A DNA stretch of 39,331 bases from the IMG/VR virus record IMGVR_UViG_3300045020_000093, positions 1 through 39,331 of that record. One strand, given 5' to 3'. The translations under genes were made by a program, and so were the position numbers. Positions 1-39,331 of this stretch are shown piece after piece. Positions within the stretch are counted from its first letter, which is position 1; every line of letters starts with the position of its first letter. Under the pieces are notes generated by a model. It saw only the letters and a list, made by a program, of their open reading frames with translations. It was not told the DNA's origin and did no database searches. Origin of the DNA: a virus.

Positions 1-1061
1 GCAGAGGCCAATCGAGAGGGTGAGAAGCCTTGGGCTTGCACACTTTGGACGGCTTTTTGATCCGCTTCCTCTGGCGTCATGGTGCCAGCGGTAACAGCGG
101 CATCAAAGCCAGCTCGTTGTTTAGCAATAGCTTCTCTAACTTCCTTCTCTTGGGCTCGTTGGTTAGCTGCGTTTGCCGCTGCTAATTGGGCTTGTTGAGT
201 AGAGAAAGCACCGCGTCTATTGATGTTGTCTTGGTCTATTTCGGCAATGGTTTTGGCTGCCAAAAGGGGAGCTTGACCCGCTGCACCTTTAGCAGCTACT
301 TGGGCTAACTCGGATTTGATATGCATTCCGGCAAGGTCATAGTATTTGAGTTTAGCCTCTTCCATAAACTTATTGTCATTCATCGTGCTATCAACGATCT
401 TACCCGCTGCCACTTGTTTATCATACAGGTCTTTGATATTCTGCTTATGAGCATCGAAGTTCTTATCAATCTGTTGATTCAAGTAGGAAAGATAGGGATT
501 GGAAGCTGAACCGAGCAAACCCGCGCCCATGCCAGAGGCAAAAGCGGCTAGTCCTGACAGGACACGAGCGGGTGTCCCCTTGTCGGCCCAATATTGAGAA
601 GAGGGGTCTTTGAGAGAACCGGCTTTGGCAGCATAGTCATCATAGGCGGCTTGGAGTTGCTTGTGAGCTTCGTCAAGCTTGGCATTATTTTGAGTTTGGA
701 AGGTTTGGAAGTCTGCCGCATGTTGTTGTTGCTCGGCCGCTTCTTGGGCATGCAAATCCGCTTCCTTGTTGGCGGTATCGGCGTCTACATCACCTTGGGC
801 TTGGGCGATATTCTCTTTGCGTTGATTGACTCCTAAACTTTCCCCTACCGCTTGCTGAGGTGTGGCCGTAATGGCTCCCGCTGGGGCTTGGGGGTAGGGG
901 TTAGAGGGGTCAGTGGTGACGGGTGGAAGGACAGGAGGGGCGACCGCTGGCGCCTGCAATACTGGGGCAGCTGGTTGCGAGCCCAAAGGGGCTCCTTGTA
1001 TCGGAGTATAATTTGTCGCGCCTAATTGAAGCTGAGGGATAACGGGTTGCAAATCTACCAT
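1..1061 (-). CDS. Virion-associated protein, N-terminal part (gene crosses contig junction)
   Basis: Partial gene reading off the left contig end. Its ATG at 1061 overlaps the stop of the upstream gene as TAATG. Joined to 38512-39331 through the 99-bp repeat it gives 586 codons in frame. The first 70 or so residues are rich in Pro, Ala and Gln, starting MVDLQPVIPQLQLGA. An Ala/Gln/Glu-rich helical region with coiled-coil character follows, with one short glycine-rich hydrophobic stretch (GLAAFASGMGAGLLGSA). I do not recognise a family. Its place between the S74-chaperone gene and a 902-aa protein, after the tail genes, suggests an internal virion or DNA-ejection protein. That role is inferred from gene order only. 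Confidence 0.85.
   Translation of the reverse strand, partial: MVDLQPVIPQLQLGATNYTPIQGAPLGSQPAAPVLQAPAVAPPVLPPVTTDPSNPYPQAPAGAITATPQQAVGESLGVNQRKENIAQAQGDVDADTANKEADLHAQEAAEQQQHAADFQTFQTQNNAKLDEAHKQLQAAYDDYAAKAGSLKDPSSQYWADKGTPARVLSGLAAFASGMGAGLLGSASNPYLSYLNQQIDKNFDAHKQNIKDLYDKQVAAGKIVDSTMNDNKFMEEAKLKYYDLAGMHIKSELAQVAAKGAAGQAPLLAAKTIAEIDQDNINRRGAFSTQQAQLAAANAANQRAQEKEVREAIAKQRAGFDAAVTAGTMTPEEADQKAVQSVQAQGFSPSRLAS
22..120. repeat. Terminal redundancy, copy 1 (contig circularity overlap)
   Basis: These 99 bases are identical to 39233-39331. Collapsing the two copies fuses the reading frames at the two contig ends into one uninterrupted gene, so the simplest reading is a circular or circularly permuted genome of about 39.2 kb. 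Bases 1-21, just outside the repeat, do not match the corresponding bases 39212-39232 (14 of 21 identical), although they encode nearly the same peptide. That flank therefore looks like a strain variant. Confidence 0.9.
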
Positions 1062-1810
1062 TACTTCTTCCCCTTCTGTTTGAGACCAAGCAAAGCATCA
1101 TTGATCTTGTTTTCCAGTTGTTGTGTTTTATATGAGAGAACAGTAGCCAATAGGGGAGAAAGTTTAGCTGTATCGACTGCTAAGCCATTGGGTTGCTTGA
1201 CAACAACCGATTGTCCTAATTTGGATTTCTGTAAATCTTGTGCCAGCAAACCCGCTTCGGTTCGGGATCCATTGGCTTGATCCTTATAGTCAAAGGATTT
1301 AGGAGAGAGTGTATTGAGAAAATGCTCAATATCATCGGGGTTGGTAGGAGCGATGTTGGTCTTTAGGTTCTCATCGGAATACACCATCTGAGGGGATGCC
1401 CCAAGCTGATAGCTGGGAGCCGCTGGCATAGTCAGTTGAACCGAAGGTCGGGCGGAGCCCTGAGTTTGCGGGATGGGTTGGTTCAGAGGAGCCATAGCGG
1501 CTTGTGCTTGTTGAGGGCTAGCGATAGTGCCCCCTCCCATGGCCGCTATTGGGGCCACCGGAGCCTTTTGCGCCTTGACGTTGACCAAGGGGGCGCCTTG
1601 GGGCGTGCCTGCTAAGGTAGCGGCACTAGAGCCCATAGCGTTGGCTAAGCCTCCCAAGACCTGTTGACCGGTGGAGTATTTGTTTTGGCTGGCTTGTGTC
1701 CAATTGGATGGATCGGTGCCAGTATCCGCCGCCATTTGAGCAGGGTTATCCACTGCCATATTAGGCTGATTGCTAAAATGTTGTTCTAAAAGATCTAAAA
1801 TTCCGCTCAT
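1061..1810 (-). CDS. S74 (endosialidase-type) intramolecular chaperone domain protein
   Basis: A 249-aa protein. Residues 1-140 are low-complexity and rich in Ala, Gln and Pro. From about residue 143 a Peptidase_S74 domain begins: YSDENLKTNI, then DDIEHFLNTLSPKSFDYK, and GLLAQDL further on. The Ser145-Asp146 pair sits where S74 proteins cut themselves off. In known cases (endosialidase, T5 L-shaped fibre) the domain helps a preceding fibre trimerise and is then released. Here the passenger is only about 140 residues with no obvious beta-helix, so it may be a short fibre or may act on a neighbouring protein. The start codon follows the nozzle-like gene by 16 bases. Confidence 0.85.
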   Translation of the reverse strand: MSGILDLLEQHFSNQPNMAVDNPAQMAADTGTDPSNWTQASQNKYSTGQQVLGGLANAMGSSAATLAGTPQGAPLVNVKAQKAPVAPIAAMGGGTIASPQQAQAAMAPLNQPIPQTQGSARPSVQLTMPAAPSYQLGASPQMVYSDENLKTNIAPTNPDDIEHFLNTLSPKSFDYKDQANGSRTEAGLLAQDLQKSKLGQSVVVKQPNGLAVDTAKLSPLLATVLSYKTQQLENKINDALLGLKQKGKK

Positions 1811-1826
1811 GTTATTCTCTCATATA

Positions 1827-4800
1827 TCATCTTCCGCCCATGCCAACCTTCTTACCCACGGGCAACCTCATACCCGCTGCATGTTGCTGTACCTCAAAGG
1901 ACAAGCCAACCAAGGAAAAGCCGGGGGAGCCTTGCAAATATTGAGGGGAACCAACTTGTAGCGTTTGGCTGGGGTTATTGGTATCGAAGAAAGTGAGTTG
2001 CAAACTCTCGCAACGGTTTTGCTTGAGATTGACTTGGAATTGATAGCCGGCAAAGGTGTTGCTTCCCCATGTGCCAGTTGCGCCCCAGAAGGGGAGGCTA
2101 CCCCAGCGATTATCGACCAATTTGCTATCGGTGGAGGTGGCACCTTTGACCGAAGGATTGTAGTTATAGCCCACTTGATATTGCAAGGTATGCGGCCCTT
2201 GCAGAAGCCCAAACAGATAGCAGGAATAGACAGACTGATAGCCTTGCAAACCGCCAAACTTGAGCCAAGGTGTGCGAAGGAGCATTTCGACGGGCACTAC
2301 CTTATTACCGGGGAAGGTATCCACATAGATAGTATTGGTGATGTCTTGAATCATAACATTCCCGTCCGCTCGCAAGATGCAAAGCGCATTATTCCAAACG
2401 GTGGCACTGATAGCCGGCAAGCCTTCCCAAGTGCTCCAAGCATTGAAATAGTAGTTATAGACTAAGCAAGTGCCTTCCAAAGTGGTGAAAACAACCTGAT
2501 TGGATTGCGCTAACAGATTGGCGGAGGTAATGGTCAGATCGTTGTATCGCTCGACCGGTTTGCCGATATAGGTAATGCTCTCATCTCTGCCAAACAAGTA
2601 AATTCCCTTGTTGCTCTTGAACAACAAACCGCCCGGACTATTGGGGGTTTGCGTGATAAAGACCAAAGAGTTTTGATTGTTGCATCCAGTGTCGGAAACA
2701 AGGAGAGTGGCATCATTGAATTGCCCCGAAGTATCCAAGGCGTTGGGGCCGTCCCCTTGCATGATGAAAATGGAAGTCTCCTTGAAGATAACGAAGTAGC
2801 TATCCATGACGGCTATGGCGGTAATGTCGTTTCCCAATCGGCTATCCACACCCTCCACAAAGGAGGTGTTGAAGTCAAGCGCCAAGGTGTTGTATTGGTC
2901 TTGCTCAAACTTGTTTTGCGAATACCAGATGACACCCGGATCTTCGTTGCTATTGATCATAATCCTTTGTTGAAAGAGAGAGATGAGAGAGCAAGCCGGA
3001 GGGGCGGTATTGGCAAGCTGAGAGTTGGTATAAATGTTCTCATTGGCACCGATTTGGGTATCCGATAAGGTATCGGTATAGGTCCAAGTGTCTTTGGTAA
3101 TGTCATTGACCAAAGGAGCATTGTCGTTGGTGATTTTGTAGAAAATGGGCAAGTTGAGTTGCGTTCGGTAGATCGAGATGATGACGGGGGAGCGAGAGGC
3201 CACCTTATCCGTCAAGCGCAACATGGGGCCGGTTAGAATGGCCTTTTGTCCTGTTTGGGTGGTAGAAATACTGTTGGCTACGGAGGTGCCGCTTCGTTGC
3301 ACTTGCCCGAAATTATCCGTCCACTCATAGACCACCAGCCATTGATATAGGTTGGGAGCCGTTTCACTACTATAACTGAGGTTGCCCCCTCCACTGGACG
3401 TGGACAGAACGATATCGCAACCATAGCCGTTGGCTAATTCGGGAAAGAGGTGAAAGTTATCTTCCACGCACGAGATCCCGTCATAGATTTTCTTGACGCC
3501 CCCCACTAGATGTAGGTTGTTGTTGGCTGAGACATTGTTGAAGGCATCCGAGTCAGCAAAGGAGGTAGAATAGCCGGCACAACCAAGGTTGACCGTTTGA
3601 GCTTCATTGTAGGAAGTAAAGGGGCCTTTGCGTTGTCCAGCGAATAGGAAGGTGAGCCCGGTATCGGTGGTATCCGCTTGCGAGAGAAGCGGGTTAGAGC
3701 GGTAGTTACCGCCGTTGCTGGGAGCGTGCTTGCTAACGATGGTAAAGGCTGTCGCAGCGGCACTGGAGACGCCTTGTTGCTCCCCTGCCACGGCACTCTG
3801 GTAGCTTCCACCTTGCGTCAAGCAAAGAGTAAAGTAAGTGGCTTGCAAGGAGGTTTGAGCCACGGTATTGATAAAGACGTTATTGTTATAGACGAATGGT
3901 TTAGAGGCTAATCCTAAACCTCTCTGTTGACCGATGAAGTTGGTATTACCCTTTACTTCTACGGTGTAGTTCATTAGGTAATTGTTATTACCGCTATTGG
4001 CTACCTCATAGGTCAAGTTGACGCTATCTGTCTGCAAGCCTTGACACATAGCGATCCTATTGCAGGGTTGCGGAAAAAGAGCATTGAGCGAAGTTGGATC
4101 GAGCAAAGGAGTAAAGGTGCCGCTGGAAAATTGCCAGCAAGAGACAAAGGTATCGCTGGCATTGGTGAAGCTGACCCAAATGTTGCTTGATGAGTCGAGG
4201 CACATAGCCACGGCATTGATGGTTCCGTAGCCGTCTGACAGGATGAAAGAGTCTTGATTGAATTTGAGGCCAGAAGTAGAGGAATAGCAGACCAATAAGC
4301 TATCTTGGAAGATGACAGCATCATAGGGGATAGAGGCATTATCCGAAGCTAAGGCACCATCTTGGGCGATCGGGTTGAATTGCGAGCTCATCTGGAAAGG
4401 CTGAGCCACTGGGATGGTGTTGTAGAAGAGAGAATCAGCGGACGCTTGATAACAGAGATAGAAAGTCTGATAGCCGTCCGTCACCGCCTTAGGTAGCGAG
4501 CCATTGAGCCACAAGAGTTGATCGGTGATAATGCTGGTGTTGGTGTCATTGTTGATGACAGAATAACGCACACCATTGCTATAAAGAGGAAATTGGCGAT
4601 TATCCTCCCACAAGTAGACGGAAATGTTATTAGCCGAAGTGACATCGGGGTTGCTTTGAGTGGCCGTCTTAGTGTTCAGGATTCTAGTTTGAGTGTTGAC
4701 GGAAGCCAAGGCGGCTCCTCGGTTGATCCAAGTATCGTTCTCTTCTTGATACGAGTACAGGCTGACACCATCAAACAAGCAAAGCTCATTGTTGAAGGTA

Positions 4801-5012
4801 GTGATATTGAAGCCTGCATCAATGTTGCCACCTCCTTGAATGTTGGTGGACAGCAAGGAGAGACCCGTTCTCTTGTCGATTTGCCCTACTTTATTGTAGA
4901 CAATATTTTGCGCATCCTCCAAGAAGGGTTGGTCTAAGACAAAGCCAGCTACCCCGCTATTGAGACCACCAGAAAAGGTAATGGGGACAACGGTTATGCC
5001 CGGTAGCGTCAT
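1827..5012 (-). CDS. Large tail protein, nozzle/stabilisation-like (T7 gp12-type candidate)
   Basis: At 1061 aa, one of the two largest genes. The N-terminus reads as DAQNIVYNKVGQIDKRTGLS, the 'annotated variables, then KR-x-G' opening common in podoviral tail nozzle (tubular B) proteins. The body is beta-rich, with repeated short strands ending in Asp-Gly or Asn turns. From about residue 690 comes a region including IMINSNEDPGVIWYSQ and YFVIFKETSIFIMQGDG, typical of the beta-propeller part of such proteins. It follows the fibre-like gene and precedes the S74 gene in the same direction. The family call is made by pattern and context and is not certain. A large baseplate or stopper protein is the alternative. 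Confidence 0.65.
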   Translation of the reverse strand: MTLPGITVVPITFSGGLNSGVAGFVLDQPFLEDAQNIVYNKVGQIDKRTGLSLLSTNIQGGGNIDAGFNITTFNNELCLFDGVSLYSYQEENDTWINRGAALASVNTQTRILNTKTATQSNPDVTSANNISVYLWEDNRQFPLYSNGVRYSVINNDTNTSIITDQLLWLNGSLPKAVTDGYQTFYLCYQASADSLFYNTIPVAQPFQMSSQFNPIAQDGALASDNASIPYDAVIFQDSLLVCYSSTSGLKFNQDSFILSDGYGTINAVAMCLDSSSNIWVSFTNASDTFVSCWQFSSGTFTPLLDPTSLNALFPQPCNRIAMCQGLQTDSVNLTYEVANSGNNNYLMNYTVEVKGNTNFIGQQRGLGLASKPFVYNNNVFINTVAQTSLQATYFTLCLTQGGSYQSAVAGEQQGVSSAAATAFTIVSKHAPSNGGNYRSNPLLSQADTTDTGLTFLFAGQRKGPFTSYNEAQTVNLGCAGYSTSFADSDAFNNVSANNNLHLVGGVKKIYDGISCVEDNFHLFPELANGYGCDIVLSTSSGGGNLSYSSETAPNLYQWLVVYEWTDNFGQVQRSGTSVANSISTTQTGQKAILTGPMLRLTDKVASRSPVIISIYRTQLNLPIFYKITNDNAPLVNDITKDTWTYTDTLSDTQIGANENIYTNSQLANTAPPACSLISLFQQRIMINSNEDPGVIWYSQNKFEQDQYNTLALDFNTSFVEGVDSRLGNDITAIAVMDSYFVIFKETSIFIMQGDGPNALDTSGQFNDATLLVSDTGCNNQNSLVFITQTPNSPGGLLFKSNKGIYLFGRDESITYIGKPVERYNDLTITSANLLAQSNQVVFTTLEGTCLVYNYYFNAWSTWEGLPAISATVWNNALCILRADGNVMIQDITNTIYVDTFPGNKVVPVEMLLRTPWLKFGGLQGYQSVYSCYLFGLLQGPHTLQYQVGYNYNPSVKGATSTDSKLVDNRWGSLPFWGATGTWGSNTFAGYQFQVNLKQNRCESLQLTFFDTNNPSQTLQVGSPQYLQGSPGFSLVGLSFEVQQHAAGMRLPVGKKVGMGGR

Positions 5013-5049
5013 TGAAACCTAGCTTTCGGGGAAAGAGACATGTTGCGCC

Positions 5050-6783
5050 TTATGTTGAAAACTGCATACTCTGTATATTATCGTAGCTCAAAACCATTGA
5101 CATATAGAGATTACCACCCATACCGTAGGTATTGCCTTCTTCTGTCAGAATTAGATAATAGGTATATTGTGCGTTGTTGATAGTATTATTGGTGTTGCAA
5201 GTAAAGGTCAGATACTTGATGTTATTGGCATTGACCCAAGTAGCCCCAGAGATAGCGCCCGAACCTGCATAAGGCGTAGGAGTAGAGCCAGCTGTATTGA
5301 GGTAGACTAAGCCGGCACCCGTGTTGACCGTTTGATCGACACGAAAGACGTTGATAGTGGGGTAGGTAAAATCTGTTCCGGGCGTCAAGGTGCCAGAGTT
5401 GCCGGGGTGAGGGTTATTGACAATGAAAGCAACGGCAACAGAGACTAAAGTAGCGTTGTTGTGAACAACGGGAATGGGAACGTATTGTTGGATAGTGTCA
5501 TTAGCTCCGCCCGAAAAGGCGTAAGGACCAATCAAACCGGGATTAGGGGGAATGAGAAGGCCCCCCGATGGGTTAGTTACCTGAGTGGTATTCGCTCCCC
5601 AAGTTTGATTGGAGTCGCCAGGCACCGCCCAAGTGCCATTAGCACTAGAGCCGGAAGCATAGCTAAATCTGGGATCGCCCAAGGGGATAAGAGGGTAAAC
5701 TAAGGTTCGGCTTCTGGGAGTGGCAAAGCCGACCCAATCGTTAGCACCGCCATTGTTTTGGATGCCCCCCGGAGTAATGCTTTGCAAACCTCCCCCGATA
5801 TTGGATTGGATAGATCCCGTGCCTCCAATGGTGGTCTTGCCAGCATTGAGGGTATTGGTTCCAATGGTAGTGCCGTTGTTGTTGATGGTGCCGCTGTTAT
5901 TGAATTGACCGGCAGAGTCGATGTTGATAAAAGAGCTTGTGCTAACGTTGATAGCAGAGTTGCCCGTCAAGGTGAGGCCAGTGGCCGTCAAGGTGCCGGA
6001 AGTGTTATCGGTGGTAATGTTACCGCCCACCATATTGAAGTTGGATTCATTGAGCTGCAAAGTCTGGCCGCTATAAACCACTTGGTTCCAAGCCCACCAA
6101 AGATCGACACCATCCGAATAAAAGGCAACATATCCACCGTTGGAGTTGATAACCCAAGTGGTATTTCCGTTATCTCCAAAGGTGTTGCCAGAAGCGGGTG
6201 CGACTTGAATGGTGATATTGTTGGTTCCTGCATTGTTGGAAACATCTCGGAACACGAACAACCTACCGGTAGAAGGAGGATAGCCTTGTGGGGCGACATA
6301 GCCAGCGATCGGGAGAGTGCCAGTAATGGCGCCTCCACTGGTGTTGATATTGATTAGGTTATAGGTATCGGTGTAAGCGATGGTGAAGTTAGCTGACACG
6401 TCCCTAAAAGTGAAGTTGGTAAAATTGACAATATTGGCAGAGCCACCCGAAAGAGGATGAAAGACACCATTACTATCATTGAAGCCAAGCACGTTTTGAT
6501 TGACATAAAGCGTGTTGACATCTTGGGAGCCAACCAACTGGGAAGGTTGCGAGATAAACTCAATGGCTTGGGTATTGGTCAGCGGGTTATCTTGCAAGGA
6601 GAGCGGGCCGTCTACTGGTTGTCCTGACAGATTGATCGGTGCGCCATTGCCGGGGGAGTGATCGTGGCCGTCAATGATAATAAGGTCGTTGCTAACGTCC
6701 GCTTGAGCCGCTGGCCCCTGTGTAACGAGCGTGGGGACATTCAAGCCCATTTCTGGCGTAACAATAACGGTTGGATCACTCAT
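5050..6783 (-). CDS. Tail fibre or spike-like structural protein
   Basis: A 577-aa protein with the phage-fibre motif DGHDHSPGNGAPINLSGQ near residues 38-55. A Thr/Asn/Gly-rich repetitive centre follows (about 245-340), with short strand repeats such as GTINNNGTTIGTNTLNAGKT that suggest a beta-helix or beta-prism shaft. The C-terminal 200 residues look like a globular beta domain. No enzymatic motif is visible. It sits in the tail block beside the nozzle-like gene, so it probably belongs to the tail or neck. Receptor binding is possible, but the lectin-like proteins at 28979-31052 are the stronger candidates for that. Confidence 0.7.
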   Translation of the reverse strand: MSDPTVIVTPEMGLNVPTLVTQGPAAQADVSNDLIIIDGHDHSPGNGAPINLSGQPVDGPLSLQDNPLTNTQAIEFISQPSQLVGSQDVNTLYVNQNVLGFNDSNGVFHPLSGGSANIVNFTNFTFRDVSANFTIAYTDTYNLININTSGGAITGTLPIAGYVAPQGYPPSTGRLFVFRDVSNNAGTNNITIQVAPASGNTFGDNGNTTWVINSNGGYVAFYSDGVDLWWAWNQVVYSGQTLQLNESNFNMVGGNITTDNTSGTLTATGLTLTGNSAINVSTSSFINIDSAGQFNNSGTINNNGTTIGTNTLNAGKTTIGGTGSIQSNIGGGLQSITPGGIQNNGGANDWVGFATPRSRTLVYPLIPLGDPRFSYASGSSANGTWAVPGDSNQTWGANTTQVTNPSGGLLIPPNPGLIGPYAFSGGANDTIQQYVPIPVVHNNATLVSVAVAFIVNNPHPGNSGTLTPGTDFTYPTINVFRVDQTVNTGAGLVYLNTAGSTPTPYAGSGAISGATWVNANNIKYLTFTCNTNNTINNAQYTYYLILTEEGNTYGMGGNLYMSMVLSYDNIQSMQFST

Positions 6784-6821
6784 AGCAATTATATCCTTTT
6801 AGTATAAGGCAAACGGAAGTT

Positions 6822-7220
6822 TTAGAAGACAATAAGGCTCACCGTACAAACCTGATCGCTCGTCAAGACCAAATAGGTAGAGGTATCGTAGGTAGTCGTG
6901 TTTTGCTTATCGTAGAAGGTGGGAGGAAAGGATGCGCCCGGTGGTAGGGTCAAGCGACAAACTGACCAACCGGTGAGCGTTCTTCCCAGAGTATGCGGAA
7001 TAATATTATCACCACCAATAATAGCAATATCCTGCAACACAATACTATCTAACTGAACCTTTTTGAGTAATTGTTGAAAGATAGCATTGAGGTTGGAGAT
7101 TAGACCGTTGAACAATCTCACCACTTGACTAATGGTAGCCGCGCTTTGCGCGGATCCCGAAGGGCTAGTGGTGCTATTCTCGGAAAGTTTGGAGTTGGAA
7201 GTAAATTGAATAAGCGTCAA
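6822..7220 (-). CDS. Small virion protein with TTG start coupled to upstream gene
   Basis: A 132-aa protein. No ATG lies in its first residues. The frame opens with TTG at 7220-7218, overlapping the previous stop as TTGA, so translation is probably coupled. The sequence combines a Ser/Thr/Asn-rich N-terminus, a helical stretch (VVRLFNGLISNLNAIFQQLL) and a compact beta end with LGRTLTGWSVCRL and a closing CTVSLIVF. That ending is common in small phage tail or neck proteins. Function unknown. It lies between the Q/A-rich virion gene and the fibre-like gene. Confidence 0.75.
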   Translation of the reverse strand: MTLIQFTSNSKLSENSTTSPSGSAQSAATISQVVRLFNGLISNLNAIFQQLLKKVQLDSIVLQDIAIIGGDNIIPHTLGRTLTGWSVCRLTLPPGASFPPTFYDKQNTTTYDTSTYLVLTSDQVCTVSLIVF

Positions 7221-8050
7221 AGTAGTCCGCCCACTATGCCGGAAGTGCCTTGTAAGATGGAGCCGGCTAGCTTTTGGTTGTTAGCCGCAGCATTCTGATA
7301 AGCTTGGTTGCCAATGTTGCCCAAGCCTAGTTGTTGTTGGACTCCTAGTTGCTGACCTTGGATTTGACCTTGTTGATTAGCCAAGCCTTGGGCCGCAGTG
7401 TTGTTGAGGTAGTTGGTTTGCGCTTGCAAGGTGTTGGCTTGGTTGGCTTGGTTGATAGCGTTCTGTTGAGCCGCGTTCTGCAAGCCCAGTTGTTGTTGCT
7501 GACCGGCTACCGTGCCGTAGATATTGGCTTGCTGACCCAAGGCGGCTAGGGCTTGGTTGGCTTCGGCTGGCACCGCGTTAGCTGCCACTTGTTGAGCACC
7601 CGTGGATTGGGCATTGCGGGCGGCTAATTGGGCTTGTGCGGGGTTGCCGGCACCTCTGGCTGACCCGAGCATGCTTTCCGCCGATTGCAGGTTGGAGGCA
7701 CCTTGCTGTTGAGCAGCGGCTAGGGCCGGGTTAGGGCCGGTTCCGTTGGCTATATTGCCGTAGGTATTAGCCAAGCCCAGTTGTTGAGCTTGGGCACCCG
7801 GGGTGGAGCCTTGGGCGGCTTGCAGGGGGTTGCCGGTAGTGGCTCCCAAATAGTTGTTGGCAGCGTTCTGATACGCACCCGGTTGATAGTTCGGATTGAC
7901 GAAAGCAGAGCTATCGATGTTGAAGGTAGGAGCTTGATACATTCCAGTCCCAAACATACCGGGCGTTCCAGTATTGGAGGACATCGAACCAAAGTTATTG
8001 GCTCCTAGTTGTGGGGTGTAAGCGATAGGTACATTGACAGCATTTGGCAT
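7217..8050 (-). CDS. Gln/Ala/Asn-rich virion protein (internal or ejection protein candidate)
   Basis: A 277-aa protein with very biased composition. From residue 80 it is nearly all Gln, Ala, Asn, Gly and Leu, with runs such as LGLQNAAQQNAINQANQANT that predict long amphipathic helices. It ends in a hydrophobic glycine-rich tail (SILQGTSGIVGGLL). Small Q/A-rich proteins in this position in podoviruses are often internal virion proteins that help DNA cross the envelope. That is an inference from composition and order. It is separated from the adaptor gene by a GIY-YIG homing endonuclease gene. Confidence 0.75.
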   Translation of the reverse strand: MPNAVNVPIAYTPQLGANNFGSMSSNTGTPGMFGTGMYQAPTFNIDSSAFVNPNYQPGAYQNAANNYLGATTGNPLQAAQGSTPGAQAQQLGLANTYGNIANGTGPNPALAAAQQQGASNLQSAESMLGSARGAGNPAQAQLAARNAQSTGAQQVAANAVPAEANQALAALGQQANIYGTVAGQQQQLGLQNAAQQNAINQANQANTLQAQTNYLNNTAAQGLANQQGQIQGQQLGVQQQLGLGNIGNQAYQNAAANNQKLAGSILQGTSGIVGGLL

Positions 8051-8668
8051 TTATCTATTCCTTCTGATCTTCTGAATTGTTTGGTAATGACAACCATAAT
8101 CAGTCGCAATAACACGAGACCCTCTTGGATCATTGCGAATCGCTGTAAGCTGTTGGTCCGTCAACTTCTCTCCCCATACCTTCCTACCATTGATTGTTCT
8201 TTGTATCCTATATTCATACCGTTTTGGTTTGATGGTTCCCTTGTTAGGATGCGCCTTCATATAAACTGCGTGATTGGCGTTTCGTTCGGGCGAGTTAGAA
8301 TGCCCCTTTACAAATCTACCTTTATTTGGATGAGCCTTCTGCCATTCCGCTATCTTAGCTCTTTGTTCTTCTCCCCACATTTGACCGCCAGATTTTAGGT
8401 TATATCCTCTATCTCTATTTCGGCTATCATATCGAGTAATCAAACCCTTCTCAATACAATCAGCTTGCCAAGGATTATTAGCAAAGTCTACGATTTGAAA
8501 TGTGAATTGATCTATCCCGTGATTTTTCATAGCGTTGTGAATATATTGTCCAGTTCGCGCTCGTTTAGCATCGTATTTATGTTGTTTCCATCGGATGCGC
8601 GGGTTGATAGTCCGTCCGATGTAAACTTTACCATTTTTCCCATTCGTTATTGTGTAAAGATAGTGCAT
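8051..8668 (-). CDS. GIY-YIG homing endonuclease
   Basis: A 205-aa protein. The GIY-YIG domain is at the N-terminus: YLYTITN, then KVYIGRT, Arg in NPRIRWKQH, a conserved Glu in CIEKGLITRYD and the Asn of GYNLKSGG. Basic linker repeats follow (KAHPNKG appears twice), then a C-terminal helix-turn-helix-like end (VIATDYGCHYQTIQKIRRN). ATG at 8668 is chosen because GGAG lies 7-10 bases upstream. An in-frame GTG at 8683 lacks a site. The gene overlaps the last 41 bases of the adaptor gene, so it appears to have landed on that gene's 3' end. It probably promotes its own spread between related phages. Its start lies in a perfect hairpin. Confidence 0.9.
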   Translation of the reverse strand: MHYLYTITNGKNGKVYIGRTINPRIRWKQHKYDAKRARTGQYIHNAMKNHGIDQFTFQIVDFANNPWQADCIEKGLITRYDSRNRDRGYNLKSGGQMWGEEQRAKIAEWQKAHPNKGRFVKGHSNSPERNANHAVYMKAHPNKGTIKPKRYEYRIQRTINGRKVWGEKLTDQQLTAIRNDPRGSRVIATDYGCHYQTIQKIRRNR

Positions 8669-9419
8669 TGTAATCTCCTGCACTATCTATATCAAGACTT
8701 TGTGAAATGCCCCCCCACCCTCTACGGCCGCGCATCCAGCCTCCGCCACGATTCAAGCAATTTTGCATTACTTGAGGCCCCATACTCATTCTATTCTTGG
8801 CTGCATTTCTTACTTTCTCTTCGTAATACAGTTTTTGAGCGGTAAAGCCTTCGGTAGGTAATACCAGCGTTGTATAGACCTTTTCACCAGTAGCCGCCAC
8901 CGCATACTCAATAAAGCCCTCTGTATCCATATCATAGGGCAAGGCTTGATTATCTTGCAGCCATTGAAACTTGGGTTGATACCAAATCTGATATTGCCCA
9001 CTGCATAGATTGAGAGGCTCAATGACGATATTGGTATCCATCACACGCGCCTTACGCTGCACTTGGTTGCCATAGTTGGCAAACATATTGGAGTAAGGCG
9101 TATTGAAGTAATTCCTTTGTTGGAAACCAAACCCGTAGATAGTGATCCATTGTCCGGGCGAACCAAAGTCTACGCCCCTCAACTTGAAAAAGTCAGGGGG
9201 TAGGGGAATCATATTGGTGTTGACGTTATTGTTGCTCGGCCCGCCGAGGGTAGCAAGATAGGTTTTGATATGATAATCTTCGTAGTCAGTGACAAGGATT
9301 TCGTCCAGAGATCCCAAGGACAGATTGACCATAGTGGACAACGCTTCTTGAGTGATCGCATCATCTTCTTGGATGCCTAATCTCTGTCGACAATAGATAA
9401 CTAATTCTCCAAAATTCAA
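8628..9419 (-). CDS. Head-tail adaptor/connector protein candidate
   Basis: A 263-aa protein. The N-terminus has the pattern of phage head-completion adaptors: a short helix (MNFGELVIYCRQRLG), ITQEALSTMVNLSLGSLDEIL, then PLPPDFFKLRGVDF. A later helix-rich part carries FTAQKLYYEEKVRNAA. Gene order (portal, scaffold, capsid, decoration, then this) supports an adaptor that sits under the portal. The tail GGGWMRGRRGWGG is followed by about 25 residues that run into the GIY-YIG gene, so the natural C-terminus may have been replaced when the endonuclease inserted. Confidence 0.7.
   Translation of the reverse strand: MNFGELVIYCRQRLGIQEDDAITQEALSTMVNLSLGSLDEILVTDYEDYHIKTYLATLGGPSNNNVNTNMIPLPPDFFKLRGVDFGSPGQWITIYGFGFQQRNYFNTPYSNMFANYGNQVQRKARVMDTNIVIEPLNLCSGQYQIWYQPKFQWLQDNQALPYDMDTEGFIEYAVAATGEKVYTTLVLPTEGFTAQKLYYEEKVRNAAKNRMSMGPQVMQNCLNRGGGWMRGRRGWGGISQSLDIDSAGDYNALSLHNNEWEKW
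8659..8687 (-). promoter_or_regulatory. Hairpin over the start site of the GIY-YIG gene
   Basis: Perfect 9-bp inverted repeat, GATAGTGCA and TGCACTATC, with an 11-base loop (8668-8678). On the minus-strand mRNA the loop holds the ribosome binding site GGAGA and the A of the AUG, while UG of the start codon lies in the stem. In readthrough mRNA from the structural operon this would hide the start. Phage T4 homing endonucleases are known to be controlled by comparable RNA hairpins. Confidence 0.75.
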
Positions 9420-9428
9420 AAGCTCTCC

Positions 9429-9674
9429 TTATGGTTCGGAAGAGTCTTGATCGGAGTCCTCTTCTTTGGCCGCCTCAAACAAATCTTTGAGGCTTGACAT
9501 GATTTGATCTTTATCACCGCTGACAATGGCATCCGCTACGTCAGAGATACAATGATCCATTTCGGACATTGAATCGCTGTCATCCCCCATATCATCCGCA
9601 CCGTTATCGGGTGGAGGGGGCATACCAATAGACTTGGATAAATCAGAAGCGAGTGCTGGGGGTAGTTTAGGCAT
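9429..9674 (-). CDS. Small acidic protein of the head operon
   Basis: An 81-aa protein, strongly acidic in its second half (DNGADDMGDDSDSMSE, and a closing EEDSDQDSSEP). ATG at 9674 has AAGGG six bases upstream. The ATG at 9680 would touch that site directly, so it is less likely. There is no recognisable domain. It sits between the decoration-like gene and the adaptor, ten bases from each, and may be a small assembly or scaffolding factor, which is speculative. Confidence 0.7.
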   Translation of the reverse strand: MPKLPPALASDLSKSIGMPPPPDNGADDMGDDSDSMSEMDHCISDVADAIVSGDKDQIMSSLKDLFEAAKEEDSDQDSSEP

Positions 9675-9683
9675 TCTCATCCC

Positions 9684-10106
9684 TTAGATTGAGGTTTCGC
9701 TGTATTTTAGGAACACGCCAAACTGAGGGCTTCCGGTAGAGGGAAGATCGGTCGGAGTGCCTGCTACGTTGAAGACCCAATTGATGACCAATTGACCATT
9801 GCTACCGGTAGTAAATGGCAGCAACTGAACGTCCAGATAATGACCACTGGCAAGAATGGTGTAGACGTGGCAATCAATCACTTTGAAGTAGCCGTCAAAA
9901 GAAGAGGCTACGGAGTCGAGAGTTTCCACGAACCAAACTCCGGTAGCAGAGCGAACCGGGTTAGCTGAGAAGATAGTATATTGAGATAGTGTAGACGTAA
10001 CGGTATGACCCGCACTATCTGCGACGGTGAAAATATCACCGTCTGACACTACTCCGATTTTAGCATCGGAAGCTTGACCTTTATAGGCTGTAAATTGGAA
10101 TGGCAT
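9684..10106 (-). CDS. Head decoration/capsid-associated protein candidate
   Basis: A 140-aa beta-rich protein with no transmembrane or catalytic motifs. Alternating hydrophobic strands (KIGVVSDGDIFTVADSAG, and LDVQLLPFTT) suggest a small beta-barrel. It follows the major capsid gene by 21 bases in the same operon, where many tailed phages encode a capsid decoration protein. The role is inferred from position. Confidence 0.65.
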   Translation of the reverse strand: MPFQFTAYKGQASDAKIGVVSDGDIFTVADSAGHTVTSTLSQYTIFSANPVRSATGVWFVETLDSVASSFDGYFKVIDCHVYTILASGHYLDVQLLPFTTGSNGQLVINWVFNVAGTPTDLPSTGSPQFGVFLKYSETSI

Positions 10107-10127
10107 GTTATTTAGTTTCCTTTCAAC

Positions 10128-11606
10128 TTAGAGCGGTAGGTTACAAGTGACGTTGGCGGAAGGCTCATCACAAACCACGTTTCCGAAGCTGAAGAACCTA
10201 TATCCCTTAGCATCCAACATTGGTTCACGTAGACCGTCCAAACCATCCTCACCATACATTTCCACCGGATCTCCCAAGTGAACGAAGGACCAAGAAGGCA
10301 TATGCAAACCGAAGAGACGGTTATTACCGCAATAACGGCTTGGCAGAACTACGGACAAACCACGATCCGTCTCAATCTGGAAACCTCTAAAGCCAAGAGT
10401 TGGGATCGGAGTTTCCAGCTTGCCGGTTGGGAAGTTGACACGGTTGATATTGCTCTTGTTGAGCTTCAAGACCTGATAAGGGTGCATGGCCCAAGTGTCG
10501 ATGTCCTTGTCGGAGTTGATTTGTTGCTGCGTCATAGCGCCCAAGATCGCATCCTCAATATTGAGAACACGTCCAGTGTTGGGGCCAATCACACCGGTAG
10601 CATCCAACCAGTTACCGGCTCGTCTAACCACGTCCCCCAAGTTACGGTTTTGACCCATGAAGGTATTGCTATTGGTATCTTGAACCGGGCCACCGAATGG
10701 AACCCAAGCCTCAAAGCCGGCAAGTCTGCCAAGCGGTTGAGTGCCGACCAACTGACCTTGGTTATAGTCGTTGATGACGCACACGAAATCGCCCACGGCT
10801 GCATCGGTAAAGATGCTGTTGATGGCGATTGGAGTGCCAGAAGAGTTGACGATGGTGAGCACACCAGTGTTTCTGTTGACAGTACCAATGAAAAGACCGG
10901 TCCCAGCGGAAGTGTTGTTACGCTTGGTCAAGACACCCGAGTTATTGTAATAGAGGTCAAGTTCTTGGTTGAAGTTGAATTTGGAGACATCAGAAGACGT
11001 TCCAAGCACCAATTGTCCAGCCGAAGAAGAAACGTTAGTAGAGGCTCCAATAGTGCCAATAAACCCGGTGGAATAGGTAGTCACGCCACCAGAGACAAGA
11101 GACGCAGGAGCGTTGCCACCAAAGAGCGCGATTTCTTGACTGTTGCCAAGCCCATTGAGAGAGCTTTGGATCAATCGAGTAACGGCACTATCGAAAGCAC
11201 CTCTCTTGCTACGGGTCTGTAATTCGAGCTCAGTGCTGATAGAAGCATAGGTGTAGTTATAGCATCGGGAGACGCTAAACTGTATGACGTCAATGGCACC
11301 GATACCCTGCGCGCCAGCGGTAGAGTTGGTAAGAGCGTTATTTCCACCATTTGCCACGTTACCAGTAAGACCGTAAGCTTGGCTTTGAGCCGCACCAAAG
11401 ACGGTGTTAGTGGATTGGTTATCGTTGTCTTGGAGAGCGAATTGGAAGGTAGAGCCTTGGACTTCCGAACTATCGGGTTGCTTATTCATAAGCGCCCAAA
11501 AAGGACGGTCTTGGAAGGTCGAGAGTGTCATACCTCCGTCACGATACCATTGTTTTAGAATCTGCTTTACTGAGGACGAGTTATTACCCGCGGAAGGAGA
11601 AGCCAT
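10128..11606 (-). CDS. Major capsid protein
   Basis: A 492-aa protein opening with VKQILKQWYRDGGMTLSTFQ and RPFWALMNKQ, as in many environmental podovirus capsid proteins. A long N-terminal region and a Ser/Thr/Gly-rich central insertion (about residues 165-265) are followed by a C-terminal part with IDTWAMHPYQVLKL, GFRGFQIETDRGL and LREPMLDAKGYRFF that looks like the A-domain of an HK97-type fold. AAGGA lies 11 bases before the ATG. Gene order portal, scaffold, this, decoration supports the call. There is no N-terminal protease or delta-domain signature. Confidence 0.9.
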   Translation of the reverse strand: MASPSAGNNSSSVKQILKQWYRDGGMTLSTFQDRPFWALMNKQPDSSEVQGSTFQFALQDNDNQSTNTVFGAAQSQAYGLTGNVANGGNNALTNSTAGAQGIGAIDVIQFSVSRCYNYTYASISTELELQTRSKRGAFDSAVTRLIQSSLNGLGNSQEIALFGGNAPASLVSGGVTTYSTGFIGTIGASTNVSSSAGQLVLGTSSDVSKFNFNQELDLYYNNSGVLTKRNNTSAGTGLFIGTVNRNTGVLTIVNSSGTPIAINSIFTDAAVGDFVCVINDYNQGQLVGTQPLGRLAGFEAWVPFGGPVQDTNSNTFMGQNRNLGDVVRRAGNWLDATGVIGPNTGRVLNIEDAILGAMTQQQINSDKDIDTWAMHPYQVLKLNKSNINRVNFPTGKLETPIPTLGFRGFQIETDRGLSVVLPSRYCGNNRLFGLHMPSWSFVHLGDPVEMYGEDGLDGLREPMLDAKGYRFFSFGNVVCDEPSANVTCNLPL

Positions 11607-11816
11607 TGTATTAGTTCCTTGAAAAAAATGTTGAGGATTACACGCAAAAGCCGATTGCTTTTGCTTAGAACCCTTCCAATCAAGGAAACGAAATTCTCCA
11701 AAAAATAGGAGCGCAGTAAAGAACGATGCGAGAAGGGTCCGCTAATAGAGATAGCTAAATATTGATATGTTTTATGGTCCGAAGAGGGTAGCCGCCCCGC
11801 CGTTATAGAGCGAGGG
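11607..11816. other. Divergent intergenic region between capsid and GIY-YIG genes
   Basis: These 210 bases separate the minus-strand capsid gene from the plus-strand endonuclease gene. An imperfect inverted repeat (GAACCCTTCC near 11669 and AGAAGGGTCC near 11730) encloses much of it. The capsid leader near the ATG is T-rich. I see no clear sigma70-type promoter pair. The region presumably holds the capsid gene leader and the arrival point of the endonuclease gene. Confidence 0.4.
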
Positions 11817-11828
11817 ATGATTTCCCTC
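11812..11828 (+). promoter_or_regulatory. Start-codon hairpin of the second GIY-YIG gene
   Basis: GAGGGA and TCCCTC form a perfect 6-bp stem with a 5-base loop. The stem contains the purine-rich ribosome binding bases and the A of ATG (11817); TG lies in the loop. Arrangement and effect parallel the hairpin at 8659-8687 on the other GIY-YIG gene, although the sequences are unrelated. Confidence 0.6.
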
Positions 11829-12425
11829 TACTGCTACCAAAATAAAATAAATGGCAAGGTGTATATTGGACAGACGGTTGATCTAAAAGACCGCGATCGA
11901 AAGCATACGTTTAGCGACGCTATGTATATGCCAATCGATAGGGCAATACTAAAATATGGTCGAGATGAATTTAGCCTATGGATTATTGACCAAGTAGCAA
12001 CTCAACAAGAGGCAGATGATTACGAGATTGATATGATTGCCAAGATGAGAAAGGAGCTTGGCAGAGAGTATGTCTATAATGTGTCAGACGGGGGAGGGGC
12101 GCCCATGAAAGGCAAGAAACACTCTGCCGCCTCTATCAAAAAGATGTCCGAAGCCCACAAGGGAAACAAGGGAGCACCCGGAAATAAAACTTGGGTAGGG
12201 CGCAAACACTCCGAAGAAAGTATTAGGAAGATGTCAGCAACCAAGAAAGGCAAGCCAAGTCCTAACAAAGGTAAGACGAAATATGCGAGCGAAGAAGAAA
12301 GAATAGCTGCAAATCGCTTATCTAGTAGGCTTTCACAGAGAAGGCGCCGCTTACGACTCAAACACGAAAAATTATCGCTTGCGTCTCGCTTCTTGCGCCT
12401 TCCTGCTTTCGGCAATGGCTTTTAG
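11817..12425 (+). CDS. GIY-YIG homing endonuclease with NUMOD3 repeats
   Basis: A 202-aa protein on the strand opposite the structural genes. The N-terminal nuclease has SLYCYQNKINGKVYIGQT, Arg/His in DLKDRDRKH, a Glu in EADDYEIDMI and YNVSDGGG. Two NUMOD3-type DNA-binding repeats follow: GKKHSAASIKKMSEAHKG and GRKHSEESIRKMSATKKG. A basic tail (SQRRRRLRLKHEK) ends the domain part. The last 54 bases overlap the 3' end of the convergent scaffold gene, so the final residues may simply be read from scaffold sequence. It was probably gained independently of the other GIY-YIG gene, because linker and DNA-binding modules differ. Confidence 0.9.
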   Translation: MISLYCYQNKINGKVYIGQTVDLKDRDRKHTFSDAMYMPIDRAILKYGRDEFSLWIIDQVATQQEADDYEIDMIAKMRKELGREYVYNVSDGGGAPMKGKKHSAASIKKMSEAHKGNKGAPGNKTWVGRKHSEESIRKMSATKKGKPSPNKGKTKYASEEERIAANRLSSRLSQRRRRLRLKHEKLSLASRFLRLPAFGNGF

Positions 12426-13466
12426 TTTGTCCTTTTCAGAGAGAAGTGCAAAAGGAACCTTCTGGCCGCCCTTGGTAGAGATAGAAGTAACGGAAGAGAC
12501 ATTAGGCGCATCGTGGGTTTCCCAATCTTCCTCTGGCTCCTCTTCCGGCGTTTCGGTTTCTTCCTCTGGCTCTTCTACCTCTTCTTCTTGCTCGGCTTGG
12601 GCCTCCGCTTCTTCTCTTTCTTGTCGAGCAAAGTAGCTCTCAAACTTCTTGATGCCTTTCAATTCTTCCAAAGATTGCTTGGCAGCGGCTTCTGTCTGAG
12701 CCTCTAAGGTATCAAGGATATCTCCAATGGATAATACCTCTCCCGTTTCTACATAGTGCTTATTGAGAAAGTCGTAAATACCTGCTTTGAGCCTTGGGAG
12801 ATTGTCCTTGTTCTTATTCAATAGTGGATATTTCTCAACATCCGAAAGAACAGGGTTGATATTCTCTCTAATGTAATTATCTGCTACCACTTGGTATTTG
12901 AATTGTTCATGTTCTTTTATCTTCTGTTCGGTAGAGGCTCGATAGTCCGCCTCATCCTTGGCGCGTTGCTCCTCGGGAGAGAGCTTCTTGGGCTCTTGGG
13001 CGAGCCCCAAGGCTGCATTTTGAGTTAGAGCCAGCAATTCCGGAACGGTGGTTCCGAGGGCTTCCGCCGCTTTGTGGAAGTTGCCTTGACGCATGAAATC
13101 GAGAGCGAGGGCTTGGTTTTTGACTTGCTTGTCGGTCTTGGCTTGGGCGGCTTGCGCCTTCTTGGCTTCTTGGGCGGCTTTCCAATCGGCATGGCGCTTA
13201 GTCTTGTCGGTTGCCTCTGGCTTATCCTCCTTGGCGGCTTTATCCGTCTTCTTGGCTTCCTTCTTGGGCTTGCTCGCCCCATCCAAAGCCGAGGGGATTT
13301 CCTCTGACATTTTGGTCTCTGGATTGTATTGTTTGAGAGGGGGAAGGGTGCGAGTGACCGGCTTGCCAATGGGGGTGCGATCGGGTGGGTTGCTGCCAAC
13401 TGGGGCTGAGGGGGCTTGGGGGACAATCGAAAGGTTGAAATTATTAGCGGAGAGAGAATTTACCAT
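12372..13466 (-). CDS. Capsid scaffolding protein candidate
   Basis: A 364-aa, highly charged, mostly helical protein. Residues 1-45 are Pro-rich, 60-120 are a Lys/Ala/Glu-rich coiled-coil region, and a Glu-rich block (EEEVEEPEEETETPEEEP) lies near residues 300-320. It ends in a basic helix (KLKAIAESRKAQEARRKR) of the kind scaffolds use to bind coat protein. It lies between portal and capsid, 12 bases downstream of portal. No protease motif is visible. The plus-strand endonuclease gene overlaps its last 18 codons. Confidence 0.8.
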   Translation of the reverse strand: MVNSLSANNFNLSIVPQAPSAPVGSNPPDRTPIGKPVTRTLPPLKQYNPETKMSEEIPSALDGASKPKKEAKKTDKAAKEDKPEATDKTKRHADWKAAQEAKKAQAAQAKTDKQVKNQALALDFMRQGNFHKAAEALGTTVPELLALTQNAALGLAQEPKKLSPEEQRAKDEADYRASTEQKIKEHEQFKYQVVADNYIRENINPVLSDVEKYPLLNKNKDNLPRLKAGIYDFLNKHYVETGEVLSIGDILDTLEAQTEAAAKQSLEELKGIKKFESYFARQEREEAEAQAEQEEEVEEPEEETETPEEEPEEDWETHDAPNVSSVTSISTKGGQKVPFALLSEKDKLKAIAESRKAQEARRKR

Positions 13467-13478
13467 AGGTCCTTGCTT

Positions 13479-15446
13479 TTATTGTTGAGCCGCGACCGGA
13501 GCAACGCCAGCTTGGGGCGCTACTGGGGCGGTTGGAGGGGGAGGGTTGAGAGCATTTTGCAATGCCGATATCGTGGGATCGGGAGAGCCGAGCATGGTCA
13601 TAATTTCACCGATCCATTGTCTGACTAACTGCAAGCGTTCTTCGGGGCATTCGTCGATTTGGAGTTGCTCGTATGTCATTTGAGAGACCCTTTGAGCCAA
13701 CTTGAGATCCATATAAGGTTCAGGGTGTTGATAGATATTGTCTTCTACCATGGCTGACAGTCGTTTCTCGCACAAACGAAGAGAAGCGGTTTGTAGCTTA
13801 TATTCTTCATCTATATCAGGATCCATTCCCAACATTTCCAAGGTTCTTGGTTGAGAGAAAATGCCTTGGGAGAAGAAGTCAAGAATAGTGGAAATCTTGC
13901 CCGACATAGAAGAAGCAAAGCTAGAAATGGTATCGCATTGGATGACAAAGCTATCATCGGGCGTCATCACCTTAGACCAAGGAATATCTTTGATAATTTT
14001 GGATTTCTTATCCATATAGCGAACGGAAAAGCTTTTGTTCTTCTCATACACTCGCTTAGAGACCTTCATCACCACTTCCGCATTTTGGCAAATGAAGCTC
14101 TCCCAGTTCTTAGAGACTTGGATCCAGCGTCCCGATTCAATATCGACCAAGGTTCGCATAGCGACCGCAGAATCGACCCCCTCTTGTTTGGTGCCAGAGG
14201 CGGAAGTAATCGAGATACCCGCTTTTTCATAAGCCGCCGAAATCCACCATTTGACCCATTCATACAAAGCAGGGTCGCAAGCTTGCGGGCTAACCGGAGT
14301 AGGAGGATTGCTCATTCCGTTGTAAGGGATCATTCTGGAAATATTATTGGAGAGCAAGACATCGGCTGAGATTTGGGCTTGGGTGGGAACGAAAATCATG
14401 GGAGCCGCTTGCAACTCAATGCATTGTTGAATCATCAAAAGTTGCTTATTGATTTCGATTTGGTCAGAGTAGAGAGTATCGCCCAAGCCTCTACCGAAGA
14501 GGCCCATCGTTTTATCGTACAGATTGAAGAAGACTACCGGGAAATAATCCTCATTGTATTCCTCATCCAATAAGACAACATCCTCCACTGATACCACGTG
14601 CCTGCCGGGTTTGTCGCCGTTCTGTAAGTGCCAAGACTCGGTAACGATCATAAACTCAACTACCGTCTGTCTGGATCGCATGTAATCGGGTCGCTGGGTG
14701 GTAATACGATCAATTTCCTGTTGACTATCGGGGTAGTCGGCTTCTAAACATTCCTTTTGCACCAAAGAACATAAGTGAATAGAGCGAGGCTTCTTCTTCA
14801 TGGCGTCTACTCGGTCGATCTTGATGTCATCGACAAAGACCCAATCACAAGCCGGCTTATTGGTGACGCGATCGATCTTCCACTTGATAGCGCCAAGACC
14901 GTATAAGGCACCATCTCGGAAAACTTGGTTATTGATCTTATTGTAGAAGTCAGTCTCTTGAAAGACGCCTTGCACAAACTGGGTTTGCTTCTCTGCTTTT
15001 AGTTTAGTGAAATAATCAGCGCCCGAGGTAATGAAGTAGGGTTTAGGGTTGTCTTTGGCAATCTTGCTATTGAGCGTGTCCACCGAAGATTGAATAACAT
15101 TGTAAGAGGGTAGGTTGGTGTTGGCAGCAAAGACGGTATCGTTATTGGCGCCACCCGGACTATTGAAACCCATATCGCTGTAATTGCCATACATACCCGC
15201 GTAGGTTTCCCATTCGTTGGTAATGTCTTTGTTGTTGCGGTCAATCTGGATAACGATTTGCTTGATTGCGTTAGCTACTTGCTCGGTAGGGAGCACATAC
15301 CAATGTTTATTCTGATCGTCGAAAGCTTTGGAGCCCCAAACGTCCCTTTTAGGGGCGGCTTGGCTCTTGGACATCTTTTGATTGAGATTGATAGCTTTGA
15401 CTTCCACGGGAAGCTTATTGGAAGCTCGCTTCTTTGGGGCGCCCAT
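13479..15446 (-). CDS. Portal protein
   Basis: A 655-aa protein of the size and character of podoviral portals. After a basic N-terminus it has IKQIVIQIDRNNKDITNEWE and NVIQSSVDTLNSKIAKDNPKP, the usual portal opening. FRDGALYGLGAIKWKID marks the crown/stem core and YSDQIEINKQLLMIQQCIE a later helix. The last 40 residues are Pro/Ala-rich (NPPPPTAPVAPQ). It should form the dodecameric DNA channel at one capsid vertex and dock terminase and adaptor. The start overlaps the upstream stop as TAATG. Confidence 0.92.
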   Translation of the reverse strand: MGAPKKRASNKLPVEVKAINLNQKMSKSQAAPKRDVWGSKAFDDQNKHWYVLPTEQVANAIKQIVIQIDRNNKDITNEWETYAGMYGNYSDMGFNSPGGANNDTVFAANTNLPSYNVIQSSVDTLNSKIAKDNPKPYFITSGADYFTKLKAEKQTQFVQGVFQETDFYNKINNQVFRDGALYGLGAIKWKIDRVTNKPACDWVFVDDIKIDRVDAMKKKPRSIHLCSLVQKECLEADYPDSQQEIDRITTQRPDYMRSRQTVVEFMIVTESWHLQNGDKPGRHVVSVEDVVLLDEEYNEDYFPVVFFNLYDKTMGLFGRGLGDTLYSDQIEINKQLLMIQQCIELQAAPMIFVPTQAQISADVLLSNNISRMIPYNGMSNPPTPVSPQACDPALYEWVKWWISAAYEKAGISITSASGTKQEGVDSAVAMRTLVDIESGRWIQVSKNWESFICQNAEVVMKVSKRVYEKNKSFSVRYMDKKSKIIKDIPWSKVMTPDDSFVIQCDTISSFASSMSGKISTILDFFSQGIFSQPRTLEMLGMDPDIDEEYKLQTASLRLCEKRLSAMVEDNIYQHPEPYMDLKLAQRVSQMTYEQLQIDECPEERLQLVRQWIGEIMTMLGSPDPTISALQNALNPPPPTAPVAPQAGVAPVAAQQ

Positions 15447-15745
15447 TATGAACTCTCACCATTGACCCGAAGGACGCTGGAAGCGCGATAGCGGGCAAAG
15501 TCGTTTTTGGCAGTGGGAGAGACGGCGGCAAAACGAATATCCACGCCTTGGGTAGGGTCGTTGATTGGTTGGGAGGCCTTAGGAGCGTTGGCGGAAGATA
15601 GGAGCCTCTGCTTAGGGAGGAAAGCGGCTTGCAACGGCCTAACGAGTTTCGTCCCATCGGGTAGCTGCATTTCGGTAACGGCGTGCTTGGCCATTAGTTT
15701 CATTGCTTTTTCTACATTTTGTAGATAGTTTTTATCAAAAGTCAT
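15446..15745 (-). CDS. Hypothetical small protein upstream of portal
   Basis: A 99-aa protein whose stop overlaps the portal start (TAATG), so the two are probably translationally coupled. It has a helical N-terminus (YLQNVEKAMKLMAKHAVTEM) then an extended region with LVRPLQAAFLPKQRLL. No family recognised. Its place suggests a head-assembly accessory, with no direct evidence. Confidence 0.7.
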   Translation of the reverse strand: MTFDKNYLQNVEKAMKLMAKHAVTEMQLPDGTKLVRPLQAAFLPKQRLLSSANAPKASQPINDPTQGVDIRFAAVSPTAKNDFARYRASSVLRVNGESS

Positions 15746-15766
15746 AAGATTATGTTGAGATATTGG

Positions 15767-16018
15767 TTATTTCTTCTTTGGTTTTAGTGGTATTGACTGC
15801 TCCGCAGGAGCTACGCTTCTCTTCCAAGCATCCCTATTGGGCGGATCGCTTTCCACGCAAATGATGTTAGAGAAGGGGATATGGTAAGTCTTGCCACCTC
15901 TGGCAATGTAATATCCAGTTGTCCCTTGCGTGCATTCCTCTTCATTGGTGTCAATGGTAGAAGAGAAGTGGAAAGGGTTGGCTTGTGGGCAAGCGGTGCG
16001 AAGGAAGATTTTGATCAT
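15767..16018 (-). CDS. Hypothetical small protein
   Basis: An 83-aa protein starting at ATG 16018, inside an ATGA overlap with the upstream GNAT-like gene. It contains TGYYIARGGKTYHIPFSNII and ends in a basic tail (PLKPKKK). The hydrophobic-beta pattern suggests a small SH3-like or beta-barrel fold, which is a guess. It is part of the same minus-strand operon. Confidence 0.7.
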   Translation of the reverse strand: MIKIFLRTACPQANPFHFSSTIDTNEEECTQGTTGYYIARGGKTYHIPFSNIICVESDPPNRDAWKRSVAPAEQSIPLKPKKK

Positions 16019-16443
16019 AGAAGTCCTAACAGATAAGGGTCGAACAAATACTTGTTGGAGAGGTGGCGCATAGCGTTTTCATTCTTGGCTGGGTAAGTAA
16101 AGATGACGCGGTGCCCCTCTGGATTGGCGAAGGTCAAGAGTTGGTGGAGGAAGCCTTGGCGCCTCTCATCGGGCCTTGTGTAGGCATAGAGGCATACCAA
16201 TTGTCCTTGGAAGGAGCGATACGCCAGCCAACTAACAATATCATCGGGGCTGTCATCCAAGACAGAAACCAAGATAGTGGAGGCGGCAAGCATCGTTTCC
16301 GCTTGTCTTCTGAATTTATTTTGGAAATCCAAAATGTATTGATTGGGATAGGTGGCCGTAAAGGAGCGAGCCCAGCTATCGACAATGAAGCCAAGGTCAG
16401 TGGTTTCGCCTAAGCGGATGGTAGTATCGGCAAGAGTAAGCAT
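16015..16443 (-). CDS. GNAT-like acetyltransferase domain protein
   Basis: A 142-aa protein. Order and spacing fit a small GNAT fold: an N-terminal strand with IRLGETTDLGFIVDSWARSF, central strands ILVSVLDD and DIVSWLAYR, then LYAYTRPDERRQGFLHQLL. That last segment corresponds to the acetyl-CoA loop (V-x-x-x-x-R-x-x-G-x-G/A), with RRQGFL in place of the usual RGxGxG/A. Small proteins of this type are common between terminase and portal genes in environmental podoviruses. The substrate is unknown. ATG follows the methyltransferase stop by one base. Confidence 0.7.
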   Translation of the reverse strand: MLTLADTTIRLGETTDLGFIVDSWARSFTATYPNQYILDFQNKFRRQAETMLAASTILVSVLDDSPDDIVSWLAYRSFQGQLVCLYAYTRPDERRQGFLHQLLTFANPEGHRVIFTYPAKNENAMRHLSNKYLFDPYLLGLL

Positions 16444-16444
16444 A

Positions 16445-17638
16445 TCAACCCAACCAATAAGCTAAACGGTCTTGGGCAAAGGCGACATATTCCGCCTCCA
16501 TCTCAATACCGGTAATGTCTGTCCAACCTGCTAAGCCGGCTCCAATCATCTCGCTACCCGCACCACTCCACGGCACCAAAAGTTTAGCTTGTGGGTTGGC
16601 TGGCAAGAGAAGCTTAGCGAGCCAAGTGGTTAGCGAAATGGGTTTCAAGGTGGGGTGAGAACACCCAGCCTTAGAAGTAATACCGGCGTTTCGTTCTTTG
16701 GTGCTGACCTTAGCAGTAAAGAAGAAACGAGACGGCCCCCCATTATCATCATAACCAAAGTCAGGCGCTTGCCCCTTGGCTTTGCCCAAGATGGAGCCCT
16801 TTTTGCTGCCACGCTTTCCCTTGGTAGAGGGGCGGTTGCCTACGGTGGCATCCAGAAGTTGAGCGGCAGACTCATCCAAGAGAACGTTGGAGGGCCAGCG
16901 TCCCGAAGCATCCGGCTTGGGAGGGCGAGCATAGCTGGCTCCAGCAAGGGCCAAGTTATCCCCCGCTGGGCTCCCAGAATGGCTCCAACCGCTTTCATCG
17001 CCTTCGGAGCGGGTAATCCTGCAAGCGTCAATGTTGAGAGCGCCACAGCCCCACGTGGCCACGTTGTGAGCCACCGTTCCGTCCAGCGGCTTGCGAGCCA
17101 AGACGATCGGTTCATGACAAGGCTTTAGGTTGGTGGCGTAGCCTTCCCACTGTTTGGCCAGGTCAGTGGCGCTAGCGGTAACGGGCACCTCCACATTGCC
17201 AGCGGTGCCCACTTGCACACCATAGGTACCTCCCTTGTCTTTGAGGCTAACGCCAGCGTTGCCCGTCAAGATGCGGGTGCCGACAATGGGGCGAGTAGCA
17301 CCCGCAGCCTTGTCCAAAGCCTTAGAGACGTTCAGCGCCTTGGGCATCCCCTTGGCGTAGAGGTAGCAAAGGGTGTCCCTAAGCTCTGCCCCGGCATCTT
17401 CCAAGTTGACGGCCAAGCGATGGTAGGTGCGGCTACCACCAAAGACCACAATAGGAGCGCCGGGTTTCAAGACCCTAAGAAGCTCTTGCCATTCGGCTAC
17501 GGTGGGAACGTCATAATCCCACGATTTCCCCATGAAGCTGAGGCCATAGGGCGGATCGCCCAAGAGAGCGTCAAAAGTGTGGTCGGGAAGTTTCTGGCAA
17601 GCCTCCAAGAGGGTGGCGGTATGAATTGTGTAGGACAT
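16445..17638 (-). CDS. Site-specific DNA methyltransferase (N6-adenine/N4-cytosine, beta-type order)
   Basis: A 397-aa protein. The catalytic motif DPPYGL is at residues 28-33 and is followed by VLKPGAPIVVFGGSRTYHRL. Near the C-terminus come HPTLKPISLTTWLAKLL, then the SAM-binding loop VPWSGAGSEMIGAGLAG (FxGxG variant) and GIEMEAEYVAFAQDRL. Catalytic motif before SAM motif is the beta-class order. DPPY allows N6-adenine or N4-cytosine methylation, not C5. No partner restriction gene is nearby, so it is likely an orphan methylase that protects or marks phage DNA. It is the first minus-strand gene after the integration module. Confidence 0.9.
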   Translation of the reverse strand: MSYTIHTATLLEACQKLPDHTFDALLGDPPYGLSFMGKSWDYDVPTVAEWQELLRVLKPGAPIVVFGGSRTYHRLAVNLEDAGAELRDTLCYLYAKGMPKALNVSKALDKAAGATRPIVGTRILTGNAGVSLKDKGGTYGVQVGTAGNVEVPVTASATDLAKQWEGYATNLKPCHEPIVLARKPLDGTVAHNVATWGCGALNIDACRITRSEGDESGWSHSGSPAGDNLALAGASYARPPKPDASGRWPSNVLLDESAAQLLDATVGNRPSTKGKRGSKKGSILGKAKGQAPDFGYDDNGGPSRFFFTAKVSTKERNAGITSKAGCSHPTLKPISLTTWLAKLLLPANPQAKLLVPWSGAGSEMIGAGLAGWTDITGIEMEAEYVAFAQDRLAYWLG

Positions 17639-17674
17639 ACCCCCATGGCGAAATATTCCATATGGTTGGGAGCG

Positions 17675-17697
17675 TTGCCGTTGTCACGCCATTGCCA
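17675..17697 (+). repeat. Integrase arm-type site candidate, left arm
   Basis: TTGCCGTTGTCA, five bases, then TTGCCA. The same arrangement recurs at 17882-17904 and 19947-19969. The TTGTCA and TTGYCA hexamers are 11 bp apart, about one helical turn. It lies about 95 bp left of the tRNA-like attP core. Confidence 0.55.
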
Positions 17698-17788
17698 AAC
17701 CGCTTTGGCGCGAGGATAACTTACAACATTCGTGCCAATTTATAAGGTTGCGGAATGACAACGAGAATTGTGCAAGATAGCGAAACCA

Positions 17789-17826
17789 TTAGGGGGCGAG
17801 AGACGTTCAAATCCTCTCGCCCCGAC
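17789..17826 (+). other. attP core candidate: tRNA 3'-end identity block
   Basis: Contains GTTCAAATC (a T-loop with flanking stem) followed by CCTCTCGCCCCGA, which reads as T-stem, acceptor strand CGCCCCG and discriminator A, as in proteobacterial tRNA-Pro. The encoded CCA is replaced by CATA. The upstream AGGGGGCGAGAGACG resembles the 3' anticodon stem and variable loop. It lies 65 bp from the integrase stop, as usual for tRNA-targeting phages. GGGGCGAGAG (17793-17802) and CTCTCGCCCC (17814-17823) also pair as a perfect 10-bp hairpin. No tRNA 5' half is present, so it is not a tRNA gene. Confidence 0.7.
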
Positions 17827-17881
17827 ATATGCATATGGCTGAAATGCTTGAAGAAAGAGCCGATTGACAAGCCGAAAAGTG

Positions 17882-17904
17882 GAGCCGTTGTCAGTCAGTT
17901 GTCA
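17882..17904 (+). repeat. Integrase arm-type site candidate, right arm
   Basis: GCCGTTGTCAGTCAGTTG followed by TCA gives two TTGTCA hexamers at 17888 and 17899, 11 bp apart. Another TTGTCA lies at 17928 and its reverse complement at 17865. The integrase stop codon falls within this repeat. The 18-bp core is repeated exactly at 19948-19965. Confidence 0.55.
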
Positions 17905-19045
17905 AACCACTGCCGGAATTTGTAGCGTTGTCAAGGCTCGGTTTAGGGGCAGAAAGACCGTCCAGCACACCCCGGACGTTATCCCCTGTGCCGGGTATCA
18001 GATGACTGTAGCGTTGGGTCATAGCGGCAGAGCTATGCCCCAGATGGGCTTGCAGCTCTGTCAGAGAGACCTTGCCGGAAGAGATGAGCCAAGAGGCATA
18101 GGTGTGCCTAAGGCCATGGCGAGAGGTGGCCTTGACTTTGGCCCTGACACATGCTCGCCCCACCCGCTTGTAGAGGGCTCGAACCGAGGGGATGTAGGAG
18201 CCAAAGACCAAGGCGTCATCTGCAACCCCAACCGCCCCTCTGTCGGCTCGCAACTTAGTGAGGGCGGCTTGCAGACGGTCAGAGAGAGGCACCACCCGTG
18301 GCCTGCCTGACTTGGTAGTCTTGATGCCACTGTCCACGGTCCCTTTGGCCAGAGACTTGGATAGGACGAGTTGATTAGGGCGGATGTCAGACCAAGAGAG
18401 GGCCAGTTGCTCGCCGGATCGTGTGCCGCTATCGGTGGCAAAGAGTAAGAGCGTATATTCTTCGTGGTCTCTGGCGGAAGCTAACAGTTGCTCGTGTTCC
18501 TCTGGGGTCAGAAACTCGGGTATATCGGTAGCTGGCGCTTTGACCTTGGGAAAGGTAGGAAGGAAGGGGAGCAACTCCCATTCCACGGCTAATGATAAAA
18601 GCTTGTGCAATAAGGCAAGGTGGTCTCTTTGGGCTTTGGGCTGACAATCAGGACGAAGAGAGGCGAGGTAGTCATCAATGGTTCCTCGGGTAATAGAGGT
18701 AAGGGCCAGCTTGCCAAAGTGTGGTAAGAGGCGCTTGTCAATGGCAGACGAGACCTTGTCTTGATAAGCGGGCGAGAGGGTAGGGAGGTGTCGAGACCTG
18801 TAAAGGTCAATCAGGTTGGTAAAGGTATGAGCAGTAGGGGCGATAGGAGCCGGGTTGCGAAGCTCATTCCGTCGCTTCTCTGCCCACTGGTAAGCTTGGG
18901 CTTGGGAGTATTGGGTCAGTCTCTTGCGCTCCCGATGCTTGCCGACCGTAAAGGAGACGTCCCAAGAGGTGGGTTTGCCTGTTTTGCTGTCGTTGGAACC
19001 TGCTACAGGTTTGAGATGGATCGAGCCTTTGGTGTTATTCTTCAT
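17891..19045 (-). CDS. int: Tyrosine-family site-specific integrase
   Basis: With the start at 19045 the protein has 384 aa. An N-terminal arm/core-binding part (residues 1-175, SAM-like helices around TFTNLIDLYRSRHLPTL) precedes a catalytic domain with all expected residues: Arg209 in TRSGEQLALSW, Lys in KTTKSGRPRVVPL, His310 and Arg313 in HGLRHTYASW, His336 in LGHSS, Tyr346 in RYSHL. It should recombine attP with a host tRNA gene. An in-frame start at 19105 would lie upstream of and across a strong promoter. That promoter's expected transcription start coincides with the ATG at 19045, so this start is preferred and the mRNA may be leaderless. attP lies just beyond its 3' end. Confidence 0.95.
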   Translation of the reverse strand: MKNNTKGSIHLKPVAGSNDSKTGKPTSWDVSFTVGKHRERKRLTQYSQAQAYQWAEKRRNELRNPAPIAPTAHTFTNLIDLYRSRHLPTLSPAYQDKVSSAIDKRLLPHFGKLALTSITRGTIDDYLASLRPDCQPKAQRDHLALLHKLLSLAVEWELLPFLPTFPKVKAPATDIPEFLTPEEHEQLLASARDHEEYTLLLFATDSGTRSGEQLALSWSDIRPNQLVLSKSLAKGTVDSGIKTTKSGRPRVVPLSDRLQAALTKLRADRGAVGVADDALVFGSYIPSVRALYKRVGRACVRAKVKATSRHGLRHTYASWLISSGKVSLTELQAHLGHSSAAMTQRYSHLIPGTGDNVRGVLDGLSAPKPSLDNATNSGSGLTTD

Positions 19046-19052
19046 TCTGCCC

Positions 19053-19080
19053 AATATAGGGGCGAGAGGTTTTTTGTCAA
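19053..19080 (-). promoter_or_regulatory. int promoter (sigma70-type)
   Basis: On the minus strand TTGACA (19080-19075), a 16-base spacer and TATATT (19058-19053) match the sigma70 consensus well. The expected transcription start is about 19045-19047, on top of the integrase ATG (19045-19043). The spacer contains most of a 17-bp element that recurs inverted at 19873-19889. Confidence 0.75.
19056..19072 (-). repeat. 17-bp inverted repeat, copy in int promoter
   Basis: On the minus strand AAACCTCTCGCCCCTAT, identical to the plus strand at 19873-19889. Eleven of its bases, CCTCTCGCCCC, also occur in the attP core (17813-17823). It lies in the spacer and -10 region of the int promoter, so a protein bound here would block int transcription. 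Confidence 0.8.
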
Positions 19081-19086
19081 GGGCCG

Positions 19087-19099
19087 ATCCCAAAGGGAT
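19087..19099. promoter_or_regulatory. Small palindrome between int promoter and 19111 gene
   Basis: ATCCC, AAA, GGGAT: a perfect 5-bp dyad in the short divergent space. It could be an operator, but it is short enough to be chance. Confidence 0.25.
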
Positions 19100-19110
19100 A
19101 AGCAAGCGGA

Positions 19111-19752
19111 ATGATAAAAGATTGGGTTGATTGGGAAGAATACTTGGTTAGGAGCGAGCTTGGTTCAGCTTTGCCTATGGCGACCCTTGATAAGTTTCGG
19201 GATCACTTGAACTATTATTTGATGTTGCAAGCTAACGGCTTGCTTGCTAACCTTGGCTTATTGGAGGTTTCCACGATGAGCAATGTTGATTGGCACGGCT
19301 TGATTACAGACCCGCAATTCAGCAAGGGCGGTAAATTTGATAGCAAGCTGGCGGTTGATTGGTTTCGGGGAGAGTTGGGCGAGCAAGTGGGCAAGATTGC
19401 GGCGGAAGAGGAGAGCCGGCGCAACTTTGAGAAGAACATGGGGAAGGCATTGCATGCCGTTTATGACCAAGCCGGCAAAGACATCCTCCCAAGACCGGTC
19501 TTGATTGAGTATGCCTTGCGAGAGCTAAAGGTGGGGATAGCTCAACACGATGAGGCTTACCAGAAGCTTGCCGATTACATTATGATTGGCGGGGAGGATG
19601 AGACTTTCGGCACCATCTTGGGACCAAGCGGAGGGACTGTTCGTTGCAAGGATGCAAAAGGATCTCCAACCGCTACTGGCAAGACCCAAGCGAACAACAT
19701 CCACTTTGGCAAGGTGATAAGGCAAGGCAAGAAGGGGTCTAGCCCCTCCTAG
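19111..19752 (+). CDS. Hypothetical protein of the integration module, divergent from int
   Basis: A 213-aa protein of no recognised family. The N-terminus (DWVDWEEYLVRSEL) and a middle region rich in Trp, Asp and Glu suggest a compact helical protein; the last 45 residues are Gly/Lys/Thr-rich and probably disordered. It is the only plus-strand gene between terL and the portal operon apart from the homing endonuclease, and is divergent from int with 65 bases between. Divergence from int and flanking 17-bp inverted repeats suggest a regulator or a transferable cargo gene. Either is speculative. A hairpin terminator follows. Confidence 0.75.
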   Translation: MIKDWVDWEEYLVRSELGSALPMATLDKFRDHLNYYLMLQANGLLANLGLLEVSTMSNVDWHGLITDPQFSKGGKFDSKLAVDWFRGELGEQVGKIAAEEESRRNFEKNMGKALHAVYDQAGKDILPRPVLIEYALRELKVGIAQHDEAYQKLADYIMIGGEDETFGTILGPSGGTVRCKDAKGSPTATGKTQANNIHFGKVIRQGKKGSSPS

Positions 19753-19794
19753 GATGACTTATACGGGCCTAGCGGCCCTCGGTTGGGCATAGGG

Positions 19795-19828
19795 AGCCCC
19801 TAGTGAGCTAAAACGGCTCCTAGGGGCT
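19795..19828 (+). terminator. Terminator hairpin after the 19111 gene
   Basis: AGCCCCTAG (19795-19803) and CTAGGGGCT (19820-19828) pair perfectly, and GAGC/GCTC extends the stem past a one-base bulge. A T-rich stretch (TCTGGCTTTG) follows but without a pure T-run. It sits 43 bases after the stop codon. Confidence 0.55.
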
Positions 19829-19872
19829 TCTGGCTTTGTTGGCTTGGGGCGCTGGATAGGGGGTGAGGCTAT

Positions 19873-19889
19873 AAACCTCTCGCCCCTAT
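19873..19889 (+). repeat. 17-bp inverted repeat, distal copy
   Basis: AAACCTCTCGCCCCTAT, exact inverted match to 19056-19072. Together the two copies bracket the 19111 gene. No promoter pair is evident here. Confidence 0.8.
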
Positions 19890-19946
19890 CGCTGTTATTG
19901 GCTATAATCATTGAGCAATCGAGCCACAAAAGCCGTCTGACCGGCT

Positions 19947-19969
19947 TGCCGTTGTCAGTCAGTTGCCAC
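19947..19969 (+). repeat. Third TTGTCA-type element
   Basis: TTGCCGTTGTCA, five bases, then TTGCCA. Outside the five-base spacer it is the same as 17675-17697. Bases 19948-19965 are identical to 17884-17901. It lies 2.1 kb from the attP core, beyond the 19111 gene. Confidence 0.6.
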
Positions 19970-20204
19970 ATTGAGGGTTGTTCAGGTATCGCACCATAAC
20001 CCACACAATCGGGTAGCTCCCTACATACTATTACTGGTATGTGTTTAGGCTCTATAAGCCAGCACCTGCTTCGCAAGAAGCAAGCTTCACCTAATACAAT
20101 ATATGGTAGGTATGAATGCGTGGGATCGATCTTGGTTCGGCTGAAACGAAAGTGCTACGGAAAGTCAGCTAACTACATAGAACTACAAGCATAACCTAAT
20201 CCCA

Positions 20205-20247
20205 TACCTAACTCTACCCCTTATTAGAATAGGGTAGAGAGTAGGTA
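20205..20247 (-). terminator. Hairpin directly after terL
   Basis: CTCTACCC (20212-20219) pairs with GGGTAGAG (20232-20239), and TACCTA (20205-20210) with TAGGTA (20242-20247). It begins two bases after the terL stop on the minus strand. There is no strong T-run, so it may be an mRNA-stabilising hairpin instead of an efficient terminator. Confidence 0.5.
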
Positions 20248-20248
20248 G

Positions 20249-21772
20249 TTATCGGTGCTTTCCGGGCTTATACCCTGCTTTAGAGAAGTCAATCCCAGCT
20301 ACCGAGGATGGGAGATAGCCACCCTGTATCATGGGCCTTGGCTTGTTGCGGTCAATGAGAAGCTTGGCCAGCTCATAGTTCTGTTGCTCGATAGTGGGAG
20401 GCAAGGCTTTGGGCTTGGGCGCCTTATACCAGTGAGGGCGGCAGTAATGGTGTGCATAGACCATAGCGTCCAGCATATGGTCGCTAAGGCCTGACTTGAA
20501 CTCGCGCCTATTCTCCGTATTGAGTTTGACCGGATCCCAAATCATCTTGGACATCTCGTCTTTGAGAATAGGGCAGTTATCTATCAGAACCGTGCCAGCT
20601 CTCAGATCTCCGTTTAGGGTGTTGATATGTGCGTTCTTCCCCAACTTTTCCGCATAGTGGATACTCCACCCATAGTTGTTATTGAGATCTTCCACTTGGG
20701 CTTTGGCTTGGGAGCCAGCATCCGCCACCATAAACTGAAAGTGGTATCGACGATCCAGTAGCTTGATATGCTCGTGAATGTCGGGCACATACATTTCGTT
20801 CTGCATATGCTCATTGAGGATAAAGAGTTTATTGGAATAGGTTAGATTATAGCACACTACCAAAAAGGTCATGGGGTCGGGACTGAAGCCCCAGTCCATA
20901 CCAAGACCGTAGATAGCTCCCGTGGCATGGTCGAAGAAGTGTTGCGCCGGTTTGATGGTTTGACAGTCAGGGTGCCCCAAGAAGTTAGCGTTAGAGAAGT
21001 GGAAAGCAAGACGGGTTTTGGAAATAATCCACTTACACAGGTATTGTTGTAGCCAGAAGTCTTCTTCGATGTAGGTGGGGCCAAACTCGGCCAGGAAGTT
21101 GTCTTGCTCGATTCGCTTCTGTTTGGCCATATGGGGGTTATCGTCGTGCTCCCAATGGTGAATCGACCAACCCAGGTTCTCCGTTATCCCTATGATGGGT
21201 TGCTGCTCATTGACTTGGAACCAGTAGTTACTTCCCATAAAATCACCGGCTGTGCCAGCCAAGATGATTTGACCACCTCCCTTATCCAGATAGTCAGAGA
21301 CACATGGCCCAATATCCTTTTGCACCATCTTCTTGAGATCTTGGGTTTGATTTTGGCACTCGTCCACGCACACCATATAGCGTTTGGAGCCTAGGATCTT
21401 CCCTACCTCCTTGTAAGAGACATCCAAGCCGGCAAACTTGATAGAGGCACCGTTGGAGAACTCAATTAGCTTTTCGTTATTGTTATACTTATAGTCCTTC
21501 TCGGAGAGGTGTTGCGGGATAATCCCGTTTTCCTTACCGAGGAGAATGGGAAACATCGTATTTTCGGCAGAGCCTGAGGTTAGACCGAAGTACAGGATTG
21601 AGACACCCGGGTTAGTCAGGGCGGCAAGAAGGAAATAGACACCAATGGCGGTTGACTTACCGGCACGTCTGCCCACGAACAGAGCCTTACGTTTGGACTT
21701 GTCGTTGATAAACGCTAATTGCTGGGGAAAGCAATGCTTGCGAATGGCAAGGAGAACGTTATTTGATACCAT
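20249..21772 (-). CDS. terL: Terminase large subunit
   Basis: A 507-aa packaging motor. ATPase: Walker A GRRAGKST (about residues 34-41), Walker B MVCVDE (Asp137, Glu138), coupling motif LAGTAG (171-176). Nuclease: first Asp in MDWGFSPDP (Asp293), second in MVADAGSQ (Asp351), third in SDHMLDAMVY (Asp431/Asp435). The frame can open at TTG 21775, but ATG 21772 is the likelier start, with AAGGA just upstream. The gene overlaps the end of the preceding gene by 14 bases. It cuts concatemers and drives DNA into the prohead. The packaging type cannot be read from sequence. Confidence 0.95.
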   Translation of the reverse strand: MVSNNVLLAIRKHCFPQQLAFINDKSKRKALFVGRRAGKSTAIGVYFLLAALTNPGVSILYFGLTSGSAENTMFPILLGKENGIIPQHLSEKDYKYNNNEKLIEFSNGASIKFAGLDVSYKEVGKILGSKRYMVCVDECQNQTQDLKKMVQKDIGPCVSDYLDKGGGQIILAGTAGDFMGSNYWFQVNEQQPIIGITENLGWSIHHWEHDDNPHMAKQKRIEQDNFLAEFGPTYIEEDFWLQQYLCKWIISKTRLAFHFSNANFLGHPDCQTIKPAQHFFDHATGAIYGLGMDWGFSPDPMTFLVVCYNLTYSNKLFILNEHMQNEMYVPDIHEHIKLLDRRYHFQFMVADAGSQAKAQVEDLNNNYGWSIHYAEKLGKNAHINTLNGDLRAGTVLIDNCPILKDEMSKMIWDPVKLNTENRREFKSGLSDHMLDAMVYAHHYCRPHWYKAPKPKALPPTIEQQNYELAKLLIDRNKPRPMIQGGYLPSSVAGIDFSKAGYKPGKHR

Positions 21773-22109
21773 CAATCCTTAGGGGAGGTGGCTTCAATCC
21801 GAAGGGATTATCATCGTCAATAGGAGCCGTGTCATCAACTTGCGGGGCATCAATGCCCGTGAGTTCTGCAAACGAAAGACCGGTATCCTTTTGGTTCTTT
21901 TTGGTCATAGCTACCGGGAGCGTCTTCTTGATCAGAACCATCATATTGACGATTTCCTTCATCTTATCAATCTCGGGCTTGGACAGATCCGGGGTGCGAA
22001 TCAGCTTGAATAGCTCATCATGCAGACGAACGGCTAGACAGTAGAAGTCAAGATCCAGATTGGGGAAAACTCGGTTTCGGCCGGGGTGTCGTTTAGAGGG
22101 CTTGGGCAT
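21759..22109 (-). CDS. Terminase small subunit candidate
   Basis: A 116-aa protein. ATG 22109 overlaps the upstream stop as TAATG and has AAGGA seven bases before it. A longer frame that starts further upstream is therefore rejected. A basic start (KPSKRHPGRNR) precedes helices (LDLDFYCLAVRLHDELFKLI and SKPEIDKMKEIVNMMVLIKK) and a flexible acidic C-terminus. The position next to terL and the helical oligomerisation-like core suggest TerS. No helix-turn-helix is clear, so the name rests on position. Confidence 0.6.
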   Translation of the reverse strand: MPKPSKRHPGRNRVFPNLDLDFYCLAVRLHDELFKLIRTPDLSKPEIDKMKEIVNMMVLIKKTLPVAMTKKNQKDTGLSFAELTGIDAPQVDDTAPIDDDNPFGLKPPPLRIDGIK

Positions 22110-22357
22110 TATCCATTCCTTACTTGTGATTCTGAATATTTTCGGAATGGTGTTTTGCCTAAGATTTTGTTTCTCATGCTTTGCGCTTGTTGGTACATCT
22201 CGCGATATTTGGGACTTACCTCGGAAGTGGGTAGACACAGATCCCTATGGGTGGGGCCGCTGCAAGTAGGGCAAGTGAATTGCTCCACCTCAGATAAGTG
22301 TAGAAATTCCTCGGTTGAGGTTTGGCAGGTATCACAGGTCATTTGGTAGATAGGCAT
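22109..22357 (-). CDS. FmdB-like zinc-ribbon small protein
   Basis: An 82-aa protein. CDTC (Cys8, Cys11) and CPTC (Cys29, Cys32), with the MPIYQMTC opening, match the FmdB putative regulatory zinc ribbon. ATG 22357 has AAGGAG seven bases upstream. A longer open frame to 22486 encodes unlikely Arg/Leu/Ser-rich sequence and is not used. FmdB proteins occur in many phages, but their role is unknown. Here it sits directly before the terminase genes. Confidence 0.85.
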   Translation of the reverse strand: MPIYQMTCDTCQTSTEEFLHLSEVEQFTCPTCSGPTHRDLCLPTSEVSPKYREMYQQAQSMRNKILGKTPFRKYSESQVRNG

Positions 22358-22404
22358 TTGAGAGCTCCTTAGCGAAGCGTAAGGAACGCTTCTTAGCGTT
22401 CCGT

Positions 22405-22599
22405 TTAGGGGCGGCAGAGGACACCATCGAAGTGATGGCAGTCGTAGAAGCAATGCACCAGACCGCACACCTCTGCTACGAAGCAATTAGGGGAGTTGGT
22501 GGGGCAAGGCTGGATGGTGATCTGTAATTGGTTGGCTAATTGCTTCTTCTCAACCCATTGGTCATAATGTAGTTGTTGATATCGGAGAGATAGATCCAT
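22405..22599 (-). CDS. Hypothetical small Cys-rich protein
   Basis: A 64-aa protein. The second half carries Cys and His residues (PCPTNSPNC, VCGLVHCFYDCHH) that could bind a metal. GAGGAAG lies just upstream of the ATG, which follows the previous stop directly. No family recognised. It is in the short-gene leader of the terminase operon. Confidence 0.65.
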   Translation of the reverse strand: MDLSLRYQQLHYDQWVEKKQLANQLQITIQPCPTNSPNCFVAEVCGLVHCFYDCHHFDGVLCRP

Positions 22600-22800
22600 T
22601 TACTTCCTCTCACTCGCTAGGATTATCGTATCTTCCACGGCTTGGAAGGTTGGATCAACATCGGCCGGCAATTGGGCTAATTGTTCTTCCAGCTTATCCA
22701 ATTGTGCCAGTTGATCTAACAGTTCTCTTCGGAGCTTGTTTCTAAACTCGGGTTGTTTCATATGAAGGAGAAAGGTGCGCTTCTCTAAGGTAGTTGGCAT
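22600..22800 (-). CDS. Hypothetical small coiled-coil protein
   Basis: A 66-aa protein, almost wholly helical, with Leu/Gln/Glu heptads (LRRELLDQLAQLDKLEEQLA). The ATG overlaps the preceding stop as TAATG. No known family. Possibly a small dimeric regulator or assembly factor; this cannot be decided from sequence. Confidence 0.65.
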   Translation of the reverse strand: MPTTLEKRTFLLHMKQPEFRNKLRRELLDQLAQLDKLEEQLAQLPADVDPTFQAVEDTIILASERK

Positions 22801-23144
22801 TATAGTATGTTTCCTTTGTGATAATCTCTAACCAGAAGAGCAAGATACATTCTGGATTGTTCCTCTCCAATAGAGGGTTGTTGCAATTCAATGGCTTCGT
22901 ATAGTTCGCGGGGAACCACCATCTCTTGACTACGAAAGTTGAACATCCATTGTTCCAATTGCTCCCTTGGTATTAGGAGTAGTTGAGATGGGATCGAATC
23001 ATCAACGGTAGTAAGGGCTAGGTGCTTATCGGCAATGGCATTTTGGAGAGCGCGGATAAGGTGAGCCTTCTCGGGATCGGTGGAGGATGCCACCTCTTGC
23101 AGGAAGGCTTCCAGCTCTTGAATAGAATGATGATGAGGGTTCAT
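22800..23144 (-). CDS. Hypothetical helical protein, first gene of the terminase-side operon
   Basis: A 114-aa protein starting MNPHHHSIQELEAFLQEV. ATG 23144 is preferred to 23204, because the extra residues are hydrophobic and their DNA contains a small dyad of the control region. Neither start has a strong ribosome site. It is helix-rich, with REQLEQWMFNF in the middle. Unknown function. It is the first minus-strand gene left of the divergent control region. Confidence 0.6.
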   Translation of the reverse strand: MNPHHHSIQELEAFLQEVASSTDPEKAHLIRALQNAIADKHLALTTVDDSIPSQLLLIPREQLEQWMFNFRSQEMVVPRELYEAIELQQPSIGEEQSRMYLALLVRDYHKGNIL

Positions 23145-23522
23145 AGATAGAATAGGGGCGGTTAGAGAAAGACGGAAACTAACCGCCCACCATAAATATA
23201 ACAATAAGCCCAGAGGAGTTGCGGGCTTTGAGGGCGGGGTCGCTGTTTATATTTTCGACAATTAGCCCATCATCCTCCATGCGGGCCTAACCTCCCCCAG
23301 AGAGTATGAGAAGGTCTATTATCCTCCTATCCCGAAGTCAAAGAGGAGGTGCGCGCTCCCATAACCCGTAGGTTATGGAGCTCTCACCGTATTGACCTGC
23401 TATCATCCTCCGGATGGTTTTCCTAGGGGAGGATGATAGCAAAGCGGAGTTTGGGTGCCCGCTCCCATTTTGTTCAAACAATTCGAAAGGCGGTTATATA
23501 AAGACTTGTAAGGAAGTCAAAT
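23145..23522. promoter_or_regulatory. Divergent control region with hairpins and repeated operator-like sites
   Basis: Separates the minus-strand terminase operon from the plus-strand early genes. ATYATCCTCC occurs at 23269-23278, 23318-23327 and 23402-23411, and inverted at 23428-23437. A 13-bp perfect stem lies at 23399-23411/23428-23440 and an 8-bp stem, CCATAACC/GGTTATGG, at 23359-23366/23371-23378. TTGTTCAAACAA (dyad) followed by TATATAAAG near 23495 may be the plus-strand promoter. Divergent layout, a neighbouring RHH-like gene and an ATPase gene fit either a lysogeny switch or a replication origin. Confidence 0.6.
23399..23440. repeat. 13-bp perfect inverted repeat
   Basis: GCTATCATCCTCC and GGAGGATGATAGC with a 16-base loop. 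Each arm includes an ATCATCCTCC element that also appears singly twice upstream, so the dyad looks like a double protein-binding site more than a terminator. No T-run follows on either strand. Confidence 0.75.
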
Positions 23523-23702
23523 ATGTCAAACCGAATCAAAAGCAACGAACCAACAAAAGCGGTAAATATCTGCGTTCCAGTTGATCTCAAGAATCGTCTT
23601 CTATTGGCTCACGCCTTGGAACGATCCCAAAGCGATCAACCATTGACGCTCAATGCTTTTATGGTGCTCTTGCTCGAAAGGGGTTTGACAGTCAACAAAT
23701 AA
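23523..23702 (+). CDS. Small ribbon-helix-helix-like regulator candidate
   Basis: A 59-aa protein. Predicted order is strand (AVNICVPVD), helix (LKNRLLLAHALERS), turn, helix (TLNAFMVLLLERGL), as in Arc/MetJ-type ribbon-helix-helix dimers. AAGGAAG lies six bases before the ATG. It is the first plus-strand gene after the divergent control region and has its own terminator, so it is a one-gene transcript. Its place makes it the best candidate to bind the ATYATCCTCC repeats and control lysogeny or replication. Domain call by pattern only. Confidence 0.75.
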   Translation: MSNRIKSNEPTKAVNICVPVDLKNRLLLAHALERSQSDQPLTLNAFMVLLLERGLTVNK

Positions 23703-23703
23703 A

Positions 23704-23734
23704 AAAGCGCCCCCTACTAAAGGGCGCTTTCTCG
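23704..23734 (+). terminator. Intrinsic terminator after the RHH-like gene
   Basis: AAAGCGCCC (23704-23712) and GGGCGCTTT (23722-23730) form a perfect 9-bp stem starting two bases after the stop, followed by CTC. The stem's own T's serve as the T-tract. Confidence 0.85.
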
Positions 23735-23764
23735 AAGGCAAACACATGATCAGAGCGGGCACCA

Positions 23765-25006
23765 ATGCCCACACCATGTATATACCGCGAGTTGCAGCGA
23801 AAGACAGGCAACATGGATCAAAATATCATTGAACATTATTTTTCAACCGCCGTAGCAACAGGCTCACAAGGAGAGGCTATTACCTTCCTTTTGGGCTGTC
23901 AGAAACAGATACCGCACCCAGAATACGACATCATTAGGGGCAAGATAAACTATTACTTCCTCCCTAAACCCGCGAAACAAGAGCCACCGAAAGCCAAACC
24001 GGATGCCACCAAAGCCCCAATCTGTTGGGATTGGTTTGAGGAACAGGAAATACCCGAGATGAATTGGTTAGTAAGGGAATTGGGACTATCTCCCGGCCCA
24101 GTTAGCATGCTGGTAGGCTTCTCCAATGTCGGCAAAGGATGGTTCTCCGCCCACTTGGCTTATTGTGTGGTGCACGGCAAACCGGTCTTAGGGGCTTTGG
24201 ATGTCCAATCGACGGGTAAGGTTCTGCACTTGGATTGGGATCAAGGAGAGAAGTATACCAAGCTTTGGTATTGGAGGACGGCTAACGGAATGAATCTAAA
24301 GTCGTTTGAAGGGATTGATTACTATTCTCCTACTTGGAACCTACACGATATTGGCTTGGATGAATTGGTCAAGCTACTGAAAGACTATAAGCTCTGTATC
24401 ATTGATTGTTTCACTGCCGCTATTCCGGGCGCGGATCTCAATGAGGATAAGATCCGAACCTATGTCGATTTGCTCAACAAGGCTAGCGCCCTTTCTGGCT
24501 GCGTGGTCTTGGTCCTGCACCATGAGCCAAAATCGGCGGCAAGCGGCAACCTCAAGAAGCCCAAAGGGAGCGGCTCGATTATCTCCGCCGCTGGCGGTAG
24601 TATTCACCTAACCGCCGAGGAAGGAAGCCCCGTTATTTCGATCGAGCTTGGCAAAAGGCGCCTAGTAGCTCCCTACCAAAGCTTTTTCACTATCGAGGAT
24701 TGCGGGGAAATGTCCCCCAAGTTGCTGGCCCGCAAGGGTATCCAATTGGTTCCTTGTGTGGATAGCGACACTCATAGAGAGCAACAAATGGTGGCTGGCA
24801 TCCTAGGGGCTATTCAGGCCTCTCCCGGCATCATTGTGGAGGCCATCAAGCAACGGGTTATAGGTGGCAATAGCGCCATTACCAAATGCCTCAAAGAGTT
24901 GATTATTCAACAGCTAGTCAGGGTGGAGGGCGAGAAGCCTATCAAACACTTCTTGACCGAAGCCGGAGAGATGAGAATAGGTGAAATAGATTGGAGTATA
25001 TCATGA
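23765..25006 (+). CDS. RepA-like AAA ATPase (replicative helicase candidate)
   Basis: A 413-aa protein. Walker A is GFSNVGKG (about residues 118-125), Walker B LCIID (210-214), followed by VVLVLHHEPK (His252, His253), the motif of RepA/AAA_25 hexameric ATPases related to RecA/DnaB helicases. The last 80 residues look like a winged helix (QASPGIIVEAIKQRVIG, AITKCLKELIIQQLVRVEG). Two starts are possible, 23765 and the ATG at residue 17; neither has a strong site. As the only recognisable replication gene it probably unwinds or initiates at a phage origin and recruits host polymerase. A regulatory ATPase is the alternative. Confidence 0.85.
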   Translation: MPTPCIYRELQRKTGNMDQNIIEHYFSTAVATGSQGEAITFLLGCQKQIPHPEYDIIRGKINYYFLPKPAKQEPPKAKPDATKAPICWDWFEEQEIPEMNWLVRELGLSPGPVSMLVGFSNVGKGWFSAHLAYCVVHGKPVLGALDVQSTGKVLHLDWDQGEKYTKLWYWRTANGMNLKSFEGIDYYSPTWNLHDIGLDELVKLLKDYKLCIIDCFTAAIPGADLNEDKIRTYVDLLNKASALSGCVVLVLHHEPKSAASGNLKKPKGSGSIISAAGGSIHLTAEEGSPVISIELGKRRLVAPYQSFFTIEDCGEMSPKLLARKGIQLVPCVDSDTHREQQMVAGILGAIQASPGIIVEAIKQRVIGGNSAITKCLKELIIQQLVRVEGEKPIKHFLTEAGEMRIGEIDWSIS

Positions 25007-25041
25007 GAGATTGCCTTCATCAATATAGTGGTCAAAGATGA
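25003..25041 (+). CDS. Possible 12-codon bridging ORF
   Basis: Its ATG overlaps the helicase stop (ATGA at 25003-25006) and its stop overlaps the next ATG (ATGA at 25038-25041). No other frame connects the two genes so exactly, so it may act to carry ribosomes from one gene to the next. It is too short to test for coding character. Confidence 0.3.
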   Translation: MRDCLHQYSGQR

Positions 25042-25280
25042 CGTTCGATCTTGAACCATACCTCGCTAGCTTCCGCCAGCAACTCACCATTGATAATGTC
25101 AAGCCCATCCAGTTTATGACCAAAGAGCAACAATGGGCTTTCCAATATATGCTGGATCATAAGCTAATAGCTTCAACAGATGTAGATAAGCAATATGTGA
25201 TAACTCCCAAAGGAATGAATTGGGATTGTCAGAGCAACAGAATAGACCATAGCAAATATGGTTGGAAAGAAGAAAGATAA
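25038..25280 (+). CDS. Hypothetical small protein
   Basis: An 80-aa protein with TKEQQWAFQYMLDHKLIAS and DKQYVITPKG, a pattern seen in winged-helix-like small proteins; a guess. The start is within an ATGA overlap with a micro-ORF and the stop within TAATG of the next gene. Part of the tightly packed early operon. Confidence 0.7.
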   Translation: MTFDLEPYLASFRQQLTIDNVKPIQFMTKEQQWAFQYMLDHKLIASTDVDKQYVITPKGMNWDCQSNRIDHSKYGWKEER

Positions 25281-25591
25281 TGACAAAAGAATTATGGTTA
25301 GCAATAGATATTACCGCCAAGAATGACGTTGGGCGAATGATTACCAGCAAAATCGAAGTGCCCGAGGAGTATGATTGGTTTGAGTTGGTGCATTTGGGAT
25401 TTGATTTGGAGCATTGGGTTGACCACCAACAAAGGGTCAATCCGATGAATCGTACCATGGGCGAGATAGATCAAGTCTATATCATTGGCGTCTACCGCAC
25501 CAGACAGGAAGCCTTGCACGCGATGGATGCTTATTTTGAAGACGGAAAGCCAGAGGAAATCATGGTGAAACAATCGGAAAAAGCAAACTAA
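25280..25591 (+). CDS. Hypothetical protein
   Basis: A 103-aa protein. ATG 25280 overlaps the previous stop (TAATG) with AGAAGAAAG upstream; an in-frame ATG 18 bases earlier is less likely. It begins with a strand (MTKELWLAIDITAKNDVG) and includes acidic, aromatic stretches (EVPEEYDWFELVHLGFDLE) and EIDQVYIIGVYRTRQEALHAMDAYF. It looks like a small alpha-beta fold of unknown function. Confidence 0.7.
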   Translation: MTKELWLAIDITAKNDVGRMITSKIEVPEEYDWFELVHLGFDLEHWVDHQQRVNPMNRTMGEIDQVYIIGVYRTRQEALHAMDAYFEDGKPEEIMVKQSEKAN

Positions 25592-25592
25592 A

Positions 25593-26258
25593 ATGAAGAA
25601 AGAACCACGAATCAAAGCAGCTACGTGGACCAAAAACGCTAAGCCCGTCTATTGGCCCCTCAGCCGTCTCTTGCGTCTGATTGATGACCAATTCACCTAC
25701 CAGCCCAGGAAGGGTAAGCTGATTTGCCACAACGGGACGGCTCCCCATATTAGCCCCGTCTATGGGGATTTTAGTCATAGGGTGATGTATCGCTCCCCCA
25801 AGGGGCAACTGTCCTACGTCCGTATCCAAGCGGTTAGGATCGCCCACTACCTAGGGACCGGGGAATGGTCCACGGCTCGTTTCATCCGGTTGATCGATGA
25901 AGATCCCACCAACCTCAAACTATCCAACCTATTGCCGGCCGGATACTCTCAACACACCAGCCGTTACTATAAGCTGAGGGGAGACTTTACCAGCCAATAC
26001 AAGGGGGTTTCTTGCCCGGCCCAACACCAAAAGAAAGGACGCTGGACGGCCAAGATCTGCCACCAGGATCGCCCCTTCTATTTGGGCTCCTTCGATACCG
26101 AAGAAGATGCGGCAGTGAACTATAACATTGCCTCTCTAGAGCTGAGAGGAGATTTTGGGCGCCTCAACCCGTGTAGGGCTCCCACCGAAGAAGAACGAAG
26201 AGCCGTGGTCAAGCTACTGAAAGCCAAACTCAACAAGCAAAAGGAAAAGAAACAATGA
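25593..26258 (+). CDS. HNH-AP2 protein with degenerate HNH part
   Basis: A 221-aa protein. Residues 134-191 form an AP2/ERF DNA-binding domain (SQYKGVSC, GRWTAKI, FYLGSFDTEEDAAVNYN, then LRGDFGRLN). Residues about 60-115 align by pattern to phage HNH domains (VRIAHYLGTGEW, then IDEDPTNLKLSNLLP). The usual catalytic residues are replaced: His of HRL by Val81, and the Asp-His pair by Arg99-Leu100; only Asn107 remains. It looks like a homing endonuclease that has lost cleavage but kept DNA binding, perhaps a domesticated regulator. That reading rests on hand alignment. The stop is in an ATGA overlap. Confidence 0.85.
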   Translation: MKKEPRIKAATWTKNAKPVYWPLSRLLRLIDDQFTYQPRKGKLICHNGTAPHISPVYGDFSHRVMYRSPKGQLSYVRIQAVRIAHYLGTGEWSTARFIRLIDEDPTNLKLSNLLPAGYSQHTSRYYKLRGDFTSQYKGVSCPAQHQKKGRWTAKICHQDRPFYLGSFDTEEDAAVNYNIASLELRGDFGRLNPCRAPTEEERRAVVKLLKAKLNKQKEKKQ

Positions 26259-26398
26259 CAAACCCACCAATTATCAACGAAGAATATTGCAACTACGGAA
26301 TACCCAATCGAGTAATGAGCGCCTTTGACGCTCTCTCCCACTTTCTGCTAGAGAAATGCGGCATTGATCAGACCCAACGCGGAAATAATGGAGAATAA
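26255..26398 (+). CDS. Small hypothetical protein (47 aa)
   Basis: Starts in an ATGA overlap with the HNH-AP2 gene, with AAAGGAAAAG upstream. The middle (MSAFDALSHFLLEKCGI) is amphipathic helix. The last codons and the start of the next gene are in a 31-base segment repeated almost exactly at 26921-26950. Confidence 0.55.
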   Translation: MTNPPIINEEYCNYGIPNRVMSAFDALSHFLLEKCGIDQTQRGNNGE

Positions 26399-26405
26399 CA
26401 AATGA
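26375..26405 (+). repeat. Gene-end/start cassette repeat, copy 1
   Basis: Starts CAACGCGGAAATAATGGAG and ends at the ATGA of the next gene start. Matches 26921-26950 except for one extra T. It encodes the last residues of one gene, GGAG as ribosome site, and the start of the following gene. Confidence 0.8.
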
Positions 26406-26950
26406 CCACCAAAACACCTAAATCACAAATAGAAATACTACAAGAGAAGTTTTATTGGTTAGAAGGTCGTCTTAATAAAATAGAAAAGACCTATATTTCT
26501 CGATATTGGAATGATGGAAGCGGACCCAGCGGCACCTTGTTTGAGTTTGACCGACGATTGGGTAAATTAGAGCAAGCTCAAACATTTAGAATATCACAGA
26601 CAGATATTGATCGTTCAGACGATCCGAAAGCCACTGTACAATGGCTCAAAAACCCAGTGTATGATACATTCTTTCCACCATCTAGACCTGAATTTGATAA
26701 ATGGTTAGATGGAGGTATAATTGCAAAAATAATGTCCAATTCGGACAATCAAGAGAGACGATTTGCAGAACCAAAGGTAGATGTATCCGCCGCCATAGCT
26801 ATATTGCAATTATCATTAGATCATAGTCACGATATGTCAGGTCACTGTGTGATATTGCCAGTTCGACTATATGACGAGGCAAATGCAGTCAAAGCAGCTA
26901 TCCAAATTCTCAAAGACTATCAACGCGGAAATAATGGAGAAAACAAATGA
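26402..26950 (+). CDS. Hypothetical protein
   Basis: A 182-aa protein. The N-terminus is coiled-coil (IEILQEKFYWLEGRLNKIEK), and the middle contains RPEFDKWLDGGIIAKIM. The C-terminal third (VSAAIAILQLSLDHSHDMSGHC, then AVKAAIQILKDYQRG) is helical. No family recognised. Base composition is more AT-rich than its neighbours. The stop overlaps the next start as ATGA. Confidence 0.7.
   Translation: MTTKTPKSQIEILQEKFYWLEGRLNKIEKTYISRYWNDGSGPSGTLFEFDRRLGKLEQAQTFRISQTDIDRSDDPKATVQWLKNPVYDTFFPPSRPEFDKWLDGGIIAKIMSNSDNQERRFAEPKVDVSAAIAILQLSLDHSHDMSGHCVILPVRLYDEANAVKAAIQILKDYQRGNNGENK
26921..26950 (+). repeat. Gene-end/start cassette repeat, copy 2
   Basis: Copy of 26375-26405 lacking one T. The missing base lets the frame run on and stop at TGA, giving the ATGA overlap, where copy 1 stops earlier at TAA. 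Confidence 0.8.
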
Positions 26951-27033
26951 AGATTCTTGAAATATTACTCCTAATATTATTAGGTGATATTATAGTAGCT
27001 TCTCTTGTCTATATCAAACTCAACCTATTATGA
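26947..27033 (+). CDS. 28-aa membrane peptide
   Basis: ATGA overlap with the previous gene and a good upstream GGAG. The whole peptide is one hydrophobic helix (ILEILLLILLGDIIVASLVY) with a Lys-Leu-Asn end, so it should sit in the inner membrane. Function unknown. Similar tiny single-helix peptides occur at 34608 and 35323. Confidence 0.55.
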   Translation: MKILEILLLILLGDIIVASLVYIKLNLL

Positions 27034-27052
27034 TAAAGGTAAAATGAGCCGA
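27028..27052 (+). repeat. RBS cassette repeat, copy 1
   Basis: TATGATAAAGGTAAAATGAG at the 27044 gene start; near-identical to about 27231-27252 at the next gene start, which has C for T and A for G. Confidence 0.65.
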
Positions 27053-27250
27053 TCTAAAAAGAAAAAACTCCGAAGGCTGGCTCTCCAATCCGAGCAACAA
27101 AGCATCGATAATATCATGCGCACCATCGCTCGAATGCAAGAGAACATAGCCGACCATGGCAATCCAATGACTTTGCTATATTCACCTACTGAGGCGGTAG
27201 AATGGTCTTATAGCAACAACCCATTATTATCTATGATAAAGGCAAAATGA
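27044..27250 (+). CDS. Small basic hypothetical protein
   Basis: A 68-aa protein. ATG 27044 has AAAGG six to seven bases upstream and is preferred to an in-frame ATG at 27005, which lies inside the preceding membrane peptide gene. Very basic N-terminus (MSRSKKKKLRRLALQ), then a helix (DNIMRTIARMQENIAD). The DNA around its start (TATGATAAAGG then AAAATGA) is repeated at the start of the next gene. Confidence 0.65.
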   Translation: MSRSKKKKLRRLALQSEQQSIDNIMRTIARMQENIADHGNPMTLLYSPTEAVEWSYSNNPLLSMIKAK

Positions 27251-27252
27251 AC
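27231..27252 (+). repeat. RBS cassette repeat, copy 2
   Basis: TATGATAAAGGCAAAATGAA at the start of the 27247 gene; second copy of the segment at the 27044 start. Confidence 0.65.
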
Positions 27253-27732
27253 CTTCGTTTATGTCGCTTATGCAAGTCACCAATGGATGGTATTCATCTT
27301 GGCAACTCGTGTTGCACTAATAATGATTGCAACTATGAAACGGTGGAAGATATAGAATATTGGAGTTTTGAGATCGGCAAATATGGGATAACGTGTAGCA
27401 ATAATCTACAACCTCCATTCGATGGTGACACAGAAATAGAATGGACAGATGACCAATCAAATTGCCAGTGTGAAATGTGCGAGGCAAGAAGAAGATACGC
27501 AGGCAAAAATGAAGAAGAACTATTCAGAGAAGCAATCAATTCGATCAATAGACAGGCAGCTGCTGGTCTCGGTGTATTTTCATTCGGCATACCTGCGTCA
27601 CCTCTTCCGCCATCAAGTGCTCTTGATCCGCCAGAATGTCCATGCGTCCATTCGCTCACCATCCAAGGTATAGTGTTAGAGCCAGCTACCACCACACTGC
27701 TACGAATACAAACAATAATAACTTTTCAATGA
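27247..27732 (+). CDS. Zinc-ribbon-like hypothetical protein
   Basis: A 161-aa protein. CRLCKSPM near residue 6 and CCTNNDCNYE near 22 form a likely zinc site. CQCEMCEARRRYAGK at about residues 73-87 could be a second. After about residue 105 the sequence becomes Pro/Ser-rich and looks unlike the rest, so a frameshift or recent change in the 3' end is possible. It starts in an ATGA overlap. Confidence 0.65.
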   Translation: MNLRLCRLCKSPMDGIHLGNSCCTNNDCNYETVEDIEYWSFEIGKYGITCSNNLQPPFDGDTEIEWTDDQSNCQCEMCEARRRYAGKNEEELFREAINSINRQAAAGLGVFSFGIPASPLPPSSALDPPECPCVHSLTIQGIVLEPATTTLLRIQTIITFQ

Positions 27733-27742
27733 GCTAACTAAT

Positions 27743-28000
27743 ATGCTATGCCCAATGTGTCAAAAAGAAATGATACCAGATACCAAGCCGAAACAGTTTG
27801 ATTATGTTTGTGCTGAATGTAATATTATTTTCTACTCAAAAGAAATACTCAGAGCACATAAACGATGGCTAACTCAAAATGAAAAAATACAACAGGTAAA
27901 TCTACAACTTGATACTGACTATTACTATTTCAAAGAACACCAAAAGTTCTATACTGTTAGTGAGATGGAAAGAATATGCCGCCTGAAAGCCTTCCTATGA
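27743..28000 (+). CDS. Tandem zinc-ribbon protein, copy A
   Basis: An 85-aa protein. CPMC at residues 3-6 with EMIPDT, then CAEC near residues 28-31, makes a four-Cys zinc ribbon. The C-terminus is DYYYFKEHQKFYTVSEMERI followed by CRLKAFL. The next gene down encodes a clear paralogue, and the two are also very alike in DNA at their 5' ends, so this is a recent duplication. No strong ribosome site. Role unknown; possibly a nucleic-acid or host-protein binding factor. Confidence 0.8.
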   Translation: MLCPMCQKEMIPDTKPKQFDYVCAECNIIFYSKEILRAHKRWLTQNEKIQQVNLQLDTDYYYFKEHQKFYTVSEMERICRLKAFL

Positions 28001-28248
28001 AATGTCCAATGTGCCAAAAAGAAATGATACCAGATACCGAGCCGAGATTCTGGGATGATCGATGTTTGGAGTGTAATATATTCTTCTATTCAAAAGGAAT
28101 TATAGTTGATAGACGATTACTTGAAGATTTATATCAAGTACAACACAATTTGCTACCAGAGACTGACTATTATTGGTTTGAAGAACACCAAAGGTTCTAT
28201 ACTGTTTCTCAAATGGAACGAATTGCTAAACTGAAAGCCTTCTTATGA
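27997..28248 (+). CDS. Tandem zinc-ribbon protein, copy B
   Basis: An 83-aa protein. ATG 27997 overlaps the copy A stop as ATGA; an in-frame start seven codons earlier is less likely. CPMC and CLEC give the zinc site, with the same EMIPDT stretch. The C-terminus (YYWFEEHQRFYTVSQMERI then AKLKAFL) matches copy A. Close paralogue. Confidence 0.82.
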   Translation: MKCPMCQKEMIPDTEPRFWDDRCLECNIFFYSKGIIVDRRLLEDLYQVQHNLLPETDYYWFEEHQRFYTVSQMERIAKLKAFL

Positions 28249-28454
28249 TCTGCCAAAATATGAAGCATTATTGTCCAATTTGCCAAAAAGACATGATACT
28301 ATCATTGATTGGAATGGACGAAAGAGATACCAAATATGTCTGTTATGATTGCAAATGTGCCTATCGACCATCATTCGATTGTTGGTATTTAGGAAATATC
28401 CAATATACTGTTGATCAAATGGAACGCATAGCTCGATTGAAGTCTTTTTTATGA
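28245..28454 (+). CDS. Tandem zinc-ribbon protein, copy C
   Basis: A 69-aa protein starting in an ATGA overlap. CPIC with QKDM and CYDCKC give the zinc site. It ends IQYTVDQMERIARLKSFL, like copies A and B. The middle is shorter and has diverged more. Confidence 0.78.
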   Translation: MICQNMKHYCPICQKDMILSLIGMDERDTKYVCYDCKCAYRPSFDCWYLGNIQYTVDQMERIARLKSFL

Positions 28455-28774
28455 GAGAGATAATATCAAATGAATTGTGTCCGCGTTGCGGCAAGTTGTG
28501 GAAGCGCATCGAAAAAGGTCAGTATTCGGAATGCAGCAAAGATTGCGATATGCTATATAGTGTCGATAGCGATGTCTATTACTGGTTTCTACCCAGTGGA
28601 GGCACTCTCGCATGGTTTCGCGATCGTTGCGTCTACCTTAGTGATCGAAGGTTTACGGCGGCTCCCCTTCGGTTGTGGCCTCGCAAACTCCCATTGGAAC
28701 ATATGACCACGTTGCCTCTGCTACCTTTCAACATTACCGAAGAACGCTTGCGCTTGTTGATCACTTTCTCTTGA
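28451..28774 (+). CDS. Tandem zinc-ribbon protein, copy D (diverged)
   Basis: A 107-aa protein starting in an ATGA overlap. CPRCGKLWKRIEKGQYSEC near the N-terminus is the ribbon remnant; CSKDC could complete it. The C-terminus has no LKAFL motif but ends in a related-looking helix (ITEERLRLLITFS). Last gene of the early operon; it converges with the holin candidate, six bases between stops. Confidence 0.7.
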   Translation: MREIISNELCPRCGKLWKRIEKGQYSECSKDCDMLYSVDSDVYYWFLPSGGTLAWFRDRCVYLSDRRFTAAPLRLWPRKLPLEHMTTLPLLPFNITEERLRLLITFS

Positions 28775-28780
28775 TTCGAG

Positions 28781-28975
28781 TCAATCCTTGATCTTGAACA
28801 ATCGCTTGACCCCTCGTATGACGGCAAAACAAACCAATGAGCTGACCACGGCCCAGAAGACGCCCACTAAGCGATCCTGCATCCCTACCACAAAGCTAAC
28901 GGCTCCCCCAACCACGGCTGAAGCGTGAATATCATAATGCTGGGTAAGGTCTTGCACGATCAATTTGATAAGCAT
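28781..28975 (-). CDS. Holin candidate
   Basis: A 64-aa protein with two hydrophobic segments (AVVGGAVSFVVGM and VGVFWAVVSSLVCFAVI) joined by a short turn with Gln-Asp-Arg, and a basic C-terminus (RGVKRLFKIKD). This is the small class II holin form. It follows the lectin-like genes in the same operon. No endolysin gene is adjacent, so the call is by topology only. Confidence 0.6.
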   Translation of the reverse strand: MLIKLIVQDLTQHYDIHASAVVGGAVSFVVGMQDRLVGVFWAVVSSLVCFAVIRGVKRLFKIKD

Positions 28976-28978
28976 TGT

Positions 28979-29779
28979 TCAGGGTCCTATGCTGATATTA
29001 TAGAGGGCGCCGGCATAAGCCAAGAAGTTGGTGCGTTCAGTCGAGGTCATCACGCGATTGATTACCAACACTTCTACAATCTTGCCTTTTAGACTAAAAA
29101 AGGTACCTCCAGCGCCTCCACCGAAGAAGAATGGTTGCGTAGGCACGCCGAAAGTTTCGCCAGAAAAGGCTGGCGTAAAGGCGGTCAAACTAAGTGTGCT
29201 ATTGGGGTCGTTGAACTCGTTGAATAAGATCACTGGATCACCAGTAATGGTTCCAGCGGCGAAAATAGCATCAATATCAATGGTAGAACCAGAGCTCTGA
29301 TAACCAGTGGTGTTGACGTAGTTATCGCCACTATCTCCAATCAATGTTTGCACGCCAAAGCCAGCCGCACCATTACCAATAGAAATCAATGTATATGGTT
29401 CCGATAAGGTTGGAGAGAAGGCAGTCGCTTGTGCCAAATATTGCGGAGCAGTATTCAAGAAGCTGATACTGTTCTGGTTATTATATTGGCTATCGGCGAC
29501 ATTCAAGGTTGGTCTATTGACCGAGGTGGCTTGCGAGAAGGTCGGACCGCTATTGCCAGAACTGTCTCCCCAAGCTGACACCACTCCACCCGATGAGGTA
29601 ACGTGCATATCGGCTCGATACCAGCCAACAAGAGCTGTCCCCAAGTTGAGAGGGCTCCACACCGCTGGGGTAGAGTTATTGTTGATAACAATATAATTGG
29701 AAGTGCTAGAAGTTGGAACGGAATTGTTGATCATTCCTGATTGAACTGCATTGTTTACAAATAGGTAAGTGGAAGTCAT
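28979..29779 (-). CDS. Lectin-like (concanavalin/LamG fold) virion protein
   Basis: A 266-aa protein. A LamG/ConA-like jellyroll fits LVGWYRADMHVTSSGGVVSA, then WGDSSGN and NSISFLNTAPQYL. The closing strand GKIVEVLVINRVMTSTERTN is the usual 'identity of the object, then E' end of such domains. Paralogous to the C-terminal part of the 423-aa gene upstream. It is a host-contact or glycan-binding candidate, encoded apart from the main tail block. Confidence 0.7.
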   Translation of the reverse strand: MTSTYLFVNNAVQSGMINNSVPTSSTSNYIVINNNSTPAVWSPLNLGTALVGWYRADMHVTSSGGVVSAWGDSSGNSGPTFSQATSVNRPTLNVADSQYNNQNSISFLNTAPQYLAQATAFSPTLSEPYTLISIGNGAAGFGVQTLIGDSGDNYVNTTGYQSSGSTIDIDAIFAAGTITGDPVILFNEFNDPNSTLSLTAFTPAFSGETFGVPTQPFFFGGGAGGTFFSLKGKIVEVLVINRVMTSTERTNFLAYAGALYNISIGP

Positions 29780-29780
29780 C

Positions 29781-31052
29781 TTAGATCAACCCTGCATAAT
29801 AAGTGTTGAGTTGGATAATCTCATTGGTAGTCAAAGCCCTATTCCAGCAATCAATCTCCACCATGGAGCCGACAAATTCCGCCGTTTCAGAGGCACCACT
29901 GGTAGTACCACAAGCTGACATAGGGATTTCGCCCGAGAAGTTAGCAGGCGCCATTAGAGGATTAGGACCGGCAGTGGAGACACCCCCACCGTCCACTTGG
30001 ATCGATAGAACTCCACCCGAGAAGGTAGCTACCACGTAATGAGGAATGGCAGGATTGACGCCGGGGGAAGCCGCATACCAAATGTCAGAGTTTAGATCCA
30101 GATACCAAACCCCAAAAACCAACAGGCCTGAACTAAGTCCGCATACCAAAGCCGGGCCAGCACCCGCTCCACCTTGATTGGCGGTCAAAATAGTAGGAGT
30201 AGTGTAGAATGCGGAATGGTTGAAAGACGCACTACCAGTAAAGAGACAAGCCGCGCCCATCGACCATTGAGACAGAAAGACAAAGCTACTCAAAAAACTA
30301 ACCGTGGTTCCGGTGGTCATCTGATAAGCTGCTTGCGTGTAGTCAGAGAGTTCTATAAAATCAATGGTTGGATTGTGACCCACACTGGCATTGCTGGGAT
30401 TGTATAAGCCGGTGTTGCCATAAGTGGAGGTAAGCGGCGCCCAATAGAAGCCGGGTCTAGCTTGGTTGTCCCACTGAAAGACCGATCCGCTGATCGTGCT
30501 AATGTTGCCTCTGGCTTGTAAGCAGAGGGTCAGTTGATTAGCCGCAGTTGGCACCGCTTCCGCCGCAGAAGAAAAGGAAGGCACCACTGGGCCAGCTACA
30601 GACCCCCATGTGGCAGTGGTAGAAGAGGTAGCGGTAATGGTGTAGCCGTCTTGTGGCTCCCCGCTAATGGTGACGTTTCCGAGGGCGGTAACCGCCTCTG
30701 GTGTCCAGTATCCGTCGCTATTCCACGTCAGCACTTGACCCACGGTTGGGGCCGGTATCTGGCTCAAAGGACGACCCAAAAGCCCAGCTACTTGCGGGTT
30801 AGGGTAGAAGCCTTGCAAATCCCCTTGCGCTGGCCCAGTGGGTAGGTTGACCACTTGCGTAGGATTGTTGACATTGATTACGCTAGCGACAGCAATAGTA
30901 TTAGGAACAAATTGCCCGAAGTAATCGGAGTATTGTCCGGTATAATCTGGGGTGTTGTAAACCACCCAATAAACCGGTTGATAAGCAGAAGTAACAGAAT
31001 TGGCTAAAGTGCCAACCATCGTATATTTCAAGAGTACTGGAGGAGAAGTCAT
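29781..31052 (-). CDS. Tail fibre/receptor-binding protein with lectin-like domain
   Basis: A 423-aa protein. The N-terminal third includes LPTGPAQGDLQGFYPNPQVAG then PTVGQVLTWNSDGYWTP, a repeat widely used in phage fibre and appendage proteins. From about residue 170 comes a LamG/ConA-like domain, ending GSMVEIDCWNRALTTNEIIQ, paralogous to the 266-aa protein downstream (one base separates the two). It probably ends a fibre with glycan-binding heads. Receptor identity unknown. Confidence 0.75.
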   Translation of the reverse strand: MTSPPVLLKYTMVGTLANSVTSAYQPVYWVVYNTPDYTGQYSDYFGQFVPNTIAVASVINVNNPTQVVNLPTGPAQGDLQGFYPNPQVAGLLGRPLSQIPAPTVGQVLTWNSDGYWTPEAVTALGNVTISGEPQDGYTITATSSTTATWGSVAGPVVPSFSSAAEAVPTAANQLTLCLQARGNISTISGSVFQWDNQARPGFYWAPLTSTYGNTGLYNPSNASVGHNPTIDFIELSDYTQAAYQMTTGTTVSFLSSFVFLSQWSMGAACLFTGSASFNHSAFYTTPTILTANQGGAGAGPALVCGLSSGLLVFGVWYLDLNSDIWYAASPGVNPAIPHYVVATFSGGVLSIQVDGGGVSTAGPNPLMAPANFSGEIPMSACGTTSGASETAEFVGSMVEIDCWNRALTTNEIIQLNTYYAGLI

Positions 31053-31070
31053 GTGGTTTATTCTCCTAAG

Positions 31071-31484
31071 TTATGGGCTCTCAAATGGTACGCTAGCGAA
31101 TGCATAGACCGTAAGCCCAGCTACATTTTCAGAAGCGGTGTAAACTATTCTGACCCATCGGGAAGGAGTCTCAATATCCCAATGCGTGGCACCTACCGCC
31201 GTAATAGCAACCGTGCTATTGGGAATGGTGACCGTATCTACCGGAGTGGTTGATCCAGTGGCAACCAAAGGCCCGCTCCCCCAAGTGACATTATAGTTCT
31301 CTGGGGCGTTGGAGGCCTGCACATAGACGCTACCAGTAGGGGCGTTGGAACCTGCTAAGACAAATGACAGTGAAACATTGGTGGCGGATCGTTTATCGCA
31401 CCACATAGAAGTTATCGAATTACTACCAGATGCTAACGCGAGCCCATCTGGTTGGATAAGCGAAGCTTGTGAATTGGAAGCCAT
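31071..31484 (-). CDS. Small virion protein, first gene of fibre operon
   Basis: A 137-aa beta-rich protein, with SLSFVLAGSNAPTGSVYVQA and HWDIETPSRWVRIVYTASEN. The second segment is like small beta-sandwich proteins found with phage fibres. AAGGAGAATATAAT lies before the ATG. Adhesion or assembly role inferred from the operon. Confidence 0.65.
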   Translation of the reverse strand: MASNSQASLIQPDGLALASGSNSITSMWCDKRSATNVSLSFVLAGSNAPTGSVYVQASNAPENYNVTWGSGPLVATGSTTPVDTVTIPNSTVAITAVGATHWDIETPSRWVRIVYTASENVAGLTVYAFASVPFESP

Positions 31485-31903
31485 ATTATATTCTCCTTCA
31501 ACATCGGCACTAAGCTATTAGAGATCAAATAGCTTCAAGTCCTTGTGGCTCTCTATGGTCAGGATCAACCGCTCATAGAGAATAAGAGAACCTAATTAGG
31601 GTTGTGGAGCAAACCATTTCAGCTCTCTAAGAGATATACCTACTTATTGATATTTCGGATCATTCCCCCTATTAGATCGGTTGATCGAAAAGTTAGGAAA
31701 CTTTTCTCTACTCTCTAACTCTTTTTGATATCTCTTTTCGTTTTGTCGAGATCCAGTTCGAAAAAGTTGGGAAATTATACTGCCGTATAAACAGCTTCCC
31801 CGCTTTCAACTTATACGGTTGCTTTGGGCGCGACCCTCGACAAGGAGAGCCAGCTTAGCGCTTCTCAATTTTTAGAGAGCCTCTTGGGCCGCGTGTGTCG
31901 AGT
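31485..31903. other. Structured intergenic region
   Basis: About 420 bases without a gene. It holds a hairpin AAAAGTT-AGGA-AACTTTT (31688-31705), GATCGGTTGATCG (31675-31687) and the nested dyad at 31743-31843. The promoter for the minus-strand fibre operon must lie here or to its right. I cannot assign a sigma70 site with confidence. Confidence 0.5.
31743..31843. repeat. Nested inverted repeat (possible structured RNA or origin)
   Basis: Arms from outside in: TTGTCGAG (31743-31750) with CTCGACAA (31836-31843); AAGTTG (31764-31769) with CAACTT (31807-31812); GGGAA (31769-31773) with TTCCC (31796-31800); TTATAC (31775-31780) with GTATAA (31785-31790), loop TGCC. An alternative pairing is CCGTATAA (31783-31790) with TTATACGG (31811-31818). 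All arms nest, so a single long imperfect hairpin is possible in DNA or RNA. Confidence 0.65.
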
Positions 31904-32269
31904 TTATGGCTTGCATGTGCACGCGTAGTAGTGGGGCGCCATAGTATGCCACCAATCGCGAGTAAGAAAACGGCACTTAGGGCATCTGTCTGTCAGTTCA
32001 AAGAAGGACGGGAGCGCCCAATAGCGAAAGCGCTGATACTCTGGCTCCGCTCGGATAGCTCCAAGCCGATAGCCTTGGTCAAGACATGCCTTGATATGCT
32101 TCGGGCGGAAGTGGCGGGCTTCCGGGTGCGTCCAAACTCCCCTTCGTGAGCGAGGGTCGTAGGTGCCGGGTGGCAGAGGGGGAGGCGGTAGGTACAGCCC
32201 CTTGGCCAGCTCTCTAACGGTCAAGCCTTGGGGGTTGACGCGAAAGATACGCTGTAGCCAAGGGAGCAT
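31904..32269 (-). CDS. Hypothetical protein with Cys-rich C-terminus
   Basis: A 121-aa protein. The N-terminal half may be a winged-helix-like domain (NPQGLTVRELAKGLYLPPPP), and CPKCRFLTRDWW with a final CTCKP forms a likely zinc site. There is no strong ribosome site. A frame on the opposite strand (31895-32149) is less protein-like. It ends where the structured region begins. Could be a small DNA-binding regulator. Confidence 0.6.
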   Translation of the reverse strand: MLPWLQRIFRVNPQGLTVRELAKGLYLPPPPLPPGTYDPRSRRGVWTHPEARHFRPKHIKACLDQGYRLGAIRAEPEYQRFRYWALPSFFELTDRCPKCRFLTRDWWHTMAPHYYACTCKP

Positions 32270-32309
32270 GATTTCTACAGCCTACCAAAAACCGTGCCAA
32301 AGAAAAACG

Positions 32310-32324
32310 ACCCATTCAACCGCA
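32310..32324 (+). promoter_or_regulatory. ACCCATTCAA upstream element, copy 1
   Basis: ACCCATTCAACCGCA, 67 bases before the 32377 ATG. A 14-of-15 match recurs 71 bases before the 32697 ATG, and the first ten bases recur at 35292. A hairpin, CGTAAG/CTTACG (loop GCGAGGCG), lies between it and the gene. Confidence 0.45.
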
Positions 32325-32376
32325 ACCCGGCTCGTAAGGCGAGGCGCTTACGCCTCCCCAACGAAAGACCAACCCG

Positions 32377-32604
32377 ATGAAGTCAAAAATGACCCGCAAG
32401 AATGCTCGCGCCAACATCCTCACCGTTATCAAGGGGCTAGATAATCTCCAAGAGCTTCTTGAGGGTGATGAGTCCGATGAGTGCTTGGCATTGCTCGACA
32501 AGGCAACCGAGGTTTTTCTTCGGCTGAACGGCTGGACGAGTAAAGAGTTTCGTATTGCCTTCGAACTTATAGACAAAGCATGCTGTAAGTTCTACTGCCG
32601 ATAA
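32377..32604 (+). CDS. Small helical hypothetical protein
   Basis: A 75-aa protein. A basic start (MKSKMTRKNARAN) is followed by helices (ILTVIKGLDNLQELLEG, DECLALLDKATEVFLRLNG). There is no clear ribosome site for either ATG (32377 or 32389). The conserved ACCCATTCAA element lies 67 bases upstream. Confidence 0.5.
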   Translation: MKSKMTRKNARANILTVIKGLDNLQELLEGDESDECLALLDKATEVFLRLNGWTSKEFRIAFELIDKACCKFYCR

Positions 32605-32625
32605 ATATACGGGCAAGCGAATCTA

Positions 32626-32640
32626 ACCCATTCAATCGCA
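32626..32640 (+). promoter_or_regulatory. ACCCATTCAA upstream element, copy 2
   Basis: ACCCATTCAATCGCA, 71 bases before the 32697 ATG; one mismatch to copy 1, at almost the same distance from the gene start. Confidence 0.45.
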
Positions 32641-32696
32641 CACGCTCGCCATATACGCAACAACCAACCCAAACCCTAAAAGGACTTACCTACACC

Positions 32697-32990
32697 ATGA
32701 AGACTTCCTCTGCTAAAAAGCTTACCGTTCGCATTCCCGCTCGCTCTATCAAGGTCAGCATTGAAACTGACAATGTAGGGAAATATTGCACTTGTTGCGG
32801 CAAGAAGGCTACTGCAAAGAACTATCTTTTGCAGACGGCTCCCAACATGGCAAGGTTTAGCGAGATGGATCCGTCATTCGATTCGCAAGCGGAAGCGCTC
32901 GATTACATCAAGAGCAACCCGAACGAAGATTACAACGTGATCAACGTAGCCAGCGCTTGCGCCAGCTTTCCCGCTTGCGGCTCAAACTAA
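32697..32990 (+). CDS. Hypothetical protein with CxxC
   Basis: A 97-aa protein. Basic N-terminus (KTSSAKKLTVRIPARSIKV), CTCCGKKA near residues 32-39, and a Cys-rich tail (ASACASFPACGSN) suggest a metal site. AAAGGA lies upstream, but 12 bases from the ATG, which is long. Likely a one-gene transcript ending before 33122. Confidence 0.65.
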   Translation: MKTSSAKKLTVRIPARSIKVSIETDNVGKYCTCCGKKATAKNYLLQTAPNMARFSEMDPSFDSQAEALDYIKSNPNEDYNVINVASACASFPACGSN

Positions 32991-33040
32991 TAAAATTAGG
33001 CTCCCCTTGACGAGCGGTTGAGCCGTGCACAAGATGTAAG

Positions 33041-33066
33041 TGCGAGCCACAATTCCGTGGTTCGCA
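33041..33066 (+). other. Hairpin upstream of terminator
   Basis: TGCGAGCCAC and GTGGTTCGCA, a 10-bp stem with one G-T pair and a 6-base loop. It is followed by AT-rich sequence, then the strong terminator. A TTGACG at 33008-33013 may be a -35 box. Together these could define a small RNA of about 90 bases or a leader. Confidence 0.45.
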
Positions 33067-33087
33067 TAATAACAAAACAAAAGATCG

Positions 33088-33122
33088 AAAGACCCCATAT
33101 CGAAAGGTATGGGGTCTTTTTA
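33088..33122 (+). terminator. Strong intrinsic terminator just before a gene
   Basis: AAAGACCCCATA (33088-33099) and TATGGGGTCTTT (33108-33119) form a perfect 12-bp stem with an 8-base loop, followed by TTT. The next gene's ribosome site starts about four bases further on, so transcription of that gene must read through this or begin after it. Confidence 0.9.
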
Positions 33123-33140
33123 TATTGGAGAATTAGTATC

Positions 33141-33347
33141 ATGAAAACATTTAGCGTTCATTCCGATTTTCACGTTCTGATTGATGCAGATACGAAAGAG
33201 CAAGCCGAGGAGATAGCCGATAATATTATCGGGGCCGTTTTGGATTGCACTTGCGCCCAACATGCCAAAGAGGACAAGGCGGGCGATCTAGAGTTTGACA
33301 AGGTGGAAGCCTATGAGCTTCCTAGCCAAGAAGAGGTGCAATCATGA
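33141..33347 (+). CDS. Small acidic hypothetical protein
   Basis: A 68-aa protein. ATG 33141 has TTGGAG upstream; a longer frame from 33018 runs through the terminator and is rejected. It starts with a strand-helix (MKTFSVHSDFHVLIDADTKEQAEEIADNI), a ferredoxin-like small fold often seen in phage accessory proteins. The stop is in an ATGA overlap. Confidence 0.7.
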   Translation: MKTFSVHSDFHVLIDADTKEQAEEIADNIIGAVLDCTCAQHAKEDKAGDLEFDKVEAYELPSQEEVQS

Positions 33348-33727
33348 AACCTCCTTTCACTACCGGGGCGGCGCTTGCCCTCTCAACTACCAGCCTTGAA
33401 GACTTCGATAAACTTTCCCCGCAAGAGCAACATAACGACTTGGTCAAAGGGCTAAGCAACTTGCAAGGGCTAACTCGCAAAGGCTTGATCAATAGCCTTG
33501 TTGGGTTTCTCGTGAGTGGTTTCTTTGTCTATTACAATTTCTGGATCGCTAAAAGCAGACTCTCCCCTTTCTTTGGTTATAGTCAAGTGGCAATGACTCT
33601 GTTTTTCATTGTCAACTTTTTCGTTTGGATCAAACGCCATAGGTATAATAAGAACGCAGGAGTGGTAGTAGAGTTCATTTGGAGAATACATCAAGCAAAA
33701 ATCAACAGCAACAAGGATCTATCATGA
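33344..33727 (+). CDS. Membrane protein with two transmembrane segments
   Basis: A 127-aa protein. Cytoplasmic helix first (LSPQEQHNDLVKGLSNLQGL), then two hydrophobic segments (LINSLVGFLVSGFFVYYNF and YSQVAMTLFFIVNFFVWIK), then a basic tail. Linked by ATGA overlaps to both neighbours. Superinfection exclusion or lysis-control roles are possible guesses. Confidence 0.7.
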   Translation: MKPPFTTGAALALSTTSLEDFDKLSPQEQHNDLVKGLSNLQGLTRKGLINSLVGFLVSGFFVYYNFWIAKSRLSPFFGYSQVAMTLFFIVNFFVWIKRHRYNKNAGVVVEFIWRIHQAKINSNKDLS

Positions 33728-34611
33728 ATGACTTAGCTAACTTGACATCAGAAGAAATTACCCGGGCCGGCATTGCCGACCAATTCGATCGCGCTTGCAT
33801 TGCTTTGGGAAAACGCATCAACTCCGCCCACAACGCGGAGTTGGTGTGGCAAGCTCATCAAGCCTATCTGCAACTGTATCCCGAAACCGCCAGAGGTAAG
33901 GGAAACAGCAAAGAGAAGGATCCAGAGGTAAAGTCCTTTCGCCTTATGGCGGCAGAGAAAGCGGGAGTGCCTCTCCAAACCATTGACATCCTCCTTCCTA
34001 TTGGTCGCATGTGGGCCACTATGGATCCCGATCTAAAAGAGAGTTTCCGCAAGACCAAGGGCGGCAGAACGCAAAACCTCTTGCGGGCCGTGGCAAGCCC
34101 CTCTCTACCGGAAGAGAAGCGGACTAAGCTACTCTCTGATTATGTAGCGCAAACGCTGACCTATTCCGAGTTGCAAGAAGCCCTCAAACCAGCCAAGAAG
34201 GATCCTTCTGACAAGAAGCTGGTAGATAAGCTCAACAAGCAATCAAGCCCCAAGCCGCAAACGGGCAAGCGTATCTCCCTAACCGATTTTCCTTTTCCTT
34301 CCGAGATGGATCAAGCGAGAGAGCGCGATCGGGAGGCACTGCCGGGCCTAATGGAGAATGAAATCAAAGGCATCTTGCAGCAAATGGTCAAACCGAAGAA
34401 TTTAGAGGCGCATGATAGTCCACCCGCTCGGTTGGGCGAATGCATCATTATGCAAATGTTCCTCAATCTCTGGGGTTGTTTTTGCGTCAACCTTTCTACC
34501 GAAGGCAACGGTAAGATCGTGCTAACCAAACGCTTTGGGATCGCTAACTCAGAGGCGGAAGCGTTGGAGCTTTTCAAGGTGTATGATAACCCGAAGGAGA
34601 ATGCAGCATGA
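33724..34611 (+). CDS. Hypothetical helical protein (295 aa)
   Basis: ATG 33724 overlaps the membrane-protein stop (ATGA) and has AAGGAT before it. Helices (NDLANLTSEEITRAGIADQF and later GIADQFDRACIALGKRI) and a basic middle with GRTQNLLRAV then TYSELQEALKPA give a look of ParB-like DNA-binding proteins, but I cannot place the motifs firmly. The C-terminal part (CIIMQMFLNLWGCFCVN) is hydrophobic. Unknown function. Confidence 0.7.
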   Translation: MNDLANLTSEEITRAGIADQFDRACIALGKRINSAHNAELVWQAHQAYLQLYPETARGKGNSKEKDPEVKSFRLMAAEKAGVPLQTIDILLPIGRMWATMDPDLKESFRKTKGGRTQNLLRAVASPSLPEEKRTKLLSDYVAQTLTYSELQEALKPAKKDPSDKKLVDKLNKQSSPKPQTGKRISLTDFPFPSEMDQARERDREALPGLMENEIKGILQQMVKPKNLEAHDSPPARLGECIIMQMFLNLWGCFCVNLSTEGNGKIVLTKRFGIANSEAEALELFKVYDNPKENAA

Positions 34612-34676
34612 TAGCCGTTAGCATTCTCTTGGGCGCGGTATATCTATTAGCAGAGGTATGCGTCAAACGACAGTAG
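34608..34676 (+). CDS. 22-aa membrane peptide
   Basis: Begins in an ATGA overlap. One hydrophobic helix (AVSILLGAVYLLAEV) with a basic end (KRQ). A terminator follows about 30 bases later. Very short, but the coupling favours a real gene. Confidence 0.45.
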   Translation: MIAVSILLGAVYLLAEVCVKRQ

Positions 34677-34707
34677 CGGCACCCAAGGGGCCTAGCAGCA
34701 AGAGGAA

Positions 34708-34739
34708 GGGGAGCCTATGACATGAAGGCTCCTCTTTTT
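34708..34739 (+). terminator. Intrinsic terminator
   Basis: GGGGAGCC (34708-34715) and GGCTCCTC (34727-34734) with one wobble pair and an 11-base loop, followed by TTTTT. Ends the 33141-34676 operon. Confidence 0.85.
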
Positions 34740-34774
34740 CTTTGTTATATGTTTATTGGAGAGAGGGTTAAGAT

Positions 34775-35221
34775 ATGAGAGATAAAGCTAAACAGATGAT
34801 TGCGATCAAGCGATATCAGAAGACCGAAAAGGGTAAGGCGGCTAATGCGAGAGCCTGCAAAAACTATCGTCTAAAGCACCCTGATAGGATCAAGGCAATT
34901 GAGCTCAAACGCTCACAAGACGAAGCTCGCAAGGAGCGCCGCAGGCAACAAGCTAAGGAGAAGCGAGCCAAACAGAAGTTCGAAAGAGAAAGATACCTCA
35001 AACATTGCATTGAGATACACACTGACTTATATCTGTCTTTCCAAAGTGTAGGCTTATTGCAAGAGGAATATAAAGAGAATGTCGTGTTATGGGTTTTGGT
35101 TGAGCTGGAAAGGTATACCTCAGTCTTCCCCAAAACCAAAGCCTTCGAACTAAACTTGCCTACCAGAATGCACATTGCCGAACAGGTTCAGCGCAGGGTC
35201 AACCTAAAGGCGTTCCTGTAA
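34775..35221 (+). CDS. Basic coiled-coil hypothetical protein ending LKAFL
   Basis: A 148-aa protein. The first 75 residues are highly basic (KRYQKTEKGKAANARACKNY; later KERRRQQAKEKRAKQKFERE), a coiled-coil likely to bind nucleic acid. The second half is a helical domain ending EQVQRRVNLKAFL. The same C-terminal five residues end the tandem zinc-ribbon proteins. GGAGAGAGGG precedes the ATG. Monocistronic between two terminators or promoters. Confidence 0.75.
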   Translation: MRDKAKQMIAIKRYQKTEKGKAANARACKNYRLKHPDRIKAIELKRSQDEARKERRRQQAKEKRAKQKFERERYLKHCIEIHTDLYLSFQSVGLLQEEYKENVVLWVLVELERYTSVFPKTKAFELNLPTRMHIAEQVQRRVNLKAFL

Positions 35222-35291
35222 TTCCGTATACAAAGAATTCGCTCGCACTTTGTCTCACCATTCTTCTAGAAAAGGTTAGCTTATGGCTTGC

Positions 35292-35301
35292 ACCCATTCA
35301 A
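35292..35301 (+). promoter_or_regulatory. ACCCATTCAA upstream element, copy 3
   Basis: Ten exact bases shared with 32310 and 32626. It lies 31 bases before the tiny ORF at 35323 and about 100 before the lipoprotein gene. Confidence 0.35.
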
Positions 35302-35322
35302 GCCGTTGCTATTAGATAAGGT

Positions 35323-35391
35323 ATGGACGCTCTGTTAGTTGGACTCTTCGGAGCATTTGGAATGCTCCTCATCTGGATCAAAGGAAAATAA
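35323..35391 (+). CDS. 22-aa membrane peptide
   Basis: One hydrophobic helix (LLVGLFGAFGMLLIWI) with a KGK end, ending five bases before the lipoprotein ATG. The ribosome site (AAGGT) is too close for a strong start. The pairing with a lipoprotein is suggestive of an envelope or lysis pair, but a 22-residue peptide is shorter than known inner spanins. Confidence 0.4.
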   Translation: MDALLVGLFGAFGMLLIWIKGK

Positions 35392-35395
35392 GTCA

Positions 35396-35800
35396 ATGAA
35401 TAAGCTCAATGTTGTTTTTATGGTGGTGGTAGGTGTCTTGCTGGCGTTGGTGGTCTCGACCTTGACGGGTTGCACCTCTTCCGTTGCGGTTGATGACAAC
35501 CAAGTCTTGGATATTGGATGCGGGGGAGCCGATAACGCTTGGACCTTCAACATGTTCCAAGACTCCTCCTATCCCAGCGGTTACGGCGCTTGCGTTCAAA
35601 CCAAAACGGAGCCCGAGACGTGCGGCCCTATGGTGGTGCAGACGGTGGGAAGCACTGGGGTCAATTCCACCAAACCCACTGGTTGGCTGACCATTCAATA
35701 CAACGGTGCCACCTTCTCCTACCAGATGTCTACCTACTCACTTCAAATTTCTGGCTTGGGGAAAGATCCTATTTCGGTGGATTGCCCCAACGCCAAATAG
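35396..35800 (+). CDS. Lipoprotein
   Basis: A 134-aa protein. Short basic start (MNKL), hydrophobic core (VVFMVVVGVLLALVVSTL), lipobox LTGC with Cys26, then TSS. AAAGGAAAA precedes the ATG. An upstream in-frame ATG at 35339 is rejected because it would spoil the signal peptide. The mature part (Cys-containing, beta-rich) matches no known family. Superinfection exclusion, outer-membrane spanin or conversion are all possible. Confidence 0.8.
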   Translation: MNKLNVVFMVVVGVLLALVVSTLTGCTSSVAVDDNQVLDIGCGGADNAWTFNMFQDSSYPSGYGACVQTKTEPETCGPMVVQTVGSTGVNSTKPTGWLTIQYNGATFSYQMSTYSLQISGLGKDPISVDCPNAK

Positions 35801-35825
35801 AAATCAGCTTCCCTTGGCGGCTTTT
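35791..35825 (+). terminator. Weak terminator for the lipoprotein transcript
   Basis: CGCCAA (35791-35796) pairs with TTGGCG (35814-35819), loop 17, then GCTTTTT. It overlaps the end of the convergent 902-aa gene. Confidence 0.45.
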
Positions 35826-38512
35826 TGGCTGGTTGTAAGATACGAGTTGGCTAAGTTGTCTTGTGCCTTGGCTGGCATCTTCTTCTTGCTGGCCCCGTTG
35901 GAAGCGTTTGCCGATGGGGTAGGGGCGGGGTAGACGCTCTGTAAAGCCGGCACTTGGGAGGTGCTCTCATCCAAATTGGTACCCATCATAATACCCAAGC
36001 TTAGCCTTTGCTGATAGCTCAGGTCCGGCTTATTCTTCAAGCCCTCGTTGGTCAAAGCTATTCTCATCTTCTGGATGATGTTGGGATTGACTGCCGCTGC
36101 AATGGCTACATCGGTAGCGGTAATCGAGTTGTCCTTCATCATCTCGAAAAGGTGGGTAGGATCGGTCGCTACGGTGAGGGCTCGTTGATATTTGCTCTTG
36201 GTTTCCGGGCTAATCTCTTCCCCCGCTACCTTAGCGGCAAAGGGATGAGCTTGGTCCATGGCGGGGTCTTTGGGTAGGACCGTCTGCAAGACCTTCATTA
36301 GCCTGAGCTGGTGTTGCGTGTATTCATCCGCCACTTGGTCAAGTCCTTCCGCTTTGAGCGTTTGGACCACGGGTTGAATGTTAGCCGCGAATTTGGCGGG
36401 GTCAGCTTGGGTAGCGGTTACCGCATTGCGAACCGTCTCCAGTTGCTTCTGGTGCGTTAGCCCCACCGGGGAGCCTGGGAGTAAGCTCTGTAGGCCGTGG
36501 TTTGCCGCTGCATAGCCCGCTGCTTTGCCCGAAGCAAAGTGGTCAAGCAAACCCTTGGCACCCTCGGAAATGGCCTTTTCTTGGCTCCCCATGGCCTCTA
36601 AAACGGCCGTAGTGGCTGGCTTGGCCCCTTCCCCTATTAGGCGCTGCATAGCCTCGCTTAGGGCTCGTTGCTCCAAAGCCTTCTTGGCAGCGGTCAAACC
36701 GAGCCCAGCGGCTAGGGCCATAGGTCCGGGGAGGTGGAGCAAGGAGTGAGCTACCAGCATGAAAGCTCCACTACGGAGCGGACGCATCCCCATTACCGAT
36801 TGTATGGCATCCCCCGGCAAGAGCTTGGCTTGACGCCTCTCTAAGCTTGTCCCGAAGATCTTGGATAGGTTGTAGGCGGCTCGGTCTTGACGCAACCCGC
36901 TGACAATGTCGGCCACCCCCTGGGCGCCAGACTCCCCTAGCTTCTTGGCGGCTTGATCTTCCGCTCCAATCAAACCCTCGCGCAAGAGACTTGCGGCACT
37001 CTTGGTCAAGCGGGCGATGTTTTGATCGCCCCTCCAATCAACACGATTACCAAACCACGCTTTAGCTTTTTGAGTAGCATCAAAGGTGCCCTCCTTGGCG
37101 GTTGATTTGAGTTGCTCTAACAAGGGATTGAGAGCTTTATAGGCTTCTTGATCCATCGGCGACAGTTTGGCAAGAGATTGTTTCCACTTGCGAGCATCTT
37201 GCAATGCCTCTTTAGCTGCTAGTTTTTCTTCGGCTGATAAGCCGGTCTTACCCACCAATTCTTTGGCCGAGCTAATAGCTTCATCGGCTGCAAAGTGTTC
37301 TGCGGCACCCGGCACCAATTGCTTGACCTTTTCACTGACGTCAGACAGAGAGGAGCGGATAATTTGATCCTTCTCTGGTAGTTCGTCCAGTGCCTTGATT
37401 GCTTTGCCAATGCGTGGCCCGCTCTCACCCAAAGACAGAGCCTTATCGATACTCTCTTCTATGGGAGCTTTGGGATCAATTTTGGCAGCTTTCAATAAAT
37501 CGGGAAGGGCCGATCCGTTGTCTGCAATCTCCTTGGGTGTCATCCCCAAAGCCTTGCCTACTGCATTGATGTCCTCTGGCCTTGCTTCTCCGGTAGCTTC
37601 TTCCGCTCCCCCAAGCGCCTTATTGGCTAGCTCCTTAGCCTCGCCACCTAGGGCAGAGACACCAGAGAATAAGCCGTGTAAAGCGATGTTGCCACCGATG
37701 CCAACCGCCAAATGTTCAGCGGCTCCCTTATAGTCTTTGTTGATGATGTCTTGTGCGACCGGTTCAGCACTGAAGACGGCACCCTCTACCGCTTGGGCTC
37801 CCAGCTTGGAGGCCAGTGAGGCGCCTTCCGCTCCCAATCCAAGAGCACCCGCCACACCTTTACCAGCGGCTCCCAAACCAACGGCCGATCCCACCTCACC
37901 CAAACCCGCACCCGTATAGTAGGCGGTTGGATCTTTCTCTTTGGTCTGTTTCTCAATCTCTTCCGCTATCTCTTTATCTTCGGGACTGTCAAAAGCTTCC
38001 GCGATATTGACCAGCGGATTGTGTTTACTGATACCAGTAGCTACGGCACTCAAAGTGGAGCCGGGCTTATCGAGCTCATCGCTCACGGCTTGCTCGACAT
38101 CCTTGTGATGTTGGGCGGCGTTTCTATCGGCTAAGGTGGAAAGGCGAAACTTACCCGATGCTATAGCCTCTTTGGCGTCATCATCCGGCACTTGATATAG
38201 CTTCCCATCATCGCCCACGAGAGGCAAATCAACAGGAGCATGGGAGCCACTGACCACGGCTTGATCCGCTTGGTTCTCTGGTATCGGTTCCAACTCTCCT
38301 GTCTGTTGGTTCTTCAACTGAACCGTGGGAGCTTCCTTGACGTGCATCGGGGTTTCTGTTGCCGTACCCAACCCTTTGGGTTCCTCGTCTTGTTGGGGAG
38401 CTTGTGGGGCGGTTTGCTGCGCTGGCTTGAATGCACCAGAGGCTAACGCCTCTTGTGCGTCCGCTTCTGGGACATCATACAGTTTTCCGTCATTGCCTTG
38501 CAATGCTACCAT
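35804..38512 (-). CDS. Large internal virion/ejection protein candidate (902 aa) with N-terminal repeats
   Basis: Three similar about 28-residue repeats open the protein, at residues 2-29, 64-91 and 97-124, each with a DGKLY (or TGELE) strand, then VP and a helix ending ASG (as in DGKLYDVPEADAQEALASG). A Gly/Ala-rich hydrophobic stretch (LGEVGSAVGLGAAGKGVAGA) near residue 205 could insert in membrane. The rest is long Ala/Leu/Glu-rich helix. Position at the end of the tail/virion operon and composition fit a DNA-ejection protein. ATG overlaps the upstream stop as TAATG. No transglycosylase motif seen. Confidence 0.7.
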   Translation of the reverse strand: MVALQGNDGKLYDVPEADAQEALASGAFKPAQQTAPQAPQQDEEPKGLGTATETPMHVKEAPTVQLKNQQTGELEPIPENQADQAVVSGSHAPVDLPLVGDDGKLYQVPDDDAKEAIASGKFRLSTLADRNAAQHHKDVEQAVSDELDKPGSTLSAVATGISKHNPLVNIAEAFDSPEDKEIAEEIEKQTKEKDPTAYYTGAGLGEVGSAVGLGAAGKGVAGALGLGAEGASLASKLGAQAVEGAVFSAEPVAQDIINKDYKGAAEHLAVGIGGNIALHGLFSGVSALGGEAKELANKALGGAEEATGEARPEDINAVGKALGMTPKEIADNGSALPDLLKAAKIDPKAPIEESIDKALSLGESGPRIGKAIKALDELPEKDQIIRSSLSDVSEKVKQLVPGAAEHFAADEAISSAKELVGKTGLSAEEKLAAKEALQDARKWKQSLAKLSPMDQEAYKALNPLLEQLKSTAKEGTFDATQKAKAWFGNRVDWRGDQNIARLTKSAASLLREGLIGAEDQAAKKLGESGAQGVADIVSGLRQDRAAYNLSKIFGTSLERRQAKLLPGDAIQSVMGMRPLRSGAFMLVAHSLLHLPGPMALAAGLGLTAAKKALEQRALSEAMQRLIGEGAKPATTAVLEAMGSQEKAISEGAKGLLDHFASGKAAGYAAANHGLQSLLPGSPVGLTHQKQLETVRNAVTATQADPAKFAANIQPVVQTLKAEGLDQVADEYTQHQLRLMKVLQTVLPKDPAMDQAHPFAAKVAGEEISPETKSKYQRALTVATDPTHLFEMMKDNSITATDVAIAAAVNPNIIQKMRIALTNEGLKNKPDLSYQQRLSLGIMMGTNLDESTSQVPALQSVYPAPTPSANASNGASKKKMPAKAQDNLANSYLTTSQKAAKGS

Positions 38513-39331
38513 TAGAGCGCCTTCCAGCCTTTGGCCTTAGCAATGTCTGCCGCACTCTTTTTAGACTCACCATCTTCCTTGGCTGGGGTGAAACGTTGTA
38601 CCGCCGCTTCTCTGGTTTGACCCAAGGTCTGTAATTGCTGTTCAATTCCTTTGAGTGCAGTGGCACGGTCTTGCACGCTAGAAGAACCGGTAGCCACGTG
38701 TTGCACCAAACGAACTAGCGGATCGTCTTGCCAAGAGCTAGGGGCCGTAATATTGCCGGTATTGAGTATTCCCCCTTCGTTGCCCTCTCCACCTCCACCA
38801 ACTCTATGCAAGCCTTTGGCAATGGTGAGGTTAGCGGTCAATTCTTTCAAGCCTTGCTCAAACTCTCCCTTTTTGGAAGGATCGTTCTGTATGGCTTGCA
38901 ATCGTGCTACTTGATCTTGAGCGCTCTTGAGGGCGGTTGTCTCTTGAGGCCATGCGTTGGCTTCTGCGTCATTGGGTGCCAGTCCCTTGGATCCATCGGC
39001 TAGGGTGATGACGCGCTTTTGAGCATCATCCGCCAGCTTGGACTTTTCGGCAAAGCTAAGACGTCTACCGCCCATAACATCCGGCACCACTGGATTACCT
39101 TTGGCATCCAAAGTGACGCTATCGCCCTCTGTTGCTGGGGTTGCGGAAGCGGGAGGAGTGAACTCCAACAGACCTGATTTAGGATTGTAGGAACCACCGA
39201 CCGCATTTGCAGCCGAAGCAAGACGAGCGGGCGAGAAGCCTTGGGCTTGCACACTTTGGACGGCTTTTTGATCCGCTTCCTCTGGCGTCATGGTGCCAGC
39301 GGTAACAGCGGCATCAAAGCCAGCTCGTTGT
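38512..39331 (-). CDS. Virion-associated protein, C-terminal part (gene crosses contig junction)
   Basis: Continues the protein that starts at 1061; together 586 aa. This part includes EEADQKAVQSVQAQGFSPAR, a region with SVTLDAKGNPVVPDVMGGRR and long Ala/Gln/Lys-rich helices (LQAIQNDPSKKGEFEQGLKE), ending AKGWKAL. An ATG at 39291 is internal and not the real start. See the 1-1061 entry. Confidence 0.85.
   Translation of the reverse strand, partial: QRAGFDAAVTAGTMTPEEADQKAVQSVQAQGFSPARLASAANAVGGSYNPKSGLLEFTPPASATPATEGDSVTLDAKGNPVVPDVMGGRRLSFAEKSKLADDAQKRVITLADGSKGLAPNDAEANAWPQETTALKSAQDQVARLQAIQNDPSKKGEFEQGLKELTANLTIAKGLHRVGGGGEGNEGGILNTGNITAPSSWQDDPLVRLVQHVATGSSSVQDRATALKGIEQQLQTLGQTREAAVQRFTPAKEDGESKKSAADIAKAKGWKAL
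39233..39331. repeat. Terminal redundancy, copy 2
   Basis: Exact 99-bp copy of 22-120. It lies inside the minus-strand gene that crosses the junction. A length of 99 fits an assembly k-mer overlap better than a biological direct terminal repeat, but sequence alone cannot separate the two. Confidence 0.9.

Follow-up and report, generated by a model that had tools for sequence, protein, structure and literature searches.

The record analysed here (the window, 39,331 bases) carries a tyrosine integrase gene and, behind it, a non-coding stretch of ~250 bp (17639-17890) that separates it from a DNA methyltransferase gene (16445-17638, - strand). Here, we asked whether this stretch and its margins hold the phage attachment site, how such a site would be built, and whether its elements recur elsewhere in the genome. 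Bases 22-120 of the record are repeated at 39233-39331 as a 99-bp direct end repeat, and we therefore take the window to be a phage genome that is complete and either circular or terminally redundant. An additional 21 bases lie ahead of the repeat at the left end. The portal gene and the terminase gene have matches among phage families.

The center of the locus is a 10-bp perfect inverted repeat, GGGGCGAGAG (17793-17802) and CTCTCGCCCC (17814-17823), placed around 11 nt with a T-loop-like center (17793-17823, + strand; DNA fold z -4.96). The locus thus has a core of the lambda attP type, in which half-sites in inverted orientation enclose an overlap of 6-8 bp. From the T-loop to the discriminator base, 21 bp of the + strand (GTTCAAATCCTCTCGCCCCGA, 17805-17825) are identical to the 3' end of tRNA-Pro. 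A first-pass annotation had extended the tRNA-Pro match over 17789-17826, but its left part (17789-17804) is not tRNA sequence and belongs to the phage inverted repeat; on the left of the overlap, the T-stem strand reads AGAC versus GGAG in tRNA-Pro. We found GTTCAAATCCTCTCGCCCCGA identical in at least 120 IMG/VR stretches, in many of which ARAGORN calls tRNA-Pro, and also in four bacterial genomes. Since this sequence is common at the ends of tRNA-Pro genes, the 21 bp name no host. The core terminates in GACA instead of GACCA; most matching tRNA genes encode a CCA that is missing here. A 23-mer core including GACA is present in 1 of 246 Planctomycetota genomes and in none of 645 genomes from Pseudomonadota (0 of 398) and Desulfobacterota (0 of 247), so the label "proteobacterial-type" given earlier to this tRNA-Pro is not supported. 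Work on phage Ms6 placed strand exchange in the 7-bp T-loop (PMC1762012), and on that basis the overlap would lie in the T-loop at about 17805-17812, the likely 7 bp being GTTCAAA or TTCAAAT. As in Ms6, the core is a tRNA 3' end including T-stem and T-loop. However, Ms6 uses tRNA-Ala and a 26-bp core with both T-stem strands, whereas in the window the 5' strand is replaced by the phage inverted repeat (PMC1762012). An Rfam scan of 17500-20300 gave no match.

Each side of the core carries a direct pair of TTGYCA words exactly 11 bp apart. The left pair consists of TTGTCA (17681) and TTGCCA (17692) (17681-17697, + strand), and the right pair of two TTGTCA words at 17888 and 17899 (17888-17904, + strand), which overlap the int stop codon. 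The 11-bp spacing had been noted correctly on both sides in the first-pass annotation, with ranges that began 6 bp too early. The same annotation listed a third right-hand arm-like TTGTCA within the 3' end of int (17928-17933, + strand) and an inverted one right of the core (17865-17870, - strand), and we found both. A further site that it did not list, CGTTGTCA at 17756-17763 (- strand; TGACAACG on the + strand), is an exact 8-bp inverted match with a single TTGTCA; this site and the one at 17865 are putative arm sites. Repeated arm-like sites therefore flank the core on both sides, as in attP sites of the lambda type.

TTGTCA occurs six times in 301 bp, where the genome-wide expectation is 0.21, and no other 300-bp stretch of the genome is as rich in this word. 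The TTGYCA motif was picked by eye after seeing the data, and the following shuffle figures are therefore optimistic: in 500 shuffles of the region no 6-mer got to six copies, and the whole genome holds three TTGYCA pairs at spacing 11 where shuffles gave a mean of 0.017 and a maximum of 1. The third pair is at 19952/19963, and permitting one mismatch leaves the total at the same three. The left and right pairs belong to a 28-bp imperfect repeat at a distance of 207 bp, and shuffling the 600-bp region 400 times gave no self-match as good.

Because the motif had been chosen by eye, we sought a test independent of it. Behind each of 26 integrases from the broad family to which that of the window belongs, we searched 450 bp, with no motif preset, for 6-mers that form a pair at a fixed spacing and whose pair recurs 150-250 bp away. 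At spacing 11, 4 of the 26 loci scored versus 0.28 expected by Markov resampling, with 0, 1, 2, and 0 loci at spacings 9, 10, 12, and 13, respectively; since the scanned loci are partly related, the excess is a rough indication and not an exact figure. Among the loci that did not score, many are prophages or fragments with a single arm left by int. In the four scoring loci, the pairs are all direct and begin at or near the end of int, and the pair-to-pair distance is 207 bp in the window, 210 bp in L004, 217 bp in Burkholderia phage Musica, and 237 bp in L153. One of the four has a 22%-identical integrase, a different arm word, and a different tRNA. The L004 arm word is GGGACA, and between its pairs lies an apparent 5' half of tRNA-Tyr (read by eye); between the Musica pairs is a tRNA-like 3' half. 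Separately, six loci from alphaproteobacterial or proteobacterial MAGs (L128, L129, L130, L134, L135, and L138) have a conserved ATTATTTTGTY-ATTATT 11-bp repeat directly behind int, which is probably the arm pair of those integrases.

The int gene is complete, as first described (17891-19045, - strand, ATG at 19045), and encodes a tyrosine integrase of 384 amino acids (PF00589, E=1.3e-20). All six catalytic residues of the R-K-H-R-H-Y set are kept (R209, K245, H310, R313, H337, and Y346). A Pfam search of the protein returned no arm-domain match, so we assigned the arm-binding domain from a structural model. The AlphaFold2 model has a mean pLDDT of 78.5, and its N-terminus forms a beta-beta-beta-alpha unit (strands 9-13, 27-34, and 37-44; helix 48-63) with a pLDDT of about 90. 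Foldseek matches the model to full-length lambda Int (1z1b and 1z1g) as well as Tn1549 Int. The N-terminal fold as modelled is of the lambda arm-binding kind, and from this unit and the lambda Int match, the protein would be equipped to bind arm sites. The system thus resembles lambda in its inverted core sites, its two-sided arm sites, and a predicted hetero-bivalent Int whose model matches lambda Int lengthwise, while its arm sequences differ from those of lambda. The attB of lambda is not within a tRNA gene.

Taken together, the inverted core, the two-sided arm pairs, the complete active site, and the modelled N-terminal fold make a lambda-like attP the best reading of the locus, as had been proposed. 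We consider it very probable that 17681-17933 is the attP of a phage that is, or once was, temperate, and that it contains Int arm sites. In such a site, the C-terminal domains of Int would bind the inverted core half-sites, and the N-terminal domains would bind the 11-bp-spaced TTGYCA pairs. The left arm, core, and right arm would be folded into an intasome, strand exchange with a host tRNA-Pro gene would occur at the 7-bp T-loop overlap, and the phage DNA would restore the 3' end of that gene. Binding, crossover point, and host are what we infer here, and we expect the TTGYCA sites to be bound by Int, not a directionality factor. A search of bacterial genomes with the core, which had been suggested as a check, recovered the 21-bp tRNA-Pro identity and no integrated copy. 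Likewise, we found no attB, attL, or attR; the closest integrases are about 30% identical, and the host search by integrase gave relatives of just about 22-30% identity. No excisionase or repressor was recognized among roughly 30 proteins scanned. One arm-word match in IMG/VR, in coding DNA of an unrelated phage, was rejected as chance.

We then compared the surroundings of the site with a relative, L126, whose terminase is 45% identical and in which terminase, one small gene, and portal are contiguous. Relative to L126, the window has ~4.5 kb extra between terminase and portal (15746-20248), containing the methyltransferase gene, attP, int, an orphan gene (19111-19752), and a second array described below. 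The G+C content is 0.556 for int and 0.536 for the methyltransferase stretch, compared with 0.47-0.49 for their neighbors. This ~4.5-kb module looks acquired. A DNA similarity search matched the methyltransferase gene alone, with no match for the second site, and a search for relatives of orf213 found none. Elsewhere in the genome, just 11 of 25 genes checked have a Shine-Dalgarno-like word, and the host may rely little on it. The gene at 25593-26258 (+ strand) has a weak AP2-domain match, and its product is perhaps a homing-endonuclease-like protein.

The second array (19857-19968), which the first-pass annotation did not report, combines a core and a right arm ~2 kb from attP, in the gap between orf213 and the terminase gene, whose ends converge there. 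It consists of a core-like inverted repeat, GATAGGGGGTGAGG-CTATAAA-CCTCTCGCCCCTATC, with a 7-nt center (19857-19889, + strand), followed by a second copy of the right arm pair (19952-19968, + strand); 19948-19968 matches 17884-17904 at 20 of 21 bp. The core half-site CCTCTCGCCCC is shared with attP, and the arm pair lies 76 bp beyond it, compared with 75 bp in attP. Composite arrays of this kind, a core with arms 75 or 76 bp away, occur in the genome at attP and the second site only. The second site aligns to attP with a score of 25 (1,500 other genome windows: mean 9.4, maximum 15). Half-site plus arm pair are 27/28 identical while the remaining alignment is 61% identical, and these two identity figures come from an alignment anchored and optimised on the half-site and arm matches themselves. 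We rejected two other identities for the array. It is not an intrinsic terminator, as a T run is present on neither side, and it is not the attL or attR of an inserted element, as its left core half is of the phage type, not tRNA, and its center is different.

Judged from its sequence, the second array most likely arose as a duplicate of the attachment site and then diverged, having been left behind by an earlier rearrangement or an exchange of the int module. We favor such a relic because the center differs from that of attP and because the L004 and Musica genomes, in which we looked for a second site, have none. Alternatively, the array could still be functional in binding Int, whether as a further recombination site whose overlap differs or as a decoy or architectural element. 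The high identity of half-site and arms against the lower identity of the rest would suit continued binding, and the near-equal spacing to the arm pair and the full inverted core with its 7-nt center also speak for it. Against this, CTATAAA is unlike the T-loop, so recombination with attP or tRNA-Pro is not expected under the usual overlap rule; the 27/28 figure carries the bias of its alignment; and the second-site core was not found in IMG/VR, just as the array is missing from L004 and Musica. On balance, we regard continued function as rather unlikely.

The half-site also occurs in front of int. There, TTGACA-16-TATATT (11/12; 19053-19080, - strand), which ranks first among promoter-like matches in the region, is the predicted int promoter and would give a nearly leaderless int message. 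Its -35/-10 spacer is filled by the core half-site CCTCTCGCCCC (19059-19069), which was absent from the first-pass annotation. The 17-mer AAACCTCTCGCCCCTAT is exact at the second site and inverted at 19056-19072, inside this spacer, and a TTGTCA lies beside the predicted promoter at 19074. Most likely, we infer, the half-site would let Int repress its own gene. A precedent is IntS of KplE1, which represses its own gene and whose Int-binding sites overlap the int promoter (PMC2951348). The window would be similar in that a putative Int site overlaps its predicted int promoter. However, in KplE1 the whole attL covers the promoter, whereas here attP is behind the gene and the promoter has the core half-site only (PMC2951348). 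An extension of the functional reading is that attP and the second array both work in Int binding, having a common half-site and arm spacing and distinct 7-nt centers, and that they flank int and one orphan gene, with the promoter half-site in addition. We think this improbable; if true, the second array could redirect integration elsewhere or set Int levels by sequestration.

The words at these additional positions bear on a different explanation of the attP itself, namely that the TTGYCA pairs are repressor operators or sites for an excision factor and not Int arm sites. A regulator could suit the inverted copies at 17756 and 17865 and the TTGTCA at 19074 by the promoter, and some directionality factors bind near arm sites, which counts for the excision-factor version. 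However, direct 11-bp pairs flanking a core, 207-237 bp apart, recur by other integrases with unrelated words. Furthermore, the right pair sits over the int stop codon and the copy at 19952 between convergent gene ends, and these are therefore not typical operator positions. We give this explanation very little weight. Chance or coding constraint as the source of the tRNA-like word and the repeats is hardly credible, as the after-the-fact choice of motif that would favor it is countered by the shuffle tests and the motif-free family scan.

The attP itself is a standard site of the L5/Pixie-like type, which is well known. In the portion of the source used here (PMC3203893), the core of the CrimD attP lies between two pairs of 11-bp repeats, the attP sites of L5 and Giles have direct arm pairs, and the Pixie site has a direct left pair, a direct right triplet, and one inverted site. 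Because these phages share its layout, which in Pixie is nearly the same as in the window, the attP is of an already known kind. The arm word, tRNA, and host of all four differ from those of the window, and the Pixie common core is 47 bp compared with 21 bp here. A second array such as the one in the window is not described for any of them in that portion of the source (PMC3203893).

For a phage lineage without close relatives, these results provide a testable attP and a predicted target gene. The 11-bp double-pair layout, recognized with no preset motif, is a practical means of finding attP in unannotated phages. Duplication of integrase sites, or their reuse for control, could be studied in the small, clean system formed by the second array and the promoter half-site.

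Follow-up and report, generated by a model that had tools for sequence, protein, structure and literature searches.

Four consecutive small genes of the virus DNA analysed here belong, as judged from sequence comparisons, to a large, undescribed and fast-diversifying family of phage proteins, in which a predicted zinc ribbon at the N-terminus is followed by a highly variable middle part and then by a C-terminal peptide that is constant, basic and terminated by F-[L/W/S]. This peptide appears to behave as a modular tag separable from the ribbon, since many ribbon-free small phage proteins end in the same peptide. The window, by which we mean the whole virus record IMGVR_UViG_3300045020_000093 (39,331 nucleotides), contains the following genes and tags, all genes being mechanical ORF calls.

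27247..27732, + strand: gene E, 161 aa, upstream of A, with a CRLC start and the C-terminus RIQTIITFQ; HMM 8.7 bits
27743..28000, + strand: gene A, 85 aa, predicted zinc ribbon and C-terminal tag; leave-window-out HMM 22.0 bits, AlphaFold2 pLDDT 89.5
27965..27997, + strand: tag of A, MERICRLKAFL, the last 11 codons
27997..28248, + strand: gene B, 83 aa, predicted zinc ribbon and C-terminal tag; HMM 20.1 bits
28213..28245, + strand: tag of B, MERIAKLKAFL
28245..28454, + strand: gene C, 69 aa, predicted zinc ribbon and C-terminal tag; HMM 20.4 bits
28419..28451, + strand: tag of C, MERIARLKSFL
28451..28774, + strand: gene D, 107 aa, predicted zinc ribbon and second-flavour C-terminal tag; HMM 17.5 bits
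28739..28771, + strand: tag of D, EERLRLLITFS, second flavour
34775..35221, + strand: 148 aa basic protein without CxxC, ending in VQRRVNLKAFL

The first-pass annotation had described four open genes of these lengths with an N-terminal CPxC in each, ATGA overlaps between them and tails of the type MERI-x-x-LKAFL/LKSFL in the first three, and all of these features were confirmed, the overlaps being present at A-B, B-C and C-D. The tail of D is of the second flavour (NITEERLRLLITFS), and the last 21 aa of D are 67% identical to a protein of contig G007. When the genes were scored with an HMM built without the window sequences, A, C, B and D, in this descending order, all exceeded the best of 120 shuffled sequences (13.2 bits), indicating at the level of sequence that the resemblance of A-D is not due to chance. 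We delimit the ribbon-tag family by a score above the shuffles with such a profile, and A, B, C and D are assigned to it. The score of gene E was not above the best shuffle; E, whose C-terminal peptide is probably of the tag type as well, probably belongs to the cluster family.

Genes A and B had been considered very alike in DNA and thus recently duplicated. However, their nucleotide identity is 71% over 83 codons and their protein identity 63%, and the NG86 method gave dN 0.285 and dS 0.893 (ratio 0.32). Based on these values, A and B seem to be old paralogues under purifying selection, neither recent nor decaying, and a pseudogene-like substitution pattern is excluded for this pair. A scan of the window in all frames for a terminal [hydrophobic][K/R]x[F/Y][L/I] returned A, B, C and the gene at 34775-35221, which lies 6 kb from the cluster, is unrelated to A-D and also ends in LKAFL. 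When the tag group was defined by [K/R], a hydrophobic residue at -5 and F at -2 at the exact C-terminus, six window ORFs were found to carry the tag, with 0.1 expected.

A CxxC is located near the N-terminus in 182 of 289 tagged proteins, and 120 of these 182 contain a second C/H pair. The body profile of the CxxC-tagged proteins matched 149 of the 182 and none of the 107 proteins without CxxC, and C3, C6 and C26 are conserved in the alignment. The ribbon-tag design recurs in contig G010 in a nearly unbroken series of about 30 genes, each of roughly 100 aa, and the window genes A-D are a small version of this type of array. The majority of densely tagged stretches consist, as in the window, of tandem predicted zinc-ribbon genes. 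The repeated expansion pointed out earlier turned out to be far stronger than noted, since other phages have arrays in which the paralogues number more than 20.

The earlier impression that the family is undescribed holds as far as it was tested, matches in Pfam, NCBIfam, PHROGs, PADLOC, PDB, BFVD and cultured phages being unconvincing. Genes A-E had no match at the curated cut-off in Pfam and NCBIfam and weak matches to unknowns only in PHROGs, and none of 54 array members matched Pfam or PHROGs at 0.001. When 79 tagged proteins were compared with PADLOC, three single-protein weak matches were obtained (best E 9.6e-4). Single-protein searches returned no close relatives of A or B from cultured phages, plasmids or IMG/VR, and no relative of the portal protein. 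Solved structures (PDB) and viral predicted structures (BFVD) gave no outstanding match, the best structural match for A being ZifS (Z 4.1). A C1QBP-like match of one array member (Z 6.2, rmsd 3.8, 89 aligned) was rejected, as it falls in the range usual for models without a clear match. The open-licence literature yielded no paper on LKAFL/KAFL tails.

A profile of A, B and C (profile A1) detected one relative in IMG/VR, the 90.5-kb contig G001, where five ribbon genes are arranged as two clusters. Several ribbon-free genes of G001 end in KAFL or KAFW, and 15 of its ORFs end in [KR]AF[LIVW], with 12 in a non-overlapping set for which about 0.02 are expected. When IMG/VR was searched with a DNA pattern that encodes K-[LF]-K-A-F-[LF] and includes an ATGA stop, 35 stretches were found; ORFs with that end are present in about 22 of them, seven of which lie close together, in 7 kb of a contig of 394 kb. 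The second tag flavour (...KTLLVFS, ...RLLITFS) was identified through position statistics. In G004, Phe occupies position -2 in 100 of 433 small proteins (21.8 expected), and K/R at -9, K at -6, L/M at -5 and A at -3 are enriched as well. The second-flavour scan revealed arrays in contigs of 178, 202, 209 and 480 kb, and in one 12-kb stretch the tag is carried by 17 of 29 non-overlapping genes. Tagged large phages from the IMG/VR pattern searches span 90-480 kb. In prokaryotic genomes, the KAFL DNA pattern gave isolated matches, with no arrays among the 80 matches listed.

At the exact C-terminus of the tagged proteins, the consensus of the tag is [K/R]-Φ-x-[K/T]-[L/I/M]-x-x-F-[L/W/S]. For counting we used the expression [KR].{2,4}[LIMVFYW]..F. 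at the C-terminus, picked after the data had been seen, and the tagged small ORFs by this expression are 6/38 in the window, 11/54 in G001, 17/56 in G003, 74/433 in G004, 32/174 in part of G005 and 31/38 in part of G010, compared with 0.1-2.4 expected per set; within the huge group, the contigs are relatives of one another. Counts were at background in stretches of phage G (0/46), phiKZ (0/43) and T4 (0/61), in cellular loci (1/367) and in a Lak-A1 stretch. The record MW495066.1 ('Microcystis phage MaAM05') was excluded from the controls on account of the bacterial look of its genes: its first 50 kb carry ribosomal protein, secE, nusG, ilvD and type 3 secretin genes and look like bacterial chromosome rather than phage. 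In an added, independent test with the pattern KLKAFW plus stop, in-frame ORF ends were found at 47 of 72 loci, compared with 6 of 46 for a permuted-codon control that was made afterwards; several tags were present at only one control locus, and its contig was one that KLKAFW also matched. The tag is almost never present in proteins of more than 250 aa. We also observed a well conserved tagged protein of 115 aa (L287:5914-6261) that ends in MMKLKAFW, has no Pfam or PHROG match and has homologues in L293, L300, L315, L329 and L330, being present in at least six contigs in all.

It is the peptide rather than the DNA that is conserved, because codons vary freely: 82 KAFL-type ends use all four Ala codons, both Phe codons, both Lys codons and all three stops. 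The match to the tail profile reaches the last residue in 67 of 78 proteins and stops one residue short in 11. Among 131 homologous pairs, 103 show higher conservation in the last 11 residues than in the body (0.48 vs 0.36), a figure that favours the tail since the tag was also a selection criterion. The net charge is +1.9 in the last 14 residues and about 0 in the body.

The C-terminal helix had been regarded as part of one ribbon family, but it is separable and found on many ribbon-free bodies. We found 65 strong-tail proteins with neither a CxxC nor a match to the ribbon profile, while 0.39 were expected among 1289 small ribbon-free proteins. They form 55 blastp clusters, which possibly conceal remote homology. 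The ribbon-free carriers include proteins with HREDGPA repeats and runs of genes in G005, and a further set has a similar end, DLYDIL.DEEKLQALVSKLKLKAFW and variants, with differing N-terminal parts. In one G004 protein (L054:431-919), two HREDGPA units seem to be fused head to tail; it has LKAFF in its interior and LKAFW at its end, and looks like the result of a lost stop between tandem copies.

To account for a constant end on variable proteins, we infer a docking role, in which the variable body of each protein would bind its own target while the constant C-terminus would dock all carriers onto one common receptor, which would more probably be host-encoded than phage-encoded. The phage would thereby deploy a whole set of small takeover proteins, each working like an adaptor and all centred on the same hub. 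We regard this reading of variable bodies, a common C-terminus, one receptor and host takeover as about evenly balanced between right and wrong. The broader proposal of a general C-terminal tagging code in a set of mostly huge phages, by which small proteins of unrelated folds, tens per genome, would be plugged into one machine, probably of the host, has in our estimate somewhat less than an even chance; if true, the code would be a modular host-takeover system serving, for example, the targeted destruction of many host proteins. The conflict with a host target suggested in the first-pass annotation is plausible; of that interpretation as a whole, the expanded character of the family stood, as did its undescribed character so far as tested, and the recent duplication was not supported. 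Of specific candidates for the receptor, a Clp-type protease machine comes first, and is a doubtful one when taken singly. Two adjacent clpP genes occur in all five tagged contigs longer than 250 kb, as follows.

G004:C1:327782-328901: clpP pair
G005:C1:221835-222978: clpP pair
G007:C1:172588-173747: clpP pair
G011:C1:310327-311467: clpP pair
G1046:C1:182370-183532: clpP pair

The clpP neighbourhood, beside a topoisomerase I-like gene, is conserved among the huge contigs, and because of this common gene neighbourhood the five contigs are one related group rather than independent cases. Searches of the tagged phages revealed no ClpX/ClpA D2 domain; phage G, which lacks the tag, has both ClpP and a D2 domain.

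The tail could instead be a C-terminal degron that recruits no targets and through which an AAA+ protease of host or phage would quickly degrade the takeover proteins, so that each small takeover protein would act only briefly. Hydrophobic ends at the free C-terminus are typical protease signals, and the clpP pairs of the huge tagged phages would suit such a role. The ClpX/ClpA D2 domain, not found in the tagged phages, speaks against it. Known C-degrons, moreover, tolerate variation, while K/R(-9), K(-6), L(-5), A(-3) and F(-2) recur here, and we consider this explanation rather unlikely. An ssrA-like degron in the strict sense, with a tmRNA-encoded end of the LAA type, was rejected, the present peptides being gene-encoded and ending in F-[L/W/S]. 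A slightly lower chance, still in the unlikely range, is given to the tail as a structural element, namely the last helix of related folds, in which case the seemingly unrelated bodies would be remote homologues that need the helix for their core. The AlphaFold2 model of A, which also counts against docking since the tail could belong to the fold, shows ribbon strands, a helix at 33-43, a hairpin at 60-71 and a confident helix at 72-82 followed by AFL; a beta-rich array member was likewise modelled with a C-terminal helix (98-111; pLDDT 75.5), and a hairpin-like stretch precedes the tail in window ribbons and HREDGPA proteins alike. On the other hand, the 55 clusters have no detectable similarity, the tail match sits at the very C-terminus, and the basic positions are conserved as well as the hydrophobic ones.

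A short basic and hydrophobic C-terminus common to many proteins would also fit a targeting signal that directs them to one place, such as the membrane, an infection compartment or the virion, and not to an acting partner. This is improbable in our view: the phages that have the tag differ in their virion proteins, so a capsid signal is disfavoured, and the mean helical moment of the ribbon-free tails (0.83) is no higher than that of untagged proteins (0.82). Finally, the tail might reflect a device at the level of DNA or translation, either termination-reinitiation between overlapping genes or a recombination sequence. An ATGA overlap does follow 39% of tagged genes and 11% of untagged small genes, but about half of the tagged genes have no overlapping neighbour, so translational coupling is not the general reason for the tail; the gene at 34775-35221 ends in LKAFL-TAA without overlap, and codons and stops vary freely. 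This last explanation is largely refuted and retains hardly any weight.

A direct repeat of 99 bases (22-120 = 39233-39331 of the window), with the first 21 bases of the record unmatched, suggests a complete or circular genome. Because it carries terminase, portal and integrase genes, the virus looks like a temperate tailed phage. An HNH-type endonuclease gene with an AP2-like end (25593-26258) and two GIY-YIG-like genes (8051-8683 and 11817-12425), set among structural genes, are probable homing endonucleases. Two genes of the opposite strand follow the cluster.

28979..29779, - strand: fibre-like/virion structural protein adjoining the cluster, with homologues in G009 and G007; phrog_10356, E 9.8e-10
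29781..31052, - strand: LamG-type fibre-like gene, 47% identity to a G001 gene (E 3.5e-70)

The latter matches Laminin_G_3 with E 4e-5, which is under the Pfam cut-off. In both the window and G001, a fibre gene adjoins the ribbon genes or sits one gene off. This arrangement suggests that phages infecting the same host have exchanged genes, and would make a host receptor likelier than a phage one. When the window was compared with the huge phages by blastp, only ribbon genes and fibre-like genes were in common, and no candidate receptor common to both phage lineages was found; with so little in common, the receptor is more likely host-encoded.

Attempts to identify the host were as follows. The similarity of the integrase or topoisomerase was uninformative, tRNA genes, ribosome-binding sites and TAnnTTTG counts indicated no host, and a structural protein of the huge clade matched none of the cultured phages. 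A capsid search in three phyla led to a single, distant contig of phage-like character, part of a Bacteroidota genome, whose capsid protein has 31% identity. The structural gene order of this contig (L255-L257, G826:C12) is similar, and 0 of its 31 small ORFs are tagged, so we claim no host.

Huge phages carry many small genes of no known function, and a common C-terminal peptide is a first handle on them. Its presence on a sizeable share of small genes predicts one receptor, and it allows carriers to be spotted in the genome of any phage. A receptor that proved to be a protease or some other hub would show a phage redirecting many host proteins via short, easily evolved adaptors.

Among known systems, the RxLR effectors of oomycetes and the PEXEL proteins of Plasmodium are effector repertoires with a motif near the N-terminus that serves secretion or export. 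They resemble the tagged proteins in comprising many small variable proteins with one short motif in common, and differ in belonging to eukaryotic pathogens, in the N-terminal side of the motif and in its role in secretion or export; there is no homology. The ssrA peptide, a tmRNA-added sequence with the ending LAA, and other C-terminal degrons resemble the present tag in being short and hydrophobic, in having a free carboxylate and in forming the C-terminus of many proteins. SspB-type ClpX adaptors dock a variable cargo binder on the unfoldase via a C-terminal ClpX-binding peptide. The short basic-hydrophobic C-terminal peptide is the likeness, docking being our proposal for the phage proteins, whereas these are single adaptors of other sequence and the phage proteins come in arrays. 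Among phage proteins, SPO1 Gp53 is an adaptor-like protein of ClpC (PMC6873191). It is one 25-kDa protein, and the abstract describes no C-terminal peptide common to many proteins; the likeness is that a phage protein of a host-takeover module engages a host AAA+ protease in an adaptor-like manner (PMC6873191).
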